From IMG/VR virus record IMGVR_UViG_3300037488_003551, positions 1 through 64,000 of that record: 64,000 bases of DNA. One strand, written 5' to 3'. Source of the DNA: a virus. The notes under the pieces were generated by a model. The model was not told the DNA's origin. It worked only from the letters and a program-made list of their open reading frames with translations, and did not search any database. The translations under genes were made by a program, and so were the position numbers. Shown here piece after piece: positions 1 through 64,000 of the stretch. Numbering within the stretch: position 1 is the stretch's first letter; every line of letters starts with the position of its first letter.

Positions 1-40
1 AGCGTCCGCACTTCTTCGTGATCTTCAGTTGAGCGTTCAT
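1..40 (-). CDS. Possible partial gene running off the left edge
   Basis: An ATG on the minus strand at 40 opens a frame of 13 codons (MNAQLKITKKCGR) that continues past the window edge. It lies directly downstream of the endolysin stop codon on the same strand, so it would be the next gene of that operon. The only SD-like sequence (AAGAGGT) is about 13 nt upstream, which is too far to be convincing. Too little is visible for a product call. Confidence 0.3.
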   Translation of the reverse strand, partial: MNAQLKITKKCGR

Positions 41-48
41 TCTTTGAA

Positions 49-1176
49 TTACCTCTTGAGTTTTTCTAACGTTTTCGGTCCGACAATCCCGTCGACGACG
101 AGAGATTCTGGGCGATTGTCATTACATTTCCGTTGAAAGCTGATTACGACCTCCTTTGTTTTTTCTCCGTAAATACCATCGACAGTCAGTGCGAAGCCTC
201 GGTTAACGAGAAGCTGCTGGATGTCCTTGATGGCGGGGAGAGTGGTTGCTTCAGTTTCTTTGTCGGGCTCGGTCTCGAGTCCGTACTCCGGGTTCTCGAT
301 GCAGGTATCTTGGTCATCAAACTCTTCGGAACAGATGAAGTCGTTCGATGGAAGATAAACAGTCTCTATGGCCATCTGGAAGGCTTTGAGCTCTTCCAGT
401 GGATAATCTTCGAAAACGGCAGTGTTTACGTCCGCAAATGGCCAGAGAGGTCCCATGTCGAACTTCCCCTCTTGCCACTGCGAATGCTGTGACATGCGCG
501 CGGGAGAGAGGAGGGAGTCGTCTGTCGCCCAACGAATGATGCGTTTGAGTTTGATGTTGTTCGTAACCTGATCTGCAGTGAAAGGCTGGAAAAATTTGGC
601 GCCTTTATAAGCGGGAGAGACAGGCTGGGGCGGGAGTTCTTTTACCAGTTTAGCCGGGATATTTTTCCCATTCCACATGACCCAGTCTTCTCCGATGCTG
701 CGGACAGGGCCGGCGTTCACCATCTCGATGCTCCAGCTGTCCGCGTTTCGAGCGGGAGTGTGCCAGGCCCCATGCATCAGTGGGACGATGTAGAAAGGCT
801 TCGTGTGGTAGCCGAGCACGAAATGAGTTGAAGCCCTACTTTTTGAAGAAGAACCAAACCAATTCAGCGTCGAAACATGAGAAATACCTGCGGTGAAGTG
901 GTCGATCCACCACAAAGCGGGCTTTGTCAGAAGGCGGTTAGGGTTGCACTTGGTCGTAGGATACAGAACCTTGGCGGTCTTTCCGAGTGCTTGCAGGATG
1001 CGGGCGTGGGAGTCGATAAAGAGTGCGTTCAAGCATGCACAGGCGTCTTCTTTGCTGAGTCGGATGGACTCAGACAGCTCCCAAAAGTGTTCGAATGTCG
1101 TGTTGGAAGCTAGGGCTTCACTCTCGATAAAGTCCCAGAACTTCTTCTCTTTTGTGTAATCGAGCAATCCGTCCAT
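49..1176 (-). CDS. Endolysin: N-acetylmuramoyl-L-alanine amidase with peptidoglycan-binding domain
   Basis: This 375-residue protein should cut the amide bond between muramic acid and the stem peptide at the end of infection. The central part reads as a zinc-dependent Amidase_2 domain: IDHFTAG near residue 91 (first His ligand), THF then HGAWHTPARN near 117-143, and QHSQWQEGKFDMGP carrying the later His and Asp ligands. The last 60 residues form a PG_binding_1 repeat (DGIYGEKTKEVVISFQRK, then VVDGIVGPKTLEKLK). The N-terminal 85 residues are helical and unassigned. An in-frame ATG two codons earlier (1182) overlaps the upstream stop. The ATG at 1176 is preferred because AGAGGTG is spaced about 6 nt from it. 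No signal peptide is seen, so release would need a holin. Confidence 0.85.
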   Translation of the reverse strand: MDGLLDYTKEKKFWDFIESEALASNTTFEHFWELSESIRLSKEDACACLNALFIDSHARILQALGKTAKVLYPTTKCNPNRLLTKPALWWIDHFTAGISHVSTLNWFGSSSKSRASTHFVLGYHTKPFYIVPLMHGAWHTPARNADSWSIEMVNAGPVRSIGEDWVMWNGKNIPAKLVKELPPQPVSPAYKGAKFFQPFTADQVTNNIKLKRIIRWATDDSLLSPARMSQHSQWQEGKFDMGPLWPFADVNTAVFEDYPLEELKAFQMAIETVYLPSNDFICSEEFDDQDTCIENPEYGLETEPDKETEATTLPAIKDIQQLLVNRGFALTVDGIYGEKTKEVVISFQRKCNDNRPESLVVDGIVGPKTLEKLKR

Positions 1177-1181
1177 GCGCA

Positions 1182-2057
1182 TCACCTCTTTCCTCGGCAC
1201 CGGCTGTAATAACCACAGAAGGTAAGAGAACAGTGCCAACCTGTGGGGGCACAGCGAGGGAAAATTCCCGCCTTTATGTTCCGTGCTACCTCTGCAACGT
1301 CTTCTAACAAAATCGTTTTGTCCTGTCGACTGCGTTTGCTTGTCACCGCGGTATATTTCGTACCCGTTTTTAGCCACGCAAGGAAATCGATTCTAACGCG
1401 GTCGGTGTTTTCCGCAATAGCATAAAACGTTAATTGTGGCTCATTTTCAATTCGGGAGGCAGGCCAGAGACGTTTTACTGTTTTAAGGTCGCTAACGACC
1501 TCGATCATCTGGGGATTTTCGGGGTCGTTCTCTAAACTCATGTCCGGGTTTTTCACGGAGTCGACGAGGTCGATGATACCGAGAACCGGAACTCCGCACA
1601 ATTCACGCGACCATTTAAACGTATGTTCCACTCGTACTGGATTGATGTACGGTACCGCATCATTGTAATAAGTCCTAAACATGCGGATTGCTTTATCTTT
1701 TGCGTCTCCTTGCGTCTCCTCTTCCCACTCTTCAATCGTAGGAGCCTGCTCATCAAATTTGTCGGAGACCGCGGCGGCCCCCTCTTCAATGGAGATAGGC
1801 TTGCCGTGCTTAATGGTGTGCTTGTGGGTTAGCTCAGCTCCTTTGTGCACCGCGGTTCCGCGAATTTGGGCGATGCCCGGGGGCTTTACGAGCTGCATGA
1901 TATACGCGTACTCGTACTGGCGCGGGCAGCGCTGGTAGGTGTTGTGCTGAGAAGGTGAAAGATATCCCTTGGGAAGCTCGGGGTCGAGCCAATCCTTGTC
2001 TTCCAGCTCAGTTTTTTCCGGGGTTACGGGGTCGAGGTCATCGAGCTCTTCACTCAT
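1182..2057 (-). CDS. Cas4/RecB-like PD-(D/E)XK exonuclease
   Basis: A 291-residue nuclease of the PDDEXK_1 (RecB/Cas4) type. It opens with the family signature SPSQHNTYQRCPRQYEY. The active site follows as GIIDLVD and then VVSDLKTVKR, the D...DxK arrangement. The protein ends in a cysteine cluster (CAPTGWHCSLTFCGYYSRC) which, with the Cys of CPRQYEY, matches the iron-sulfur cage of Cas4/AddB nucleases. Known members degrade or trim DNA ends 5' to 3'. In phages they are usually linked to replication and recombination. The ATG at 2057 is chosen because AGGAG precedes it by 8 nt. It overlaps the end of the upstream gene (ATGAGTGA). No cas1/cas2 genes or CRISPR array accompany it. Confidence 0.8.
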   Translation of the reverse strand: MSEELDDLDPVTPEKTELEDKDWLDPELPKGYLSPSQHNTYQRCPRQYEYAYIMQLVKPPGIAQIRGTAVHKGAELTHKHTIKHGKPISIEEGAAAVSDKFDEQAPTIEEWEEETQGDAKDKAIRMFRTYYNDAVPYINPVRVEHTFKWSRELCGVPVLGIIDLVDSVKNPDMSLENDPENPQMIEVVSDLKTVKRLWPASRIENEPQLTFYAIAENTDRVRIDFLAWLKTGTKYTAVTSKRSRQDKTILLEDVAEVARNIKAGIFPRCAPTGWHCSLTFCGYYSRCRGKR

Positions 2058-2445
2058 CACGGTTGCTCCTAACGTAAATAATGGGTTCACCCGGCGGTAG
2101 GTTTGCTTCGGATTCGTTTCGTTCGCGTGTTGTAACTTCTCCGTCTTGGGAGTATTCGTACACTATCCCCTCGAGCTGATGGCTTTCAGTCATAATTTGG
2201 GCCATTTCTTCCGGAGACGATTCAGGAGGAGGCACAGGTACTTCTTTTGGAGTCGTCAGATATTGTTTTAGGTGTGGTGGATTAGGAGGTGTTACGGGAT
2301 AGATTTGCCTATTCAAACCAAAGATGTTTAGATTTGTACCAATAATGACTCGGTCATCCGGGATAAAAGCGATATGTGTAACGTCCGCGTTCAGGGCCTT
2401 GGCAAGAAGGAGTTTGAGTTCTTCAACGGTTATAATGATTTCCAC
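2050..2445 (-). CDS. Hypothetical protein (131 aa)
   Basis: Not recognised. The N-terminal 45 residues look like a small alpha/beta unit (MEIIITVEELKLLLAKAL, then DRVIIGTN). The middle is proline-rich (VTPPNPPHLKQYLTTPKEVPVPPPESS) and the tail is acidic. The start is a GTG at 2445 with GGAGGT 8 nt upstream, inside the end of the helicase gene. It overlaps both neighbours and so is translationally coupled within the helicase-unknown-nuclease set, suggesting an accessory role to those DNA enzymes. Confidence 0.6.
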   Translation of the reverse strand: MEIIITVEELKLLLAKALNADVTHIAFIPDDRVIIGTNLNIFGLNRQIYPVTPPNPPHLKQYLTTPKEVPVPPPESSPEEMAQIMTESHQLEGIVYEYSQDGEVTTRERNESEANLPPGEPIIYVRSNRDE

Positions 2446-4474
2446 TTCTTATGACCTCCGGTGAAACAGTTTCTCGGCTGATGTTGGACCGGTGTATACA
2501 CCCGGCCGCCCAGGGAATAATCTTTTCCTTCAAGCAGTCCGCGTAGCGGTTACAGAGAGCACAGCTCACTTTTTCCGTGAGCATTTTAGCGATATCTTCT
2601 CTGTTATCCAGTGCCACGAGCTGCTGAATCTCGACGCTATCCCGGGCGCACAGACGATATACGACGGTCTTCCGCGTTTGCCCTATCCGATATTCTCGGG
2701 CTCGGGATTGCAACCAGTGCTCCAGCGACCAAGATCGACTGTAATACACCGCGTAGCGAGAAGCCACGAGATTTATTGCGATGCCTGTGGATTCTTGCCC
2801 GAGATACGCGCGACAGTTAATATCCGTGCTGAAATTATTGACGAGCGTCTTTATGCGATGCGTTGATGACCCGTCTACGCGCACGTATGCGTAGTTTAAC
2901 TTTTTCAGAAGCTTCTCAATGTCATCCATCTCCGCCATCATATTTGCCCAAATGACAACTTTTTCTTCTGGGTTATCTAAGAGGTCTTCTAGAAGGTCAC
3001 TCAAGGCCTCGAGCTTAGGATTATGTGTATATCTGAGTGTGTTCTTTTCGAGCATCTCTCGAAGCTCTTCGTAGCGCTCGCACTGCTTCGTTCCTGGAGC
3101 GATACTGTTACGGACACAACGCATAACATACTGACATATGTCGCAAACTTGACCCATAGTTTCATCTTTTAGATACAGAAAACCGCTGCATATTTGGAGA
3201 AGTTTGTTTAAGCGGACGCCACCGTTGAGATTCGAAAGCTGTCCGTATTCTCCAAAGTCTAAGTCAACGCGCTTTACGAGGGCGTTATAGTCCCTGAGCT
3301 GTTCCGGAGACAGAGTAAACATTACATCCACATCTCTAAGCTCCGGTAAATCAACGCAATCATCTATAAGCTTTTCACTCGAAAGGCTGTTAATGCGTTG
3401 GCTAATGATATTGAGATGCCGGTATCCTGTTATTATGTGCGCGTTCGTAGGGGATGTAATACAGAACTTATTCGCGTATTCCATATAGTTTTCGGGGCAC
3501 ATATATTTGGCCAAGGCATTCATCTGGGGATAAAGGTCCAAAGGATTTCCCATGCTGATAGTTCCAGTGAGTAAGTAGCGCCGCGCTGCGTGTTTACAGA
3601 GCTCCATGACCGCCTTCGTACGCTTACTCTTGATATTTTTTATGCGATGAGATTCATCTAAGATAATGATTTCATACGGAAAATCTGTAAGACAAAAGTC
3701 CTTAGATAGCGCTGCGACCTTACACTTGATAGCCGCGAGGGACACTAAATTTTGATAATCATCTAGAATCTCTAGCGCATTTTTCTCTGTTAAACCCTTA
3801 AGGAGTTTTTGTACCGCGAGTGGCACAGGGAGTCGACCGGTTTTTAGGCGTTTAATCACTGGAGCTGGAACTGTGTGGACTCCGTAAAGACGTGCGGCAT
3901 CGTAGGTTGTGAGCAGAATATCACAAGGACCCGCTATAGCTTTTTCTAAAGCTTCGAGTTTCTTTTGCCGCGTGGTCCCTTTGAGAACTGCAGCTTTTAA
4001 AGAGCCGTTGGAGTGGAGCTCTATCTCGGTAATCCAATTGTCGATGGCAACTACCGGTGCGATGATAAGAGTTTTCTTGCGCAGCTTATTTAAGGCTTCA
4101 ATTGCAACCTTTGTTTTCCCTGTCCCCATTTCCCAACGTAGCGCCCAGCGATAGTTGTACAAAAGTTCTGCAATTCCTTCGTTTTGATGTTCGTAGTTGG
4201 GGTAGGGGCCGAGAGGAGGGGTGGACTGGACCTCCGACAAGAGCTCCTCGTAGGAGCGTATTTTAGACAGGTATGCCCGAGCCTCATCGCTGTACTGGAC
4301 GCCTAAAGCCGCAAAATCATTTTTTACTTTCTCCAGAAATGGGGGGTATGCGGGATACATCCAAGCATTGTATTGTTTCAAATAGGTGCCTCCGTAGATT
4401 CGAGATAAGATATCGAGATTCCCCGTGATAATAAATGCGGGAGTCCTTGCTGAGAGTACAAACGTAGCTTCCAT
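2423..4474 (-). CDS. SNF2-family DNA helicase/translocase
   Basis: A 683-residue superfamily 2 ATPase. The Walker A motif is EMGTGKTKVAIEAL after a Q-like EHQNEGIAELL. Walker B is ILDESHRIKN, motif III RRYLLTGT, and motif VI SRAREYRIGQTRKTVVYRL, the last typical of SNF2/Rad54-like remodellers. The N-terminal 90 residues carry an HARP/SMARCAL1-like pattern (YLKQYNAWMYP, then FLEKVKNDFAALGV). Two Cys clusters (CDICQYVMRC and CALCNRYADC) may bind metal. A good SD (AAGGAG) precedes the ATG. It is likely used for fork remodelling or for stripping proteins from DNA. The window encodes a second SNF2 enzyme at 43402-44823. Confidence 0.88.
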   Translation of the reverse strand: MEATFVLSARTPAFIITGNLDILSRIYGGTYLKQYNAWMYPAYPPFLEKVKNDFAALGVQYSDEARAYLSKIRSYEELLSEVQSTPPLGPYPNYEHQNEGIAELLYNYRWALRWEMGTGKTKVAIEALNKLRKKTLIIAPVVAIDNWITEIELHSNGSLKAAVLKGTTRQKKLEALEKAIAGPCDILLTTYDAARLYGVHTVPAPVIKRLKTGRLPVPLAVQKLLKGLTEKNALEILDDYQNLVSLAAIKCKVAALSKDFCLTDFPYEIIILDESHRIKNIKSKRTKAVMELCKHAARRYLLTGTISMGNPLDLYPQMNALAKYMCPENYMEYANKFCITSPTNAHIITGYRHLNIISQRINSLSSEKLIDDCVDLPELRDVDVMFTLSPEQLRDYNALVKRVDLDFGEYGQLSNLNGGVRLNKLLQICSGFLYLKDETMGQVCDICQYVMRCVRNSIAPGTKQCERYEELREMLEKNTLRYTHNPKLEALSDLLEDLLDNPEEKVVIWANMMAEMDDIEKLLKKLNYAYVRVDGSSTHRIKTLVNNFSTDINCRAYLGQESTGIAINLVASRYAVYYSRSWSLEHWLQSRAREYRIGQTRKTVVYRLCARDSVEIQQLVALDNREDIAKMLTEKVSCALCNRYADCLKEKIIPWAAGCIHRSNISRETVSPEVIRSGNHYNR

Positions 4475-4534
4475 CCTGTCGCTCCTTACGATAGAATTTG
4501 GTCAGTCTCGCGGACTAAAAAAGAAAGTTGAACC
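4475..4534. promoter_or_regulatory. Divergent intergenic region between helicase and portal operons
   Basis: These 60 nt separate the minus-strand nuclease/helicase operon from the plus-strand portal/RNA polymerase operon, so promoters in both directions are expected. The only clear signal is the SD AAGGAG of the helicase. The portal ATG has only a weak AAAGAAAG upstream. No convincing -35/-10 pair is seen. Confidence 0.35.
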
Positions 4535-6268
4535 ATGACTACGATTTCCGATACGACGTTAATGGCCACGGGTGGATTGGGTCACTCTAACCCATACTTC
4601 ACCTATAGTCAGCTCTTTGCTCCCAAGCGATTGAAGGAACTTTTCAAGATGTGCGAGTACCTGTTTTATAACAGCCCACACATCTTCGCAGCCCTTCGAA
4701 AGTTTGGAGAATATCCTATAACAGAGATTACGTATGATACGGATAATATTCAGTTAAAAGAGAAGCAGAAGAGTCTCCTAGAAAAGGTTGTCCGCGCAAA
4801 AGAATTTCTGTTGAAATCCACGCTGGATAAATATATTTATGGAAACTCCTTCACTTCTATGTACCAACCGTTCGTCCGTTATTTGACTTGTCCAAAGTGC
4901 AAGGCGGCTACGAATATCAAGTTCGTGGACTATTCTTTTACACTGCAAACTTTAACGTTTGCTTTTAAATGCCCCGCCTGCGAGCGTCAAGTAACTGTGG
5001 GTGAAGATAACGTTGAGGACCGGAAGCTGATGCTCACGAAGGACATCAACTTCATTCGCTGGGACCCCAAGTGTATCGACATCGAACACAACGTTTTTAC
5101 AGGAGAATCCGTTTACTATTATTCGATTCCTTCGGATACGGCAGCGCAGGTTCGACGCGGGCAGAAGCATATCATCGACACGACGCCCTGGGGTTTTCTG
5201 CAGGCTATCAAAGAGCACAAGCCTTTTAAGTTCGCCCCCGAGGCCCTCTTCCACATGAAATTTTGTGCGCCGGCCGGTGTGAACCCGCAATGGGGCTTGC
5301 CGCCCCTCCTCCCAGCGCTCGACCGCTTTTTCTATACGCAGGTGTTGCGTAAAGCGAATGAGGCTATTGCGCTCGAGCATCTCGTGCCCTTCCGTATCGT
5401 GTCCCCCGCGGCGACGTCGAGTAGCGGAGACCCCATCCAGTCTATCAACCTCGCCCGGTGGATAGACAACATGAAGAAGAACGAGCAGGACTGGCGCAAC
5501 GACCCGCTGCACATCATGTACGCGCCCATCCCCGTGGCTGTCTCGCAGTTGAATGGGCAAGGACGAGCTCTTCTCACCCTCGGAGAAGTCCAAGAGGCAG
5601 AGAAGTCCCTCGTGGCTGCCCTTGGAATTCCGCTCGAGTTCCTCTATGGCGGACTCACGGGTCAGGGCATGAGCGCGACCTTGCGCATGATTGAGAACCA
5701 GCTGGCGACGCATGTCAGCGACCTCACGGACCTCCTTCAATGGATGACGGATTCCTGCAGCAAGTTTTTGGGGTGGGAGTCCATTCCGGTGGGACTTATT
5801 CCTTTCCGGATGGTGGACGATAATGAAAAGAAGGGAATGCTTTTTCAGCTCTGGCAAGCGGGACTTCAGGGAATGGGACCTCAGACAATTTCGACGACAA
5901 CGATGGCCGAAATCAACGACATCGATGTGCAAAAAGAGTATGGAAGAATCAAAGAAGAGACGTTGCAAAATGCGCGTCGGACGCAAGAACTGCAGCGTGA
6001 GATGCAGAAGATTCAAAATACGATGGCCCAGCAGATTCAGCAGGAGGCCGGCGCCGGAGCTCCACAAGGCTATGACCAGCAGCAGGTCATTGCGAACGCT
6101 GACAATTTGGCACAGCAGTTTTCACAGATGGACCCCTCGACGAGAAAGAGCCAGCTTCACCAGCTTCAGATGGAAGACCTCGTAATGTACTCGGTGGTCA
6201 TTCAACGCCTTGAGCAACAACAGACCGTGGCGCGGCAGCAAGCAACCGTGCAACAGGGGGCAATGTGA
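4535..6268 (+). CDS. Portal protein with an inserted zinc ribbon
   Basis: A 577-residue portal-like protein, the dodecameric DNA gate at one head vertex. Features fitting this are the N-terminal FAPKRLKELFKMCEYLFYNSP helix, the YGNSF turn, the long LPPLLPALDRFFYTQVLRKANEAIALEH segment before the stem, GIPLEFLYGG and a Gln-rich C-terminal tail (residues 475-577). A four-Cys zinc ribbon (CPKCKAATN then CPACERQ, residues about 119-153) is inserted in the wing region, also seen in some large-phage portals. It is followed by a Cys/His-rich small protein and the RNA polymerase operon. Confidence 0.8.
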   Translation: MTTISDTTLMATGGLGHSNPYFTYSQLFAPKRLKELFKMCEYLFYNSPHIFAALRKFGEYPITEITYDTDNIQLKEKQKSLLEKVVRAKEFLLKSTLDKYIYGNSFTSMYQPFVRYLTCPKCKAATNIKFVDYSFTLQTLTFAFKCPACERQVTVGEDNVEDRKLMLTKDINFIRWDPKCIDIEHNVFTGESVYYYSIPSDTAAQVRRGQKHIIDTTPWGFLQAIKEHKPFKFAPEALFHMKFCAPAGVNPQWGLPPLLPALDRFFYTQVLRKANEAIALEHLVPFRIVSPAATSSSGDPIQSINLARWIDNMKKNEQDWRNDPLHIMYAPIPVAVSQLNGQGRALLTLGEVQEAEKSLVAALGIPLEFLYGGLTGQGMSATLRMIENQLATHVSDLTDLLQWMTDSCSKFLGWESIPVGLIPFRMVDDNEKKGMLFQLWQAGLQGMGPQTISTTTMAEINDIDVQKEYGRIKEETLQNARRTQELQREMQKIQNTMAQQIQQEAGAGAPQGYDQQQVIANADNLAQQFSQMDPSTRKSQLHQLQMEDLVMYSVVIQRLEQQQTVARQQATVQQGAM

Positions 6269-6807
6269 TGAAAAGTTTTATTGACGCTATTAACGATTCT
6301 AGAGCAACGTCTATTGCCGAACCCGTTGCGCCCTTGGATAACGTAGCGATGTTCATGCCCGAAGCTAAGAGCGTCCTAAAAGGAAAACAGACAACTTTTG
6401 GGCAAGGTCTGAACTGTAACGGACATTCAAAAGTGTTCGTTCTTTGGCGTCCGTGGACTCAATGCCATCGCTGTCTTAAAAAAATAGAGCACGGAGAATT
6501 TGAGCTCCCGGATGTGGGAGACCATGAGTGTCCGCACACCATGCGTGAGGACTATGAAGCCATTTTAGATAGCGGCCTTCGGGGTGACGTTCTTTTTCAA
6601 ACACAGGAATACTTCACGCTCCATGACGGCACGCGCTGTTGCCACGCTGTTTGGTTGACTATGGATGCCAAAGTATCGGAGTTGGCCGCAAAAAGGCAGG
6701 AGGTCGCCGAGACTTTTTCCCCGTTACATTCCTCGATAATCGCGGAGATGAAAGCGGAGGCGGCGAAAAAAGAAGCCCTGGAGGCTTCTGAGGACGAACC
6801 TCAATGA
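6268..6807 (+). CDS. Cys/His-rich hypothetical protein (179 aa)
   Basis: Not recognised. The centre has CHRCLKK then HECPHTM, a possible zinc-binding CxxC...CxxH site, followed by a charged segment and an acidic/Ala-rich C-terminus. The start is ATG 6268, overlapping the portal stop (TGATG) with AGGGGG 7 nt upstream; a GTG one codon earlier is the alternative. Coupling to the portal gene suggests a role in head assembly or DNA packaging. The coding end (about 6770-6790) can form a 7-bp hairpin. Confidence 0.6.
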   Translation: MKSFIDAINDSRATSIAEPVAPLDNVAMFMPEAKSVLKGKQTTFGQGLNCNGHSKVFVLWRPWTQCHRCLKKIEHGEFELPDVGDHECPHTMREDYEAILDSGLRGDVLFQTQEYFTLHDGTRCCHAVWLTMDAKVSELAAKRQEVAETFSPLHSSIIAEMKAEAAKKEALEASEDEPQ

Positions 6808-6827
6808 TTCTGCCTCCAGGGCAGGTT

Positions 6828-6887
6828 TTAGCGACGCAGCACGGCTATTAGCAGCGCTGCCAGAATCATTGCGGGCTGGATGACCAT
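6828..6887 (-). CDS. Candidate 19-residue hydrophobic peptide
   Basis: On the minus strand the sequence AAAGGAGGTGAT, almost the full complement of the 16S anti-SD, lies 5 nt before an ATG at 6887. The frame reads MVIQPAMILAALLIAVLRR and stops at TAA. This is one short membrane-spanning stretch ending in two arginines. It is antisense to the gap between the portal-linked gene and the RNA polymerase gene. A promoter-like motif (6936-6953) lies about 50 nt upstream on the same strand. It could be a mini-holin, antiholin or toxin-like peptide. The function is unknown and the call rests on the SD and hydrophobicity. Confidence 0.5.
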   Translation of the reverse strand: MVIQPAMILAALLIAVLRR

Positions 6888-6935
6888 TTGTTATCACCTC
6901 CTTTCATGGGGGGTGACAGTAGTGGTCTCCTCTCT

Positions 6936-6953
6936 AGTTCTTGTACCCAAAAT
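6936..6953 (-). promoter_or_regulatory. Recurrent intergenic motif, copy 1
   Basis: Reading on the minus strand, ATTTTGGGTACAAGAA is identical over 16 nt to the copy at 48369 and nearly so to that at 62907. It points towards the 19-residue peptide gene, whose start is about 50 nt downstream. It probably acts as a promoter or activator site; on the other strand it lies in the leader of the RNA polymerase gene. Confidence 0.5.
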
Positions 6954-6964
6954 CGAGGTCACAT

Positions 6965-9900
6965 ATGAAACTGATACCTATCCTTCAAAACCCCAATGAG
7001 AAGCGTGAGCGCATCCGCGATAAAGTAATTGAAGGACTGACCGAGTCCTTTCCGATTACAGCACGTAATAAAATTATCGAGGTCACGGATGTTTCTTTTA
7101 CTCCGAGAGATTACACCTCGAACGAGCAGAAGATGGCCATCCTTCGGGGAGATTCTCTTTTTGAGACAGCGAAGGGTACGGTACGTATAAAAGATGCGAA
7201 AACAGATAAGGTTTTAGACGAGGCTAAAAATTTCACTCTCGCCCGCGTTCCGTGGTTCACTCCGCGACATACGCTCATCGTTGCTGGAAATGAATATTCG
7301 ATTGCGAACATGGTACGGCCAAAGCCAGGCGTGTACGCACGTAAGAGGGCTAATGGAATCCTCGAAGCTAGTTTTAATACTGTCGGCACCTCGAACTTTA
7401 ATGTCACCATGGACCCGGAGAAGGGAGAACCAGAGCTCGAGTACGGTTCTTCCAAAATACCTCTTTACACAATTCTCCGAGCCTCGGGAATCTCCCATGA
7501 CGCTATCGCTAAAAAGTGGGGTAGTGCACTAGCGAACGAAAATCAGAAGCGTCTTGAAAAGAATCTTCCGCAGCATGTCGACAAGCTTTATCGAAAAGTA
7601 GTTCCTGCTTACGCTATCCTTCCAGATATGACCGTGGACTCCAAGATGGAGGAGGTCCTTGCGCGGTATAAAAAGGCGACGATGGACCCAAAGGTTAATG
7701 AGAAAACCTTGGGAACAGCGTACGGGCATGTGACTCCTGATAGCCTCCTCGACGCTTCGGCAAAGGTGCTTAACATTTTTCGTAATCCCGAGGAGGTCGA
7801 TGACCGCGATAACCTCGATTTTAAATCGTTGCGTTCTGTAGAGGACTTTTTCAAAGAGCGCATTCAGCTAGACGCTCGGGATATCGGTCGACGCGCTGCT
7901 ATAAAAATAGAGAATACACCAGAGGTTCGGAAAGCTATGGCCTCGGGAGCGTTTACACCGGGCCTCGTCAAGTTCATCACAGGCTCTCAGCTCGCGGCAA
8001 TTCCTACACAGACGAATCCGATGGAGCTCATAGATACCGCGGTGCGCGTAACGTCGCTAGGCGAAGGCGGTATCAGCTCTGAACGTGCCATCCCCATGGA
8101 AGCGCGGATGATTCATCCAACACAGATTGGGGCGCTTGACCCTGTCCGTACCCCAGAATCTTTTCGCGCAGGTATCGACGTACGTGCGGCGCTATCGGCT
8201 GCACACGATAAAGATGGAAACATTTTTGTCCCGATGCTTGACACCAAAACGGGGAAACAAACCTACATACGTGCAGGAGAAATTGCAACTTCGACTGTAG
8301 CGTTCCCACAACAGGTTATGAAAGGGAAAATTTCAGCTCTGGTAAATGGCAGAATTGCTACGGTGCAAGCGAATAAAGCCCAGTATCAAATTCCCCATTC
8401 TTCGGTGATGTACGGTCCGACCTCAAACCTCATTCCTTTTATGGAGTCTCTGCAGGGTAATAGACAGCTGATGGGGTCGAAGCATCAGACGCAGGCCATC
8501 TCTCTCGTGGACAGGGAAGCTCCTTATGTGCAGGTGATGTCTCCCAGCGGTAAATCTTTCGAGCACATTATGGCTACGGTTGTGAATCCCACGTCTCCTG
8601 TAGCGGGGACGGTTGAAAAAGTAGACGGAGATTATATCTATATTCGTCCGAATGCTAAGACGGCGGCGGAAACAAAACCCGAGCTTGTCCGAGTTTCGTA
8701 CGATACATATCTCCCTATGGCAGCGAAGACATATCTGAATCATGACGTTACGGTAAAAGCGGGGGACTCCGTAAAAGCGGGAGACATTCTAGCTGAATCT
8801 AACTTCACGAAAGATAAGACGCTGGCCCTGGGTAAGAATCTTTCAGTTGCGTATATGCCCTATTACGGTGCGAATTCAAACGACGCCGTCGTTATCAGTT
8901 CCGGGGCGGCAAAAAAGTTGACGTCTGAGCGTCTCTACAAAATTGTTCTCCCGCGCGACGCTGATATCGTTTTTGACCGAACGAAACATAAGACGTATTA
9001 CGGGCATACATATGGGCACGATTATTACGGAGGAGTAGATGAAGAAGGAGTGGTAAAGCCAGGGGCAAAGATTAATGGGGGAGAGCCTGTTGCTTTTAGT
9101 CTCCGTAAATCTACACTTACTTCCGACGATATTCTTTTGGGGCGTCTGCATAAGTCTCTCGTGCGTCCATTCCGAGACGCAACACAGACTTGGGACCACG
9201 ACCACCCCGGGGAAGTGGTGGATGTCGTTAAGACTCCAAAGAGAATTGCTATAACAATTAAAACGCAAGAGCCTATGCAAATAGGAGACAAGCTCTGCTA
9301 TACCGAGGATACGGAGGTTTTAACAACTAATGGATGGAAATACATTAGCGATATTTCAAAAGAAGATATTTGCTATACACTCGATAGAGAGGGATTCATT
9401 CACCTCTGCCGCCCTACACATTTTCACGCCTATAACTCTGCTGATAAATTATTTTTGGTGCGGTCACAACAAGTGGACCTCTCTGTTACGCTAGACCACG
9501 GACAAGTCGTAAAAAAAGGTGAGGGAAACCAACTCACCCCTTCACATGAATTACTCGATAAACCTTTTCAGTTAATTCGCACAGGTACTTGGGCTCCGGA
9601 GAGAGCGTATGACGCAGATGACGCGTGGTGTGCGCTTATGGGTCTCTACGCCGTAAAAGGGCATACCAGAATTCCCGAACTCGTACAGGGAACTTTTGAG
9701 CATGTTGTTGAAATCTTTCTGCGCGAGAAGCTCCAAGAAGGAGAGAAGTTGTGGTTAGAGGGGATTTTAGGAAAATTGGGAATGACAGATAAGAGCCGTA
9801 TCGACGATGACATTCTTACGATTAATGACCCAGTTCTATATGCAGAGTGTCGGACTCTAGGAGATATCGTCGAACGGCGCCTCCCTAAATCAGTCTTTTC

Positions 9901-12319
9901 TCTAAATGCGGGACAGGCTGGAATAGTTATTGATAGCGCTTTGAAAGCAGCAGGTCACCAGACCGGATGGAGTCGAGATAAACAAGGAGACGGGACGGAT
10001 ACCTGTGTAGTCTCCTCGCGTCAACTTGCGGACGACTTACAGCGCCTGGCCCTCCATGCCGGGTATTCAGCCAATATCGTTGTCCATACGGTAAAACGTC
10101 CGCTTTATACCAAGCGTTACTCGTTACGTTTTTTACGTAAGCGGAGTTTTCCCATCATCAATAACCCGCGGAGTAACAAAAAAAATACGAGGGTAATAGA
10201 TTCTAAAGCTCCTGTGTTCGGAGTAACGATTCCTAACCACACCCTCTACGTGCGCGTCAACGGAAAGCCTGTGTGGTCGGGCAACTCTGGAAGGTACGGG
10301 AACAAGGGCGTGGTCTCGGAGATTGTTCCAGACGACCAGATGATTAAGGACGAGGCTGGAAAGCCCGTCGATGTTCTTCTTACTTCAGCCGGCGTCGTCT
10401 CGCGCGTTAATCCGGCACAGATTATTGAGACTGCTGTAGGTAAGGTCGTAGAGAAGACGGGAAAACCAATTATCGTAGAGAATTTTACCGGTAGGGATAA
10501 CGTCCAGTGGGCCAAAGACCTCTTAAAAGAGCATGGCGTAAAAGATAAAGAGACCGTATTCGACCCGCGGTCAGGTAAAAATATTCCTAATGTTTTTGTG
10601 GGTCGGCAATATATCTTTAAGATGTTCAAATCCACAGATACAAACTACAGCGCTCGCGGTGTGGATACTTACGATGCGAATATGCAGCCTACGAAGGGCG
10701 GTAAAGAGAGTGCGAAGGCCATCGGAAAGATGGAGTTCGACGCGCTTGTTGCCCACAACGCTCGCAATGTATTAAGAGAATCCTCTGTTTTGAAGAGCCA
10801 AAAAAATGACGAGTACTGGAGGGCGTTGCAGCTCGGGTATCCTACTCCTCCACCCAAGACTTCTTTTGCGTCTGACAAGTTTTTCAATATGCTGACGGGA
10901 GCGGGTGTTCGTGTAGACCGCTCGGGTTCGAAGATAGGGCTCGCACCCCTCACAGATTCGGACGTCATGGAGATGTCGGCGGGAGAAGTGAAGGACGCAA
11001 AGCTTGTCAGCTCTAAAAATCTGATGCCGGAAAAAGGAGGCCTATTCGACCCCGCCGTTACGGGTGGAATGAAAGGGACGAAGTGGTCCCATATTTCGCT
11101 GGCCGAGCCTATTATCAATCCCATTTTCAAAGAGCCGACGCGCCGGCTTCTGGGAATGACCGAGTCACAACTAGATACGACAGTGCGAACAAAAGGTATT
11201 GGGTACGTTCGGGACGAGCTCGCAAAAATTGATATCGTTAAACGCGAGAAGGATATGCTCGACGCGGCTAATACGCGTAAGGGAACCCCTCTCGATGACG
11301 CGACTAAGCAGATAAAATATCTGCGTGCGTTGAAGGCTCAAAATCTCACGCCGGATAAGGCCTATATCTCGAGTGTCATCCCTATTCTTCCTCCTATCTT
11401 CCGTCCGGTTCTTCCTGGAAAAGGTGGGCAGGAGCTTATTTACGGGGATATTAATCCTCTCTACAGGGATTTGGTGTACGTAAATAATCAGTTTAAAGAG
11501 CTGAAGAAGTTTGGAAAACTCCCTGAGGAAGAAGCCAAGCTTCGAGGGACGCTGCAGGACGCGGTGGGAGCGGTGTATGGAGTCAATGACCCCATTACAC
11601 AGAAGTCGAAGAGCCGTAATCATAAAGGCTTCCTGACCTATATCGCAGGGCAGGGAAGTCCGAAATACGGATACGTTCACTCGAAGCTTTTAAAGAAGCA
11701 ACAAGACCTGGCGGGGCGTGGAACGATTGTCCCAGATACGACCTTGGGAATGGACGAAGTAGGTCTTCCCGAGAATATGATTTGGACGATGTACAAACCG
11801 TTCCTAATTACTCGGTTGGTGCAACAGGGATATCCGGCATTGCAGGCTAAGGAGATGGTCGACGATAAACATCCCGCAGCGCGTGAGGCGATGATGCGCG
11901 AAACACGTGAGCGTCCAGTTATGATCAACCGCGCTCCGACGTTGCATCGATATAGTATCGTGGGTGCTTATCCGATTCCTGTAGCAGGTAAAACAATTAG
12001 GATAAATCCTTTTACAGAAGTGGGCCTGGGCGCTGATTTTGATGGTGACGCGATAACAATTCACACTCCATCAGGTATTAATGCGATTGAAGACGTAAAA
12101 CGAATGACGCTTTCAAACACGCTCTACACGGATAAAGCTCGCGGTGACTTGTTAGTTGCACCCCAAATGGAAGCAGTCATGGGTCTGGCCCAAGCGACCG
12201 CCACACAATCCACGGGACATGCAAAGGTTTACAAAACCAAAGCAGAGGCAATGGCGGACTACAATTCAGGGAAGATAGGCCTTGGAACGAAGGTCACTAT
12301 TAAGGACCAGCAACTGTGA
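6965..12319 (+). CDS. RNA polymerase beta fused to N-terminal half of beta', with intein
   Basis: A 1784-residue precursor. The beta signatures occur in order: PWFTPRHTLIVAGNEY, the GGISSERA...HPTQIGALDPVRTPES block, NRQLMGSKHQTQA, YMPYYGANSNDAVV, then GDKL/SGRYGNKGVVS split by the intein (residues 778-1107), and GKMEFDALVAH. The beta' part starts around GGLFDPAVTGG, continues through VIPILPPIFRPVLP and NRAPTLHR, and reaches the catalytic loop GADFDGDAITIH with Asp1691, 1693 and 1695 (the Mg-binding triad). It ends soon after VMGLAQAT, close to where cyanobacterial rpoC1 ends. Beta-beta' fusions are known in Helicobacter and Wolbachia. The ATG at 6965 (GAGGT upstream) is chosen over an upstream TTG. 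The alpha, omega and sigma subunits are not encoded here. Confidence 0.93.
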   Translation: MKLIPILQNPNEKRERIRDKVIEGLTESFPITARNKIIEVTDVSFTPRDYTSNEQKMAILRGDSLFETAKGTVRIKDAKTDKVLDEAKNFTLARVPWFTPRHTLIVAGNEYSIANMVRPKPGVYARKRANGILEASFNTVGTSNFNVTMDPEKGEPELEYGSSKIPLYTILRASGISHDAIAKKWGSALANENQKRLEKNLPQHVDKLYRKVVPAYAILPDMTVDSKMEEVLARYKKATMDPKVNEKTLGTAYGHVTPDSLLDASAKVLNIFRNPEEVDDRDNLDFKSLRSVEDFFKERIQLDARDIGRRAAIKIENTPEVRKAMASGAFTPGLVKFITGSQLAAIPTQTNPMELIDTAVRVTSLGEGGISSERAIPMEARMIHPTQIGALDPVRTPESFRAGIDVRAALSAAHDKDGNIFVPMLDTKTGKQTYIRAGEIATSTVAFPQQVMKGKISALVNGRIATVQANKAQYQIPHSSVMYGPTSNLIPFMESLQGNRQLMGSKHQTQAISLVDREAPYVQVMSPSGKSFEHIMATVVNPTSPVAGTVEKVDGDYIYIRPNAKTAAETKPELVRVSYDTYLPMAAKTYLNHDVTVKAGDSVKAGDILAESNFTKDKTLALGKNLSVAYMPYYGANSNDAVVISSGAAKKLTSERLYKIVLPRDADIVFDRTKHKTYYGHTYGHDYYGGVDEEGVVKPGAKINGGEPVAFSLRKSTLTSDDILLGRLHKSLVRPFRDATQTWDHDHPGEVVDVVKTPKRIAITIKTQEPMQIGDKLCYTEDTEVLTTNGWKYISDISKEDICYTLDREGFIHLCRPTHFHAYNSADKLFLVRSQQVDLSVTLDHGQVVKKGEGNQLTPSHELLDKPFQLIRTGTWAPERAYDADDAWCALMGLYAVKGHTRIPELVQGTFEHVVEIFLREKLQEGEKLWLEGILGKLGMTDKSRIDDDILTINDPVLYAECRTLGDIVERRLPKSVFSLNAGQAGIVIDSALKAAGHQTGWSRDKQGDGTDTCVVSSRQLADDLQRLALHAGYSANIVVHTVKRPLYTKRYSLRFLRKRSFPIINNPRSNKKNTRVIDSKAPVFGVTIPNHTLYVRVNGKPVWSGNSGRYGNKGVVSEIVPDDQMIKDEAGKPVDVLLTSAGVVSRVNPAQIIETAVGKVVEKTGKPIIVENFTGRDNVQWAKDLLKEHGVKDKETVFDPRSGKNIPNVFVGRQYIFKMFKSTDTNYSARGVDTYDANMQPTKGGKESAKAIGKMEFDALVAHNARNVLRESSVLKSQKNDEYWRALQLGYPTPPPKTSFASDKFFNMLTGAGVRVDRSGSKIGLAPLTDSDVMEMSAGEVKDAKLVSSKNLMPEKGGLFDPAVTGGMKGTKWSHISLAEPIINPIFKEPTRRLLGMTESQLDTTVRTKGIGYVRDELAKIDIVKREKDMLDAANTRKGTPLDDATKQIKYLRALKAQNLTPDKAYISSVIPILPPIFRPVLPGKGGQELIYGDINPLYRDLVYVNNQFKELKKFGKLPEEEAKLRGTLQDAVGAVYGVNDPITQKSKSRNHKGFLTYIAGQGSPKYGYVHSKLLKKQQDLAGRGTIVPDTTLGMDEVGLPENMIWTMYKPFLITRLVQQGYPALQAKEMVDDKHPAAREAMMRETRERPVMINRAPTLHRYSIVGAYPIPVAGKTIRINPFTEVGLGADFDGDAITIHTPSGINAIEDVKRMTLSNTLYTDKARGDLLVAPQMEAVMGLAQATATQSTGHAKVYKTKAEAMADYNSGKIGLGTKVTIKDQQL
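9296..10285 (+). other. Intein inside the RNA polymerase beta region (330 aa)
   Basis: The conserved beta motif GDKM-AGRHGNKG is interrupted here as GDKL | Cys778 ... Asn1107 | Ser1108-GRYGNKG. Block A is CYTEDTEVLTTNGWKYI. Block B is VTLDH with Thr842 and His845. Block F/G is PNHTLYVRVNGKPVWSGN. The penultimate residue is Gly instead of the common His. The middle holds a LAGLIDADG-like endonuclease region (WCALMGLYAVKG near 893, VIDSALKAAG, VVSSRQLADDLQRLALHAGY). The acidic catalytic residues expected in the two helices appear replaced. This suggests a splicing-competent intein with a decayed homing nuclease. Confidence 0.92.
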
Positions 12320-13785
12320 CAGATTCTCCGACCATCATCTCTGGAATTAAGAACATCACCAAACAGGATGTGATTGATTATTACAAAGACCCGATGGTGC
12401 GGGAAAACCTTTTGCGCGCTACCGGAGACAAGCCAGTCCTGACAGTGATGCAGCGTGAACCTGGGACGCCTATCTATCGGCGCTATGACAGGAAGAAGCA
12501 GCCCATCCTTTTGAACATGGACTCGCTGGACGACCTCGCTAAACAGCGTACCGTAGAGTTCCACGCTACACTGGGCGAGGGTACTCGAGAAATATGGGTA
12601 GACTTAGACCCAGGTGCGGCTGTATCCCCTGGAAATCTCAAGAGAACCGTTAAGCACGTCGATGACCTTTTGAAGAAGTTACCTGAGGTCAAAGATACCC
12701 GCATCGTCTTTTCAGGTGGGCGCGGCTACCATGTCCGGGCTGAACTCGAGAAAGAACTGAAGACGAACGCTGCCAAGAAGCTCCTACAGAAAACGCTGCA
12801 GCCTTTGTATGACTCGGGGTCGACGCTTGTCGACGTTCCTCCGAGAGGCAATCAGATACGGCTGGATACCTCGACGTTTCATCCAAAAGGGTCTCTGCGA
12901 GCTCCCTACTCTCTGAATGCGACAACTGGCCTTGTGGCGCTTCCCGTTGCGCGTGAGAAGCTAGATACATTCAATCCACAAGCCGATGCGAGTATAAAGA
13001 GCGTCCTCTCTCAAAAAGACATTGGAGAGTTTGCTCCGGGTATCCCTCGTGACCGTACGACGCAGTTGCTTCCGACAGCTTCAGGTAAAAACTGGACGTT
13101 GGCGGTGCAGAAGCACGTTGCGGATAAAGCAGGCCCGCATTGGGACCTTCGACTGGTAGACCCGGAGACACAGTATGCTCATTCTTGGGCTGTTCCTAAG
13201 GCTTCTTTTCCAGACAATAAGCCGCGTTTGGCGTTGCAGATGCCGACCCACAGCGCAGGCTACGCCCTTACTTTCGGGGAAAAAGGACCACAGAAAATTC
13301 AAGAGGGTTATGGCAAGGGAACTGTTGAGATGGCCCACAAAGAGCCGGTGCAGGTGTTAGAAGTCAACCCGAACAAGGTTGTATTCCAGCGCGGCTCCGG
13401 AGACACTCTGGCGATGCATCGAACGAGTGAGAATAAATGGTTGCTCCGAAAGGCGACGAACATGACTGAGAAGACTGCTTTTTACACTGCGGGTTATCGC
13501 ACTGCTCTTTTGAAGTTAGGTGTAGCGGTAACTAAGCCTGTTGGTATGCGGGGAAAAGAAATGTCCCATGGAGAAGGGAATCGTCCTCTTGAAAGTTCTG
13601 ACACGCATCTTCCCGCGGGGCAAGTGGCGATGATGTTCCAGGGTCTTCCGAACGCTAAGCGGCGTGGAGGCGGAGTCACTCTTGAAAATGTGCCTGCGGT
13701 GGGAGACAACAACGCTGAATGGGGTCCCGCACAAGATGTTATGCAATTCAACGGCGCCTCTCCTTATCTATCAGGACGCGAGTAA
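12316..13785 (+). CDS. LigD-like polymerase (AEP primase fold) fused to 3'-phosphoesterase
   Basis: A 489-residue two-domain enzyme. Residues about 30-230 carry the archaeo-eukaryotic primase/LigD-Pol motifs: IWVDLDPG (Asp96, Asp98), FSGGRGYHV (133-140) and LRAPYSLNATTG (194-205). Residues 255-380 match the LigD 3'-phosphoesterase: VQKH (His267), HWDLRL (His275, Asp277, Arg279), SWAVPK, and THSAGY (His312). No ATP-dependent ligase domain is present. The POL-PE order is that of mycobacterial LigD. Activities may be primer synthesis or gap filling plus trimming of 3' ends. The C-terminus carries TAFYTAGYRTALLKLG, a tag shared with head-associated proteins. GTG start overlapping the RNA polymerase stop (GTGA), AAGGA 9 nt upstream. 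It lies between the two halves of beta'. Confidence 0.88.
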   Translation: MTDSPTIISGIKNITKQDVIDYYKDPMVRENLLRATGDKPVLTVMQREPGTPIYRRYDRKKQPILLNMDSLDDLAKQRTVEFHATLGEGTREIWVDLDPGAAVSPGNLKRTVKHVDDLLKKLPEVKDTRIVFSGGRGYHVRAELEKELKTNAAKKLLQKTLQPLYDSGSTLVDVPPRGNQIRLDTSTFHPKGSLRAPYSLNATTGLVALPVAREKLDTFNPQADASIKSVLSQKDIGEFAPGIPRDRTTQLLPTASGKNWTLAVQKHVADKAGPHWDLRLVDPETQYAHSWAVPKASFPDNKPRLALQMPTHSAGYALTFGEKGPQKIQEGYGKGTVEMAHKEPVQVLEVNPNKVVFQRGSGDTLAMHRTSENKWLLRKATNMTEKTAFYTAGYRTALLKLGVAVTKPVGMRGKEMSHGEGNRPLESSDTHLPAGQVAMMFQGLPNAKRRGGGVTLENVPAVGDNNAEWGPAQDVMQFNGASPYLSGRE

Positions 13786-15587
13786 TGGCAGATCGAACTG
13801 ACACGTTTGGACGCTTACTGGTAAACGACCTGTTGCCAGAGGAGCATAAAGTCTCAGGACCAATAACGAAGAAATCTTTCTATAAGATGCTCGATACGAT
13901 GTCTCGAGAAACTCCAGATGTGTATATAAAAGTTGTTCCAGAATTAAAAAGACTTGGAGACCGCCTTGCCACGACTGAAGGTCTTTCCGTGGGGTTGGAC
14001 GATATCACCCCTGATTATAAAGATCGGAATTCTACCCTTGAACCTTTTGTTAAGCGTTTCGATGCGGCTAAAACAGATAAAATCCGTAGTCAAATAGCGG
14101 AAGAAGCGCACGGTAAAATGCAAGAAGTTGCGATGCGTAATCCGGGGACGATGACGATGCAGGTGCAGAGCGGCGCTCGTGGAAAGCCCGTTCAGTACAC
14201 ATCGATTATTTCTACTCCGACATACGCGCGTGATGGAAAAGGGAGTACTGAGCCGTGGCTCATCCGAAAATCTTATAGCGAAGGACTCTCGCCTGCTGAC
14301 AATTGGGTAGCAGGTAGTGAGGCTATTTTAAATACGATTAGCACTTATACCGCCGTCTCAGAGCCAGGTGAACTTGCAAAAGTGCTCGTAAGTAATATGA
14401 GCAATATCATCATAACCGAGGATGACTGTGGAACTACTAATGGTGTGTTTGTGTCTACTTTGTCTGCTACTGCTTTGGACCGGTACCTCGCAAAAGAAGT
14501 AGGTGGATTTAAACATAACACGCTTATAACATCTCTTAATCAATCCAAGCTTGCGAAGATTTCTCCGACCATTCTCGTACGCTCTCCGATGACCTGTGAA
14601 GCGGGGGATGGCGTTTGTCAAAAATGTCAGGGTCTAAATGAAAAGGGGAGCACGCACGACATCGGCACGAACGTAGGTGTGCGCGCGGCTCAGGCGATGG
14701 CGGAACCTCTCACGCAGTTTGCTCTCGGCGCCAAGCACGGTATTCGTACAGCTAAAGATGAGCGAATTAGAGTCAAAGGAATTCAAGGTCTTCGACAGAT
14801 TACGGAGTCTCCTCAGCAATTTATAAACAAGGCGACGCTCGCTCAATTGAACGGGACCGTGGAGCGTATTGCGGTGGCTCCTCAAGGCGGTCATTACGTT
14901 TTTGTGGGCGGACAGCAGCATTACGTGACGCCCAATTTAGACGTTATCGTTAAAGTTGGAAGTCCAGTTCAAGCGGGGGACGCTCTCAGTCAGGGCATAC
15001 CAAAGCCGGACGAAGTCGTACGCTTGAAGGGACTCGGAGTAGGGCGCCAGTACATGGTCGATACTTTGGCCGGTCTCTATAAAGACCAGGGTCGAGAATT
15101 AGACCAACGCCATTTTGAGCTCCTCGCCAAAGGTGAGCTCAATTATGTGCGCGTTTTGAAGGACCCGAGTCGGAATTTCATTCCTGGCGACGTTGTTAGT
15201 TACAATGTCCTGCGCAATGAATTGAAGAAGGGTACCAAAGTGATGCCCGTGGACGAGGCTGATGGTGAGACTTTAGGCAAGGCCTACTTTCATTTCTACT
15301 CAGGAACGCGCGTCACTCCGCAGATCCAAGCGTATCTCAAACAACAGGGAATCAAGGAAGTGGTCATAGCTCCCCGTGCGCCTGAAGTAGAATTCATCAT
15401 GAAAGCCGCCACCCGAGCACCCCTTTTGAATCCGGACTGGATGGCTCGTTTGGCTCATCGGAATCTGAAAACGACGGTGATGCAGGCCACGCACTTCGGA
15501 GAATCGTCAGATATTCATGGGACGCATCCTGTTCCGGCGTACATAACGGGCGTAGAATTCGGGCAAGGTCCAAAAGGAAAGTACTGA
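13785..15587 (+). CDS. RNA polymerase beta' subunit, C-terminal half
   Basis: A 600-residue protein completing beta'. It contains the four zinc ligands of the beta' Zn2 site: Cys215 in ITEDDCGTTNG, and Cys271, Cys278 and Cys281 in TCEAGDGVCQKC. Next comes the bridge-helix/trigger-loop block GTNVGVRAAQAMAEPLTQFALGAKHG. The start overlaps the previous stop as TAATG, so all three genes are translationally coupled and should be made in similar amounts. The split point resembles the rpoC1/rpoC2 split of cyanobacteria and plastids. Whether the polymerase is packaged in the virion or made early cannot be told from sequence. Confidence 0.92.
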   Translation: MADRTDTFGRLLVNDLLPEEHKVSGPITKKSFYKMLDTMSRETPDVYIKVVPELKRLGDRLATTEGLSVGLDDITPDYKDRNSTLEPFVKRFDAAKTDKIRSQIAEEAHGKMQEVAMRNPGTMTMQVQSGARGKPVQYTSIISTPTYARDGKGSTEPWLIRKSYSEGLSPADNWVAGSEAILNTISTYTAVSEPGELAKVLVSNMSNIIITEDDCGTTNGVFVSTLSATALDRYLAKEVGGFKHNTLITSLNQSKLAKISPTILVRSPMTCEAGDGVCQKCQGLNEKGSTHDIGTNVGVRAAQAMAEPLTQFALGAKHGIRTAKDERIRVKGIQGLRQITESPQQFINKATLAQLNGTVERIAVAPQGGHYVFVGGQQHYVTPNLDVIVKVGSPVQAGDALSQGIPKPDEVVRLKGLGVGRQYMVDTLAGLYKDQGRELDQRHFELLAKGELNYVRVLKDPSRNFIPGDVVSYNVLRNELKKGTKVMPVDEADGETLGKAYFHFYSGTRVTPQIQAYLKQQGIKEVVIAPRAPEVEFIMKAATRAPLLNPDWMARLAHRNLKTTVMQATHFGESSDIHGTHPVPAYITGVEFGQGPKGKY

Positions 15588-15590
15588 AAA

Positions 15591-16088
15591 ATGTACCAGT
15601 ACGGATATAATGCGGCCCTGCATCAGTTGGGTTTAGAGAAGAACGCAGCTTTCTTTCCAGGAGCGGCAGCTCGATTCATGCCGAAACTCAAATCTTTTGG
15701 TAAGGCTGTCGGCACAAATCTTTTTGGACAACCTAAAAAGTTCGTAGGTGAGTTGCGGTCTGGAACGGCATTTGGTAAAGACAGTCTACTTGCAGAAGGA
15801 TTTAAAGCGCCAAAACTCTGGCAAAAAGCGCTCATGTATGGTCTTCCCGCGGCTTCAGCTGTTCAGACTTTGCGGAGTGATGACCCAGATAAAGCAGGGT
15901 CTATTGGAGGTTTAATCGGTGGTACAGCTTTAAGTACAGCTGCTTTTGGACCTTTTGGTATGCTAGGAGCGATACCTACAAGTATGGCAGGAGAATTTAT
16001 CGGTAAGCGTCTCGTACACGGTACGCAGCGTATATTGGGAGTTGGAAATCAACAGGCTCCGCAATATACTTCTTTGCAACAACGGTAA
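15591..16088 (+). CDS. Tagged Gly-rich putative head protein (165 aa)
   Basis: Function unknown. The N-terminus is the recurring tag MYQYGYNAALHQLGLEKNAA. A basic region follows, and then residues about 105-145 are Gly/Ala-rich and hydrophobic (GSIGGLIGGTALSTAAFG), able to insert into a membrane. It starts 3 nt after the beta' stop with an AAGGAAAG SD. The combination of tag and Gly-zipper recurs in several genes here. This fits an internal head protein or ejection protein, but that is inference. Confidence 0.65.
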   Translation: MYQYGYNAALHQLGLEKNAAFFPGAAARFMPKLKSFGKAVGTNLFGQPKKFVGELRSGTAFGKDSLLAEGFKAPKLWQKALMYGLPAASAVQTLRSDDPDKAGSIGGLIGGTALSTAAFGPFGMLGAIPTSMAGEFIGKRLVHGTQRILGVGNQQAPQYTSLQQR

Positions 16089-16138
16089 CTATATGAGCCG
16101 TGGCACGTTTACCCGGCTACTGAAAGTGAGAAGACTGA

Positions 16139-16591
16139 ATGAATCCTGAACTCATTAAACAGGCGTACGCGTACGGTGCCGCGGTAGCTCTTCAGGAACT
16201 CGGCTTTAGTGCGCAACAAGCACAGGCAGGCGGAGTAAAGCTTGCTTCTGAGAAGATGGCTGAAGGCGAAGAAATGAAAGATCCTGCTCTGTGGCCTGCG
16301 GCTATGTTTGGACCTACGGGTGCAGCGATTGCTGCGCCTGAAGGCAAGAGGATGAGCGCCTTTGGACGTACACTAGGAGGTCAAACTCTTGGTATGCTTG
16401 GGGGCGGCGCTGTTGGTGGTGGTCTGGGTGCTGGTGTCGGTGCTCTAGCGGGACTTCTTAGCCGTGGAAAATTTAGACCAGGGCAAGGTGCTGCTCTTGG
16501 TGGATTGGGTGGTGGATATCTCGGTATGGGTGGCGGCGGTATGTACGGTGCGGCAAAGGGATATCAGAGCGCCCTAGACAAAGAGGAATAA
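16139..16591 (+). CDS. Tagged Gly-zipper putative virion protein (150 aa)
   Basis: Function unknown. Residues 1-30 carry a variant of the GY-AL-LG tag (AYAYGAAVALQELGFSAQQA), followed by KLASEKMAEGEE, a Lys-x-Ala pattern common in this module. Residues 75-140 form a long glycine-zipper hydrophobic tract (LGMLGGGAVGGGLGAGVGAL). Such tracts are typical of membrane-penetrating or bilayer-lining proteins. It lies between RNA polymerase and the capsid genes, so a virion protein is likely. A weak SD (GAGAAGACTGA) precedes the ATG. Confidence 0.62.
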   Translation: MNPELIKQAYAYGAAVALQELGFSAQQAQAGGVKLASEKMAEGEEMKDPALWPAAMFGPTGAAIAAPEGKRMSAFGRTLGGQTLGMLGGGAVGGGLGAGVGALAGLLSRGKFRPGQGAALGGLGGGYLGMGGGGMYGAAKGYQSALDKEE

Positions 16592-16656
16592 AGAAGCGGT
16601 CTCGCTGGCGGTTTGATGTCGGGCGAGTGATTTATAAACACAAGGAGTTATGAAAA

Positions 16657-17532
16657 ATGGGTCTGTTCAAACAAGCACACGTCCGGGGAATCGCGCACGA
16701 ACTCATGAGAAGCGGCATCTTGACTTTCCCGTCGGAGAAGATGGCGGAAGATGTTGCCGACGAGGTCGCGGACAATTTCACGGATGAAGAGATTCCTGAG
16801 GAGTCTCCAGAAGATGGTCTGTCGGAAGAACAAGCTGCGTCCATTCTTGACCAGCTCGCCGCGGTGGCAGATGCCATTTCCGAGAAGACAGGTGGCGCTC
16901 GAGACCTCGGCGTGAACAAGCTCGCAGCTTCCGTTTCTTTGGAAGACGCGGCCTATGCGCATGCTGTCGCTCTCGTGAAGCGCGCGATGGAAGAGGGCAC
17001 GACCAATCCCGGTGAAGGGTCTGTGACTCCCGAGCTGACCGGCGCTGAGGCGCAGGTTGACGCGGTGAACAATCCGTCTTCGGCGGTTGTTGTTCCGCAG
17101 GGCTCTTCGGCCATCGACACCACCCCCGGTATCGTGGGACATGCCGAGCCGGCCGCGCAGCAACCTGGCACCAGCGCTTCGCCTGCTCCCGATTCCATGG
17201 CAGACGTCAAGGCCGCTTCCGAGCTGCTCCGCGTTCTGAAGAAGCTGTCGGAGGATGGAACTCTTCCCTCCGAGGGTGGTCGTATGGACCTGAACACCAA
17301 CTCGAACATCACGACTCCCGTGGTGGCTCAGGGTACGACCAACTCCACGACCCCGACTGAGCCCGTTCCGCAGAAGCCCCATCCAGCAACAGCGGAAGCT
17401 GGCCTGAATACGACCGGCAGCGCACCGGCTGACGTCGCGAAGGTCGCCGCGTTTCTGCAAACGCCAGAGGGTGTTGCGTTTTACCGGCGCTTCCAGGCCC
17501 AAAACAAGGTGGCTGCGGTAGTCAATCGCTAG
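16657..17532 (+). CDS. Ala-rich acidic putative virion protein (291 aa)
   Basis: Not recognised. The N-terminal 35 residues (MGLFKQAHVRGIAHELMRSG) look like an amphipathic helix. A strongly acidic helical region follows (residues 40-75). The middle is Ala/Pro/Thr-rich and probably disordered. The end is again helical (VAKVAAFLQTPEGVAFYRRF). Lys-x-Ala sites recur (KLAAS, KRAME, KKLSE). It may be an internal core or scaffold-type protein. An AAGGAG SD lies 10 nt before the ATG. Confidence 0.6.
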   Translation: MGLFKQAHVRGIAHELMRSGILTFPSEKMAEDVADEVADNFTDEEIPEESPEDGLSEEQAASILDQLAAVADAISEKTGGARDLGVNKLAASVSLEDAAYAHAVALVKRAMEEGTTNPGEGSVTPELTGAEAQVDAVNNPSSAVVVPQGSSAIDTTPGIVGHAEPAAQQPGTSASPAPDSMADVKAASELLRVLKKLSEDGTLPSEGGRMDLNTNSNITTPVVAQGTTNSTTPTEPVPQKPHPATAEAGLNTTGSAPADVAKVAAFLQTPEGVAFYRRFQAQNKVAAVVNR

Positions 17533-17614
17533 CCCTGGCTCTCCGCTCCTTTCCTCAATCGTAAAAAGAACGTACAATTCAAACGTTAACGTCTCGAAAA
17601 GGGAGTGCCAATCT
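17533..17614 (+). promoter_or_regulatory. Promoter-like region before the 825-aa gene
   Basis: This 82-nt gap contains GTACAATTC (TACAAT at about 17572), a -10-like hexamer resembling those before other genes here, and then AAAGGGAG before the ATG at 17615. No clear -35 is seen. Confidence 0.35.
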
Positions 17615-20092
17615 ATGCCAACTATGTCCATGTCTCCGGAAGTTCAAGCGTATGGCCAACTGCCGTCGACCGAACAAGCCGCGGAGATGTTCAAACAAAG
17701 ATTTTCGGAGATGGCCTATAACGTAATGATGGCGAAGTTTCCTGAACTCGCTGCACAAGTCGTGACGTTTAAGCTCATCGAGACGGACGCAGAGAGTGGC
17801 AAAGGCGTAGGCGCTTTTGTTTTGCTTCTGGAAGATAAGACTATCTATATCCCTGTGGTGATGGTGGATAGTCAGCTCAAGCCTTTTGATATGTTCTATT
17901 TTAAAGACCTCAATATTTTCCTACCCCTTTCGAATGAGTGGTTGGATGAGGTCTCTAAATCAGCGCTGTCGAATTTAGGTGAGCCTGCCAAGCTCCCGCA
18001 AGGCGTCTCCCGAGACATGAGCATCCGGGACATTATTGTTCCGCCTATTATGCCCGAGGGGCGCATCGGACTCGCCTCGGATATGTCCGAGATGTTTAAG
18101 GCCGCGAGTTATAACCCGAAGCCGCGTTTTCTCGAGTTCGTGAAGAACGCGTCGCATGTAGTTCTAGACGGTCTTCGTTTGACGTTCGAACGTAATCCGA
18201 GTTTCGGCCAAAAGATTGCTCAGTACTACGGGAAGAAAGCACTTACGGAAGCTTTTCAGACTGGATATGCGCGTACGGTAAAGACAGCAGCAGAAAATAA
18301 GAAGCCGGTCGTTCGCGTATTCAATCTCGAAACGTACCAGAACGCACTCCCTGAATTGAAAAGGGAATGCGGTTTGAAAATCGCGTCGGACCTTTTCGGC
18401 GAGATCGCGATGAACGGTGTCGGTACAATTGATACGCGACCGGTGGTGAAAAACAAGGTCGTAAAGGTTGAGTCTCCTGTGTGCCTCTCTCCTGCCACGG
18501 AGACTGGATTTTATAACCTCTATTTCCCGGACAAGACGAAGAAGCTCTGTCTCGTGGCAGCAACCGTTCCGGACGGTGACTACCTGGTAATGTTCGCTGA
18601 TGGGAGCAAAGCTTGGACCGTTTACAAAAATGACGCCAAGACGCTGATTGGTGAGCCTGAACTAGATGATAGCGTTATCAAAGCTACGGCCATTTATAAA
18701 GCTCTCGAAGGAGGCTCCAATAATAAGCCGACGATGAATAAGCACAACGTTGCTTTGTACGTTTCAAAACAGGGAAAACTCCAAGCTTGCGGGCCTAAGT
18801 ACATCTCTAGAGTCACGGATAACGGTGACGGTACGACCACGCTAGATAGCGGTCATATCGATTCGGATAATATACGCGGACGTATCATGACTTCTTCGGG
18901 TAGCATGAGCGGCTCTACGACCTTTTATCCGAAGAGCACTTCTTGGTTTTCAGTTCCAGACCCCTGGGAAAATAAACTGAAACCTATCGATGACCCGAAC
19001 ATGATTACGCGCTGGATTGACCAGCACCTTGCAGATAAGACTGACGAGGCGCCTATCAATGTGAAGAAAGCAGGTCTGGCTCAGTGGTGGGTGGAAGGAA
19101 TTCCGACCGCGGTTTATTTGGAGGCCGCGCTCGAGAAGGTCGCCACACGCTACGACCTCTCGCTCAATGATGCGTCCCGAGTTTTGGACGATGCGACAAA
19201 GAATGGGACGTGTCGCTTGCGCCTTATAAAGAGAGCGCAGGGCGAAGAGATGATGCAGCAGGAAGCTGCTCCTCCACAAGACCCAGCGCTGCAGCAGCAA
19301 GGTATGGACCCGGCGATGATGCAGCAGCAGGGTATGGACCCGAGCATGATGGGTATGGACCCGAGCATGATGGGGATGATGCCGCCTCAGCCCCCACAAC
19401 TTTCACCAACCGACCTGGCGATTGCGGAAACAGTTCAAGGTCTGCAGCAGGAGAACCAACTCCGTATGCAGCAGATTCAAGACCAGATGGCTCAGCAGCA
19501 GCAAGCTATGCAGATGCAGATGGAGTCCAACGAGAAGCTCATCGGTGTGCTGACCCAAATTCAGCAACGCGCGAGTGCTATTGGACAGGCGACAGGTGGG
19601 ATAGTTCCTCCCGAAGCCATGCAATCCCCGCTCGCTGCCGGCCAAATGTTGGCGCCAATACCTCCTCCGCAACCCGAGCCTCCGCCGATGCCCGTCATGC
19701 AAGAAGAAGGTCCGGCCTCCGCGGAGATGGTCGCATCTCAAATCCATCCAGAGCTCGCCGAGCAAGCGGCAGATTTTCAAGATGCGGGAATGTTCGACAC
19801 CTCAGTCTTGGCAGTGATGGCAGCTGCTCCGCTCCTCCGGGATATCGTTAGCACCTATATTCCCAATCTGGAAAAAGCGCTCGATAATATCGGGCGTATT
19901 CAGCTGACTTTGTGGATGCGCGAAGCAGAGACCAAGTCTGCCATCGGAAACGATGCGTTCGTTCTCCTCGAAGACAAGCTGCGTAACGTGTTCAAGAACT
20001 TAGGAGAAATCGTTCTCCAGGTAAACCGCAACGCGCTGGATACCGAAGCAGGTGCGATGCAATCTCAGAGGATGTTGGGCGACCAACAGTAA
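17615..20092 (+). CDS. Large head-module protein with Met/Gln-rich repeats (825 aa)
   Basis: Not recognised. Residues 1-240 look globular. Residues about 330-450 are beta-rich (VTDNGDGTTTLDSGHIDSDN). After residue 545 the chain becomes Gln/Met/Pro-rich, with a tandem 21-bp repeat giving copies of GMDPSMM at about 19310-19375. A coiled coil follows (QQENQLRMQQIQDQMAQQ), and the C-terminus is helical. The length, position before the protease and low-complexity hinge fit a structural or internal head protein. The sequence gives no enzymatic motif. Confidence 0.6.
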   Translation: MPTMSMSPEVQAYGQLPSTEQAAEMFKQRFSEMAYNVMMAKFPELAAQVVTFKLIETDAESGKGVGAFVLLLEDKTIYIPVVMVDSQLKPFDMFYFKDLNIFLPLSNEWLDEVSKSALSNLGEPAKLPQGVSRDMSIRDIIVPPIMPEGRIGLASDMSEMFKAASYNPKPRFLEFVKNASHVVLDGLRLTFERNPSFGQKIAQYYGKKALTEAFQTGYARTVKTAAENKKPVVRVFNLETYQNALPELKRECGLKIASDLFGEIAMNGVGTIDTRPVVKNKVVKVESPVCLSPATETGFYNLYFPDKTKKLCLVAATVPDGDYLVMFADGSKAWTVYKNDAKTLIGEPELDDSVIKATAIYKALEGGSNNKPTMNKHNVALYVSKQGKLQACGPKYISRVTDNGDGTTTLDSGHIDSDNIRGRIMTSSGSMSGSTTFYPKSTSWFSVPDPWENKLKPIDDPNMITRWIDQHLADKTDEAPINVKKAGLAQWWVEGIPTAVYLEAALEKVATRYDLSLNDASRVLDDATKNGTCRLRLIKRAQGEEMMQQEAAPPQDPALQQQGMDPAMMQQQGMDPSMMGMDPSMMGMMPPQPPQLSPTDLAIAETVQGLQQENQLRMQQIQDQMAQQQQAMQMQMESNEKLIGVLTQIQQRASAIGQATGGIVPPEAMQSPLAAGQMLAPIPPPQPEPPPMPVMQEEGPASAEMVASQIHPELAEQAADFQDAGMFDTSVLAVMAAAPLLRDIVSTYIPNLEKALDNIGRIQLTLWMREAETKSAIGNDAFVLLEDKLRNVFKNLGEIVLQVNRNALDTEAGAMQSQRMLGDQQ

Positions 20093-20096
20093 AAAG

Positions 20097-20801
20097 ATGC
20101 TTGCCCGCATACAGCCGTATTGGCGGTGGTTGAATCTTGAGTACGCGATAAAACGTAAACAGCCACCATCGGACCCATGGCTTGAGCAACTTTACGACCT
20201 GTATTTTGGAAACGTAGAGGGAACCGAGGCGCAGCAAGCAGTCATCGGTCATGTTTTTTCGGAGTTCAAACGCGACGTGATTATGGCCTACTTTTTTGCG
20301 CGATGTTCGATGAACGATATCGAGGAGAGCTTAGAGCTTCCCCCCGAGGTCGTGGAAGGCGTTGCGCGCTTATTTTTTGACCGTACAAAAATTCGTACGA
20401 AGTTAGACCATATTGAATACGCTCGCGAATATATGGACAAGTTTGCTTGTGCGGAAGGAAAGAGTCTCATCTATCTCGGGATGACTGGAGGACCAATTTC
20501 CTTAAAGAATAAATTTTGTCTTGGTTATGAGATGCCTAACATCGATCAAGACTTTGTAGATCACCGGATGTATATGACAGCGGTGTCTTTTGGACTCATG
20601 ACCCGAGGTAATGCTCTGACTTCACGCGAAGGAAAAGAAGCCTTTCACTGGTTCCAGCAGGCTTCTACGATGTCTAATGTGTATCGTAAACTGCAGCAGG
20701 GAGAAGACGACGCCCAGGATGCTATCGTGGCGATTGAGCAGCGAAAGCTTACCCATAAACCTGAGGCGGCTGGTATCGACCGCAACGAAGTTCTTCACTG
20801 A
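20097..20801 (+). CDS. Hypothetical helical protein (234 aa)
   Basis: Not recognised. An all-helical protein without low-complexity regions, unlike its neighbours. Residues 60-100 (FARCSMNDIEESLELPPEVV) look like a helix-turn-helix of the sigma/terminase-small type, which suggests a DNA-binding or packaging role. The ATG at 20097 lies 4 nt after the preceding stop with almost no SD, so it depends on coupling. Confidence 0.55.
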   Translation: MLARIQPYWRWLNLEYAIKRKQPPSDPWLEQLYDLYFGNVEGTEAQQAVIGHVFSEFKRDVIMAYFFARCSMNDIEESLELPPEVVEGVARLFFDRTKIRTKLDHIEYAREYMDKFACAEGKSLIYLGMTGGPISLKNKFCLGYEMPNIDQDFVDHRMYMTAVSFGLMTRGNALTSREGKEAFHWFQQASTMSNVYRKLQQGEDDAQDAIVAIEQRKLTHKPEAAGIDRNEVLH

Positions 20802-20815
20802 TAAGGAGTCCAGCT

Positions 20816-21691
20816 ATGTGGATGCGCGATGATTACGAAAAAGCGGCGAGTGTTATTGCCAAGGAATTCGCTGCGGGTAATGGCGCTGTGACCATTAACC
20901 AGCTCGCCACAAAAACTGCTGCCGAGGCTGGATTGAATCCGGATGGGATTCGAACACTGGTGCGCCTTGCGAACGTCAATGCTTTTAATGAGCTCTTTTC
21001 AAAGCAGGCGGGTAAAGAAGACCGCATGTTCGAGTTTGAGACTGGCGACCCCGAGATTGTTATTTCTTCTCTACATTCGGATGCTAAAGTGGCGCACGAG
21101 ATGAACTCTCCCGTCTCTTTGAATAATTACGATATGCTCGCGGACTACTTCGGCGGATTCTCGACGAAGACTGCGGAAGACGAAGAAGAGGATGACGAAG
21201 ACGAGGGCGAGGACGAAGAATGTGAGAAGGACGAGAAGTGCGACGAAGAGAGCAAGGAGCCTGTCCTGAATAAATCCGAAGTTACGATGCTTTACAACCG
21301 AGCTAAAGACAAAGTCTCAGAAGAAAAGAAGGCGTCGGAAATCCGTTGGGGTCTGGCTCTCGAGAAGGCGGCACGCGTAACCAGCGAAGTGGCGGGTCGA
21401 AACGTCCATTTTAACAAGACCGCTTTTTACCGTGACCTCGTCTCTGCCAGTAATGGTTCATGTCTCGATGACGTTAAAGGCCTCCACGCTCTTCTGACAA
21501 AAGAAGAAGGCGTGGACGTTCTTGGTGGAATGAAGGTTGCGGAGGTCGTGGATACTTTTTCACCCAACCTAAAAGGACAGACCGCAGAAATTCTCGGCTA
21601 CCTAGAAGAAGCACGCGAAGCACGCTACAATTGGGACAAGTGCGCTAGCGCCGAGAGGTTCCTCAATGGGATGGAAATCAGTCACAGATAA
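20816..21691 (+). CDS. Head-module protein with acidic linker (291 aa)
   Basis: Not recognised. The N-terminal 85 residues are helical (YEKAASVIAKEFAAGNGAVT). Residues 118-145 are almost entirely Asp/Glu with two Cys, and the rest is helical with repeated Lys-Ala-type sites (EKAARVTSE, NKTAFYRDL). A strong SD (AAGGAG, 8 nt) precedes the ATG. It lies among head genes and overlaps the next gene by 26 nt. Confidence 0.58.
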   Translation: MWMRDDYEKAASVIAKEFAAGNGAVTINQLATKTAAEAGLNPDGIRTLVRLANVNAFNELFSKQAGKEDRMFEFETGDPEIVISSLHSDAKVAHEMNSPVSLNNYDMLADYFGGFSTKTAEDEEEDDEDEGEDEECEKDEKCDEESKEPVLNKSEVTMLYNRAKDKVSEEKKASEIRWGLALEKAARVTSEVAGRNVHFNKTAFYRDLVSASNGSCLDDVKGLHALLTKEEGVDVLGGMKVAEVVDTFSPNLKGQTAEILGYLEEAREARYNWDKCASAERFLNGMEISHR

Positions 21692-22373
21692 GTTCGTAAC
21701 CGACCCCGGACCCGCGCTAAAACGTTTTATCGAAACCGTTCAGCGTCATCCGGTAGCTTCTACAATAGGCGCCGGGACTCTTGCAGCAGGTGCAACATCG
21801 TTTGGCCCCAAGGCCAATGAACAGGAGAGTGAGTTCATGAAAAACCGTCTTGGGTCTCCTGACGGAAAATTTGTTTACGCCTCTGAAAAAGTTGCGGCGC
21901 AACTGGAAGAGCTATTTGTGAAAGAGGCGGCACCATCTGCTGCGGCTAACCCTTCCGCGTGGAATTCGGCGTGGCAATCGGGTGTTGAAGGTTTAAGTAA
22001 AGGCGTAGGCGCAGGCGTAGGTGGAGCGGGAGTATTGATTCTCTCTGACCTTCTCCGAAAAGCGGGACGAGGACTCTCTCAAAAACTCGTTTACGATTCT
22101 AAGCGTAAAGAAATGCTCCGCAAGATTCTTTCGATGGACCCTATCGTCAGCGCTTTTGAAGCCCAGAACCCAGGTCTCATGCTCAAGGTTTATGCGTCTA
22201 TGGTTTCTGTTGCGCCCACTCTGAGTCTCGACCAAAATGCAGTGACTTCTTTTCTCCGAGAAGCTGCGCAAACGCATGGCTCGTTGAACTACATGACGAT
22301 TAAGCAATTGGCCGAAACAGAAAAAGCAATCAACGAGTCCAAGGGTACGGACCTCAGCCGCTTGAGACTGTGA
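21666..22373 (+). CDS. Gly-rich putative membrane-active head protein (235 aa)
   Basis: Function unknown. Residues 33-48 (ASTIGAGTLAAGATSFG) and 110-130 (SKGVGAGVGGAGVLILSD) are Gly/Ala-rich hydrophobic tracts separated by a Lys-Ala site (EKVAAQLEELFVKEAA). The C-terminal half is helical. It starts inside the previous gene with GAGAGG 6 nt before the ATG. It may be one of the internal head or ejection proteins of this module. Confidence 0.55.
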   Translation: MGWKSVTDKFVTDPGPALKRFIETVQRHPVASTIGAGTLAAGATSFGPKANEQESEFMKNRLGSPDGKFVYASEKVAAQLEELFVKEAAPSAAANPSAWNSAWQSGVEGLSKGVGAGVGGAGVLILSDLLRKAGRGLSQKLVYDSKRKEMLRKILSMDPIVSAFEAQNPGLMLKVYASMVSVAPTLSLDQNAVTSFLREAAQTHGSLNYMTIKQLAETEKAINESKGTDLSRLRL

Positions 22374-22381
22374 GGCAGAAC

Positions 22382-22600
22382 ATGACATACGACGAACTCA
22401 GCCAAATGATTCCAGAGTCCGTAAAACTCGCGATGCGCAATGGACAGTTCCATAAGGTAGCCGCGGAAATGAACGGTTGGAAATCCACAGAGCTTCCTGA
22501 AATTCTTGAGAGTTTTGGGACCAAGCTTGCCAGCCGACAAGAGCGCTATCGCGTGATTACGGATGGGCTAAATGCTCTCGAGACTCTGAAGAAGGACTAA
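22382..22600 (+). CDS. Small helical protein (72 aa)
   Basis: Not recognised. A short, fully helical protein (MTYDELSQMIPESVKLAMRN). The ATG at 22382 with GAGG 6 nt upstream is preferred over a GTG at 22370 that overlaps the previous stop. It is placed directly before the protease gene, a position often held by small core or assembly proteins. Confidence 0.55.
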   Translation: MTYDELSQMIPESVKLAMRNGQFHKVAAEMNGWKSTELPEILESFGTKLASRQERYRVITDGLNALETLKKD

Positions 22601-22607
22601 TCCTCAC

Positions 22608-24689
22608 ATGATGAGAAAAATCGTCCACCTCGACCCTTACTTCCCGACTGGTGAGCTCACGATTCAGCCGGTTGTATTGTGGTCGGGGAGTAAGAAGTTT
22701 GTCGAACCCATCACGAAGCATGCAAGTGTTGGGGCAGACTTCTTCAAGACGATTCAGCCGGTACCCGGTCATAGCATCGTTTATGTTCTCGCTGTCAGCG
22801 CTTGGGAGCGTTATGGCGAAAACCGAAATGGTGACGGTTTTCCAGACCAGCCGTATATGGCGCATGCGGGAGGAATTCAAGAAACCGAGACTCTCCAAAA
22901 GCACTACAAATCTTTTGAGTCTGTTGGGAATGTTTTTCTCTCGCACGTTAACACCGACCCCATAAAAGCTGTAGGGCGCGTTATTAAAGCATTCTGGAAT
23001 GACTCGATGAAACGCGTCGAGCTTCTTTTGGATGTGGACAACGCTAAAGCTCCACGTGTGGTTGAGCGAATAGAAGCTGGGGAATATCCTGCGGTTTCGA
23101 TGGGGACGCGCGTTCCCTGGGACGTGTGCTCCCTACCCTCTTGTTTAAATCACGCACCCACCCGTGCCCAGTACTGCGACCACCTGCGTTTTCAAATGCG
23201 GGATGTTGTTAACGGCGTGAAGGTTGCCGCTCTTAATCCGAGCTGCAAATTTTTCGATATTTCTTGGGTGGTGCGGCCGGCAGACCCGAATGCCTATATG
23301 CTCAAGAAGGTTGCTGATGAGGCCTACGAAATCAAATATTCGGGGGCGGCAGCAGGTGAATACTTGGACGAAATGGAAGAGCGTAAGCTCGCGGCGCACA
23401 AGTTAGCGGTAATCGATAAAGTTGTTCAGGGTATTCCAGTCGATGCCAAGTCCGAAAATATCGATCCGATGCACCTACACAACGCCTGTGCAATGCAGCC
23501 GACGGCGATGTCGATGAGTCATGGTCTTCCAGAGCTCTCTGATTCTATCCTCCGGCAGCTGGCCTCGTCCTGCTCTCTTCCAGATATTTTCACGTCTACG
23601 CTTGCGATGGGCATGCCCCTATGCACGCGCGAGGTTGTGAAAATTACGATTTACCGTCAGATGCCTGGCGCCCCAAATATGGACGGAGTCGCGGATGCCG
23701 CGGTCTCCGCGCGTCAGCCTTTGATGGACCTTTTCCAAGAGCATCCGCAGATGTTGGATGCATATGAAGGTGACCTCGACATTGACCAGTGTCATTTGAA
23801 TCCTAAAGTAGCTGAAATCATTGGGACCGGAATGGAAAAACGTTCGGGTATTTATGAGTACTTGAAACGTAAGTACGTTCCTGGAAAGTACCGTGATGAT
23901 GCTACACGACTGACACCCTTTACTGTAACGGACCCGGTATCGGGACAACGTTATGGTACGAATCGACAAGCTGCTATTTTGGCACATGACGAAATCGCTA
24001 AAAAGAATTTACGGAAAGTTCTGGGAGGGGCTGCGGCTCTCGGAGGAGCGTATGGTTTAATTTCTTCTGGGTTGAGAAGTAGAGGATTGTCGAAGTTAAA
24101 TCCTCTAGTTGCAGGCACTCTTGGCGCAGTTGGATTAATGAATATGCCTTCTATGGGGCCGCATTATATGACGGACCAAGGTGTTCCTATTCCTGTCCTG
24201 ACTGAGCTCACCAAAATGAGCGCCGATTCTTCTGGTTTTGCACGTTCTTTAGCGTTACCTCTTTTTGGTACGCTGGGAACGATGGCGCTTTTAGGGATGG
24301 ACCGAAGGCATCGTTTAGCCCAAGGATATGTTCCAGGTAATCCCTACGAGAATGCGCCTCGTCGAGGGATAGATACTCTCAGTACCGCAGCTGCAAATCA
24401 CCCACTTCTTTTTGCAGGATTGGGTACGCTAGGAATGCGCGCTGCAGGGAATACCAGAGCTGCAAAATATCTCGGAGAGAATGTCGCTAAGCCACTTTTT
24501 AATAAAGGGCAAAAGGCTGTCAGTGGTATAGACGAATCCCTTCGAAGATGGGCTCAAAAAACTAGCCAAGAAATAATTGTGGGAGCGTCTATGAAAGCTG
24601 CGTCGGATTCCGTAAGCCTTCCAGTATTAGACATGGACAAAATCGCCGAAAGTCTTGGCGAGATTTTGTTAGGAAACACGGACTTGTGA
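22608..24689 (+). CDS. Prohead protease (assemblin-like) with long C-terminal extension
   Basis: A 693-residue protein. Residues about 50-200 match the herpesvirus/HK97/T4 gp21 assemblin-type serine protease pattern: FLSHVNTDPIKAVGRV (candidate catalytic His113), a beta-rich ELLLDVDNAKAPRVVERIEAGEYP, then AVSMGTRV (candidate Ser164). A four-Cys/His insertion follows (CSLPSCLNHAPTRAQYC). Family proteases are usually about 200 residues. Here the rest contains helical segments and two hydrophobic Gly/Ala tracts (VLGGAAALGGAYGLI, and AGTLGAVGLMNM) resembling the tagged membrane-active proteins. It should mature the head by cleaving scaffold and core proteins. Its position before candidate scaffold and capsid genes supports the call. 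Confidence 0.72.
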   Translation: MMRKIVHLDPYFPTGELTIQPVVLWSGSKKFVEPITKHASVGADFFKTIQPVPGHSIVYVLAVSAWERYGENRNGDGFPDQPYMAHAGGIQETETLQKHYKSFESVGNVFLSHVNTDPIKAVGRVIKAFWNDSMKRVELLLDVDNAKAPRVVERIEAGEYPAVSMGTRVPWDVCSLPSCLNHAPTRAQYCDHLRFQMRDVVNGVKVAALNPSCKFFDISWVVRPADPNAYMLKKVADEAYEIKYSGAAAGEYLDEMEERKLAAHKLAVIDKVVQGIPVDAKSENIDPMHLHNACAMQPTAMSMSHGLPELSDSILRQLASSCSLPDIFTSTLAMGMPLCTREVVKITIYRQMPGAPNMDGVADAAVSARQPLMDLFQEHPQMLDAYEGDLDIDQCHLNPKVAEIIGTGMEKRSGIYEYLKRKYVPGKYRDDATRLTPFTVTDPVSGQRYGTNRQAAILAHDEIAKKNLRKVLGGAAALGGAYGLISSGLRSRGLSKLNPLVAGTLGAVGLMNMPSMGPHYMTDQGVPIPVLTELTKMSADSSGFARSLALPLFGTLGTMALLGMDRRHRLAQGYVPGNPYENAPRRGIDTLSTAAANHPLLFAGLGTLGMRAAGNTRAAKYLGENVAKPLFNKGQKAVSGIDESLRRWAQKTSQEIIVGASMKAASDSVSLPVLDMDKIAESLGEILLGNTDL

Positions 24690-24700
24690 ATTGAGAACGA

Positions 24701-24718
24701 GCACCATATCATTGGTGC
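24701..24718 (+). other. Hairpin between protease and scaffold genes
   Basis: GCACCA and TGGTGC, separated by six bases, form a 6-bp stem just after the protease stop and upstream of the next SD. There is no U-tract, so it is more likely an mRNA processing or stability element than a terminator. It would allow different expression of the downstream scaffold and capsid genes. Confidence 0.35.
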
Positions 24719-24742
24719 GTAAAAGGAAAGAGGTCATGCACC

Positions 24743-25279
24743 ATGGAATTCGCTAAGATGCTCGCCGGTTTTAACGCTCCCGCAGCTGCACAAACTAAAA
24801 CGGCTAGCGTGGACAACACGAAACAGCAGATTGCTAGCGCTGTGGAAGCGACTAAGGTTGCTTCGGCAGCACAATCAACTGATGCTGTGGAGGCTCTTAT
24901 GAAGACAGCGGCTACGTTGGCTGAAAATGAGAAGACAGCTGAGCTGGTACACGCGCACATGAGCGGTCGCGCTTTTGCGCAAGGTGCTATGGAAGTGTTC
25001 GCGGTTGCTGACGCTGCAGCTCAGAAGGTAGCGTCGGAGACTGCTCCTTCGCCCAATGCGTACTACCAAGCAAAGATGGCTGCTGACCAGGAAGCCATGG
25101 TCAAGGCTGCTGCTGAGCAGGGTTATCACGACACGATGACCAAAGCTGCCGCTGAGTACAACCAAGGATACGAAGCAGCGGTACAGGATGCCGTGAAGGT
25201 CGCTGCCAACGAGTTCTACAAGGGTGCGCAAGAGGCCGCGATTATCATCCAGGCCGCTCGCAGCCAAAGGAACGGCTGA
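24743..25279 (+). CDS. Ala/Lys-rich helical protein, candidate scaffold or core protein (178 aa)
   Basis: Almost entirely Ala, Lys, Glu and Gln and predicted helical, with many Lys-x-Ala steps (KTASVDNTK, KVASAAQ, KTAATLAENEKTAE, KVASETA). Position and composition suit a scaffolding or prohead core protein removed by the protease upstream. The order protease, scaffold, capsid matches T4-like modules. SD AGAGGT 9 nt upstream. The repeated Lys-x-Ala sites could be the cleavage sites. Confidence 0.55.
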   Translation: MEFAKMLAGFNAPAAAQTKTASVDNTKQQIASAVEATKVASAAQSTDAVEALMKTAATLAENEKTAELVHAHMSGRAFAQGAMEVFAVADAAAQKVASETAPSPNAYYQAKMAADQEAMVKAAAEQGYHDTMTKAAAEYNQGYEAAVQDAVKVAANEFYKGAQEAAIIIQAARSQRNG

Positions 25280-25286
25280 GTGAAAC

Positions 25287-25502
25287 ATGGCTAGACCTCT
25301 TCCGAGTGTGGATGCTGTTGTTGCCCGCGTCAAAGCGCTGGCACAGGAAGAAGCGGTGAAGACCGCCTCTGCCGCGGCGCCGATGCTTACTGACGATGTG
25401 GCTCAAAGCCTGCAGAAGTTGGCGAGCGACCTTCGGGCAGAGGCTTCGGTACGCGTGTCTGTTCAGGACGTTCTGAACTTTGCACAGGCGGTGCACCGAT
25501 GA
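25287..25502 (+). CDS. Small Ala-rich helical core-type protein (71 aa)
   Basis: A helical peptide with VKTASAAAP and SLQKLASDLRAEASVRVSV. The LR-x-EASVR segment is shared with the next small gene, so the two look like tandem duplicates. Possibly a minor prohead core protein. It ends in an ATGA overlap with the next gene. Confidence 0.55.
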   Translation: MARPLPSVDAVVARVKALAQEEAVKTASAAAPMLTDDVAQSLQKLASDLRAEASVRVSVQDVLNFAQAVHR

Positions 25503-25657
25503 CATCTCCCGTGTCAGCTCAACTCCGTACCTTGGCGCAAGAACTCCGTAAGGAAGCGTCAGTCCGTGAAGAGACCAAGCTACTCAAAGTGGCGCAGGTT
25601 CTCTCCGCGGCTCGAGCCTTAGACGAATTTCGTGCGCTTCTAAATGGAAGGCAGTAA
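25499..25657 (+). CDS. Small helical protein, 52 aa (paralog of preceding gene)
   Basis: ATG at 25499 overlaps the preceding stop (ATGA), and the frame runs 52 codons to TAA. The protein has QELRKEASVREETKLLKVAQ, matching LRAEASVRVSV of its neighbour, so the gene is real and a likely tandem duplicate. It is helical and Ala-rich. As with its neighbours it may be a core or scaffold component. The next gene begins 3 nt later. Confidence 0.6.
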   Translation: MTSPVSAQLRTLAQELRKEASVREETKLLKVAQVLSAARALDEFRALLNGRQ

Positions 25658-25659
25658 AA

Positions 25660-25992
25660 ATGCTGGACCTAGTGAAAGTAGCTGAAGTCCTCGAAGCTGC
25701 CGCCAGTTATATCGAGGCAACCGAGACCAAGCAAGCCGAAGCTGTCAACGCGGTTCGGGGTGCTGAGGCCTCAAAATTGGCCAGCCGTATCCGAGATGCC
25801 GTCGGAGAAAATATCTCCGCGGACCTTCTCGGAAAGCTGGCCGCGACTAACCCAGAAGTGACCGAGCTCCTCGCGCGCCTCGCCGGGGGAGACCGCGTCG
25901 ATTCCCTGGGCGGTCCTGACACAACGAAAACAGCTTCCACCTCTTCGCTGCCCGAGGGTGAGGCTGCTTTTGTAAACTTCCTTCTGAGCTGA
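25660..25992 (+). CDS. Small Ala-rich helical protein (110 aa)
   Basis: Helical N-terminal two thirds (VKVAEVLEAAASYIEATETK), then SKLASRIRDAVGENISADLL and a flexible C-terminus with TTKTAST. It belongs to the same compositional group as the three genes before it. Probable scaffold or core component. Confidence 0.55.
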   Translation: MLDLVKVAEVLEAAASYIEATETKQAEAVNAVRGAEASKLASRIRDAVGENISADLLGKLAATNPEVTELLARLAGGDRVDSLGGPDTTKTASTSSLPEGEAAFVNFLLS

Positions 25993-26018
25993 AGGACTTG
26001 AAAAGGATGAGGTAACCC

Positions 26019-26534
26019 ATGTCGATTCTCACGAGCAATTTCGACATCATCACCCATGATCCCCCCGAGAGTGCGAAGGCGGGTCTTGCGATGGTGTTGA
26101 GCGTCTACGGCGCACCAGCCCCAGGGGCTGGCGGCACCCCCACCGCGGGTTCCATCCCGGCTGGCTCCATCATTGTGATGAATGCCAACGGTCTGGCGAT
26201 TCTCGCAGACAACGATGCTGCGACGACGGATGCTCCCAAGCTGATGTTCGTCACCATCGACGGCGACCAAGACTACGACGGGTCGTTTGTCCACAAGATC
26301 ACCTGCGTGCAGGGCGGCATCGAAATCCTGACCCCGCAGTATCTCACGGCGAGCTACGCTCCCGGCGCCATGCTCACGTGTGGCCAGGCGAGCGCGACGG
26401 CCTGCGTTGGCAAGTTCCGCGCTGCCGCCACTGGCGAACAAATCTACGGTGTAGTTGGCCCGCTGGGTCTCAATGCGACCACGCTGGTTCTGGACGTCAT
26501 CATTCCGCAGGGCATTTGCCCGGCGTCGGCATAA
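26019..26534 (+). CDS. Probable capsid decoration/stabilisation protein (171 aa)
   Basis: A beta-rich protein of 171 residues directly upstream of the major capsid gene. It has a Pro/Gly-rich loop (GAPAPGAGGTPTAGSIPAG) and a compact domain (SIIVMNANGLAILADND, then ATACVGKFRAAATGEQIYG). This is the size and position of lambda gpD-like or other head decoration proteins. Codon use becomes GC-rich and biased here, as for highly expressed structural genes. The assignment is by context and general fold impression. Confidence 0.5.
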   Translation: MSILTSNFDIITHDPPESAKAGLAMVLSVYGAPAPGAGGTPTAGSIPAGSIIVMNANGLAILADNDAATTDAPKLMFVTIDGDQDYDGSFVHKITCVQGGIEILTPQYLTASYAPGAMLTCGQASATACVGKFRAAATGEQIYGVVGPLGLNATTLVLDVIIPQGICPASA

Positions 26535-26546
26535 GGGAGGTTTCTG

Positions 26547-27467
26547 ATGTCGTACAATGTTGAAACCTCTACTCATTCCGCGCAGTTCCTGAACAAGTCG
26601 TTCCTCTCCAAGGTTGAGGGCGGCCATGTGAAGGAAGCGGTCGAAGCCAGCTCGCTGTTCATTCGTGAGCGTCTTCGTCAGGCGGCAGCTGTCCGTGAAG
26701 TCATCGTCCCCCAAAGCGTGACCGAAGAGAACATCGACCGTGACGAGAGCACCGACCAGCCGAAGATCATCATCGACAAGGAGCCGAACTCAACGGCTTC
26801 TTTCGTGCAGTTCCAAGGCACCGGTCGCCGCACGTGGTTCAAGGGTCCCCGTTACTCCGTCCGCTTTGGTAAGGTCGAGTCACAGCGATTCACCAAGACC
26901 AAGGCGGAGCTCATGACCTACCGCTCCGACATTCGCAAGATTCTGTCGGACAACTCGGTCATGGATATGGCGGACGAAGAGGATCGCAAGTTCTACGAGC
27001 TCGTCGCCGCGATCATCGCCGCGAACCCGAGCGTACAGCGCACCACGGGCGCTTTCCAGAGCGGCACGTTCAAGGTTGCTTGCCAGGCGATGCTGACCGG
27101 TACGCGCAAGCGTCCTATCGGCAAGCTCCTGCTGAGCAAAGAGCGCTACATGGACGCGCTCGACCTGCCGGCGACCTCCGTCGGTGACGAGATTGCCAAG
27201 CGTCATTTTGACGAGGGCATCGAGTCCTCGCAGAAGCTCTGGGGTCTCCCCGTTGTGACGCACGTCAAGTCGGATATCTATCCGACCGACAAGGGTTGGA
27301 TTTTCTCTCCAACCACGCCGAACAACTTCCTGGGTAACTTCTTCACCCTGCAAGATGCCACTCTGTTCATCAAGCAGGAAGCAGACGTCATCTCCTTCTG
27401 GACCTACGAGTACGTTGGCCTCGGAATCGCCAACACTCTGTCCATGCAGGAAATCGTTTTCAGCTGA
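26547..27467 (+). CDS. Major capsid protein (HK97 fold)
   Basis: A 306-residue protein with MCP features: a charged N-terminal arm (residues 1-60), an E-loop-like beta hairpin (STASFVQFQGTGRRTWFKGP), a long spine helix (MDMADEEDRKFYELVAAIIA), and an A-domain and C-terminal region containing TRKRPIGKLLLSKERYMDAL and GWIFSPTTPNNFLGNFFTLQD. It has strong GC-biased codons and a good SD (GGGAGG). No obvious N-terminal scaffold domain is present, so scaffold function is probably separate, in the genes upstream. Confidence 0.82.
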   Translation: MSYNVETSTHSAQFLNKSFLSKVEGGHVKEAVEASSLFIRERLRQAAAVREVIVPQSVTEENIDRDESTDQPKIIIDKEPNSTASFVQFQGTGRRTWFKGPRYSVRFGKVESQRFTKTKAELMTYRSDIRKILSDNSVMDMADEEDRKFYELVAAIIAANPSVQRTTGAFQSGTFKVACQAMLTGTRKRPIGKLLLSKERYMDALDLPATSVGDEIAKRHFDEGIESSQKLWGLPVVTHVKSDIYPTDKGWIFSPTTPNNFLGNFFTLQDATLFIKQEADVISFWTYEYVGLGIANTLSMQEIVFS

Positions 27468-27488
27468 TAAGAAGGTAGGCGAACTGCC

Positions 27489-28022
27489 ATGAAACTCTGC
27501 CGGGTAAAGAACGTCACCGAGAGTAGGTTAGTCATCCTTGCCGTTCGCGACAGGGATGGTCAGCCCATTTCTTTTGAGCCAGGTGAATGTAAGCAAATGC
27601 TGTCTACCACGGTCAACCATCCCGCCGTGTCCGTGCACATCGGACGGGGACTGCAGCTCGTGGAAGGGCAAGTATCTGTTGAGGAAGTGCCGAAGCAAAA
27701 GGTGCTGGAAGTTGCTATTTCACCAGCCCCGCCGCCTGCACCGAAGGTGGAAGCGCCGGTCGTCGCGCCGGTTGTGGAAACCCCAGTGATTCAGGAAGCA
27801 CCGGCTACACCTGTAGACGCATATGCAAACGCCCCCGGAGTTACAGAAGAAGACATTTGGGCTATCACGGAGATGTACCCGACTATCGCGGACTTGGCAA
27901 AAGCTGATAAGGACGCTCTCGTGAGACTCGGCTTCACAAAATATGGTGCTAAACGGCTCATCGCGTGGGCAGCCGTAAAGCTGGGAAGCACCGAAAAATC
28001 TGAGTCGAATCTCGACGAGTAG
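27489..28022 (+). CDS. Virion-associated protein with Pro/Val linker and HhH-like domain (177 aa)
   Basis: Residues 1-75 form a small beta domain, 76-118 a Pro/Ala/Val linker (APPPAPKVEAPVVAPVVE), and 119-168 a helix-hairpin-helix/SAM-like unit (EEDIWAITEMYPTIADLAK, then LVRLGFTKYGAKRLI). The gene follows the capsid gene. Proteins here are often head fibres or head-completion proteins. The exact function is unknown. Confidence 0.5.
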   Translation: MKLCRVKNVTESRLVILAVRDRDGQPISFEPGECKQMLSTTVNHPAVSVHIGRGLQLVEGQVSVEEVPKQKVLEVAISPAPPPAPKVEAPVVAPVVETPVIQEAPATPVDAYANAPGVTEEDIWAITEMYPTIADLAKADKDALVRLGFTKYGAKRLIAWAAVKLGSTEKSESNLDE

Positions 28023-28051
28023 TTCTCCCTCTCCCGGACCTACTTCTCACC

Positions 28052-28057
28052 TACAAT
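28052..28057 (+). promoter_or_regulatory. TACAAT, -10-like hexamer 6 nt before ATG 28064
   Basis: Member of the TANNNT-N6-ATG class. With normal -10 spacing, transcription would start at or next to the ATG, giving a leaderless mRNA. No SD is present. Confidence 0.5.
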
Positions 28058-28063
28058 TTAAGC

Positions 28064-28432
28064 ATGACGGTTGTAGTAAATCACGACTACCCACAGCTCC
28101 ATGCGCTGCAAGTGTTACGCGAAGATGGGACTCCCATCGAGGGCGCACGTATTCGTATATATGACGCGAATCGTTATTACGTTCAAGATCTCGCTAATTG
28201 GGTAACGCAACAGCCTGTTCTTTTTGAAAGTACTTGGGACAGCTCCATGGTTCTATTCGGAGAACCTGAGGCTTTTAACGTTTTACTCCAGACCAGTTGG
28301 ATGGGAGATATTTATACTGATGCAAACGGTGAGTGGACTTCCGACATGTTATTACCTGAAGCCCACACATGGCTGTTGTACATCGAGTATGACCCAGATT
28401 TTGAGTCGCGTATCGTGGAAGTAACGACATGA
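28064..28432 (+). CDS. Small beta-sandwich-like virion protein (122 aa)
   Basis: Begins with a pattern typical of carboxypeptidase-regulatory/Ig-like domains (LQVLREDGTPIEGARIRIYD, later YTDANGEWTSDMLLPE). Such domains decorate phage heads and tails. The ATG has no SD and is preceded by TACAAT-N6, so it is probably leaderless and starts a new transcript. It ends in an ATGA overlap with the next gene. Confidence 0.5.
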   Translation: MTVVVNHDYPQLHALQVLREDGTPIEGARIRIYDANRYYVQDLANWVTQQPVLFESTWDSSMVLFGEPEAFNVLLQTSWMGDIYTDANGEWTSDMLLPEAHTWLLYIEYDPDFESRIVEVTT

Positions 28433-29163
28433 CTACAGGACGAAAAACGATACCACCGATTCCTCCAAGCCCCGAGGCTAAAAAGCACGCTCGGTCTAAT
28501 CTGCCTTGGAGTGAGCAGAATGACGGTGGAAAGTTTGCAACGCCCCATGAACTCAAAATGGCCCGGACAGCTCCGTATCAGCGGGCACAAACAGCCCCTC
28601 GCGTAGGTGATGATATCTCAAGCGTTTTCATGCCCGTGGAAGACCTGTACTGGATAAAAGATTCTTTACACAACTTACGGAAAGAAAAAGCAGACCGAGT
28701 CCTTTTGCTTGCTAGCATGAAAACAATTGAGGAGCAGCTAGATATGTTCGAGACACGCTTGGACAAAGCTACTCATTGCCACCGAGAATCTGACTTCGAG
28801 GAGTTAAAAGAAGCCGTGAATTCCTGGCGCTCCTTTTTTAGAAACACAGTCGCGGTAGGTTTTCTCGGAGCGTTGATAGTAATCGGAGGATGGCTCTGGC
28901 AGTACTACTCACTGGTTGACCAAGTTTCTAAAACGAGTGAAGACGTAACTCAGACTTCTCACAACGTATCTACGCTGCAGGATGATTACGTTAAATACAA
29001 ACAAGACCAGTTCGCTGAGAGAGTAAAATACTCAGCTGAAAATGATGCTCGGTCTATGCAATTAGAATATAAACTGTTGGCCGCAATATCGAAACTTTCG
29101 CAAGGGCAGAAAATAGACACACCCGCGGCGCCCGCATTAGCGCCTACAGATAAAACGAAGTAG
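28429..29163 (+). CDS. Membrane-anchored coiled-coil protein (244 aa)
   Basis: Residues 1-60 are polar and Pro-rich, 75-115 charged and helical, and about 141-163 a single transmembrane segment (AVGFLGALIVIGGWLWQYYS). A heptad-containing coiled coil follows (VDQVSKTSEDVTQTSHNV). A TM segment plus coiled coil inside a structural operon could be a holin- or spanin-related protein, or a membrane-interacting virion part. Not recognised at family level. Confidence 0.5.
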   Translation: MTTGRKTIPPIPPSPEAKKHARSNLPWSEQNDGGKFATPHELKMARTAPYQRAQTAPRVGDDISSVFMPVEDLYWIKDSLHNLRKEKADRVLLLASMKTIEEQLDMFETRLDKATHCHRESDFEELKEAVNSWRSFFRNTVAVGFLGALIVIGGWLWQYYSLVDQVSKTSEDVTQTSHNVSTLQDDYVKYKQDQFAERVKYSAENDARSMQLEYKLLAAISKLSQGQKIDTPAAPALAPTDKTK

Positions 29164-29171
29164 GGAATTCA

Positions 29172-29645
29172 ATGAGCAATTATATCTACCCAATCATTGT
29201 AAGTTCAACCGTTGCGGGCGTGCGGCAGACTATTTTAGGCGGACCGTTTACAGGTGTCGCGCCTACTTTTCCCCTTGTACCTGGACCCGGGTCTGGAACG
29301 GCTTATCCCGCAAAAGCGTCAGGCGGGATGTATACGTACGGAGACCCCGAGGACCTTACCGCACTGACACTCGATGCGGGAGGCCTCTTCGATTTATCTA
29401 ACAACTATACGTACGCGTTACGCTGCATCCGTGCTTTTTGCGGGGCGGCAGCGACGTATAATCTTTATATCCAAAAACGTGGCGGAACAGAGGTCACTAC
29501 GATCCTGACTCTGGCGGACGCGAATGCAACGAGCAGGGATTTTGACGGTACTGGACTAATCGTTCTTCCATCTCAAACCGTAAAAATTACGACAACAGCC
29601 GCGGGAACGATTGATCTGTATTTTACACGTTACCAAAATCCCTGA
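29172..29645 (+). CDS. Virion protein, first of a tandem paralog pair (157 aa)
   Basis: A beta-rich protein with MSNYIYPIIVSSTVAGVRQT, LTLDAGGLFDLSNN, LRCIRAFCG and a C-terminal VKITTTAAGTIDLYFTRY. It shares all these blocks with the next gene. Likely a decoration, fibre or head-tail structural protein. No enzymatic motif is seen. Confidence 0.55.
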   Translation: MSNYIYPIIVSSTVAGVRQTILGGPFTGVAPTFPLVPGPGSGTAYPAKASGGMYTYGDPEDLTALTLDAGGLFDLSNNYTYALRCIRAFCGAAATYNLYIQKRGGTEVTTILTLADANATSRDFDGTGLIVLPSQTVKITTTAAGTIDLYFTRYQNP

Positions 29646-29660
29646 AAGGAACGTATTGAA

Positions 29661-30116
29661 ATGAGCAATTACACCTATCCAGTTGTTGTAGGTAAGACCG
29701 TCGTAGGTGTTCGGCAAACGACTAGCGTTGCCATGATAGGCGCGGCGCCCACTATCGCTGTGATTGGCGCGGCCTATCCGGCTAAATTCGTAGACGGATT
29801 GTATACCTATTGCAACCCCGCTGACCACGCATCCATGACGCTGAATGCCGGAGGTCTTTTTGACCTTTCGGATAATGCGTGCCTCTCACTGCGCTGTATC
29901 CGCGCTTTTTGTGGCGGCGGACAAACATACAGCGTTTTTGTACAAGACCGAGGTGGCGCGTTTGTAGCGACTATTCTTGCGGGAGAAGGTGCCAATGCCA
30001 CGAACTACGAGTTCGATAGGACAGGCATCATTGTTCTCCCAGGACAAAATGTGAAAATCACAACCACTGCAGCGGGAACTATCGACGCCTACTTTACGCG
30101 TTACGAGTATCCCTGA
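29661..30116 (+). CDS. Virion protein, second of a tandem paralog pair (151 aa)
   Basis: Shares the N-terminus MSNYTYPVVVGKTVVGVRQT, MTLNAGGLFDLSDN, LRCIRAFCGGGQTY and the C-terminal VKITTTAAGTIDAYFTRY with the preceding gene. The regions between have diverged, which indicates an old tandem duplication. Probably forms hetero-oligomers or two similar layers of the same structure (inference). Confidence 0.55.
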   Translation: MSNYTYPVVVGKTVVGVRQTTSVAMIGAAPTIAVIGAAYPAKFVDGLYTYCNPADHASMTLNAGGLFDLSDNACLSLRCIRAFCGGGQTYSVFVQDRGGAFVATILAGEGANATNYEFDRTGIIVLPGQNVKITTTAAGTIDAYFTRYEYP

Positions 30117-30136
30117 GCAGAGGGATGAGGTGAGCC

Positions 30137-30604
30137 ATGCCAGTTGTTCTTCCAGCAGTAGGTGACCCGCTAACTTCGGATGATGTCCGTTGGTTTTTAC
30201 GGGACAAACCCGAGCACAATATTATCCTCCCGGATAACGTTGAGTTCAGCACGGAGGATATCAACAGGGCAATTCGATTCACGGTAGCAAAATACAACGT
30301 GCTCCCGCCGCAGACTGCCTACACGTATGAGAACATCAACGAGTACGTCCTTATGTGCGGGGTATGCGCCATCCTTCTTCGGTCAGAAGGTATTAGGCAA
30401 AATCGAAATGAAGTACGGGCACAAGACGGAAATATCGCACCTGTGAATCTCGATGAGAAGCAGGCGCAATACGCAGCCTGGGCTGACCGGCTACAGCAGG
30501 AATTCGACATGCATTGCCGCCTCTCTAAAACAGAGGCGAATATGGAATCCTGCTACGGTAGCCAATCCTCGGGGTATCGCTATCTCGGCCGCTGGACTAC
30601 CTGA
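30137..30604 (+). CDS. Probable head-tail adaptor/neck protein (155 aa)
   Basis: Mostly helical, with DVRWFLRDKPEHNIILPDNV, FSTEDINRAIRFTVAKYNVL and a second long helix (LDEKQAQYAAWADRLQQEFD). The size and helical layout resemble gp6/gp15-type head-tail connectors, and it lies between capsid and sheath genes. SD GAGGTGA. Assignment is by position and helical pattern. Confidence 0.45.
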   Translation: MPVVLPAVGDPLTSDDVRWFLRDKPEHNIILPDNVEFSTEDINRAIRFTVAKYNVLPPQTAYTYENINEYVLMCGVCAILLRSEGIRQNRNEVRAQDGNIAPVNLDEKQAQYAAWADRLQQEFDMHCRLSKTEANMESCYGSQSSGYRYLGRWTT

Positions 30605-30609
30605 CAGCC

Positions 30610-31488
30610 ATGCCACTTTTTCCCTCATCAGTCATCCAGTCGGTAAGCAATCCGCCGCTTTTAACCAGTACGTATATCGAGGTCATGCGCGTCTTTCCGA
30701 TGTTTCCAAGACGCGTTTTTCTCCAATGGGTATTCCGTAATCCGACTGTAGGAGAGACATACCGTTTCACCGTAGATCGAGCTGGAAGTGCTGAAGGTCC
30801 ATGGGAGACATTAACAGTTCCACCTATCTACAACTTTTATTACGTGGACATGGATTTCCCTGCTAATCCCATAGTGGGAGAACCCGATCTCATGTCCATG
30901 TCTCGTGTGGTGTATTACCGAATCACTGCGACGCCTTTTTTGGGTGGGACGAGTGTATCCGTAATCAAGAAGATGGAGCCGTGGCTCGACCGCAGGAGAG
31001 AGGGCATTCATCGCAAGCTCGTGCGCGACGCGATGATAGCTCTTCAGCGTGTGGTAGGGACCGAAATCGCCGCGGTTAAAAAGCTCAAGTGGGGAACGCG
31101 TTGTTCCTTGTGCCTCACGAACGCAGGTACATCCGTCGACCCCTATTGCCCCGAGTGTTACGGGACTTCGTTTACAGGTGGATATTGGACACCAGTTTAC
31201 GGGTGGGCTCAAATGTTCACCGCTCCTATCTCCGTGCAGTCTGCACTCCAGGGAGAGACTGAGATTCGACAGACTCGCATTCTGATGGCGAATGTTCCAC
31301 AGATGGACAAGGAAGACCTGCTTGTCTTTTTACGGAGCAATAAACGTTTTCGGGTGCTCGAGGTAACGCCTACACAAATACACAACGTAGATGTGCACCA
31401 AGAGTTGGTCGTATCGGAATTATCCCCGAGCAGCGCCGAGTACAATATCAATGTGGACCCGTGGCGCGCGCCGTGTTGGTGGGTGTAA
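30610..31488 (+). CDS. Neck/tail protein with zinc ribbon (292 aa)
   Basis: The N-terminal 125 residues form a fibronectin-like beta domain (YRFTVDRAGSAEGPWETLTV). The centre has a four-Cys zinc ribbon (CSLCLTNAGTSVDPYCPECYG, about residues 164-185, quoted with its key Cys pairs). The rest is beta-rich. It lies between adaptor and tail-terminator candidates, so a neck or head-completion function is likely. Confidence 0.45.
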   Translation: MPLFPSSVIQSVSNPPLLTSTYIEVMRVFPMFPRRVFLQWVFRNPTVGETYRFTVDRAGSAEGPWETLTVPPIYNFYYVDMDFPANPIVGEPDLMSMSRVVYYRITATPFLGGTSVSVIKKMEPWLDRRREGIHRKLVRDAMIALQRVVGTEIAAVKKLKWGTRCSLCLTNAGTSVDPYCPECYGTSFTGGYWTPVYGWAQMFTAPISVQSALQGETEIRQTRILMANVPQMDKEDLLVFLRSNKRFRVLEVTPTQIHNVDVHQELVVSELSPSSAEYNINVDPWRAPCWWV

Positions 31489-31491
31489 CCG

Positions 31492-32289
31492 ATGACCATT
31501 TTTCAGATAGCGCAGACCTACAACGGAAAAGCTCTCCCCCTTGAAATAGGGGAGCATCCAAACGTAACCGTGGGTTCCCCTTTGGCCGTGATAGGTCTCT
31601 TTGTCCTGGCGCTGCAGCACCGCTTCAGCCCAGGAGCTCGAGGGACAGAAGGACTGCTTGGAGACTCGCCAGACCTCCGGGACCCTGTCAGTTGGGAAGA
31701 CCCTGTTGACCCCGAACCTCTCCCTTGGATTTGGACTGGAGACCTAAAGCCCGCGGATGAATGCACCCCCGGGAATACCAGAGCTCCTCGCCCTATTTTT
31801 GTAGGGCCGGCGTTCGACAAAAATAAGGGCATCCGCAATTACCGACCTGCTATTTATGTCGACCGCGGGAACGTAGTCATTCAAAAAGTCTCCAACAACA
31901 ATTTTGTGGGACAGCACTCTGCGAGTGGTCTTGAGGCCTTCGGAGCCATCGCTAAAATTCCTATCCAGATTGACTGCATAGGCGAGAGTTACGGGGACTC
32001 GAGTATCATCGCGGATACGGTGTGGTTCTACATTTTGGCGAGCCGTAATATTCTCAGCCGCACCTTTGGCTTTCATCAAATCGTAGAGCCTGTTCTTGGA
32101 GCAACTCTTCCAGAAGAAAATGATAAGCAGGTTTTTCACACGCAGGTTTTCTGCGACGTGGAATTGTTTTTGCGATGGAGCACACGTCCGATTGCTCCGC
32201 TCATAAACGACATCGTATTGCGCGTTGGAAAAACTGGGTCGGTCGATGACGTACTCGTGGATATCGTGCTTCGGGAAAGCCGAAGCTGA
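31492..32289 (+). CDS. Probable tail completion/terminator protein (265 aa)
   Basis: Residues about 95-265 are alpha/beta: RPAIYVDRGNVVIQKVSNNN, IPIQIDCIGESYGDSSIIAD (helix starting WFYILASRNILS), then a C-terminal beta segment. This is like tail-terminator proteins (gpU/gp15 type) that cap the tail. It lies directly upstream of the sheath gene. Function is assigned by context. Confidence 0.4.
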   Translation: MTIFQIAQTYNGKALPLEIGEHPNVTVGSPLAVIGLFVLALQHRFSPGARGTEGLLGDSPDLRDPVSWEDPVDPEPLPWIWTGDLKPADECTPGNTRAPRPIFVGPAFDKNKGIRNYRPAIYVDRGNVVIQKVSNNNFVGQHSASGLEAFGAIAKIPIQIDCIGESYGDSSIIADTVWFYILASRNILSRTFGFHQIVEPVLGATLPEENDKQVFHTQVFCDVELFLRWSTRPIAPLINDIVLRVGKTGSVDDVLVDIVLRESRS

Positions 32290-32292
32290 ACA

Positions 32293-32298
32293 TATAAT
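32293..32298 (+). promoter_or_regulatory. TATAAT box upstream of the sheath gene
   Basis: A perfect -10 hexamer in a 38-nt gap, followed by an SD (GAGGAGAG) before ATG 32328. It would give a short-leader transcript for the highly expressed sheath and tube genes. No good -35 is apparent. Confidence 0.45.
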
Positions 32299-32327
32299 TC
32301 CGCAGCAACCAGAGGAGAGAAACACCG

Positions 32328-35021
32328 ATGCCTCTATCTAGACCGAACACTGTCGTTTATCAGGAATATGCGGACCTCTCCGTTGTTCCCGCTACCCCAT
32401 TCTTGAACACCCTCATCGTTGGTCCTTGCTATCAGCTGCTGGACTACCTCGATGACAAGGCGGATTGCGCCGCAGGAGAATACGGTACCCTGCAAATGAA
32501 TAACCCACGCACGTCCCCGACGGCTGCGGTGGTTATCGCCACTCCTCCTGAGCTAGAAGCAGGTGCCATTCTCGAAGATAACAGCGTGAAGATTTTCTTC
32601 GATGAGGTGCAGGTCGCATTGAAAGAGGTCACGGGTACTCCTGGAGATGATGCTGGACTTTATTACATCAGCGATAATCTGTTTGCCACTGTGAATGCTG
32701 ATGGCGTACACATCGGTAAACAGTATGCGCAAGCAGGCGATACGCTCATCTGTGAAACATCGGTTACTGCGGATTTCATCAAAACCATAAAAGAATTGGC
32801 CTACACGTTTTATGGTCCGGTACTCGATTTCACAACGTGGGGAGTAGATACCGGCGACATTATTACGGTTGAGAATGATGCAGCTTCTCCTTCTCGCAAT
32901 GGTACCTACACCGTAAAAAAGAAGTATATCGTCGGAGGTTCTGTCCTCGCTACAGCCATTGAAATCGAAAATGCAGCAGCCCTAGAAGGTGACGTAGCAA
33001 ATGCGGACATCACTATCCGCTCTTCGACGGGAACTCTGCGACACACCACCATAGGTGGAGCTCCTGTTTCTTTGGGTGATTGGTGCAATCTCCGCGTAAC
33101 AGAAGATTTCTCGGCTGGACATCCGGTCAGTTGTCTCTGGCGCATCGAGCGTCAACTCAACGATGTCGAACTTGCTTCTACGGATATCACGGTGAACAAC
33201 ACCACGAAGACCGTAACCGTTAAAGCTGGCGTGACAGCAATTGTGAGTACGACCATTGGAGCCAAGCCTGTTACGTTCGCTGAGATGTACATGGAGTACG
33301 CTGCGCTGCGGCAGGACCTCCAAAACGTGGCCGAGGTTTCGTCTTCTTCCGAGGCGATTGCTCTCCTTGGAAAATACGATGCACGTAATCCGCTCTGCGT
33401 AGGTGTGCATGTAGCTCTATATAACACCACGACGCCCATCAAGGTCTATGGTCTCGCCGCGGATACGTTGGCCGGGTACACGGATTTTGTGGAGCGCACC
33501 AGTCATCTCAGCGACATCTACGCGGTGGTCCCACTGACCTACGATACGAGCGTTATCGGTTATCTCAAGGACGCGTGGGAGCGTTACGCTGATGCAGACA
33601 TCGTTCTTCAAACAGGTATTAAGCAGAAATTTCGGACGACCATCGGCGCTGTGGACCTCGTCACACAGAGCGAAGTCATCTCCGCGACCGCAGGCTCGTC
33701 CACGCTGACGAAAGCGGGAACAACTCCGGCAGGAAATTACACGCTGACTCTTTCTGGTCTTTCAGGTCAAACAGCGGATTTCAGTGCTTCTGGCGTTCTT
33801 CCGGGAGACATTGTCAATGTTAAAATTGGTGGCGTAACTGCTGGACCATTTACGGTAGCGCATGTAAATACGGCACTCATTCTTGAAACAGAAGAAGCCC
33901 TCACAGGTTTAGGTATAGCGCGTGACGCAGCCGATACTTTGGATATTACAGACCCAACAGGTATTATCCATCGTTTTACGGCTTTGGTTTATTCGGTAGG
34001 TGTCAAGGGGTTTACTCTTGGTGCATCCGTTCTCGACGCCCTTTATCTCACCCTGAGCTCTTCGACCTCCACGTTCATCACGGACGGCGTGGTCCCGGGC
34101 GACCTGCTCCAGATTCCGACCGACCCCGAGTCCACTTCTTGGACGACCTACGACACCTGGGTCATCGCAACTGTCGATAGCGAGACGCGCGTCACGGTGG
34201 TGAACGGCGGGAACAACACGGCCGACCTACAAAACGAGCTCCCGCATCTCATCAAGCGCACCGCGGCGACTGACCGTGTGGTCTCTACTAGCACGGTCTA
34301 CTTCCGCATCAAGCGCAACATGACCAAGACCGAGCAGGTCAACTACATGCTTGCGGTGGCTCAGAGCTTGGACAGCAAGCGTGCTCTTCTCTGCTACCCC
34401 AACAGCGTGGACATCACCGACCTTATCGATGGTAGTCTGACACGAACGGGTACGGACCCCGAGGTCGCCGCGGCGCAGCCAGGCTACTATCTCGCCTGCC
34501 TCGTTGGCGGCCAGACGGCGAGCCAGCCTTCGCACCAGGGCTTCACGAACCTGGGCGGCAACGGCATCGACCGCATTTACAACTCGAGTGACTACTTCAG
34601 CGAGGAGCAGCTCACCAACCTGTCGAATGGCGGCGTGTACGTCTTCGTGCAGGATGCGCCGGCCGCGCTGCCCTACACCATCCACGAAGTGACGACCGAT
34701 GTTCTCTCCCTCGAGACCGGTGAATACATGCACGTGAAGAATTTGGACTATCTCTCGATGTCTTTCCTCGAGACGCTGCGTCCCTTCATTGGCAAGTGGA
34801 ACATCACACCGGATGCTATTCAGTTCATCACGCAAGCTTTGTATGCGACCATCAACACGCACAAAACTGCATACCGCGCGAGGATTGGAGCGCCGATGAT
34901 TGACGGGACGGTACGCACCGTCTTCCAAAATACGGATGTCTCAGAAGATCGCATCGAAGCGTACGTCGACGCTGACTTGCCAACGGTCCTTAACACCCTC
35001 GGCCTACACTTGGTGGCGTGA
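32328..35021 (+). CDS. Contractile tail sheath protein with inserted beta domains (897 aa)
   Basis: The C-terminal 300 residues have a sheath layout: QVNYMLAVAQSLDSKRALL, VNDxDITDL-like CYPNSVDITDLIDGSL, PYTIHEVTTDVLSLETGEYM, LDYLSMSFLETLRPFIGKWN and an ending with long helices and DADLPTVLNTLGLHLVA. At 897 residues it is longer than most sheaths. The extra length includes three similar inserts, each opening with a GV-x-x-GD-[IL] pattern (near residues 170, 487 and 585: GVDTGDIITV, GVLPGDIVNV, GVVPGDLLQI). These would form domains on the outer surface. Strong SD, and GC-rich codons in the C-terminal third. Confidence 0.78.
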   Translation: MPLSRPNTVVYQEYADLSVVPATPFLNTLIVGPCYQLLDYLDDKADCAAGEYGTLQMNNPRTSPTAAVVIATPPELEAGAILEDNSVKIFFDEVQVALKEVTGTPGDDAGLYYISDNLFATVNADGVHIGKQYAQAGDTLICETSVTADFIKTIKELAYTFYGPVLDFTTWGVDTGDIITVENDAASPSRNGTYTVKKKYIVGGSVLATAIEIENAAALEGDVANADITIRSSTGTLRHTTIGGAPVSLGDWCNLRVTEDFSAGHPVSCLWRIERQLNDVELASTDITVNNTTKTVTVKAGVTAIVSTTIGAKPVTFAEMYMEYAALRQDLQNVAEVSSSSEAIALLGKYDARNPLCVGVHVALYNTTTPIKVYGLAADTLAGYTDFVERTSHLSDIYAVVPLTYDTSVIGYLKDAWERYADADIVLQTGIKQKFRTTIGAVDLVTQSEVISATAGSSTLTKAGTTPAGNYTLTLSGLSGQTADFSASGVLPGDIVNVKIGGVTAGPFTVAHVNTALILETEEALTGLGIARDAADTLDITDPTGIIHRFTALVYSVGVKGFTLGASVLDALYLTLSSSTSTFITDGVVPGDLLQIPTDPESTSWTTYDTWVIATVDSETRVTVVNGGNNTADLQNELPHLIKRTAATDRVVSTSTVYFRIKRNMTKTEQVNYMLAVAQSLDSKRALLCYPNSVDITDLIDGSLTRTGTDPEVAAAQPGYYLACLVGGQTASQPSHQGFTNLGGNGIDRIYNSSDYFSEEQLTNLSNGGVYVFVQDAPAALPYTIHEVTTDVLSLETGEYMHVKNLDYLSMSFLETLRPFIGKWNITPDAIQFITQALYATINTHKTAYRARIGAPMIDGTVRTVFQNTDVSEDRIEAYVDADLPTVLNTLGLHLVA

Positions 35022-35470
35022 TGCAAAACGAGTTTTACAAAGCGGGCTACAACGACGCGCTGGTGAAAATGGGAGGCTTTGGAAGCGCTATTGCCAAAGG
35101 CCTTCAGACTGCGGGCGGATGGTTAAAAGGTCTCGGAACAAAAGTGCCAGCGGGTCCTGCTCAGATGTCACTTCCTGGTATGGCCCCTGCCGCGGCAAAA
35201 CCGGGGTGGTTTGCGGGAAAAGCTCAAGGCGCAGCACAGGGCCTAGGCAATTCTCTCAACAATCTCGCAGCTGCTCCGGGACAAACCCTCTGGCAGGGCG
35301 CCGGCAACTTCGGAAAGAACATGCTCGGGATGGGTCAGGCGAATACAACAAGCGGCGTTTTGGGCCGCGGTGCCATGGGCGTTGGCCTAGTGGGTGGCGC
35401 TACGGGTGGTTTCGGAAATAGATCGCAACCGAGACCGGGACAGCTCCCCGGCCCGGGACAGATACAATAG
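35021..35470 (+). CDS. Tagged Gly/Ala-rich protein between sheath and tube (150 aa)
   Basis: Begins with the recurring tag (NEFYKAGYNDALVKMGGFG). It continues with Gly/Ala/Pro-rich low-complexity sequence and a hydrophobic Gly tract (GRGAMGVGLVGGATGGFG) near the C-terminus. ATG overlaps the sheath stop (TGATG). Like the other tagged proteins it may be a minor virion protein. Its position is unusual because sheath and tube genes are normally adjacent. Confidence 0.55.
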   Translation: MQNEFYKAGYNDALVKMGGFGSAIAKGLQTAGGWLKGLGTKVPAGPAQMSLPGMAPAAAKPGWFAGKAQGAAQGLGNSLNNLAAAPGQTLWQGAGNFGKNMLGMGQANTTSGVLGRGAMGVGLVGGATGGFGNRSQPRPGQLPGPGQIQ

Positions 35471-35479
35471 GAGGCTCGG

Positions 35480-36241
35480 ATGCCGCTTGGAATCACTCAT
35501 GGTCTCGGTAGCTGGAGAATCCAGCAAAACAACGTCGAGCGCCATACCGACAACGCTGCCTACACCGCAGCCAACCCGGAAGACACTCTCATTCTTGCGG
35601 GGCCTCCTCGGTTCATGGATGTGATGCAGGCCGAGGACAATGGCGTAGGAAGCCTCCTGGCCATCGGTATGACGCAGACCTTCCAGTTCACGAGCCAAGT
35701 CCCGCTGCAGCCAATGCAGGCCATCGGTTCGTCGCGCCTCTTCTTCACGCGTGGCAAGAGCCAGACCTCGTGGAGACTCGGCCGACTCCTGACGAACGGT
35801 CGTAACCTCCTGCGCGTGCTCTACCACAACGCGGTGGCCGCGGGCCTGAACGTCGGAGCTCTGGATGAACCCCCGGTGCCGGCCGGACAGGGAACCCAGA
35901 ACACCACCTTCTACGCTAACCTCGACTCCGAGCTCTTCTACGTGCCGTTCGGCATCGCAGTGCTTTTCAGAGACCGGGCCAAGGATCTCCTCGGCGCGTT
36001 CTACTTCGAGCTCTGCATGGTGAACATGTACACGCTCGGATTCACCATCGGACAGAACATGGTGATGGAGGACATCAGCGGACTCTGCGACCGCGTTGTG
36101 CCTTTCTCTCCCAGCACGCTGCAGGCTGTCCCCGGACTCGACCGAAAAGCCCTCGACGAAGTCATCGGCTTCACGTCGGCTGGCGACCCCAGTGTTCCGA
36201 CCGACTGGATTACTGGCATGGACGACCTGCCCCCTGGCTGA
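35480..36241 (+). CDS. Probable tail tube protein (253 aa)
   Basis: A beta-rich protein of 253 residues with strong SD (AGGAGG) and GC-biased codons, downstream of the sheath gene. Segments such as GMTQTFQFTSQVPLQPMQAIGS and a C-terminal half with YFELCMVNMYTLGFTIGQNM, VMEDISGLCDRVVPF fit a tube-like beta-barrel. Assignment relies on order and codon bias. No diagnostic motif is seen. Confidence 0.45.
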   Translation: MPLGITHGLGSWRIQQNNVERHTDNAAYTAANPEDTLILAGPPRFMDVMQAEDNGVGSLLAIGMTQTFQFTSQVPLQPMQAIGSSRLFFTRGKSQTSWRLGRLLTNGRNLLRVLYHNAVAAGLNVGALDEPPVPAGQGTQNTTFYANLDSELFYVPFGIAVLFRDRAKDLLGAFYFELCMVNMYTLGFTIGQNMVMEDISGLCDRVVPFSPSTLQAVPGLDRKALDEVIGFTSAGDPSVPTDWITGMDDLPPG

Positions 36242-36262
36242 TTCCTTTTTCTTTTGCCCCCG

Positions 36263-36271
36263 TGCTATGCT
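36263..36271 (+). promoter_or_regulatory. TGCTATGCT, extended -10 six nt before ATG 36278
   Basis: TGC-TATGCT has the extended -10 TGn arrangement, with hexamer 36266-36271 and ATG 36278. GTGCTAYGCT is shared with the element before the minus-strand gene at 48054. No SD precedes the ATG, so a leaderless mRNA is expected. Confidence 0.5.
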
Positions 36272-36277
36272 TTTTGC

Positions 36278-37816
36278 ATGGACGACTCAAAAGAAATCTC
36301 CAAAACAATACGCTTCGGAAAAACTCCAATATCCAGCTCCCCCTTTTCTTCTGGCGGAAAAGTACTTGGGACTATCGAGTCTTATAACGACAGTACTAAA
36401 ACGTACACCGTCGTTACGCAGGGTAATAAAAGAAATCCAAATGCGCTCGGTGGTCGCCTGCAGGGAATTCCCCGAAAGCTCTCTCACTCTGGAGACCAAG
36501 TGGTTCTCAGTCCGGAGACCACGGTCATCGTCGACTTCGAGCTCGGCATTCCTTATATCGATGGCGTCTTACCGCAGGCCGCCACTTCTTCTGCGGCGTA
36601 TTCCGTAGCGCCCAATTTTGGGACGACAGCAGGAAGCGGAGCGTCAGCGGTTGGGGATACCGGAGGAAATTATCGAACGGCTAATTCACCTACAGGAATG
36701 CTCCCGGGTGACCAAGTTCTCGCAGGGGAAGATGGCAACTATGTCGCGGCACTACGTGGAAAAATCTCCACGCTCCATGGCAGCGAGCGCGCTCAAGTTC
36801 TCGTCTCGGGCTTGCATGACCTCGTCCGCGTCGTCTGCGAAAACTACGAAAATTTTTCATCTTTTGGAAATCTCGAGATAAAAAACAAAGATGGAAGGAG
36901 CTCTCTGTCCTACCGAGGTGGAGCTGACCAGGCGTCTCAGTCTGGCGGCGAGCTCGAGGCCTGGACTTTTCGTTTGGATATCGGCGACGTTGGTAATATC
37001 TTTGACATGCGGGTGACCTCTCCGGATAATAGCAAAACTTTTGCGCGCATAAAGATGTCTCCCGACGGTTTTTTGGAAATCTTCGGAGAGCTCGCTCGCG
37101 CAGATAGCACTGCTGGTGACCGTTATACGACGACCGGTGGCACCCACTACATCCGTACGTCCGGTAATACGCGAGAAGAAATTCGTGGAGCCTCTGCAAT
37201 AAACATTCAAGGTGGTTCCACCGAGAGCGTTGCAGCTAACCGTACCGCAAATGTCGGTATGGACGATGTTGTTTCTGTGAATAGAAACGAAGTAAAAAGT
37301 ATCGGGGCTCAGCAAATCACCACAGTCATGGGAGGTCTCCCTCTTGATGCCAAGCCTACGGATAAAGCTAAAGAAGTCCGCGTAGTTAACGGAAGTTATC
37401 TCATCGAAATAGGGAGCCCAAAAGACGGTGGTGTTCCTTCTGCAATGTCGGGCTATAAAGTCTACGTGCACAACGGAGCTATTATCATCGGCGAGAATCC
37501 GATGCTCCCTGCTACACAATGCAGCGTAAATCTGAGCACGTTAAAACCGAGTTCTATTGGACTGGGTTGCATCGTCCCCGGACCCTGGCCCGAGGCCTCA
37601 ATGAATCCTCCCACGGGTTCGGCGATGGTCTATGAAAAGTGGCTCATCCTTTTCAATGCCCTCATCACGGCTTTGGATAATCACCAGCACGTCGCGACCT
37701 ACGGCGGAGGTCCAACGCTCTCTACTCTTCCTGGAACACCTGGAGCTTACTTTCAAGGAATCACGGGTAGCCTCACCGCAGCCGTGAAAAGTTTGAAGGT
37801 TAAGATAGGTGCCTGA
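36278..37816 (+). CDS. Baseplate hub/spike-type protein (512 aa)
   Basis: Residues about 25-105 look like the OB-fold of gp5/gpV-type spike proteins (GKVLGTIESYNDSTKTYTVV, then SGDQVVLSPETTVIVDFELG). The following region contains helices and beta repeats. The C-terminal half has repetitive polar beta segments (TREEIRGASAINIQGGSTES, ANRTANVGMDDVVSVNRNEV) as in spike beta-helices. It lies after the tube candidate. The start at 36278 is chosen over an upstream ATG because of the adjacent extended -10. No lysozyme domain is seen. Confidence 0.55.
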   Translation: MDDSKEISKTIRFGKTPISSSPFSSGGKVLGTIESYNDSTKTYTVVTQGNKRNPNALGGRLQGIPRKLSHSGDQVVLSPETTVIVDFELGIPYIDGVLPQAATSSAAYSVAPNFGTTAGSGASAVGDTGGNYRTANSPTGMLPGDQVLAGEDGNYVAALRGKISTLHGSERAQVLVSGLHDLVRVVCENYENFSSFGNLEIKNKDGRSSLSYRGGADQASQSGGELEAWTFRLDIGDVGNIFDMRVTSPDNSKTFARIKMSPDGFLEIFGELARADSTAGDRYTTTGGTHYIRTSGNTREEIRGASAINIQGGSTESVAANRTANVGMDDVVSVNRNEVKSIGAQQITTVMGGLPLDAKPTDKAKEVRVVNGSYLIEIGSPKDGGVPSAMSGYKVYVHNGAIIIGENPMLPATQCSVNLSTLKPSSIGLGCIVPGPWPEASMNPPTGSAMVYEKWLILFNALITALDNHQHVATYGGGPTLSTLPGTPGAYFQGITGSLTAAVKSLKVKIGA

Positions 37817-37818
37817 GC

Positions 37819-37824
37819 TATAAT
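37819..37824 (+). promoter_or_regulatory. TATAAT box before small tagged gene
   Basis: CTGAGC-TATAAT-TTTTTAGGAGG: the -10 is followed by an SD and ATG 37843. It starts a transcript for the tagged-protein module. Confidence 0.45.
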
Positions 37825-37842
37825 TTTTTAGGAGGATTTCTC

Positions 37843-37962
37843 ATGCGAAAAACAGCTGAAGATATTGCGCAGAAGGTGCTAGAAAAGAATGCACTATCTG
37901 TAGCACATGTTCGAAAGGTTCTTTTAAACGCTGACCCTAAAAGAATTCAAAATATGAGGTAG
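37843..37962 (+). CDS. 39-residue peptide consisting mainly of the KTA tag
   Basis: ATG 37843 has a strong SD (TAGGAGG, 6 nt). The frame is 39 codons: MRKTAEDIAQKVLEKNAL followed by a short basic tail. The first 18 residues are the recurring tag found at the start of the proteins at 39043, 39832 and 42410. Here the tag is almost the whole gene. It may be a free tag peptide, a remnant of a deleted module, or the minimal functional unit. Confidence 0.6.
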   Translation: MRKTAEDIAQKVLEKNALSVAHVRKVLLNADPKRIQNMR

Positions 37963-37974
37963 GATAGTCCGGTG

Positions 37975-38118
37975 ATGCGTGTTGCGACAAAAGGTGGGAT
38001 AGGAGAAAGTGAGAGGTTCTTACAGGAATTAGAGCGGCGCCGTTTGGGTTTACCTCCGGTAGATGACTTGGCGGACATTGAAAGGTACGCACGGTCTATT
38101 AAATCTGCTCCGTGGTGA
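37975..38118 (+). CDS. Small hypothetical protein (47 aa)
   Basis: ATG 37975, 12 nt after the preceding stop, with AGGA upstream. The 47 codons give a charged helix (SERFLQELERRRLGLPPVDD) and a basic end. It continues in the same direction as the tag peptide gene. No family is recognised. Confidence 0.5.
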   Translation: MRVATKGGIGESERFLQELERRRLGLPPVDDLADIERYARSIKSAPW

Positions 38119-38134
38119 ACTTAAGCAATCAGCC

Positions 38135-38140
38135 TATAAT
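38135..38140 (+). promoter_or_regulatory. TATAAT box before structural gene 38188
   Basis: A perfect -10 hexamer in the 69-nt gap. Downstream, GGGC...GCCC can form a small hairpin (about 38152-38170), followed by the SD AAAGGAG. No clear -35. Confidence 0.45.
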
Positions 38141-38187
38141 TCTCAAAAAGTGGGCGCTGACTGCCCCGCATTAAAGGAGTTTTTTCC

Positions 38188-39024
38188 ATGCCACGAGTAA
38201 GAGTCAACGCCCTCATCGGTGCCGTGCATATTCAAGACCCGCAGCCTGCTACTGGCGGTTTGTCCGTGACCGCTGCAGCTGGGTCGTATAAAATCTTCGA
38301 CTGCAATTGGGATGTGTTTCAACGTATCGCTCCGCAGATTGCCGAGCTCGAGACGCTAGGCGCTGCGACCTTCACTGTTTCCGGTGGCACGGATAACTTC
38401 TGGGCGCAAGAGGGCGACCTTCCAGGCATGCCGCGCATCGACCGCGTGTCGAAGCATGACCTTGCGCTGACCGGTGAAGCCAGCATCGTCGTCGAAGGCC
38501 TCTACTTCTTAGGCGGGCAGAGCTTCGCGACCACGCGTCTCGACTACACGACCGCGAATACCGACCTCGTCATCTCCGCGCGCACCCCCGGCTACTGGGG
38601 CAACGCCCTCTCGGCTATCGTTTCTGACGACGGCGGTGGCGGCCTGGCCATCTCCGTGGTCGGCGGCGTGCAGCTGAAGATCGACCTCGGTGGTGCGACG
38701 CCCAATGCCACGACCATCGCTGCAGCTGTGAACGCGAGCGCTACCGCGAAGCTCCTTTTCAAAGCAGTGGTGGACGGTACCGGCGCCGGTCTCCCCACGG
38801 TCAAAGCTTCTCAGACCTTGGCAGGTGGCGAAGGCCCGGGCCTGGCTGTGACCTGCGCGGGCGTGGCTTGCGATGTCCTCACGATCACGGACGCACACCC
38901 GAGCTATTCGATGACCATCGCTATTCCGACCATGGCCGGCGTGTCAGCTTCCGGAGAAGGCGTGAACCTCGAGCTCCGGTCGGGTGGGAAGATTGCCACT
39001 GTTTCTCTGCAAATCGCTCCGTGA
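38188..39024 (+). CDS. Virion structural protein with sheath/fibre-type insertion domain (278 aa)
   Basis: Residues about 110-220 resemble a beta-alpha domain common in phage tail proteins (VISARTPGYWGNALSAIVSD, then PNATTIAAAVNASATAKLLF). The rest is beta-rich. GC-biased codons, own TATAAT promoter and strong SD (AAAGGAG) suggest high expression. Possibly a baseplate or fibre-linked protein; the exact role is unknown. Confidence 0.5.
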   Translation: MPRVRVNALIGAVHIQDPQPATGGLSVTAAAGSYKIFDCNWDVFQRIAPQIAELETLGAATFTVSGGTDNFWAQEGDLPGMPRIDRVSKHDLALTGEASIVVEGLYFLGGQSFATTRLDYTTANTDLVISARTPGYWGNALSAIVSDDGGGGLAISVVGGVQLKIDLGGATPNATTIAAAVNASATAKLLFKAVVDGTGAGLPTVKASQTLAGGEGPGLAVTCAGVACDVLTITDAHPSYSMTIAIPTMAGVSASGEGVNLELRSGGKIATVSLQIAP

Positions 39025-39042
39025 TAAGAAAGGACTCTCTCC

Positions 39043-39807
39043 ATGAAAAAGACAGCTCACCAAATTGCTAGTCACGTATTAGCAAAAGTTGCCGCTATTA
39101 CACCGGAAGAAATCGCAGCCGGATTGGCTGGCAATAAGATGCGCGATATCCCCCAAGAAGAGATTGACAGCCTAACGCAAGAGTACGGCGATAAGGCTTA
39201 TAAAGAACGCGCAAGCGCTCCTTGGTGGGGTGGTGGACTTGGTGGGGCTCTCGGTGGATTGGGAGGATTAGCGTTAAGCCAGGGTCGTCCTGCAGGTGGA
39301 CTCATTGGCTTAGGGATTGGCGGGGGACTGGGAGCTCTTCTCGGGCATGGAGTACGCACGGGTGCACGGTCTCAAGCGCGTGACCTGGGATCGACAGTCG
39401 GAGGAATTGCACAGTCAGGTCGTATTCCTTACGACTTTCCTGGACGCGTCCGAACAGATGACCTTATACCGTACGCTAAGGGTATTCAAGGAACTCCTGA
39501 GACCATGAATTTTCAGGACGAACAAGCCATCAGGGACCGGCTGACAAACCGGCTCATGCTTATGCGCGGAGCAGAAGGCGCAATTACTGGGGGTCTAACG
39601 AGCGCTCTGGCTAACCGAGATCGTGAAGACGCATCAGGGGATGCCGTACTCAGCGCCGCGCTTCAAGGTGGGATGGGAACATTGCGCGGACGCTCGGAAG
39701 CGCGTGAGATGGCGCGCAAAGTCCTAGACCTAAAATCTCGTGGGTATGGGACGCTGTCTGATCGTTACTACAACGACGCCCTTGACCCAGAAATCCTGGG
39801 CTATTAA
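39043..39807 (+). CDS. KTA-tagged Gly-zipper protein (254 aa)
   Basis: Starts with the tag KKTAHQIASHVLAKVA, then AITPEEIAAGLAG, a block found again inside the next gene. Residues 62-108 are a long Gly-zipper (GGGLGGALGGLGGLALSQG, GLIGLGIGGGLGALLG). The C-terminus has LDLKSRGYGTLSDRYYND, also echoed at the end of the next gene. SD AAAGGA. Probably an internal virion or membrane-penetrating protein by composition; no known family. Confidence 0.6.
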   Translation: MKKTAHQIASHVLAKVAAITPEEIAAGLAGNKMRDIPQEEIDSLTQEYGDKAYKERASAPWWGGGLGGALGGLGGLALSQGRPAGGLIGLGIGGGLGALLGHGVRTGARSQARDLGSTVGGIAQSGRIPYDFPGRVRTDDLIPYAKGIQGTPETMNFQDEQAIRDRLTNRLMLMRGAEGAITGGLTSALANRDREDASGDAVLSAALQGGMGTLRGRSEAREMARKVLDLKSRGYGTLSDRYYNDALDPEILGY

Positions 39808-39819
39808 GCCAAGTTCTCC

Positions 39820-39825
39820 TAGAAT
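39820..39825 (+). promoter_or_regulatory. TAGAAT, -10-like hexamer 6 nt before ATG 39832
   Basis: Member of the TANNNT-N6-ATG class (TAGAAT-TAGGGC-ATG), with no separate SD. It predicts a leaderless transcript for the large tagged protein. Confidence 0.5.
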
Positions 39826-39831
39826 TAGGGC

Positions 39832-42402
39832 ATGAAAAAGTCAGCCCTTCAAATCGCAGATGCAGTAAGAGCCAAACCTGAAGAACCTAGCGCGTTACGG
39901 AGGGCTGCACCTTGGCTTACCGCGGCCGGGACTGGAGCTCTAGGGTATGGCCTTTTGCGCCGAAGGAGCTTCGCTCCTATTGGGACACAACTGCGGTCTC
40001 TCCAAGAAGCGGCAAAGAATAAGCCTTTTAGTATAGCGACTTCGGGTGGAACGCCTTGGGCACAAAAAATTCGCTCCATGATTATGGGTGCTCCTGTCCA
40101 TACGACCGGAGAAAAGGTGAAAGGAACGGTTCTTCATCACACACCAAACCCTAAAGGTGGGGGTGATATTAATATAAATGCGGGAAATATTACAGACGCT
40201 CTTCAAGACAAAGCTGTCTTTGATCGTGTTATGCGTGAAGGTGTTGGTGCGGGACCTGGAATGGCTTCTTCTCTCCCAAATACAATGCGTCTTGATGAAG
40301 CACTAAAACGCGTAGGAGGAGACCCAAAGCGCTTAAAAGAAATCTATCCAGATTTTATGTTAAAAGCCCGAAGCGAATCAATGGGAAGGGGTATTTTTAA
40401 ATCGTTAGATGACCCCGGCGTAAATGAAGCTATTCAAAATCCAAGTCAATTTATCTTCCAAGAGAAGATGCCCATAAAGAATGAGTTCCGCGTACATACT
40501 ATAGATAACGAGCCGTTTACGGCGACGCACCGTTTTATGCCCAATAAAACGTTACGTGGTTTATGGAATCGAGTGGCTGGTGGAGGAGGCGGAGCTTTCG
40601 TTCCTCTGGTGGGAAAGAGACGAAGAGCTCTCCATGATTTTATTAGGCAGAGCACGGCGCATCTAAAACCAGCGGACGGTAAAAGCCTCTCAGACGTAGG
40701 AGAGTCTATGCATGTTGCCTGGGACGTTGCGGAGCTTCCTGATGGCACGTTCAAGCTTATTGAAGCCAACCCTGTACCGGGTACTATGATGAACCCGGGT
40801 ATTGCACAAAAACTTCAAAAACAAATAACTGGAAGATGGTCTAGACCCGTTGCAGCTTTAGGAGGAACTGCTTTAGCAGGCACATCTGGAGTTGCCGCTA
40901 ATAAGATTTTAGGCGGTCCTTCAAACAATGTAGCGGAGACATCTCCTATGAAAAAAACAGCGGACCAAATCAGTTGGAGCGTTCTGTTAAAGGTCGCAGC
41001 CGGAGCGGAAGGTAATCCCGAAATATGGCGCAAAATGGTAGACCGTATCGCTAAAAGCAAAGGTATACCAAAACCTACTGATGCTCAATTCCAAGAGATG
41101 TTTCCTAAGGATTTTGCAACCTCGGGAAAAACATTAGAAGATGCCATACAAGGTTCTGCTTGGTTTAAGCAGGGCACTTCAAGTGGCATGGGAGCTCAAG
41201 GTAGCAATTGGAATCGGGGATCTAGCGGTGGCGCTTGGGGACCAGGAGCAGATGATGCAGTCGCTGCTACGGAAGCTGCGCGCCAAAGAGAGTTGATGGC
41301 TTTAAGTCTTGTGAGCGGCATGCATAATGTAATGGGTTTAGGCGCGGCTGGAAGTGGAATTGGTACGGCTGCTACTGGGATTCATAGCACAACACAGGCT
41401 AAAACTCCAGAGGAACGCGCAGCTGTTTTAGGCCTGAGTGGAGGACTCGCAGGTTATTCTGGAGGGTCTGCTTTCGATAATTTTAGAAAAGCAAAATTAT
41501 ATAAAGACCTTCAAAATGCTATGTCCAATCCTACTGGTCCGAATTATTCGCAACGAGTAACAGATATATCTAATAAAATTATGAGAAAGCCTAAAGCATT
41601 TTCTCCTCAGCGTATTGGCGGATTAGCAGGTGTTGGTCTGGGTCTAGGCGGAGCTGCACTTTGGAATTATTTAGCCAGAGATAAACCTATGAGTAAGGCA
41701 GCGGCTATTACACCAGAAGAAATAGCTACAGGTTTAAGCGGACGAGCTGCACGTCCAGAAATTACGCTAGCGGAAATCATGGAACTTCGTAACAAACTTC
41801 GCCAAGAAGAATATGCTAAGCGGAGAGGGACACCTATAAAGTGGGGTATAGGTGGTGGCTTATTAGGCGCTGCTATTGGCGCTCTTTCGAGTAGAAAAAA
41901 GGGCTTAGGTAAATTACCCAGAACTTTAATTGAGGCAGGATTAGGAGCCGGTTTAGGCGGCTTTTTAGGAGAAACAAGTCGCAGCTTGGACAGTGATGCG
42001 ATGCTAGACCGCGGAAATATTCTAGGAAGAATAGCTAGAACAGGAAACTTGAAGCTAGTAGCGGATTCAGAAAATGCAAAAGATTACGCTCCCTTCGCAA
42101 TTGGAAGTCAACCAGGCGCTAAACCCTTAACGGAAGAGGAGACACACGCTCTTCGTAATCAAGTGTTAAAACAACGAAGTTTAGGCGGCGCAGTTAGGGG
42201 TGCTCCTTTCGCAGCTCTATCCGGAATACTCGGCGCCGCTGCTAAAGCTCCTCCTGGGGCCATAGCAGAATCTATGGCTTTCCCGCTTTTAACTGGAACG
42301 TACCTCGGAGCAAATAGAGCAGTAGACCAATCAAATACGTTAGTAGATTTGCACAACAGGGGGTATGGCGACCTAGCACGCATCATCCAAAAAGATTGGT
42401 AG
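39832..42402 (+). CDS. Three-module tagged protein with ATP-grasp-like domain (856 aa)
   Basis: Module 1 (residues 1-372) starts with the tag KKSALQIADAVRAK, has a short hydrophobic segment, and then an ATP-grasp-like region: EFRVHTIDNEPFTATHRFMP and, near 295-320, HVAWDVAELPDGTFKLIEAN followed by PVPG, the DG...IEANP metal/ATP site. Module 2 starts at Met373 (KKTADQISWSVLLKVAAG) and has a domain repeated in the next gene (WRKMVDRIAKSKG...DAIQGSAWF). Module 3 starts at Met620 (SKAAAITPEEIATGL), a paralog of the 39043 protein with its Gly-zipper. Internal modules keep a Pro-Met-Lys/Ser-Lys junction, as if formed by fusion of separate genes. ATP-grasp enzymes ligate carboxylates to amines; the substrate is unknown. 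Confidence 0.6.
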   Translation: MKKSALQIADAVRAKPEEPSALRRAAPWLTAAGTGALGYGLLRRRSFAPIGTQLRSLQEAAKNKPFSIATSGGTPWAQKIRSMIMGAPVHTTGEKVKGTVLHHTPNPKGGGDININAGNITDALQDKAVFDRVMREGVGAGPGMASSLPNTMRLDEALKRVGGDPKRLKEIYPDFMLKARSESMGRGIFKSLDDPGVNEAIQNPSQFIFQEKMPIKNEFRVHTIDNEPFTATHRFMPNKTLRGLWNRVAGGGGGAFVPLVGKRRRALHDFIRQSTAHLKPADGKSLSDVGESMHVAWDVAELPDGTFKLIEANPVPGTMMNPGIAQKLQKQITGRWSRPVAALGGTALAGTSGVAANKILGGPSNNVAETSPMKKTADQISWSVLLKVAAGAEGNPEIWRKMVDRIAKSKGIPKPTDAQFQEMFPKDFATSGKTLEDAIQGSAWFKQGTSSGMGAQGSNWNRGSSGGAWGPGADDAVAATEAARQRELMALSLVSGMHNVMGLGAAGSGIGTAATGIHSTTQAKTPEERAAVLGLSGGLAGYSGGSAFDNFRKAKLYKDLQNAMSNPTGPNYSQRVTDISNKIMRKPKAFSPQRIGGLAGVGLGLGGAALWNYLARDKPMSKAAAITPEEIATGLSGRAARPEITLAEIMELRNKLRQEEYAKRRGTPIKWGIGGGLLGAAIGALSSRKKGLGKLPRTLIEAGLGAGLGGFLGETSRSLDSDAMLDRGNILGRIARTGNLKLVADSENAKDYAPFAIGSQPGAKPLTEEETHALRNQVLKQRSLGGAVRGAPFAALSGILGAAAKAPPGAIAESMAFPLLTGTYLGANRAVDQSNTLVDLHNRGYGDLARIIQKDW

Positions 42403-42409
42403 AAAAGAT

Positions 42410-43408
42410 ATGTACAAAACTGCCGAACAGATCAGTTGGAATATCCTACTAAAAGCGGCTGCGAGTGAAGGTGGTAACCCTGAACTGTGGCGCAAGATGG
42501 TAGACCGTATAGCCAAAAGTAAGGGAATGCCAGCGCCTACTGACGCCGAGTTTGCAGAGATGTTTCCTCCTGATTTCGCGACTTCCAGTAAAACAATGGA
42601 AGACGCCATCCAGGGGTCCAAGTGGTTTAACAAGGCAAATGCAGGTCCATCTGCGTCCTCTCCGAGTTCTAATCCGTACGCGGATTACAATCCACGTTCG
42701 AGTTCAAGTTCGAGACAATACTCGTCTCCATTTGATGACTTTTTTTCAAGGTATAACCAGCAGGCAAGACAAAATTCGAATTGGTGGGATAAGACGTGGG
42801 ACGCAGAGAGTCAAGCACGAGCCGAAGCACGTAAAGCTGAGCAGCAAGCGAGTGACGCGCAATGGGAAGAAAGAAGACAGCGGCAAACTCGCGAGTCCGC
42901 AGACCGGGAAAAAGCATACCAAGAAAAACAAAAAGGTTATAGCCGCAGTACCTCGGCATCGACCGAGTCAAATAAGTACTATGACCAAGCTCGCGGTATG
43001 AAGAACCGTGCCGCCGCATATACGGCAGGGCTCCCAACTGCATTGGGTATGAGCGGATTAGCCATTGGAGCTGCGACTGAGGACAAAGATAAACGTAATG
43101 TAATTATGGGAGGTACAGGCGCAGGCGCAGGGGCCTCTATGGGATATGGAAGTGTCCTCGAAGAGAACGCTCGGCGGTTTAGGAATGCTATAAAACCTAT
43201 TCCTTTTTCTGTTGATGAAGGCTTTCAAGTTATGAAGCCTTACAATAAAATGAAAGCTACTCCCCATACAGTTATGGGTGGACTTCTTGGATTAGGTTTG
43301 GGTCTGGGTGGGTCTCACTTGATACAAAAAGCCTTCTATGACCAAAAGAAGACCCCTATGCGAAAAGCCGCTTCTGAAATTGCGGCATCGATTCTTAGAA
43401 ATTATTGA
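42410..43408 (+). CDS. Tagged protein related to module 2 of preceding gene (332 aa)
   Basis: Begins with MYKTAEQISWNILLKAAAS and the domain NPELWRKMVDRIAKSKGMP...DAIQGSKWF, nearly the same as residues 373-450 of the previous protein. Then a Ser-rich stretch, a highly charged coiled coil (residues 120-185), two Gly-rich hydrophobic tracts, and at the very end a second tag copy (Met317: RKAASEIAASILRNY). This C-terminal tag looks like the start of a lost fourth module. Weak SD; probably coupled to the preceding stop 7 nt away. It overlaps the convergent helicase gene by 7 nt. Confidence 0.58.
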   Translation: MYKTAEQISWNILLKAAASEGGNPELWRKMVDRIAKSKGMPAPTDAEFAEMFPPDFATSSKTMEDAIQGSKWFNKANAGPSASSPSSNPYADYNPRSSSSSRQYSSPFDDFFSRYNQQARQNSNWWDKTWDAESQARAEARKAEQQASDAQWEERRQRQTRESADREKAYQEKQKGYSRSTSASTESNKYYDQARGMKNRAAAYTAGLPTALGMSGLAIGAATEDKDKRNVIMGGTGAGAGASMGYGSVLEENARRFRNAIKPIPFSVDEGFQVMKPYNKMKATPHTVMGGLLGLGLGLGGSHLIQKAFYDQKKTPMRKAASEIAASILRNY

Positions 43409-44823
43409 GTCGTATCTCTCTGTAGAAGTCGCATTAATTGATTATTCAAATCTTTTTTGTTCTTCGACATATCTGCTAATACATCTTCTACTCCAATTGG
43501 GTCCTTTTTTGTTATTCTCTGCCAAAGGTTGGCTTGTGGATGCGTGACGTATTGCTGGACAAGAACGTTACGCTTGTCCTCAGGTAAATCTGTGTGTGAA
43601 CCATGCCGAATCGCACGTCCAATAACCTGGTCGAGTTTTTCTTCATTCCAGTGAGGCTCTAAAACTTGGACCAGCCGCGTCCCTTTTAAGTCCAGACCTT
43701 CGCCACCTGCGGATGAGAGGAGCAAGGCCCGCAATTTCCCAGCGTTGTAATCGTCGATGGCAGCCTGGCGCTCTCCTTTTGGTACTGACCCCGTAAAAAG
43801 TTTGCTAGGAATTCCCTGCGATTCAAGTTGCTGCTGGTATTCGGATAGGTTGTTTAGATAATTGGAATATACGATGGCTTTGGAAGTAGGGTCAGACTTA
43901 ATACGCTTAGCTAGTTCTTGAACCGCGTACATTGTTTTGGGAGAGGCTTCGCCACGAACATACTTATTAGTGGAACCTGATATCTGTCTAGCCTGCGATT
44001 CAAATTTATTAAACGCTGAAAGTTCTTTCCCAGCAGGCAAAGCGCCATGCTCCAACTTTTTACGCAGACTTCGTGGAAGTGTTCCCCATGCGGCAGCGTG
44101 TAATCGCGTTTGCAGATCCGACATAGGAACGCGTACACGCTCGTCCATACGCGTTGGGAAATCCCCACTCGTATTGTCTTGATAATCTACCCACTTTTGG
44201 AGGACGCCCTTGAGCTCATCCGTATTTTTCAATACAGGCTTCATAGGCTTTCCTCGAAGGCGGTACCACCAACTTGGATTTCTTGGGGGTTTACTGATAT
44301 ATTTTTCGTTGAAAGTAGCTCCCACAGGAAGAACAGATTTACCTGCTGCGATGTTGACAAGCGGAGCTATATCGGAAGGCCTGTTATATACAGGCGTTGC
44401 AGTCAAAAGCATCCGTTTAGCCGCGGGATATTGCGCGAGAAGTTTATTAAGACCTGTAGATGTCTCGCGAGCTTTATGCGCTTCGTCTACAACTAAAAGG
44501 TCAGAGGGGATTGTTTCACCTGATAGCGCATCTCTCTGCTGACTTCGTACCTGGATATTATTAGGACCTTTGAGATGCTTGGCAATTTCCTTTTGGTAGT
44601 TGGGAACCAAAGATGCGGGAGCTAAGACGGTCGTATTTCCACTTTGTCCCGCAGCTGCCGCGAGGGAACTTAACGTTTTTCCTGTGCCTAACCCGTGTGC
44701 TACAACCAGCCCCGGCTGTTTTTTAAGACGGTCTACTACGCGCTGTTGATGCGGGAGTAACTGCGTTAAAACTTCCGCTGCAGTTTTATTGAATATTCCA
44801 GAAGGAATGGTCTTCGGTTTCAT
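43402..44823 (-). CDS. Second SNF2-type DNA helicase (473 aa), possibly tagged
   Basis: A compact SF2 helicase: LLPHQQRVVDRLKKQPGLVV, Walker A HGLGTGKTLSSLAAA, Walker B LLVVDEAHKARE, motif III MLLTATPVYNRP, motif V LLLSSAGGEGLDLKGT and motif VI QVIGRAIRHGS. The N-terminus (FNKTAAEVLTQLL) resembles the KTA tag of the neighbouring convergent genes. The start has no SD but TAAAAT lies 6 nt upstream. It is only distantly like the helicase at 2423-4474, so they are not recent duplicates. Possibly acts on incoming DNA or during packaging (inference). Confidence 0.85.
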   Translation of the reverse strand: MKPKTIPSGIFNKTAAEVLTQLLPHQQRVVDRLKKQPGLVVAHGLGTGKTLSSLAAAAGQSGNTTVLAPASLVPNYQKEIAKHLKGPNNIQVRSQQRDALSGETIPSDLLVVDEAHKARETSTGLNKLLAQYPAAKRMLLTATPVYNRPSDIAPLVNIAAGKSVLPVGATFNEKYISKPPRNPSWWYRLRGKPMKPVLKNTDELKGVLQKWVDYQDNTSGDFPTRMDERVRVPMSDLQTRLHAAAWGTLPRSLRKKLEHGALPAGKELSAFNKFESQARQISGSTNKYVRGEASPKTMYAVQELAKRIKSDPTSKAIVYSNYLNNLSEYQQQLESQGIPSKLFTGSVPKGERQAAIDDYNAGKLRALLLSSAGGEGLDLKGTRLVQVLEPHWNEEKLDQVIGRAIRHGSHTDLPEDKRNVLVQQYVTHPQANLWQRITKKDPIGVEDVLADMSKNKKDLNNQLMRLLQRDTTQ

Positions 44824-44829
44824 GTCCCA

Positions 44830-44835
44830 ATTTTA
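44830..44835 (-). promoter_or_regulatory. TAAAAT, -10-like hexamer 6 nt before ATG 44823 (minus)
   Basis: On the minus strand TAAAAT-TGGGAC-ATG closely resembles TATAAT-TGGGC-ATG at 50029-50042. It has no SD. Predicts a leaderless helicase mRNA. Confidence 0.5.
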
Positions 44836-44837
44836 CT

Positions 44838-45098
44838 TCAACTGGGACCTTGGCTTCCCCCGTATCCGCTTTGAACTTTTGTCGCTTCAAAATTTCCATG
44901 CGTGTGCATGTACCCAGCCCTTTGCGCTTTACATCCGGGGTATGATGGAATGCAAACAGAACTCAACTTTGGGGCCACGAGGAAGACGGTGTGCATATCG
45001 CCTTTGCAGTCCGGACAGACAAAAGAAGCCGTATCGTTGTCGACGAGCTCCTCGAGCTTGTTGTTGCACGTGGAACATTCAAAGTCTTTCATCCGCAT
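44838..45098 (-). CDS. Small zinc-ribbon protein (86 aa)
   Basis: The N-terminal 35 residues form an FmdB-like zinc ribbon (FECSTCNNKLEELVDND, then CPDCKGDMHTVF). The tail is polar with Gly/Ser. SD AGAAGG is 8 nt before the ATG. Such small ribbons are often nucleic acid or protein binding. It lies just upstream of the helicase on the same strand. Confidence 0.6.
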   Translation of the reverse strand: MRMKDFECSTCNNKLEELVDNDTASFVCPDCKGDMHTVFLVAPKLSSVCIPSYPGCKAQRAGYMHTHGNFEATKVQSGYGGSQGPS

Positions 45099-45157
45099 TT
45101 TCAGGCCTTCTTTCTGAATCTGAGTATGCTTATTATGTTACCTGTAGGAGGTCCACT

Positions 45158-45316
45158 ATGTCTATACTGCTCACCATTCTTCTCATCCTACTCATTCTCA
45201 GTATTTTTGGTGGGGCGTTGAGTGGTGGCCACATCAGCTGGTCTCCGATTGGAATTATTCTTTTAATCTTCCTCATTTTAATCCTCACTGGGAACGCGGG
45301 GCATCTCCGACTATGA
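45158..45316 (+). CDS. DUF3309-like small membrane protein (52 aa)
   Basis: A 52-residue peptide with two hydrophobic segments (MSILLTILLILLILSIFGG, IGIILLIFLILILTG) joined by a short GGHISWSP loop. The pattern is like the bacterial DUF3309 small membrane family. SD TAGGAGG with 6-nt spacing is excellent. In a phage it may act as a holin-like or membrane-modifying protein; this is not proven. Convergent overlap of 6 nt with the next gene. Confidence 0.65.
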   Translation: MSILLTILLILLILSIFGGALSGGHISWSPIGIILLIFLILILTGNAGHLRL

Positions 45317-47161
45317 CGATGGCTGCAAGTCGTCTCCGAATGGTATCTCAGCTGCCACTGGAACGGTGCAAAGTTTTAAAGGCTGGAGATCTGCATCGAA
45401 CGTTGGGACTTCGATTTCGACCGTCGCATTCAAGTCGGCACCAAACGTCGCTTCTTCCAGGCCTTCGATAGCTTCTCCGAGCGAATCGACCAGAGACTCT
45501 ATCTCGGTACTCCCGCTGGCAAAGATAGCTCGGAGAAGAGCGGTAGAGGCCTGCACTCGAGCCTTCGGTCCACCGGCCATGAGAATGACGCCCATGACGT
45601 ACTCGTCGCCACGGTGGAACGGCGGGGCGTTGGGGAAGCCTTCTGCGAGGGAGTTTGCCAGGTCCGAGAGGAGGTACTGGTTCCCACCTCCACCTTCAAA
45701 CGCCCGTATGTAGACTCCGCCGAGCTTGTTCGGGAGCGCTAGGAGATTCGTTAGTGCCTGTATTTGTAGGAGAATATCCGATACGATTGTCTCGTACCTG
45801 AGAATCTCCGCTTTCAAGAACGCCACGTAGTCCTTGAGCATGTTCCCCGGAACTTCGAGCCTAGCGGCCAAGGCCTCGATGTATCCCGCGACCATCCGGA
45901 CGAGGTACGCAAAGGGCGGGAAGAGCTCGGCGACCGAGGGCGTCCGGACCCAATCCGGGGGAGTGCTATCGGGATACGTGGGGAAGGGGTAGACCTGAGC
46001 TTTATTGGAGATGTCCCAGTACTGGAGGGTTGTCCCTGCTCCAGCTACCCATCCTCCGCCTTCTGCCAGAATGTTCGACAGTCCGTCATACGCTTCAAGC
46101 TGCCAGGCGATAGCGAAGTGATAGAGGTCGCCGTCCGCCACAGGCAAGTCTCGCGCCACGTACGAATTCTCCCCAAGCTTGAATGGTGCCTCGCTCACCA
46201 CCCAAATATCCGTGCCGCGTTTGGTAGAAGAGGAGATGTCTCGCGTTCCAATGAGCTCTACAACGTTATTAGCTGTAGACGCTTGGATATTATTTCGAAT
46301 CGCAAAAATGGCTCGACGCCTTGGAATGAGAATCGTATTACCCAGGTCTGGAAGGGTTGCGAATGGGACATCCAAAGTGTCCCACTTCAAAAGCACACTC
46401 AGCTTTTTATCCTTGCCTGGTTTTGTGAGCGCGTAAGCCGTTAAGTTTTCCGGCTTGGGAACTTTTGTCTCGGTGGTCGACTTGAAAAGACTTCCGAACA
46501 TCCCTTTTAAGCGCCACATGTCGTCCAAGAATCCGAGAGGGTCGATATTCGTCCCGAGCATCATGACCAACCCACCAACCCAATCCGCATCACTCATGAA
46601 CTGAGGGCGATTACGGTCTCCCTTGTCTTGGAGTGACGCGGCCACCTGTCTATAAAACCCAGCATTGCCTCCGCTATAACGATTTACGTTGACGAGGAAC
46701 TTTCGATAGCTATCGGTCATAGGCTGGTCGGTCGGCGCCGGGGCGAAGAGCTTACTCGCAGGCGGGGTCAAATCCCCGAAGCCCGCGAAGGTCGTATTAA
46801 ACCTTTTGCCGTTTGGGATGAAGATAGTGTATAGGCCGGCATCCTCTAGGAGACCTTCTAGGAAAGCTTTTACCTGGTCAATAATCTTTTTGATAAGAGC
46901 TGCAGCCGCATCTTTCAATCCAATGATGAGATTGGCAATCACTTCAAGGAGGCTAACGACGGCATTCAGAACCTTACGTAACTCGTCAATAATATTAGCT
47001 ATTTTTTCGATAGGACCAAAGTCTGGAAGAGCAAGCTCGAGCTTTCCCCAAGCAGCCGTAGGAGTCCCGGGTTTGCTCTCCCAAAAAAGACTCTGTGACT
47101 TTTGGAGTTCGGCAGCTTGCTTGGCTTTCCAGGCATCAATTTTTTCTTGTTGCGTTGCCAT
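45311..47161 (-). CDS. Large virion structural protein, baseplate-associated candidate (616 aa)
   Basis: Residues about 45-105 are a long amphipathic/hydrophobic helical region (IEKIANIIDELRKVLNAVVS, LLEVIANLIIGLKDAAAALI). Residues 230-370 appear to contain a fibronectin/Ig-like beta domain (KKLSVLLKWDTLDVPFATLP, YHFAIAWQLEAYDG). The rest is helical with a beta C-terminus. Such proteins are usually annotated as virion structural or baseplate proteins in large myoviruses. It is read opposite to the main structural operon. SD is weak and the gene is likely coupled to the one upstream. Confidence 0.45.
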   Translation of the reverse strand: MATQQEKIDAWKAKQAAELQKSQSLFWESKPGTPTAAWGKLELALPDFGPIEKIANIIDELRKVLNAVVSLLEVIANLIIGLKDAAAALIKKIIDQVKAFLEGLLEDAGLYTIFIPNGKRFNTTFAGFGDLTPPASKLFAPAPTDQPMTDSYRKFLVNVNRYSGGNAGFYRQVAASLQDKGDRNRPQFMSDADWVGGLVMMLGTNIDPLGFLDDMWRLKGMFGSLFKSTTETKVPKPENLTAYALTKPGKDKKLSVLLKWDTLDVPFATLPDLGNTILIPRRRAIFAIRNNIQASTANNVVELIGTRDISSSTKRGTDIWVVSEAPFKLGENSYVARDLPVADGDLYHFAIAWQLEAYDGLSNILAEGGGWVAGAGTTLQYWDISNKAQVYPFPTYPDSTPPDWVRTPSVAELFPPFAYLVRMVAGYIEALAARLEVPGNMLKDYVAFLKAEILRYETIVSDILLQIQALTNLLALPNKLGGVYIRAFEGGGGNQYLLSDLANSLAEGFPNAPPFHRGDEYVMGVILMAGGPKARVQASTALLRAIFASGSTEIESLVDSLGEAIEGLEEATFGADLNATVEIEVPTFDADLQPLKLCTVPVAAEIPFGDDLQPSS

Positions 47162-47164
47162 GTT

Positions 47165-47794
47165 TTAGGCGTCCCCATAGATGATATCGTAATGGTCGGC
47201 AGGCGGGATAGGTTCCATTCCCGTACCTGTGCTTATTAGAGGACTCTGAGACATCGCAAGTTTTATTACGAAGTCGCAATCGTAAAGAACAAAGCGCCGC
47301 AGCTTTCGTATAGGCCAATCCACAATAGATTGTCGCATTGTATCCACGTAGGCGAGGAGCGCCTCATACACGTCGGACATCGGATGTGCGAGCGTCCAGA
47401 GTGCGTCGAATGCGCGTGGACGCAGGGCCAGTTTCAAATACGCACACTTCCAAAGGTCTGTGTAGGGCGATAAAAAAAGTGAAGAATTGGTGGTATAAAG
47501 ATATTGAGCCTCTCTATTCAAGCTTCGACAGAAGACGTAGATTGACGCTATGTCTTTGACCAGATTCTTTTTCGGTACCTCGAAGTCCTTGGCGTAAGCG
47601 ATATCTACGCGCATGACTCCTTCTGGGAGAATGGCCAGACTCGGATTCGTTCTCAAGATATGTGAGATACACAGTGAGCGCGGAACATCCGATTTGTATT
47701 GGTCAATGTATCCCCCGTAAATCGCCCCTACTTGTTTGTACGGAGCGACGTTGAGCTTGGCCATGTGGGCCGCGTCGTCGCGGAAGGTAGTCAT
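47165..47794 (-). CDS. Hypothetical structural-operon protein (209 aa)
   Basis: Not recognised. A mixed alpha/beta protein with no low complexity (KLNVAPYKQVGAIYGGYIDQ, WPIRKLRRFVLYDCDFVIKL). It sits 3 nt upstream of the large structural gene and directly after another small gene on the same strand, so it is probably part of the same assembly. SD GAGG. Confidence 0.5.
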   Translation of the reverse strand: MTTFRDDAAHMAKLNVAPYKQVGAIYGGYIDQYKSDVPRSLCISHILRTNPSLAILPEGVMRVDIAYAKDFEVPKKNLVKDIASIYVFCRSLNREAQYLYTTNSSLFLSPYTDLWKCAYLKLALRPRAFDALWTLAHPMSDVYEALLAYVDTMRQSIVDWPIRKLRRFVLYDCDFVIKLAMSQSPLISTGTGMEPIPPADHYDIIYGDA

Positions 47795-47796
47795 CT

Positions 47797-48054
47797 TTAG
47801 AAATCCTCACCTTTTGAGATGAAGTGTACTTTTGCTTTTTCGTTCGATAACGCTTCCCTAATCATAGGGGTCGTACGTACTACGTGTTCTTTATAGGCCT
47901 CCGTGAGTTTGTCCGCATCTTCAAATCCCTGTGCCTTCAGCTGCGCAGCGCCACGAGCCACCATTTGGTAGGTGACGAGGCGACCCAACCTCGCAGCTAT
48001 GATCCCTAATTTCTGTAGCCCTAATGGTGGGGCTATTCCGTTGACCCAGCTCAT
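47797..48054 (-). CDS. Small helical protein (85 aa), leaderless start
   Basis: Helical protein (KLGIIAARLGRLVTYQMVAR, AYKEHVVRTTPMIREAL). The ATG at 48054 (MSWVNGIAPPLG) is chosen because TACGCT lies exactly 6 nt upstream within GTGCTACGCT, and upstream codons in frame look non-coding and overlap the plus-strand gene at 48089. First gene of the minus-strand structural operon. Confidence 0.5.
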   Translation of the reverse strand: MSWVNGIAPPLGLQKLGIIAARLGRLVTYQMVARGAAQLKAQGFEDADKLTEAYKEHVVRTTPMIREALSNEKAKVHFISKGEDF

Positions 48055-48060
48055 GGAACG

Positions 48061-48069
48061 AGCGTAGCA
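48061..48069 (-). promoter_or_regulatory. TGCTACGCT, extended -10 before ATG 48054 (minus)
   Basis: On the minus strand TGC-TACGCT-CGTTCC-ATG, matching the plus-strand element at 36263-36271 (GTGCTAYGCT in both). Promoter for the 48054-45311 operon; leaderless mRNA expected. Confidence 0.5.
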
Positions 48070-48088
48070 CAAATAGGAGCGGAAAAAC

Positions 48089-48262
48089 ATGTCGGAAAGG
48101 TGGAAAGAGGTTCTAGTGGAAGTTGGTAAGAAAGCACTAGTAGCCACTGCGGTTGTAGTTGTAGAGGAGTTAATCCGACGAAATGTTTCCACAGATTCAA
48201 ATGTAAAAACAAAACAAGAACCATCCACGAACACGAATACGAATGCGAATGAGCCGGCCTAA
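48089..48262 (+). CDS. Small protein with hydrophobic helix and Asn/Thr tail (57 aa)
   Basis: ATG 48089 with AGGAG 9 nt upstream; 57 codons. Residues 8-28 form a basic/hydrophobic helix (VEVGKKALVATAVVVVEELI). The tail has a Thr-Asn repeat (TNTNTNANEPA). The helix resembles that of the 58-residue protein at 48742 (KEIGKVVLEAAFTALI). Probably membrane-associated; divergent from 48054. Confidence 0.55.
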   Translation: MSERWKEVLVEVGKKALVATAVVVVEELIRRNVSTDSNVKTKQEPSTNTNTNANEPA

Positions 48263-48368
48263 GCTCTAAATTAGGTTCCCCCAAGTACGAATGCTGAGCA
48301 GTTATCTTCTGCACTATCCGTCCACGTGACGTAAAAAGATGGGGGATTTCTATTCAAAAAATCAACCC

Positions 48369-48386
48369 ATTTTGGGTACAAGAATA
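48369..48386 (+). promoter_or_regulatory. Recurrent intergenic motif, copy 2
   Basis: ATTTTGGGTACAAGAA, identical over 16 nt to the minus-strand copy at 6936-6953. It points to the gene at 48452, about 66 nt downstream, through a region with two possible hairpins. Candidate phage promoter or regulator site. Confidence 0.55.
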
Positions 48387-48420
48387 CGAGATGAACAGTG
48401 GTTGTTCACACTCAATCCAC

Positions 48421-48438
48421 CCCGTGCTGCAGCACGGG
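48421..48438. promoter_or_regulatory. Perfect 18-bp palindrome just before an SD
   Basis: CCCGTGCTGCAGCACGGG is a perfect 18-bp palindrome, followed at once by AAAGGAGTCCATCATG. A similar hairpin-plus-SD arrangement precedes the gene at 48961. It may be a 5' stabiliser or a repressor operator. Confidence 0.5.
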
Positions 48439-48451
48439 AAAGGAGTCCATC

Positions 48452-48619
48452 ATGTTTGGAAGAGTACTCGAAGTAGGTCTGGGCGTATTTGCAGGAGTCC
48501 TGGCGGCGAAAGGCGTGGAGAAGGGGATTGAGGCGGGAGTCGATGCGTTTAAGGGGTGGCGTAAGTCCGGGGCGGAAGCCCGAGAGGCCAAGAAGGAGGA
48601 AAAGAAAAAGAAGGAGTAG
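48452..48619 (+). CDS. Small Gly-rich protein with basic tail (55 aa)
   Basis: ATG 48452 with AAAGGAG 6-7 nt upstream is the start; in-frame codons before it run through the palindrome. The first 25 residues are hydrophobic and Gly-rich (FGRVLEVGLGVFAGVLAAKG). The rest is strongly charged, ending in EEKKKKE. Likely membrane-attached. It has its own promoter motif, a leader hairpin and a terminator, so it is an independent transcription unit. Confidence 0.6.
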   Translation: MFGRVLEVGLGVFAGVLAAKGVEKGIEAGVDAFKGWRKSGAEAREAKKEEKKKKE

Positions 48620-48641
48620 CAGAGTAAGTGGAACGAGTTCC

Positions 48642-48708
48642 GAAACCCGCTGAGAGGGGAGACACCGGTCTCCTCTCTGAGCTCCTCCCCTCTGGGCGGG
48701 TTTCTTTT
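48642..48708 (+). terminator. Rho-independent terminator
   Basis: GAAACCCGC (48642-48650) pairs with GCGGGTTTC (48696-48704), with an inner GA/CT-rich hairpin, followed by a T-run. It ends the transcript of the 55-residue gene. Confidence 0.75.
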
Positions 48709-48741
48709 TATTGATCCCACAACAAAGTACAGGAGGATTTG

Positions 48742-48918
48742 ATGAGTTGGCAGACTACGGCAAAAGAAATCGGTAAAGTTGTTTTAGAAGCCGCATTTAC
48801 CGCACTTATAAACGTAATTGTTATTCGTTTTGGTGACCAAAAACCAGTTAAGAAACTCACGCGAACTAAACGTAAACCACGACAACTACGGTCAGCTACC
48901 GTTAAAAAAACTGCATAA
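48742..48918 (+). CDS. Small membrane-type protein with very basic tail (58 aa)
   Basis: ATG 48742 with AGGAGG 5 nt upstream; 58 codons. Residues 5-30 form a helix with TTAKEIGKVVLEAAFTALIN, loosely like the KTA tag, ending in a hydrophobic strand. Residues 34-58 are Lys/Arg-rich. Possibly a membrane- or nucleic acid-binding peptide. Confidence 0.6.
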   Translation: MSWQTTAKEIGKVVLEAAFTALINVIVIRFGDQKPVKKLTRTKRKPRQLRSATVKKTA

Positions 48919-48960
48919 CTCTATCCTCAAACCCCCGGAAGTACCGGGAAGGAGTCTATC

Positions 48961-49206
48961 ATGTGTACATGCGAAAAATGCAACCCAAAGCCAACCGAGT
49001 CAAATATCTGTACCAGTGAGCTTGCGGCAGAAGTGACGGCGGGAGTCATCGGTGGACTGCTAGCAGTTGCGGCTATCGGGGTAACGCTGTTCTTCGTGGG
49101 AAGGACGGTGCTAGCGGAAGTCCAGTACAGCGCCAAACAGAAGGGAAGGCGCGAGGTCCAGGACGAGGTTGAAAAAGAGAGCGCGAAAAACCCCAGCGCT
49201 TCCTGA
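48961..49206 (+). CDS. Small Cys-rich single-TM protein (81 aa)
   Basis: MCTCEKCNPKP gives a CxCxxC motif at the N-terminus. Residues 25-50 are one transmembrane helix (AGVIGGLLAVAAIGVTLFFV), and the C-terminal 30 residues are charged. A hairpin (CCCGG, 48934-48938, with CCGGG, 48944-48948) directly precedes GGAGTCTATC-ATG, as with the gene at 48452. The CxCxxC could bind metal or form disulfides. Confidence 0.6.
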   Translation: MCTCEKCNPKPTESNICTSELAAEVTAGVIGGLLAVAAIGVTLFFVGRTVLAEVQYSAKQKGRREVQDEVEKESAKNPSAS

Positions 49207-49257
49207 GGTGATTAGAGGAGCTCGTCTCAGCTACTTGCTGGGGCGGGCTTCTTTTTT
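49191..49257 (+). terminator. Probable terminator after gene 48961
   Basis: CCCCAGC (49191-49197) pairs with GCTGGGG (49237-49243), followed by CGGGCTTC and a run of T. The stem overlaps the end of the coding sequence and has a long inner loop. Confidence 0.5.
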
Positions 49258-49260
49258 GGC

Positions 49261-49289
49261 TTGCACAAACTAACCTCATAGCTTATAGA
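49261..49289 (+). promoter_or_regulatory. Sigma70-like promoter (TTGCAC-N17-TATAGA)
   Basis: TTGCAC (49261-49266) and TATAGA (49284-49289), with 17-nt spacing, are the best host-type promoter in the window. It lies right after a terminator and reads into the gene at 49319. Early transcription by the host polymerase is likely for this gene. Confidence 0.6.
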
Positions 49290-49318
49290 TTGTAAAACAC
49301 CTACAGGAGGAACGGAAA

Positions 49319-50026
49319 ATGACAATAGGACCGTATTTTCTGGATCTGGCCCTGGACAAGTACGAGGTCTGTTGTGCCGTTCAGCATGACGGCGAGCTCT
49401 GTGAGCGCGATGCCTCGGAAGAGCTCATCGCGACCCACCCGGACGGACAGACTTTTTTCATCCCCCTCTGCAGCGACAAGCTCCACCGACTCAAAGCGGT
49501 CAGCGCGAAGAAGCATATCGAGAGCGGCCTGGACCCTCGAGAGGTCACCGAGGTCTACTACCATGGTCTCTTCTTGCAGCCGCAAGGCATGCAACGAAAA
49601 TGCAAGACAACGGAGTACGACCGGTTCTCCGTGCCAATAGGCATCACGAATTACTCAGAAAAGAAAAGTAGAAAAGGCGCAGCTCGAAAAGAAACCCTCC
49701 CCTCTCTTCCTCTCGAAGTTCTCCCAAAAACAATAAAAGCTCCGCGTACCTGGCAATGGATCGATGACGTTTTCCAGTGGATGGATACCGATGGGGAAGT
49801 AAAACCCCTTTTAAAAATGTCCAAACAACATCTCATCCTCACTGCCCTGGCCATTCGCGACGAAAACTACCAATCCTGCCCAAAGAAAATCGCTTGGACA
49901 AAAGAACTCATCGCTCCGAGCTTCAAGCTCGAGTATCCGGAAGGAGCTCTGTGTGTCGGTACGCGCGAAGCCAGTGCTAAGCTCGAGGAATTTGAAGAAG
50001 TTCTGGCAGAGCTTGGAGTCCTGTGA
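49319..50026 (+). CDS. Hypothetical protein (235 aa), host-type promoter
   Basis: Not recognised. Residues 10-80 form an alpha/beta domain (YEVCCAVQHDGELCERDASE, FFIPLCSDKLHRLKAV) that may carry a Cys-based site. Residues 115-150 are a basic linker and the rest is helical. Strong SD (AGGAGG). With its sigma70-like promoter it is a good candidate for an early gene acting on the host. Confidence 0.5.
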   Translation: MTIGPYFLDLALDKYEVCCAVQHDGELCERDASEELIATHPDGQTFFIPLCSDKLHRLKAVSAKKHIESGLDPREVTEVYYHGLFLQPQGMQRKCKTTEYDRFSVPIGITNYSEKKSRKGAARKETLPSLPLEVLPKTIKAPRTWQWIDDVFQWMDTDGEVKPLLKMSKQHLILTALAIRDENYQSCPKKIAWTKELIAPSFKLEYPEGALCVGTREASAKLEEFEEVLAELGVL

Positions 50027-50028
50027 CA

Positions 50029-50034
50029 TATAAT
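50029..50034 (+). promoter_or_regulatory. TATAAT, 5 nt before ATG 50040
   Basis: TATAAT-TGGGC-ATG: consensus -10 with the start codon at the expected transcription start. No SD. Leaderless class. Confidence 0.55.
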
Positions 50035-50039
50035 TGGGC

Positions 50040-50666
50040 ATGAGCGCGACAGGACTATTCAAAAGAGCCGTCTCAATATGGACCAAAGCCCCGGGTCTTC
50101 CTTTTACTGTTAGTGGAAATACAGTACCAGATGACCGACTACTCGGTATGTCCGAGTGGGCTCCCCGTGACATGATAGAGCGCATGGGTAAAGGAGTTCA
50201 TCGAGGTGAAGACGTCGATAAGTTAATCGAAGAAGAACGTGGAAGAGGACTCGGTAAAGCGGTTGGAGGCGGAGCTGCTCTTGGTGGACTAGGTGGAGGA
50301 GTCCTGGGACGCATTATATCAGGAAAAGCCGCGACCGACCCCATTGAGGATATTTTTGAAAAAGGCACAGGTGCTTCTTTACGAGGTCTTCGAAATCTAT
50401 CGCGTGTACCCGGAGCAGCAAAAGCTTTGACACTGGGTGGGGTAGGACTGGGGGCTCTCGCAGGAGGTATCGGTTGGGGTAGAGGCGCTAAAGACCGGGA
50501 GAGCACGGCTCGTGACGTAGCATCTGGTCTGCACACGGAGCAATTAACCGCGGGTAATGCTAGTCTTCAAAATCAACTAATGGCGCGACAACTTTTGAAC
50601 GCTAATCCTATGCCTTCTGCAACCGCATCTACACCTCTCGTAGCGCAGACAGGAAAATCGATATGA
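50040..50666 (+). CDS. Gly-zipper putative virion protein (208 aa)
   Basis: Starts MSATGLFKRAVSIWTKAPG. Residues about 70-95 (GLGKAVGGGAALGGLGGGVL) and 130-150 (LTLGGVGLGALAGGIGWGRG) are Gly-zipper hydrophobic tracts. The C-terminus is helical and polar. ATG 50040 is preferred over an in-frame TTG because of the adjacent TATAAT. Function unknown; composition as in the tagged head proteins. Confidence 0.55.
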   Translation: MSATGLFKRAVSIWTKAPGLPFTVSGNTVPDDRLLGMSEWAPRDMIERMGKGVHRGEDVDKLIEEERGRGLGKAVGGGAALGGLGGGVLGRIISGKAATDPIEDIFEKGTGASLRGLRNLSRVPGAAKALTLGGVGLGALAGGIGWGRGAKDRESTARDVASGLHTEQLTAGNASLQNQLMARQLLNANPMPSATASTPLVAQTGKSI

Positions 50667-51010
50667 TGCGTGGCATACAAAAACTAGCGGAGCTTGACGG
50701 CAAAGCTATTCTCGGTGGTGGCGCTGCTGGACTCGGTGCATACGCGTTAGCAAATACGCTTACAAAAAGTACCGCGGAAGCTCAACGCATCGCTATGGAA
50801 AAGGCGATAGAGTCTTATGCTAGAACAAAAGCTACGCCGCTTGTTGCTGGCGCAATCACAGCTCTACTTGTAGGAGCATTCGTAGCTTCTAGGATGAAGA
50901 ACAAAGTACAACAACCAACGATGACTCCGCAGCAGATGATGTACCAGCGCCAAGGCTTTCTCCCAGGTGAAGCTGTTCCATTTCCATCTGTAAGTGCGAA
51001 GTACCGATGA
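50663..51010 (+). CDS. Small membrane protein with two hydrophobic tracts (115 aa)
   Basis: Residues 16-33 (AILGGGAAGLGAYALANTL) and 58-77 (PLVAGAITALLVGAFVAS) are hydrophobic. The helix between is basic/amphipathic, and the C-terminus is Gln/Met/Pro-rich. It overlaps the previous gene by 4 nt. Probable membrane-active or virion protein. Confidence 0.55.
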   Translation: MMRGIQKLAELDGKAILGGGAAGLGAYALANTLTKSTAEAQRIAMEKAIESYARTKATPLVAGAITALLVGAFVASRMKNKVQQPTMTPQQMMYQRQGFLPGEAVPFPSVSAKYR

Positions 51011-51126
51011 CAACTCCACGACCCACCATCTATAGAATACCCTCGAAGAATCTCCCAAGGCGTCCTGCTGAAGAGAAGGATAAACGTCTCTGGGAAAAAA
51101 ATAAACAAAAGCGTGGTATAAAGTAG
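51007..51126 (+). CDS. Very basic 39-residue peptide
   Basis: ATG 51007 overlaps the preceding stop (ATGA). The 39 codons give a Pro/Arg/Lys-rich peptide (MTTPRPTIYRIPSKNLPRRP, then EEKDKRLWEKNKQKRG). Net positive and probably nucleic acid binding, or a non-functional tail of the operon. It ends where the structured RNA begins. Confidence 0.45.
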   Translation: MTTPRPTIYRIPSKNLPRRPAEEKDKRLWEKNKQKRGIK

Positions 51127-51577
51127 AGTCGCGATTCTCGTGTAGATGTTGAGCTCGCATGAGTTGGAGCTTGACCGCTGCAGCTACTGCAGTATTTTAG
51201 TCTAATAAGAAAGAAGAGCCATGCCTTTCGGTCGGAGCCGAAAGAGATGAGCTCATGAGCGTCACCGCTACGATTGGCGGTAGCGTCGACGTCCTAGTAC
51301 ACGAGGACCGCGACATTTTAATTAGGCCGCACTGCAGCGTTTTTTAAAAAGAACGCCAGCTGAAGATACTTCAGTACTAAAGGCAACAACAGTGGTTAGA
51401 GTCGTACACGAATCTTTTAGCTTCTTGCTCCTCGAAGTTTTCTATTTTGCGACAAAATAGAAAACGTTCTCCTCGCGGCGAAGTAAAAAGATTCTTGCCG
51501 AACTCTCAGGAGTGCGGTAGGGGAAGGCGTGCCGAGAGTCTCTTCGGAGGCTCTCAGTACGCCGACCTCTTTTTTTG
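51127..51577 (+). ncRNA. Large structured non-coding RNA candidate (about 450 nt)
   Basis: No frame of useful length covers this stretch, yet it is full of strong stems: 51178-51183/51187-51192; 51225-51231/51238-51244 (7 bp); 51266-51271/51280-51285; 51285-51288 and 51291-51295 with 51304-51308 and 51311-51314; 51360-51365/51369-51374; 51410-51418/51486-51494 (9 bp) enclosing 51421-51424/51480-51483 and a perfect 13-bp hairpin 51437-51449/51453-51465; 51502-51505/51510-51513. It ends in a terminator with a UUCG tetraloop (51526-51563) and T-run. TATAAA at 51117 is a possible promoter. Large structured RNAs such as GOLLD and ROOL occur in phages, but no family could be assigned. Confidence 0.75.
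51526..51577 (+). terminator. Terminator with UUCG tetraloop ending the structured RNA
   Basis: GGCGT (51526-51530) with ACGCC (51559-51563), GAGAG with CTCTC, and CTC-TTCG-GAG at the tip form a long stem, followed by CTC and seven or more T. Very stable intrinsic terminator. Confidence 0.8.
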
Positions 51578-51586
51578 CTCCTGAGT

Positions 51587-51592
51587 TATAAT
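51587..51592 (+). promoter_or_regulatory. TATAAT, 6 nt before ATG 51599
   Basis: TATAAT-TGGAGG-ATG. The GGAGG touches the ATG, too close to act as an SD, so the -10 spacing again points to a leaderless start. Confidence 0.5.
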
Positions 51593-51598
51593 TGGAGG

Positions 51599-51952
51599 AT
51601 GGAAACTACCTACGACAAAGTTCTCAGCTGGTACAACAAGCAGCCGTGGTGGGGAAAGATTCTCTTCTTTGGAGTTCTCATCCTGCCCTTGCTCATAGGT
51701 ATTGCGCGCTATGCTACGCTTTTAATCCCAGAGAAAAAACTCGTCCCTTTCACCAAGCCTTCGAACTCACCTCCTTTTGGGAAAGTGAACGAAGCATTGG
51801 ATACTCGCCTCGAGGATTTAAAGAAAGAGTTGATATCTAAGCTGGAGACAGTACGGCAAACAGGTATTAGAGCTGGAGAACGACGTGAAACTATAAAGGC
51901 TGCAACGACAATGGCGGAGCTCGACGAAATCAAAAAGAGGTATGGTCTATGA
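51599..51952 (+). CDS. Single-TM protein with coiled coil (117 aa), possible spanin-like
   Basis: Residues 20-42 form a transmembrane helix (WGKILFFGVLILPLLIGIAR) after a short polar N-terminus. Residues 65-117 are a charged coiled coil (TRLEDLKKELISKLETVRQT). The layout (N-terminal anchor, long periplasmic coiled coil) is that of an inner-membrane spanin (Rz-like). It overlaps by ATGA the next gene, which has a signal peptide, as spanin pairs often do. Inference from architecture only. Confidence 0.5.
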   Translation: METTYDKVLSWYNKQPWWGKILFFGVLILPLLIGIARYATLLIPEKKLVPFTKPSNSPPFGKVNEALDTRLEDLKKELISKLETVRQTGIRAGERRETIKAATTMAELDEIKKRYGL

Positions 51953-52398
51953 AAAAACTCTTTGGAATTTTTTGCCTAACTCTAGTTTTTTGGAGTGCCT
52001 CCCTCGCGGCTGAAGACTTTCCCGAACGCCGAGTCCCGGACGTACCGGCTACGACGATAAAAGGAACAGAGTACAAGTGTTTTGATACGGCACAGTACGC
52101 AACGCTCTTGCTCTTATCCTCAGACTATCAAGCTCTGCGCCAAGTTTACTACTTAAATATCCCTAAAACGTACAACGACCTCGAGGATGTATATGTTCTC
52201 AAACTCTCTTTGAAAGACGATGAGATTTCTTTTCTCCATGGAAAATTATCAGAGGCTCAAAAAGAAATTGCTGCTCGGTACGCCGCTGACGAGAAGATAG
52301 TGAAAAGACTACAACTCTCAGCTACGGGTTGGAAGATTATTTCAGGGGTTGAAGCCGCGTTACTTGTGGTGATGACGGGTTACGCCGTTTTTAAGTAA
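51949..52398 (+). CDS. Exported protein with C-terminal TM (149 aa)
   Basis: A clear N-terminal signal peptide (KKLFGIFCLTLVFWSASLAA, with a cleavage site after Ala-Ala) is followed by a helical domain with a coiled coil (residues 80-115) and a C-terminal hydrophobic segment (IISGVEAALLVVMTGYAVF). Exported and membrane-tethered at the C-terminus. With the preceding gene it may form the envelope-disruption part of lysis. The function is inferred, not shown. Confidence 0.5.
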   Translation: MKKLFGIFCLTLVFWSASLAAEDFPERRVPDVPATTIKGTEYKCFDTAQYATLLLLSSDYQALRQVYYLNIPKTYNDLEDVYVLKLSLKDDEISFLHGKLSEAQKEIAARYAADEKIVKRLQLSATGWKIISGVEAALLVVMTGYAVFK

Positions 52399-52402
52399 GA
52401 AC

Positions 52403-52960
52403 TCAGCCGAACAATCCGAGGGCTTCTTGGAGTTGGGGCTGTACCGACCGATTTTGGAAGAGGCTGTTTAGGATAGGGGTCTGCTGCTGAGCTTGGAGGA
52501 GTTGGTCCATTTGACGAAGTTGGGTCGCTCGCTCAGGGAAAGCTCCCGCGAATTGATTCTGCTGAACGATATTGACCGGAGTCTTAGGAGCAGCTTGAAG
52601 GCGTATGGCTGCAGGGTCATAACCTGGGAGATTCTTAGCTCGGGCTGCAGCCGGTACGCTTGCAGCTGGGACTTGTTCTGCTCTCGTTCTGAATGGAGCT
52701 TGCGGAACAACTGTTCTAGACTTTAATTCTTCCATGAATTGAAGTTGCGTAGGGGTAGGAGCACCGGGTTTTACCGTAGCACGTGCAAGCGGATTCAGTC
52801 CCGTATTTTGAACGGATGTCGCCGCGGAGCCTGGAGGAAGTGGCGTCTTCCGGGAGAAGAGTGTTTTAGCTGCGCGTGTAACTGAATCTAGGATGCCAGC
52901 TTCCTTCTGGAATCCTAGGTCTACTAGTGCTTGTGCGTACCCTACTTGCTGGAAGTTCAT
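52403..52960 (-). CDS. Tagged Pro/Gln-rich protein (185 aa)
   Basis: Starts with the recurring tag (MNFQQVGYAQALVDLGFQKE, then AGI). The rest is low-complexity, Pro/Ala/Gln-rich and probably extended. It ends in a Gln-rich helix (MDQLLQAQQQTPILNSLFQN). Read against the flanking operons together with the next tagged gene, which it overlaps by 4 nt. Likely minor virion protein. Confidence 0.55.
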   Translation of the reverse strand: MNFQQVGYAQALVDLGFQKEAGILDSVTRAAKTLFSRKTPLPPGSAATSVQNTGLNPLARATVKPGAPTPTQLQFMEELKSRTVVPQAPFRTRAEQVPAASVPAAARAKNLPGYDPAAIRLQAAPKTPVNIVQQNQFAGAFPERATQLRQMDQLLQAQQQTPILNSLFQNRSVQPQLQEALGLFG

Positions 52961-53463
52961 TGGTAACCCATTGGCATCTGTTGCTGGCCGTATTGCTGCA
53001 TGGGTTGGCTAGGAGGTGGAGCTCCCATACCCGTTACATACCCTAAGCCACCTGCTCCGGCACCAGCTAGACCCACACTCATGAGGGGATTTCGTCGGAT
53101 ACGGTTCAGCATCCCCCCGCCCGCTGCAGCTTGAGGTGGAGGCGCCGAGGCGGCAGGAGACGCGGGAGGAGGAGCTCCCGGGGGCGCAGCCGGAGCCGCT
53201 GTTTGTCCTGCAGGTGCTTTGGGCTTAACACCTGCGAAGGCGTCCTCTGCCCGTCCTGTTGCGTTGGCTCCAGGAGGTTTACGAGGAGTCCGACCAGCTG
53301 CGAACCTCTCGACATCGTCCATGGCCGTAACTCCTGGACCTGCTTTTGGAACCGCTTTCGGCGCTCGACTAAAAAGCTGCTTTAACCAACCAAAGCCTGC
53401 CGCTGTTTTCTCAAGCCCCAAATCTGACAGGGCTGAATGGTATCCAATTTCAATCAAATTCAT
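52957..53463 (-). CDS. Tagged Pro/Ala-rich protein with Gly tract (168 aa)
   Basis: The ATG at 53463 with GGAGG 7 nt upstream is the start, giving MNLIEIGYHSALSDLGLEKT then AAGF, the clearest copy of the GY-AL-LG tag. A Pro/Ala-rich disordered region follows, then RIRRNPLMSVGLAGAGAGGL (basic plus Gly-rich hydrophobic) and a Gln/Met/Pro tail. Composition matches the other tagged proteins. Divergent from the gene at 53539. Confidence 0.6.
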   Translation of the reverse strand: MNLIEIGYHSALSDLGLEKTAAGFGWLKQLFSRAPKAVPKAGPGVTAMDDVERFAAGRTPRKPPGANATGRAEDAFAGVKPKAPAGQTAAPAAPPGAPPPASPAASAPPPQAAAGGGMLNRIRRNPLMSVGLAGAGAGGLGYVTGMGAPPPSQPMQQYGQQQMPMGYQ

Positions 53464-53490
53464 GCTAGTCCTCCGTGCCAAAATTCTACT

Positions 53491-53508
53491 CGATTTCTGG
53501 TACAAGCT
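53491..53508 (+). promoter_or_regulatory. Relaxed copy of the recurrent intergenic motif
   Basis: TTTCTGGTACAAGCTC shares GGTACAAG and the T-rich 5' part with the three closer copies. It points to ATG 53539, about 30 nt downstream, past ACAATT and a strong SD. Partial match, so tentative. Confidence 0.3.
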
Positions 53509-53538
53509 CTGAGACAATTTTACACCCAGGAGGGCATG

Positions 53539-53763
53539 ATGACATTCCAAAGAGAGCTGCGCCAGCTCACACAGAAACGGCGTAAGGTTACCACTTGGAC
53601 CTTTATGATAGTCTTTATTCTTCTTTTGGGTACCGGTGGGGGCTTTTTCATTGCGTTGATTGGTGCTACTTTCTTTTCGACGATAGCACGGATGGGTGTG
53701 ACTCACGAACTGGAAAAATTCAACCGGCGGTTGTATCTAGGAGGAAAGAAGCCATGGGCGTAA
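53539..53763 (+). CDS. Small single-TM protein (74 aa)
   Basis: Basic N-terminus (FQRELRQLTQKRRKVTT), one TM helix (FMIVFILLLGTGGGFFIALI), then ATFFSTIARMG and a basic end. ATG 53539 with AGGAGG at 5 nt is preferred over the ATG directly before it. The topology (basic in, one TM) is compatible with a small holin or antiholin. Confidence 0.55.
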   Translation: MTFQRELRQLTQKRRKVTTWTFMIVFILLLGTGGGFFIALIGATFFSTIARMGVTHELEKFNRRLYLGGKKPWA

Positions 53764-54077
53764 CCAGTTTAGAAGTCGGGCTGAAGACTCGAACCGAGGA
53801 CCTGAAGAAGCTGTGGGAGACGCTGAAATCCGGCGTAACAATTGAAGATAATCGTTTTGTGAAAATCAACAATTATCTCGCGGAAATTCCCATTCGAATG
53901 CAGCGTAGAGAAGGATATGAAGCTCTCTTCGCTCTTACACGCGCCGCTACCCTGTTAGGAGAGATTAGAATTGAATACAGAGATACAGAAAGAAGAACCG
54001 AAGATGGAACTGACCAAGGAGACACTGTGGAGTGTACCGCTGAGGAGGCTCCGTCAAACGTACATCCTCTTAGGTGA
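53754..54077 (+). CDS. Hypothetical helical protein (107 aa)
   Basis: Not recognised. Helical with TRTEDLKKLWETLKSGVTIE and RREGYEALFALTRAATLLGE, ending acidic. SD AGGAGG, overlapping the end of the TM protein gene by 10 nt and the next gene by 74 nt. Part of a tight operon of small genes. Confidence 0.55.
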   Translation: MGVTSLEVGLKTRTEDLKKLWETLKSGVTIEDNRFVKINNYLAEIPIRMQRREGYEALFALTRAATLLGEIRIEYRDTERRTEDGTDQGDTVECTAEEAPSNVHPLR

Positions 54078-54423
54078 GGAGCTTCCAAAGATGATCAACG
54101 AAGCGTACCTCGATATCCTCGAGCAGTTGTACGGGGTGTTAGGGGATGAGGCTACCGTTACAGCCACGCGATTGGATGACTCGTCATTCACAGTCATCGA
54201 GGTTCTAGCGTCTCCAGAGTGTATCCGACCCCTCGCTGATATTCTAAAAGAGACGTCAGAAGTACGGGGATTTGGGATGGCGTTCAAAGCTGAGACCTGC
54301 TTGCCCTTCATCCGCTACCAAATCACGCTGTATTACCTGCCACTCGAGCTCGACTGGGTATGGAATACGGTTTCCCCTACGCCGATTACGCTCAAGACCA
54401 TCGTCAAGAAACTGAAGAAGTAA
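54004..54423 (+). CDS. Hypothetical protein (139 aa)
   Basis: Not recognised. Helical N-terminal half (LRRLRQTYILLGEELPKMIN), then a small alpha/beta unit and a hydrophobic beta pair (ITLYYLPLELDWVWNTVSP). ATG 54004 with AGAAGAA upstream is preferred to an in-frame TTG at 53971. Its first 74 nt lie inside the preceding gene. Confidence 0.5.
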   Translation: MELTKETLWSVPLRRLRQTYILLGEELPKMINEAYLDILEQLYGVLGDEATVTATRLDDSSFTVIEVLASPECIRPLADILKETSEVRGFGMAFKAETCLPFIRYQITLYYLPLELDWVWNTVSPTPITLKTIVKKLKK

Positions 54424-54453
54424 TTCTCTAAAAACAAGAGGAGGAGGGTCGAG

Positions 54454-55686
54454 ATGAAACTTCATCATCCGGAGAGCCTTATGCTGAAATACGGCGAGGC
54501 TCTACAGCGTGTCGAGAAACTTTATAAAGGTCCTACTTATATGAGTACGGGTCTAATGGCTGAGGTGATAAATCTTACGCCGCTATCCGTGTATTTTATC
54601 CCACCTGTCCGAGACGTTTTAAAAGACTCGGATAACCCAGCTTCTTTTCTACTGCTCAAAGAAGATGGCCGACTCAGCGAACTGCTTGAGGGAGTAAGGG
54701 ACACGTTTAAAAACTTTGGGAGTATGCCTGAGTCTATTCTAGCGGAAGAAATCATGACGGCATTGAAATACACGCACTCGTATCTCGTGTGGTCTATGAA
54801 TGGGTCACGCCTTTATGAAGTGCACCCGGACTTAGCGTGGGCGTTACAGCGCACGGAGCTTCAAGATTTCCCTACGGAAGATTTGCAACTACCCTGCAAC
54901 GCTCTGTATCTGGAGCTCCCACCGACGCTCTATATCCCGAACCGTATTACGGGTGACCATCCCACCGCGGGTGCTTTTATCATGGAGGAACTCCTCGATG
55001 ATATACGCACTTGGAGAATTGTTTTAACGGGTGGACCCAATGAATCTTCGGAAAGTAAGGACTACGTAAAGAAATATGGAAGTGACGACGCCCTTTTTCA
55101 TTACTGGATAGACTTCAGTCAAAAGACCGTGCAGGAGTGTATCGCGGCGCAATTGGAAACAACGCGCACTGGCAGCGAGCGTACGTGTCACTGGAAAGGT
55201 AAATCATACCATGCTATCTCCCCCAAATACATAGACGACGGTCCCGCTTTTGAGGACCTCCGTAAAACGCTGACAAGCACATTCCAGTACATCATGAACT
55301 GCGTCATTTACTCTACGACTGCAGAATCTGATGTCTGGTTTTATGAGGCCTCAAAAGAATACCGCGACCTCAAAGACCGGGCGATGAAAGCGAAGGGTGA
55401 CAAGCGCAAGCGTTTGTTCGCAGAGCTCAAGAACGTGTCGTCGCACACTCGGTATGTCATGGGCAGCCGCACGGTCATCGACCGCAAGCGCACCAAGGAA
55501 GCGAGCGTCGAGGGCGAGGGCCGCAAGCTCACCAAGGGCGGGCTCGTCGCCGGCCACTGGCAGAGGTACTGGGTAGGTGAAGGGCGTAAAACATGCGTAC
55601 GAAAACTGAGACTCCCCTTCTGGCGTGGGCCAGGGGAAGAATTCGTGCCGGCTGAAGAGGGTCGGCATGTGACAAAACTTAAGTAA
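54454..55686 (+). CDS. Hypothetical protein with VxGHW-type C-terminal motif (410 aa)
   Basis: A globular protein of 410 residues with no low complexity in its first 300. The C-terminus contains a basic region (YRDLKDRAMKAKGDKRKRLF), TRYVMGSRTVIDRKRTKEAS, then GGLVAGHWQRYWVGEGRKTC and LRLPFWRGPG. The GHW-x-R/Q-x-x-G-x-G-R then PFWRGPG arrangement occurs in a group of phage/mobile-element proteins that I recall being linked to AcrVA2-type anti-CRISPRs, but I cannot confirm it here. Local GC rises at 55390-55560, coding the basic segment. Strong SD (AGGAGGAGGG). Confidence 0.4.
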   Translation: MKLHHPESLMLKYGEALQRVEKLYKGPTYMSTGLMAEVINLTPLSVYFIPPVRDVLKDSDNPASFLLLKEDGRLSELLEGVRDTFKNFGSMPESILAEEIMTALKYTHSYLVWSMNGSRLYEVHPDLAWALQRTELQDFPTEDLQLPCNALYLELPPTLYIPNRITGDHPTAGAFIMEELLDDIRTWRIVLTGGPNESSESKDYVKKYGSDDALFHYWIDFSQKTVQECIAAQLETTRTGSERTCHWKGKSYHAISPKYIDDGPAFEDLRKTLTSTFQYIMNCVIYSTTAESDVWFYEASKEYRDLKDRAMKAKGDKRKRLFAELKNVSSHTRYVMGSRTVIDRKRTKEASVEGEGRKLTKGGLVAGHWQRYWVGEGRKTCVRKLRLPFWRGPGEEFVPAEEGRHVTKLK

Positions 55687-55772
55687 TTAGCGGTATAAGA
55701 AAAAGTCTTTCTGGGGGATTTTTAAATCAAGCGAATAAACCAAGTCAGACCCAACCAAGAAAAAGGAGAGTG

Positions 55773-56042
55773 ATGATGGTCCACGAAGCAGTGAAGTGGG
55801 AGACGGAGAGCTTTGGGCGGAAAATCTTAACTGAAACAGTTATGGAAGGTGGACAGGTATTACGAACGCAATCACTGCGCGTGCGTAAACATCCGACGTC
55901 AAATGGGATTAGATTTGTTGCCCTTTTGACGACTGACTTTGATGCATATGACGGATTTACAGGTTTTGTCTGTCCTTTTTGTGGGAGCACGGAGAGGACA
56001 AATTGTTGTCAGTGTGCCAACTGTGGAGTGACGCGATGGTAA
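55773..56042 (+). CDS. Small zinc-ribbon protein (about 89 aa)
   Basis: N-terminal 60 residues form a beta domain (WETESFGRKILTETVMEGGQ). The C-terminal 25 hold a ribbon with CPFCGS and CCQCANCG. Two ATGs (55773, 55776) follow AAGGAG; either is possible. An RNA or protein binding role is typical for such ribbons. Confidence 0.55.
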   Translation: MMVHEAVKWETESFGRKILTETVMEGGQVLRTQSLRVRKHPTSNGIRFVALLTTDFDAYDGFTGFVCPFCGSTERTNCCQCANCGVTRW

Positions 56043-56350
56043 CGTTGAAAAGGATTGAAGATAACGCGGCACGGCTCGAGAAGATTTGGCCGGGGCGAAA
56101 AACCTTCGCGGCGATAACAGTTGCGGAGGTCCTTGAAATCAAGTATGCGGACGTCATCGCCATGGTCCGCGCTGGCGCCTTCCCTGCCTGGAAGGAGAGC
56201 GGCACCTGGTCTATCCCCATGTGGGAGCAAGGGTGCCCTCTTGAGTGGGCACAGAACAGGCGCTATGATACGTCCCGTCGGTACCAGGGTGGAAAGGTGC
56301 CATTTGACAAGCTCTTCGCGGAGCTAGTGGATGTGACCGATGGGATATAG
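56036..56350 (+). CDS. Excisionase-like helix-turn-helix protein (104 aa)
   Basis: Residues about 20-60 match a MerR/excisionase-type winged HTH: FAAITVAEVLEIKYADVIAM, then VRAGAFPAWKESGTWSIP (recognition helix and wing). DNA-binding regulator or architectural protein. ATG 56036 overlaps the previous stop with GGAG upstream. No integrase gene is seen in the window. Confidence 0.6.
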   Translation: MVTLKRIEDNAARLEKIWPGRKTFAAITVAEVLEIKYADVIAMVRAGAFPAWKESGTWSIPMWEQGCPLEWAQNRRYDTSRRYQGGKVPFDKLFAELVDVTDGI

Positions 56351-56501
56351 AAGCCAAGTAGCCATCGTCATCAAAGACGACGCATTCCAAGAAGCGCTTT
56401 TGAAAGAGGGCGTGGATCTTCAGGAAGAAGTACGTAAGTGTCTGGAACAATATACGGACGAGACCATACACTACGAGTGTAAACTCACGTACAGCCACTA
56501 G
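56340..56501 (+). CDS. Small hypothetical protein (53 aa)
   Basis: ATG 56340 overlaps the preceding gene by 11 nt; 53 codons to TAG. Starts with a beta strand (MGYRSQVAIVIKDDAFQEAL), then an acidic helix and HYECKLTYSH. Compact alpha/beta, not recognised. Confidence 0.5.
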   Translation: MGYRSQVAIVIKDDAFQEALLKEGVDLQEEVRKCLEQYTDETIHYECKLTYSH

Positions 56502-56537
56502 GATTCGTAGGCTAGGGGGACTCGACATCCCTTAGCT

Positions 56538-56543
56538 TACACT
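56538..56543 (+). promoter_or_regulatory. TACACT, -10-like hexamer 6 nt before ATG 56550
   Basis: TACACT-TTCAAA-ATG with no SD upstream. Member of the leaderless class. Confidence 0.42.
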
Positions 56544-56549
56544 TTCAAA

Positions 56550-56729
56550 ATGGAAACACCTTTACAAGAAACTCTTGGGATACTTCAGCGCACTGCACAG
56601 GCGCTTAACACTATTTATTGGACGGAGTTACAAGAAAATCGTCCGCCCTCTCTTAAATACCGAGAGGCGTTAAAGAGGCTCCGAATGCGCATCTATAATC
56701 TACAAAAATCCTTGGGAGTGATCGCATGA
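56550..56729 (+). CDS. Small helical protein (59 aa), leaderless start
   Basis: ATG 56550; 59 codons ending in an ATGA overlap with the next gene. Fully helical and basic in the C-terminal half (METPLQETLGILQRTAQALN, YREALKRLRMRIYNLQKSLG). The overlap with the next ORF and the adjacent -10 support it. Function unknown. Confidence 0.55.
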   Translation: METPLQETLGILQRTAQALNTIYWTELQENRPPSLKYREALKRLRMRIYNLQKSLGVIA

Positions 56730-57268
56730 AGTTGGAAAATCAAATCGAAAACTACCTTAAAGCCGAGCCGACCAAGCGGTATTCGACAGAGGATATTACT
56801 GTTCGGTTTGGACGGAATAGAAAGGTTACAGCCGTCCTGCAGAAAATACGCGCAGGGTACATGCCGTACCTTTACTTTTCAAAAGAGCGGACACCTAAAG
56901 GAACCGGCCTTCGTTTTGAGTATTACTATATACCCGAAGGATTTGAGCCCCTGCCTAAAATCCTTACGTTCCGGGAGCTTATTGAAAAAGGATATTTGCA
57001 AGAGGCCAATCGTCTCTTTTTTAACACACTGGGTTTGAGCTTAGCTATCGCAAGCGAGGATGCGCCTAGCCTTATCGTTTATGACTTCAGAGATTCTTTA
57101 CACGGGGTTATGTTCAGCCCTGAAGTTACTTGCAATCCGAAGTTTAAAGAGCGAGTTGAGTATGTTGCGTTTGAGCGCGAAACAAAAAGGCTTGTACGTC
57201 AGACGTTGAGCAAGTTTAGTATAGGAGATGGTTCTAAGAGGTCACATAAACAAAAACAATCCAGGTGA
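56726..57268 (+). CDS. Hypothetical protein with wHTH-like N-terminus (180 aa)
   Basis: Residues 1-60 (IENYLKAEPTKRYSTEDITV, then RFGRNRKVTAVLQKIRAG) read as a winged helix-turn-helix. The rest is alpha/beta with VYDFRDSLHGVMFSPEV and a basic tail. Could be a regulator. It is not a family I recognise. Confidence 0.5.
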   Translation: MKLENQIENYLKAEPTKRYSTEDITVRFGRNRKVTAVLQKIRAGYMPYLYFSKERTPKGTGLRFEYYYIPEGFEPLPKILTFRELIEKGYLQEANRLFFNTLGLSLAIASEDAPSLIVYDFRDSLHGVMFSPEVTCNPKFKERVEYVAFERETKRLVRQTLSKFSIGDGSKRSHKQKQSR

Positions 57269-57280
57269 AAGAGGTTCAAT

Positions 57281-57553
57281 ATGAGTTGGGAAAAACTGGG
57301 TAAAGTAGAAACAGCTGGAATCCTAGGGGCTGCCACTGGATATGGAGTTGTTTCTTATTCGGGTCTGACAGCGGCAGGAATGATGGGTAAAAATTTTGGG
57401 ATAGGGTGCTCAGCTGGCCTCGTTGGAGCGGGCGCTGGAGCAGTTCTTGGAGTATCACTCTACGCATTAGGGGACGTAATTATGGACCTATTCGAAACAC
57501 CAAAGGAAACTCCCTTCGAACGGTGTCTGCGTGAAATGCGGAGAACCTATTAG
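57281..57553 (+). CDS. Gly-rich membrane protein (90 aa)
   Basis: Two Gly/Ala-rich hydrophobic tracts (GILGAATGYGVVSYSGLTAA, and GIGCSAGLVGAGAGAVLGVS) give a hairpin-like membrane protein with a charged C-terminus. SD AGAGG. Similar Gly-zipper tracts occur in the virion module, but this gene lies in the accessory region and has no tag. Confidence 0.55.
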   Translation: MSWEKLGKVETAGILGAATGYGVVSYSGLTAAGMMGKNFGIGCSAGLVGAGAGAVLGVSLYALGDVIMDLFETPKETPFERCLREMRRTY

Positions 57554-58015
57554 ATGAAATTTGTAGTACGCATTCAAAAGTCTTCGGTTACTTTTGCGGA
57601 AGTAATAGTAGATGCAGAAAGCAAAGAGGACGCTCGGGGTAAAGCTGAAGCGGACGTAAATTTAAGCCTTCTTCGTTGGATGAGTCCCGAGACTCTAATC
57701 GAAATAATAGGGATCGATGAAGTCGAGACTCCTAAAGAACCTCTGTGTCCTCATTGCGGCGCTCAAAACTTCCGAGAATTACAAACCGTCTATGAAGCCC
57801 AAAAGGTTTCATGGAATGCGGATGGAAATTTCTTAGAGTATGGTAATGTGGAATTCCAGGAGATGGAATCCGTAACAGGTATTGAGTGCGCGTCTTGCGG
57901 CAAGGACCTTGGTGAGGATTTCTTCCAGCCGTGGCATCAAGGTAAGACGCGCAGTGAGATATACGGCGAACACGAAACAACGAACAACACGAAAGGAGAA
58001 GACCAGCATGACTGA
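57554..58015 (+). CDS. Zinc-ribbon protein with DUF-like N-terminus (153 aa)
   Basis: Residues 1-55 form a beta-alpha domain (FVVRIQKSSVTFAEVIVDAE) of the kind that occurs in many small phage proteins. Residues 70-120 carry CPHCGAQ and CASCGKD as a split zinc ribbon. Acidic tail. GGAG 9 nt upstream of the ATG. Confidence 0.55.
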   Translation: MKFVVRIQKSSVTFAEVIVDAESKEDARGKAEADVNLSLLRWMSPETLIEIIGIDEVETPKEPLCPHCGAQNFRELQTVYEAQKVSWNADGNFLEYGNVEFQEMESVTGIECASCGKDLGEDFFQPWHQGKTRSEIYGEHETTNNTKGEDQHD

Positions 58016-58319
58016 GATCCAGAAACTGGTTAAGGGTGAGAAGACGGCCTTACCAGTCGCGTTGATTGGCGGCAGCGGAGCCGGATGGGTGACCGCGGAC
58101 CCCGCTGTAGACGGCCTTTTGGTGATCCCCAAGTGTGGGGTAGGAGCTGTAATCCTGTCCGAATCGGACTTAGCAGACTTTGGATACGTCAAACGGAGGA
58201 ATCAGAAACGTGCCAGTGTACCAAGTCCAGAGGACAGTTCGCCGAAATCAAAAGGCGCGCGTAAACGCAAGCAACGCGACGGAAGCTCAGCTAGTAGCGG
58301 AGGACCTTCCGGACAATAA
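58008..58319 (+). CDS. Hypothetical protein with basic tail (103 aa)
   Basis: SD AAAGGAG before ATG 58008. The first 65 residues look globular and Gly-rich (VALIGGSGAGWVTADPAVDG). The last 40 are Lys/Arg/Ser-rich (KGARKRKQRDGSSASSGG) and overlap another frame that has its own SD. The tail may therefore be less constrained. Confidence 0.5.
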   Translation: MTEIQKLVKGEKTALPVALIGGSGAGWVTADPAVDGLLVIPKCGVGAVILSESDLADFGYVKRRNQKRASVPSPEDSSPKSKGARKRKQRDGSSASSGGPSGQ

Positions 58320-58401
58320 GTGGATAGCATTTGATCTCGCCAGGACCTTGCCAAGGACCCCACCACTTCCGTTCGGAACTGACCCCACGCTCCCGTTTTA
58401 A
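58210..58401 (+). CDS. Small hypothetical protein, GTG start (63 aa), overlapping frame
   Basis: GGAGG lies 9 nt before a GTG at 58210 that opens a 63-codon frame: basic N-terminus (VYQVQRTVRRNQKARVNASN) and a Pro-rich end. It overlaps the preceding gene out of frame by 110 nt. A UUCG-loop terminator follows 58 nt after its stop. Either a real overlapping gene or a replacement of the preceding gene's tail. Confidence 0.45.
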   Translation: MPVYQVQRTVRRNQKARVNASNATEAQLVAEDLPDNKWIAFDLARTLPRTPPLPFGTDPTLPF

Positions 58402-58458
58402 GGTCACCAAGCTCTGTTCTCAGTTGATAAACTGAAAAACGAACACGTTTTACTTTGA

Positions 58459-58485
58459 AGGTGGGGCTTCGGCCCTGCCTCAAAT
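58459..58485 (+). terminator. Intrinsic terminator with UUCG loop
   Basis: Nine base pairs (58459-58467 with 58472-58480) close a TTCG tetraloop, followed by CAAATTTT. It ends the operon that runs from about 54454. Confidence 0.6.
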
Positions 58486-58558
58486 TTTGCTCATAAAGTC
58501 GGTATAAGAGCATGATGTATTTTGAAGGATGTTTTTAACAGACGAGAAAGGAGCTTCA

Positions 58559-58819
58559 ATGCTTGAAGTAAAACACGGCTCAAAAATACGAACCTGGGGC
58601 GGATGGTATCGGCACGACGAAGTCTTTTTGGATGGGAGGTGCATCGGGCGGTTTCAGATAAGACTCCGAAATAAGCGAATAGATTCGACGACCTGCCACG
58701 ATGCAACCTCTTCCGGTGTGCTTGGAAGTAATTTACAATGGCTTATCCGCACGGAGGAGTCATGGCAAATTACCAAGCAAGTACCGTCTGCCCACTTTGC
58801 CAATATACGAAGCATTTAA
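58559..58819 (+). CDS. Hypothetical protein (86 aa)
   Basis: SD AAAGGAG 6 nt before ATG 58559. The first 45 residues have a beta pattern (HGSKIRTWGGWYRHDEVFLD, then GRCIGRFQIRLRNKR). The last part overlaps the next gene by 58 nt. Not recognised. Confidence 0.5.
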   Translation: MLEVKHGSKIRTWGGWYRHDEVFLDGRCIGRFQIRLRNKRIDSTTCHDATSSGVLGSNLQWLIRTEESWQITKQVPSAHFANIRSI

Positions 58820-59016
58820 CGTACGATGAAGCTTGTAAGCTCGTGTCCCAATCAATTCGGTATCGAGATGTCTCGGTTGCTTGTACAGCCTGCACCTGGT
58901 CATTCTCAGCAAAAAACAACATCGTTTTTAGAGAGGAGAACAATCCATGCCACGCTCTAAGCGCGAAAACCAAATACGACACGCGCGAAAGCGTGCCCAT
59001 CAGCGGTTCGGTTTAA
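58762..59016 (+). CDS. Small zinc-finger-type protein (84 aa)
   Basis: GGAGG precedes ATG 58762 by 4 nt; an ATG eight codons earlier lacks an SD. The first half has CPLCQYTKHLTYDEACKLV and then VACTACTWSF, a four-Cys zinc site around a helix. The C-terminal part overlaps the next gene by 70 nt. Confidence 0.55.
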   Translation: MANYQASTVCPLCQYTKHLTYDEACKLVSQSIRYRDVSVACTACTWSFSAKNNIVFREENNPCHALSAKTKYDTRESVPISGSV

Positions 59017-59267
59017 ACGCCACACATATCCAACAAATCGAAGAGGACATCCGAAATCAGAAGTGCCAGCTCCTCGAACGCCAGTCGAACATCCGTACGG
59101 CTTGGTACGTTGAAATCGAGGAGCTCGAAATCGTCGCTGTATACGACAGCCGGCGAAACGTTGTCGTAACCCTAATACCGTACGAATGGTGGAAAGCAGG
59201 ACATGCAGGTACGAGTACGTCTGTGCGCGAAAGGACACCGATAGTCCAGTTCTTATCAACCCCCTAG
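58947..59267 (+). CDS. Small hypothetical protein with basic helix (106 aa)
   Basis: SD AGAGGAG before ATG 58947. The N-terminus is a basic helix (KRENQIRHARKRAHQRFGLN). The rest has alternating strands (WYVEIEELEIVAVYDSRRNV, then VVTLIPYEW), like small phage proteins of DUF4258-like shape that resemble toxin folds. Function unknown. Confidence 0.5.
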   Translation: MPRSKRENQIRHARKRAHQRFGLNATHIQQIEEDIRNQKCQLLERQSNIRTAWYVEIEELEIVAVYDSRRNVVVTLIPYEWWKAGHAGTSTSVRERTPIVQFLSTP

Positions 59268-59437
59268 CGGTGTGGGCTGAGAACCCCCGGGAGGCCGCTA
59301 AGCTCTATGGGAGAATGACCAAAGTGGGAGAGAGTGGGATGACCGTGTGCGTGGAGCGGGAAGGGCGGTCTGTTAAGTTCCACGTGTACCTAGAGTGCGT
59401 CCCCGAAATCTGCGTGAGATTTTTGTCTGCTTCGTAA
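59186..59437 (+). CDS. Hypothetical protein (83 aa), uncertain start
   Basis: A short alpha/beta protein: YEYVCARKDTDSPVLINPLA, then VWAENPREAAKLYGRM and two more strands, which looks coding. The start is unclear: ATG 59186 and GTG 59189 lack an SD and lie inside the previous gene. Translation may depend on coupling. Confidence 0.45.
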   Translation: MVESRTCRYEYVCARKDTDSPVLINPLAVWAENPREAAKLYGRMTKVGESGMTVCVEREGRSVKFHVYLECVPEICVRFLSAS

Positions 59438-59462
59438 TAGACACTGGACATGGAGAAAAAAT

Positions 59463-60188
59463 ATGACGTCTAAATTAAAAAAAGTAGAACCCCCGCTGGA
59501 ACCAGATGGGATTAGTGCTGATTATTTAGCTAAGTTTTGCCACATTTCACCTGCTTGGTTAGGTGCATTCTTTGTGCGTATCGGCTTACCTATTAGTGAG
59601 AGTGGAATATTTGATCCTCAAGACCTATGGCGACGCATAGACCGTAGGATACCTAAAGAACCAGTGTCTAATGCCTACGAGAAACTCTTAGGAGAACGAG
59701 ATTTAAAAATAATTGAAAAGCCTAAAAGCAAACCAGAAAATAATATAGAAAAAAAGAAAAAAATAAAGAGTACCCAACAGAGCAATATAGACATTAAGTT
59801 TAGTCCTATTGCGCTATTACGTATTTCTGCTTTAGAACTTTTCAATAAGCATAGTATCAAAGCTAAGTGGAGAGGTACTTCGCAATCCCAAAAATATTCC
59901 GTATTAAATACATCATTACAAGATGGACATATTATAAGTGTTGCAGTACGCGCATCACGAACAAGTTTGGATAAAAATTCGTTCATTTTAACAGCGCCAT
60001 TTTTTCCGTGGTATTGTTTTATAATTAATACGCCTAATTGTGTCATATTAAAAAGTTTAGATGAACTTATCCCAAGGGTAGATACTCTACATAAAAGGAC
60101 AAAAAGTATTACTATCCATGCAGCAGAGAGTAAATCGTTCGAAGACCAACTTGAATTCCTCAAACAAGACTTACAAAGAAAAGGATGA
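59463..60188 (+). CDS. AT-rich gene, first of paralog pair (241 aa)
   Basis: Residues 18-60 resemble an HTH-like helical module (YLAKFCHISPAWLGAFFVRI). A Lys-rich linker follows. Residues 120-190 form a domain (ALELFNKHSIKAKWRGTSQS, ISVAVRASRTSLDKN, ILTAPFFPWYCFII) shared with the next gene. Strongly AT-rich with TTA/ATA/AAA codons, unlike the surroundings, indicating recent transfer. The final domain looks like a small nuclease- or restriction-type fold, but no catalytic motif can be fixed. Confidence 0.55.
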   Translation: MTSKLKKVEPPLEPDGISADYLAKFCHISPAWLGAFFVRIGLPISESGIFDPQDLWRRIDRRIPKEPVSNAYEKLLGERDLKIIEKPKSKPENNIEKKKKIKSTQQSNIDIKFSPIALLRISALELFNKHSIKAKWRGTSQSQKYSVLNTSLQDGHIISVAVRASRTSLDKNSFILTAPFFPWYCFIINTPNCVILKSLDELIPRVDTLHKRTKSITIHAAESKSFEDQLEFLKQDLQRKG

Positions 60189-60209
60189 CCCAATAACAAG
60201 GAGGTTAGA

Positions 60210-60830
60210 ATGGGAAAAATAGACCTAAAAACGTTTGCAGATTCTTGTGGAGTTTCCGTATTGGAACTGGGGCACGTGTTCGGGTCTATGGGACTAAGCC
60301 TCAATTTCAAAGACGAAAGCTTTGAGGGGGAAGCTCTGTGGGAAAGATTAAAAAAATTAGATACGAAATCTAAAATAAAGGTTCCTACACCTAACGCAAG
60401 CGAAACGCCTACTAGAAAAGCTTATAAATACAATAGTCATCGTCCAGTTTTAGACTTACGTAAACAAGCATTAAACCTTTTTATCGATAATAACTTTAAT
60501 GTTGAATGGAATCGCCTAAGTGGGAATCGCCTCTTCACGTCATTACGTGTTACATCAACAACTGGAAAATATATTGATGTTGGTGTTGGTACGACAACAC
60601 ATAGTAAGCCCTCTTACAACTTTTCAGTAACTGCACCTTTCTATTCCTGGTATTGTTTAATATTAACCTCAATGGAGAAAGTGCATCTGCGCAAGAAAGA
60701 CAGCTTTGCAACTATTAAATACCAGAACAAAAAAAAGTCAACTGCTAGCTTAAATACTAATATAAATCAAACAGAGTTTCTCTTCTTAAATCAGATAGAA
60801 GTATTCCGAGAAGAATTAGAAAGTCTGTGA
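60210..60830 (+). CDS. AT-rich gene, second of paralog pair (206 aa)
   Basis: Same plan as the preceding gene: helical start (FADSCGVSVLELGHVFGSMG), basic linker, then ALNLFIDNNFNVEWNRLSGN, IDVGVGTTTHSKPS and SVTAPFYSWYCLIL. SD AAGGAGG. Tandem duplication followed by divergence. AT-rich as its partner. Function unknown. Confidence 0.55.
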   Translation: MGKIDLKTFADSCGVSVLELGHVFGSMGLSLNFKDESFEGEALWERLKKLDTKSKIKVPTPNASETPTRKAYKYNSHRPVLDLRKQALNLFIDNNFNVEWNRLSGNRLFTSLRVTSTTGKYIDVGVGTTTHSKPSYNFSVTAPFYSWYCLILTSMEKVHLRKKDSFATIKYQNKKKSTASLNTNINQTEFLFLNQIEVFREELESL

Positions 60831-60850
60831 CTCTCCTGGAGGATTAAGAT

Positions 60851-61246
60851 ATGAACCCCTGGGGTAACTCTAAAACCGACAAACTTCTCAAGTGGGTAAA
60901 CACGGTATATCAACCCCGCGTACAAGCTTTTCCACTAGAAGAGTTTATAAAGCAAATCACACCTTTTGGGGGACGAACGCATTCGCGCTCTAGAAACTAT
61001 TGGGCGTTCGAGACACTGGAAGCTCGTGCTTTCTGGGAAGAAGAAGTCGAAAAGCGTTTTGGGTTATTAACCATAAGTGCTTCGAACGTGTACGAAGTTG
61101 GTAGTCCGATAGCTGGATATTTCCGTATCGCATATCAACCCGACCTCATCTACGCCTTGACACTTGGGAAAAATAATGCGCTTAAGAAACAACTTATTGA
61201 CCTACGAAGAAAGGACAAGAAGTATGGGCAAAGAAGAAAAGCTTGA
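60851..61246 (+). CDS. Hypothetical protein (131 aa)
   Basis: Not recognised. Alpha/beta with helices (WVNTVYQPRVQAFPLEEFIK, LEARAFWEEEVEKRFGLL) and a basic C-terminal tail (KQLIDLRRKDKKYGQRRK). SD CTGGAGG. It overlaps the next gene by 23 nt. Confidence 0.5.
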   Translation: MNPWGNSKTDKLLKWVNTVYQPRVQAFPLEEFIKQITPFGGRTHSRSRNYWAFETLEARAFWEEEVEKRFGLLTISASNVYEVGSPIAGYFRIAYQPDLIYALTLGKNNALKKQLIDLRRKDKKYGQRRKA

Positions 61247-61469
61247 GCTCGAAGTACTCCAGCATATGCTCGGGAACAATCAGCGAAATGGCTTAACACC
61301 TGGCTGGCGTAATTGTTTCTGCGCTGGCCTGGAAGGAAAAGACTATGATACCCTTTTGCGGCTGGAAAAGAAGGGTCTCGTGCGCGGAGATCCCACTATC
61401 AACGACGGCGCGAACCAATATTGGTTTGCGACTCCAGAAGGGATTAAGCTTGGATGCCAACCCCTGTAG
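61224..61469 (+). CDS. Small wHTH-like protein (81 aa)
   Basis: AAAGGAC precedes ATG 61224. The sequence (LELEVLQHMLGNNQRNGLTP, then DYDTLLRLEKKGLVRGDPT, NQYWFATPEGIKLG) has the helix-turn-helix-wing pattern of winged-helix DNA-binding proteins. Candidate transcription regulator. Confidence 0.55.
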   Translation: MGKEEKLELEVLQHMLGNNQRNGLTPGWRNCFCAGLEGKDYDTLLRLEKKGLVRGDPTINDGANQYWFATPEGIKLGCQPL

Positions 61470-61867
61470 AGATTCTTCGAGAAGCAGTGAGGAAATCAAA
61501 CATGTTCTCATACGGAATATACCCGAGGCCCACGCGCCAGGCACGCTTAAATGACGGCAAGCTCTCCCTCTGCGATGAGAGGGGAGCGCTTCTTAAAGCC
61601 GTACGGTGTGGCAATATCGATCAGCGATGTCACGAAGATTGCGCCTGGTTTTCCGCCCCTAAAACCTCGGAATACTTTTTCTGCTTCGGGATGCCTATCG
61701 CGCTCATCTGGAGTGAAGATTCGACTGTGCGAATCGCAAAGGAACAGATAGAGTACGACCTGCGTTTGGAGCAGCTCGCGGAGGCTCAGCGCAAGGCCCG
61801 AAAAGAGAACTTCAAATCGTCAACCAATCCGCGTAAAAAGACCAAGCCGAAAAAGGAGCCAGCATGA
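61454..61867 (+). CDS. Hypothetical protein with Lys-rich tail (137 aa)
   Basis: ATG 61454 lies inside the previous gene, with only AAGGG at 11 nt upstream. The middle has four Cys and His (RCGNIDQRCHEDCAWFS, FFCFG), possibly metal binding. The C-terminal 35 residues are a basic helix and tail. Overlaps the next gene by 4 nt. Confidence 0.5.
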   Translation: MPTPVEILREAVRKSNMFSYGIYPRPTRQARLNDGKLSLCDERGALLKAVRCGNIDQRCHEDCAWFSAPKTSEYFFCFGMPIALIWSEDSTVRIAKEQIEYDLRLEQLAEAQRKARKENFKSSTNPRKKTKPKKEPA

Positions 61868-62424
61868 CCGAGACCGTTCTTTGGGGATGGGAGCAACACA
61901 ACGATAATACCTGTCATGGCACTTTCGAGTCGCGGGAAGAGGCTATCGAAGACGCTTTGGAGCATCTCCACCCGAGAGAAAAACGCACCATCACAATCGG
62001 GCACATCAAGGAGCTCGAAGCCGCGGACTATGTCTGCGTCGATTCCGCTGTGATGCTGGAACAGGCCGCCCAAGAATGCTGGGATGAGTTCAACTATGAA
62101 GGGGACCGCCCCTTCGATTTTGTGAGCACCGAAATCATCCCCGAGGCCGTGCAAGAGCTCCACAAGTTCATACGAGAGTGGGCTGGTAAGTACCTCTATA
62201 ACGTTGATGGGTTCTATATCCTGGAGGACACAGAGACCGTGGAGCTCGTTGCAAAAGAGAGGTTCGGGAATGAAGACGGAGATGCCGATGGAGACGACGA
62301 CGGAGACGACGACGACGACGATTATGACGACTCCGAAGACGACGAAGACTCCGATGAAGAAGATGAAGGGGAAGACGAGGACGAGGAAGAAGACGAGGGG
62401 AAGAAAGAGGGGGTAGTTAATTGA
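61864..62424 (+). CDS. Hypothetical protein with very acidic tail (186 aa)
   Basis: Residues 1-125 are globular (FESREEAIEDALEHLHPREK, DFVSTEIIPEAVQELHKFIR). Residues 136-180 are nearly all Asp/Glu, encoded by GAC/GAA/GAG repeats. Acidic tails occur in DNA mimics and chaperone-like proteins. The AAAAGGAG SD is good. Confidence 0.55.
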   Translation: MTETVLWGWEQHNDNTCHGTFESREEAIEDALEHLHPREKRTITIGHIKELEAADYVCVDSAVMLEQAAQECWDEFNYEGDRPFDFVSTEIIPEAVQELHKFIREWAGKYLYNVDGFYILEDTETVELVAKERFGNEDGDADGDDDGDDDDDDYDDSEDDEDSDEEDEGEDEDEEEDEGKKEGVVN

Positions 62425-62445
62425 GTAATACACTTATCGTAGGAG

Positions 62446-62466
62446 CAAAAAAAGGGCTTACGCCCT
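62446..62466 (-). terminator. Intrinsic terminator of the 60-residue gene (minus)
   Basis: On the minus strand AGGGC-GTAA-GCCCT followed by seven T. Located 16 nt after the stop of the gene at 62482-62664. Confidence 0.7.
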
Positions 62467-62481
62467 AGGAAGGTGGGAGCT

Positions 62482-62664
62482 CTACTTGGGGTGCTTACGC
62501 AGAACGGAGAGTTGGTCATCTTTCGCAGTGACCTCTAGGACTTGTAATACCTTTACGGTATCATAGTGTCCCGCTTTCTTGGCGTCCTTGAACGCCTTCA
62601 TGGTGTCATACATCCATGAACCAATCTTTGTTCCATCCCAATCCACAACTAGAATTTTTCTCAT
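62482..62664 (-). CDS. Small hypothetical protein with DxD-like start (60 aa)
   Basis: SD AAGGAG 6 nt before ATG 62664. The N-terminus MRKILVVDWDGTKIGSWMYD resembles the first strand of HAD-type hydrolases (hhDxDGT), but the protein is only 60 residues. It may be a truncated HAD-like protein or an unrelated small fold. Single-gene minus-strand unit with its own terminator. Confidence 0.55.
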   Translation of the reverse strand: MRKILVVDWDGTKIGSWMYDTMKAFKDAKKAGHYDTVKVLQVLEVTAKDDQLSVLRKHPK

Positions 62665-62763
62665 AACGTTCTCCTTAGTTTGACTCGAAGCAATTTACCT
62701 CGAATCCTATTCTTATACCAATAAATTGAATTGATTTTTTTAAAGGAGCTGTATATTATCGAA

Positions 62764-62862
62764 GAGAACGCCCCATTCTTTTTGGCCGACTGGTAAGGCA
62801 AAATCCGCGCGGTTATCAATCTCAGTTCAAATCTGGGCGAAGAGTGGGTCGTTCTCTTTTTT
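62764..62862 (+). ncRNA. tRNA-like RNA with extended acceptor stem ending in a T-run
   Basis: Elements with tRNA spacing: a 7-nt acceptor 62776-62782 with 62838-62844 (closing pair mismatched), T and G at positions 8-9, D-arm 62785-62787/62797-62799 with GG in the loop, and T-arm 62821-62825/62833-62837 with loop TTCAAAT. The acceptor stem continues outward without CCA to GAGAACG (62764-62770) paired with CGTTCTC (62850-62856), then six T, making an intrinsic terminator. The anticodon arm does not fold well (best case has C33 and a mismatch). Therefore called tRNA-like, not a working tRNA. Confidence 0.55.
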
Positions 62863-62906
62863 AGTGTCAGATTCTCCATGTCCTTCTCGTTATAAACTCG
62901 AGTGTT

Positions 62907-62923
62907 TTTTGGGTACAAGTATA
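62907..62923 (+). promoter_or_regulatory. Recurrent intergenic motif, copy 3
   Basis: TTTTGGGTACAAGTATA, matching the copies at 6936-6953 (minus) and 48369-48386. It lies upstream of the gene starting at 62977 or 63001, again followed by a strong SD. Confidence 0.5.
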
Positions 62924-62976
62924 TAAGCAGAACTCAAATGGGTTGGGTCTCTGCCTAATAACCAAGTCGCGCCCAT

Positions 62977-63333
62977 ATGAGGGTGCGCAAGGAGGTTCAC
63001 ATAAAAAAAGTATCCCGAGAAGAGCTTTGTCATGATGGTCTTTGGGGGCGAGCTCAAGGTCAGGGTAAGGAATGGGTCGGGCAAAGCTGGTATAGAATAC
63101 CGGCTCTAGATGACGAACCTGTAGAGGTGCGTCGGCTGGGGCTGCCAGATCCCCCCCGGCCCAAGAATTTCGGATATGCCTTGCTCCACCTGGAGTGGGC
63201 GGACGTTCGTGGCGGGGCGAAAGTCTCGCTGCACTTCTACCTTCCGAGAATCCCAGGGAGGTTTGAGGCGCGGCGCGAAAGCGCGCTGCGCATCTACATT
63301 CGCGGAATCATGTTCGGGTGGACACGCGCGTAA
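62977..63333 (+). CDS. Hypothetical protein; real start may be an ATA codon at 63001
   Basis: The frame can start at ATG 62977 (118 aa), but this has no SD. Eight codons later AAGGAGG is followed at 5-6 nt by ATA (63001), in the same frame, which would be a rare start giving 110 aa. The protein is alpha/beta (GKEWVGQSWYRIPALDDEPV, VSLHFYLPRIPGRFEARRES). It lies about 55-80 nt after the recurrent motif. Function unknown. Confidence 0.5.
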   Translation: MRVRKEVHIKKVSREELCHDGLWGRAQGQGKEWVGQSWYRIPALDDEPVEVRRLGLPDPPRPKNFGYALLHLEWADVRGGAKVSLHFYLPRIPGRFEARRESALRIYIRGIMFGWTRA

Positions 63334-63374
63334 TGTTTTCAACAGCGTCCTACGGGGCGCAGAAGAGGAATGTT

Positions 63375-63530
63375 ATGGAAGAGAAAATGGGATTTGCTGT
63401 CGTTTACGACTGCGGGGTATGGGTACCCTACCTCTGCACTCGGCGGGAGGAACTTCTGTACTCAAACCAGAGTGGATGGTTCGAGAGCCAAACTGAGGCT
63501 CAAGAACACGCTAACCAATTAAACCGTTAA
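63375..63530 (+). CDS. Small hypothetical protein (51 aa)
   Basis: AGAGGAA precedes ATG 63375. A small beta/alpha protein (MGFAVVYDCGVWVPYLCTRR, SGWFESQTEAQEHANQLNR), the last part like a short helix that often ends small phage DUF proteins. Not recognised. Confidence 0.5.
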   Translation: MEEKMGFAVVYDCGVWVPYLCTRREELLYSNQSGWFESQTEAQEHANQLNR

Positions 63531-63556
63531 GCCCTATGGGGCAGAAAGGCTCTACT

Positions 63557-63934
63557 ATGACTATCTGGAAAGAGGCGGTTGAGGCCCCTGAGCTCCCCCG
63601 ACTCGGGGCTTACCCTGAGTCACCCCTCGAGGCGGAGGACAACGCGGCGAGGGCGAAAGCCCAAGCTGCCGTTTGGGCTATAGAGAAAAAACTCCGTGAG
63701 GCCCAGGTCGAACTGGCCCGAGCTCAGGCAGCGATGCCTGAGTATTGGGTAGAGCGGAGAGGGAACTGTGGAGGCGCCCACACCCACGGGGCTTGGTGCT
63801 ACACCAGCCACGTGCGGTTCTCTGTTCCACCGGCAGGGGTAAAGACCTACCCCGACCGGTTATGCGCCGAGCGCGCCGCTGTGCGCGCCGACGCCCAGTC
63901 CTCCAAGGACTGGCAGGACTTCCTGGCCTGCTAA
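63557..63934 (+). CDS. Hypothetical protein (125 aa)
   Basis: AAAGG precedes ATG 63557. Acidic/Ala-rich helix in residues 25-65 (ARAKAQAAVWAIEKKLREAQ), then a Cys/His-rich patch (NCGGAHTHGAWCYTSHV) that may bind metal, and a helical end. Last gene before the terminator at the right edge. Confidence 0.5.
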   Translation: MTIWKEAVEAPELPRLGAYPESPLEAEDNAARAKAQAAVWAIEKKLREAQVELARAQAAMPEYWVERRGNCGGAHTHGAWCYTSHVRFSVPPAGVKTYPDRLCAERAAVRADAQSSKDWQDFLAC

Positions 63935-63952
63935 GTTCCTGCGCCTTTCCTA

Positions 63953-63998
63953 GAAAGCCCCACCTCCACTCCTAACGGAGGGTCGGGGCTTTCTTTTC
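63953..63998 (+). terminator. Intrinsic terminator at the right edge
   Basis: GAAAGCCCC (63953-63961) pairs with GGGGCTTTC (63985-63993) around an inner CCTCC/GGAGG hairpin, followed by TTTTC. Confidence 0.75.
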
Positions 63999-64000
63999 AT

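Follow-up and report, generated by a model that had tools for sequence, protein, structure and literature searches.

A genuine structured non-coding RNA is almost certainly encoded by an uncultivated large bacterial virus (IMG/VR record IMGVR_UViG_3300037488_003551, here G000; 172,892 bp, ~173 kb), in which a folded core of ~390 nt, made of two tandem related domains, is followed by a terminator. It lies in the 64,000-nt stretch of this record that was analyzed as a whole (the window), whose positions are used throughout unless G000 is named. Its fold, its covariation, the hairpin common to its domains, the two-domain layout, the second copy elsewhere in the genome, the position just after a stop codon and the U-tract end are all apparent at the level of sequence.

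The plus strand of region 51127–51577 had a folding energy of −195.3 kcal/mol, as compared with −137.2 ± 6.2 kcal/mol for dinucleotide shuffles (z = −9.3), and none of the 100 shuffled sequences reached a value as low. In a scan of the whole 172,892-bp record in 200-nt windows, windows 51121 and 51421 (plus strand) gave the fourth and fifth strongest fold residuals. At least ten helices within 51128–51577 showed a mean pair probability above 0.85, in line with the preliminary description, which had counted at least ten strong stems. The UUCG-capped terminator that it placed at the end of the stretch was also present, and so were two of the nested stems in what we call arm C, namely the 13-bp hairpin and the 9-bp stem; the third, given as 4 bp, comprises 5 bp in the modeled fold. 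The features of the locus are the following:

51007–51126, plus strand: gene for a basic 39-aa peptide, upstream of the RNA (a 41-aa gene in the homologous locus L017, described below)
51128 to ~51577, plus strand: structured RNA, ~390 nt core plus terminator
51128–51314, plus strand: 5' domain, defined by fold and pair probabilities
51128–51144 with 51298–51314, plus strand: P1, closing stem of the 5' domain, 16 bp
51152–51171, plus strand: hairpin of the 5' domain at the A position
51177–51193, plus strand: hairpin B of the 5' domain, GCTGCAG-CTA-CTGCAGT
51216–51254, plus strand: hairpin C of the 5' domain
51259–51286, plus strand: hairpin D of the 5' domain
51326–51518, plus strand: 3' domain, a four-way junction with closing stem GCCGCACT/AGTGCGGT, defined by covariance models R1 and R2
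51337–51356, plus strand: hairpin A of the 3' domain
51359–51375, plus strand: hairpin B of the 3' domain, GCTGAAG-ATA-CTTCAGT
51398–51506, plus strand: arm C of the 3' domain, with base helix AGAGU/ACUCU, 9-bp stem, internal loop and apical hairpin
51410/51494, then 51420/51484, plus strand: 9-bp stem of arm C, then its 5-bp stem GCTTC/GAAGT
51437–51465, plus strand: apical 13-bp hairpin of arm C, GTTTTCTATTTTG/CAAAATAGAAAAC
51519–51577 (hairpin 51519–51570), plus strand: UUCG-capped intrinsic terminator, −36.9 kcal/mol, z = −6.6, T7 tail
51599–51952, plus strand: gene for a 117-aa protein, downstream, with its ATG ~20 nt past the terminator (L017 protein 54% identical)
51949–52398: ORF, second of a supposed lysis pair
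G000 119.65–119.47 kb, minus strand: second copy of the RNA, single-domain and diverged, ~180 nt, found as an R1 match

The proteins flanking the RNA in the window had no Pfam identity and no informative PHROG match. The basic peptide gene noticed earlier is real, given that a counterpart of 41 residues is kept in the relative, while the label of a possible lysis pair for 51599–51952 and 51949–52398 is unsupported, since neither has a Pfam or PHROG match.

Three contigs have close capsid relatives, and one of them, IMGVR_UViG_3300035659_000004 (G003), covers the RNA locus. This homologous locus (L017) matched positions 354–1749 of the 1751-bp query at 65% nucleotide identity and has the same gene order. 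Contigs G001 and G002 end short of the RNA loci, judging from their extent and the capsid position, so that the absence of the RNA from them is uninformative. The homologue is itself strongly folded (z = −7.9), and when both RNAs were folded separately (MFE) an identical helix order was obtained: in the 5' domain P1, one hairpin and hairpins B, C and D; in the 3' domain the second closing stem, hairpins A and B and arm C; and finally the terminator, which in L017 occupies the same position with another sequence. In sequence-only MAFFT alignments, scored over the helices common to both sequences, the 3' domain showed 10 two-sided changes and no broken pair (reached by 0/500 shuffles); for the 5' domain, of which P1 and hairpin B are kept in L017, there were four two-sided changes and no broken pair, with a weak shuffle control (33/500). 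Controls with a slid partner gave 0–1. Together with the z-score of the RNA fold, these compensatory changes bear out the initial claim of a large structured non-coding RNA.

Could the structure have arisen by chance, or been imposed by coding sequence on either strand? The antisense of 51127–51577 folds well too, if more weakly (−169 kcal/mol, z = −7.2), as would be expected of hairpin-rich DNA. However, covariation without broken pairs refutes this explanation, and the ORFs within the region are short (39–45 aa) and not evidently kept in the homologue, which makes it hardly credible. Moreover, the changes from G-C to G-U, as well as the closing pair of hairpin B, which is G-U in all copies, would leave mismatches if the minus strand were the RNA, and thus place it on the plus strand.

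A covariance model of the 3' domain (R1), made from the window and homologue sequences, was searched in 38 phage records, where its sole match beyond both training sequences was G000:119491–119644 on the minus strand (55.6 bits, E ~5e-12, the E-values being rough). This paralogue was absent from the matches when the full RNA was compared with its own genome by BLAST. The 119-kb copy (fold z = −5.9) is closed by an 18-bp stem (119653 to 119480) that a U-tract follows immediately, and it contains hairpin A, hairpin B (GCUGCUG-UUA-CAGCAGU) and an arm C on an AGAGU/ACUCU base. Over the three 3'-type domains, 99.2% of the cells pair and 22 pairs are changed on both sides, a number reached by none of the 500 shuffles and compared with 0–3 in slid controls, in an alignment that is biased towards structure by having been fitted to the covariance model. 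Compensatory stem changes, which the preliminary description had proposed as its test, are hence seen both between the two phages and with the second copy. The CUCCUCG sequence found on each strand of the internal loop of arm C is only partly retained at 119 kb, and anti-Shine-Dalgarno pairing by these loops was set aside for this reason.

Upstream of the 119-kb copy lies an SLT transglycosylase gene and downstream of it a deoxynucleotide monophosphate kinase gene, with a TnpB-like gene further off. That this copy stands beside different genes favors, though does not prove, a function bound to no single neighbor. The TnpB/OrfB-type gene is located at L068:3381–4583 (G000 120,379–121,581, minus strand), and the transglycosylase gene stands between it and the RNA copy.

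Five domain copies can be compared, two each in the window RNA and the homologue and one at 119 kb, and all of them have in common a closing stem, a GYAG-type linker, a hairpin, hairpin B and an A/U-rich linker. Hairpin B follows the consensus GCUGNNG-NUA-CNNCAGUA in each of the five, and its inner pairs covary among them (AAG/CUU, CUG/CAG and CAG/CUG). Across the 38 phage records, the pattern GCTGNNGNTACNNCAGTANNA occurred without mismatch at only four sites, all in these RNAs; allowing one mismatch added the 5' copy of the window, whose mismatch lies outside the hairpin, and five unrelated matches. A 3'-domain model (R2) scored the 5' domains weakly (15.7 bits in the window and 17.5 bits in L017), so that it is chiefly hairpin B and the layout that speak for a kinship between 5' and 3' domains. 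The base helix of arm C is identical in the window RNA, L017 and the paralogue, while its upper stems covary. Letters are thus kept in hairpin B, at the base of the arm and in the junction linkers, with the other helices rewritten by compensatory change, and the invariance of hairpin B and the AGAGU/ACUCU base amid rewritten stems suggests specific recognition.

The phage encodes RNA polymerase beta and beta' domains within the window. The beta and N-terminal beta' domains share one 1792-aa ORF (6941–15587) with, by eye, an intein-like insert, and a LigD-type primase-polymerase/phosphoesterase gene separates this ORF from the C-terminal beta' part. The capsid protein is 38% identical to the capsid proteins of Salmonella phage Arash and Vibrio phage D69, and beta and beta' subunits are abundant in Arash virus particles (PMC10585845). 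Window proteins at 15591 (plus), 52960 (minus), 53463 (minus), 39043 (plus), 39832 (plus) and 42410 (plus) have common short N-terminal motifs (GYxxALxxLGLEKxAA; MKKTAxQI), perhaps cleavable virion-protein tags. Strong terminator-like hairpins occur at a like position in G000 (168.7 kb, minus strand) and G003 (28.5 kb, minus strand), with different letters and the same stem. Another strong fold (z = −4.1), with several hairpins and terminators, was noted at L018:2353–2735 (G000 66,353–66,735, plus strand); it lies directly 3' of a 233-aa ORF with an HNH-like appearance by eye, extends over the start of the following ORF and had no R2 or Rfam match.

The distance from the upstream stop codon to the RNA is 1 nt for P1 in the window, 0–1 nt in the homologue and ~10 nt at 119 kb, and all three RNAs end in a U-tract, which indicates that the RNA forms the 3' end of a transcript. 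The promoter-like TGGTATAAA ahead of the RNA overlaps the conserved codons GIK-stop and is hence no independent sign of a dedicated promoter. The TATAAA ahead of the RNA was discarded as a promoter because it falls within conserved codons, and TATAAT promoters showed no genome-wide enrichment.

With a same-strand gene following the U-tract by ~20–40 nt at both genomic loci, the RNA might be a cis-acting 3'-UTR element, which would block 3' exonucleases at the end of the upstream mRNA and insulate the next gene or tune read-through into it. The start within ~10 nt of the stop codon, the U-tract end and the closing stem of the 119-kb copy running directly into its U-tract would all suit such a role, and the position at transcript ends does so equally well. 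However, simple hairpins do such work elsewhere in the genome, as exemplified by the 168.7-kb terminator, and the sequence-conserved hairpin B, the junction and the doubled domain would be left unexplained, so that we consider this role, the main rival of the reading favored below, possible though less likely than it.

Alternatively, the RNA could be a riboswitch-like or put-like leader or attenuator, in which the nascent transcript, by sensing a signal or through contact with RNA polymerase, would set read-through before the gene at 51599. The order of RNA, terminator and gene is found at both loci, a multisubunit RNA polymerase is encoded by the phage itself, and part of the closing stem of the 119-kb copy, namely its 3' strand, is overlapped by a short hairpin (AAGAGC-GAGG-GCUCUU). 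However, the terminator of the window RNA and that of the homologue overlap no P1 strand, and the main stem of the terminator is predicted to be formed with a probability of at least 0.94, so that no alternative pairing is seen; furthermore, the downstream genes differ between the copies, with an unknown protein in one case and a nucleotide kinase in the other. We therefore regard attenuation as improbable.

Given these considerations, we tentatively favor the idea that the RNA is a stable, trans-acting scaffold or protein-binding RNA; its transcription, stability, action in trans, binding partner and timing during infection are points that we infer. Transcription of the structural-gene region would yield the RNA as the 3' end of the transcript and halt at the RNA's own terminator, and compact folding would let the RNA survive. 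It might then act in trans as a scaffold in which hairpin B of each domain, next to the multi-way junction, is offered as a recognition element to a protein or a further molecule of the RNA; two such sites would make the two-domain form bivalent, as against a monovalent 119-kb copy. The combination of rewritten helices and a few letter-conserved spots fits a folded RNA that is recognized by a partner at few points. There is also a slim chance that the domain with its invariant hairpin B self-assembles, or joins a phage protein, into a defined particle, with the two-domain RNA as a linker of subunits and the single-domain 119-kb RNA as a cap or regulator of assembly.

To large phage RNAs such as GOLLD and ROOL, which are known yet functionally unexplained, a new family would add a clear modular plan, with one domain that is single at 119 kb and a tandem pair at 51 kb. 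One short hairpin kept through five copies, while the surrounding stems were rewritten, offers a defined element to mutate, and the single-domain form (~180 nt) is a compact object for structure determination and partner pull-down. The phage clade with its own RNA polymerase is also a place to seek such RNAs, as ~1.15 kb of non-coding sequence, different from the RNA described here, occurs in a nearby relative. This gene-free stretch in a related phage (L199:15740–16892; G004 93,739–94,891, minus strand) folds with z = −8.3 over 936 nt, carries eight hairpins of 6–8 bp, all with the loop G-UAC-C, as well as a terminator at its end, and had no Rfam match; it is possibly another giant RNA. As a homologue of the window RNA it was rejected, because its triloops are G-UAC-C and not G-NUA-C and neither R1 nor R2 matched it.

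At gathering score, Rfam 15 gave no match for the RNA in the window and none in the remaining record, and cmscan of 50900–51800 with E up to 10 returned only chance matches to unrelated families. The RNA is thus not GOLLD, ROOL or OLE, in agreement with the preliminary description, which could match it to neither of the first two and thought that it may be new. No tRNA gene was found in the record, either inside or outside the window. R1 and R2 retrieved known members only across the 38 phage records. Searches of viral contigs with flank proteins (two as single proteins and two as two-sequence alignments) returned the known relative only, or nothing, and the exact 18-base RNA pattern found the known relative only; a flank-protein alignment yielded nothing in 34 capsid relatives or in bacterial genomes, and the capsid alignment nothing in bacterial genomes. 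A hairpin-pattern scan of viral contigs gave at least 79 new loci, of which six with a complementary stem were isolated hairpin matches, and there was no significant covariance-model match among the loci listed. BLAST of the RNA, homologue and paralogue in phage and plasmid collections produced chance matches or nothing. The RNA thus appears to be a separate family of an already known kind, with so far three members and five domain copies in two phage genomes.

Among known large RNAs, ROOL is encoded by phages and prophages and forms a homo-oligomeric nanocage. Like ROOL, the new RNA is large, ornate, phage-encoded and non-coding, with many stems; unlike ROOL, it has no Rfam match and sits in a record without a tRNA gene, and the repeated hairpin and tandem domains are found only in the new family. 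GOLLD is phage-encoded as well, with many members exceeding 800 nt, and assembles into a 14-mer. Both ROOL and GOLLD often lie near tRNA islands in phage genomes, and in GOLLD the 3' region is conserved and the 5' region less so (PMC12286853). The new RNA shares with GOLLD a 3' part that is better conserved than the 5' part, whereas it is about half as long (~390 nt core), lacks an Rfam match and has no tRNA nearby. OLE is a large, dimeric bacterial RNA in a chromosomal context; it is likewise a long folded RNA of roughly similar scale, but the new RNA has no Rfam match and resides in a phage rather than a chromosome. The put RNA of HK022 (~70 nt, two stem-loops) is a phage antitermination RNA, a type that acts on the elongating polymerase and suppresses terminators. 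As with put and other polymerase-acting RNAs, a structured phage RNA here stands upstream of a terminator, although, unlike put, it is predicted to have no alternative pairing with it. Gene-free, strongly folded and covarying, the new RNA takes its place beside the large structured non-coding RNAs of phages.
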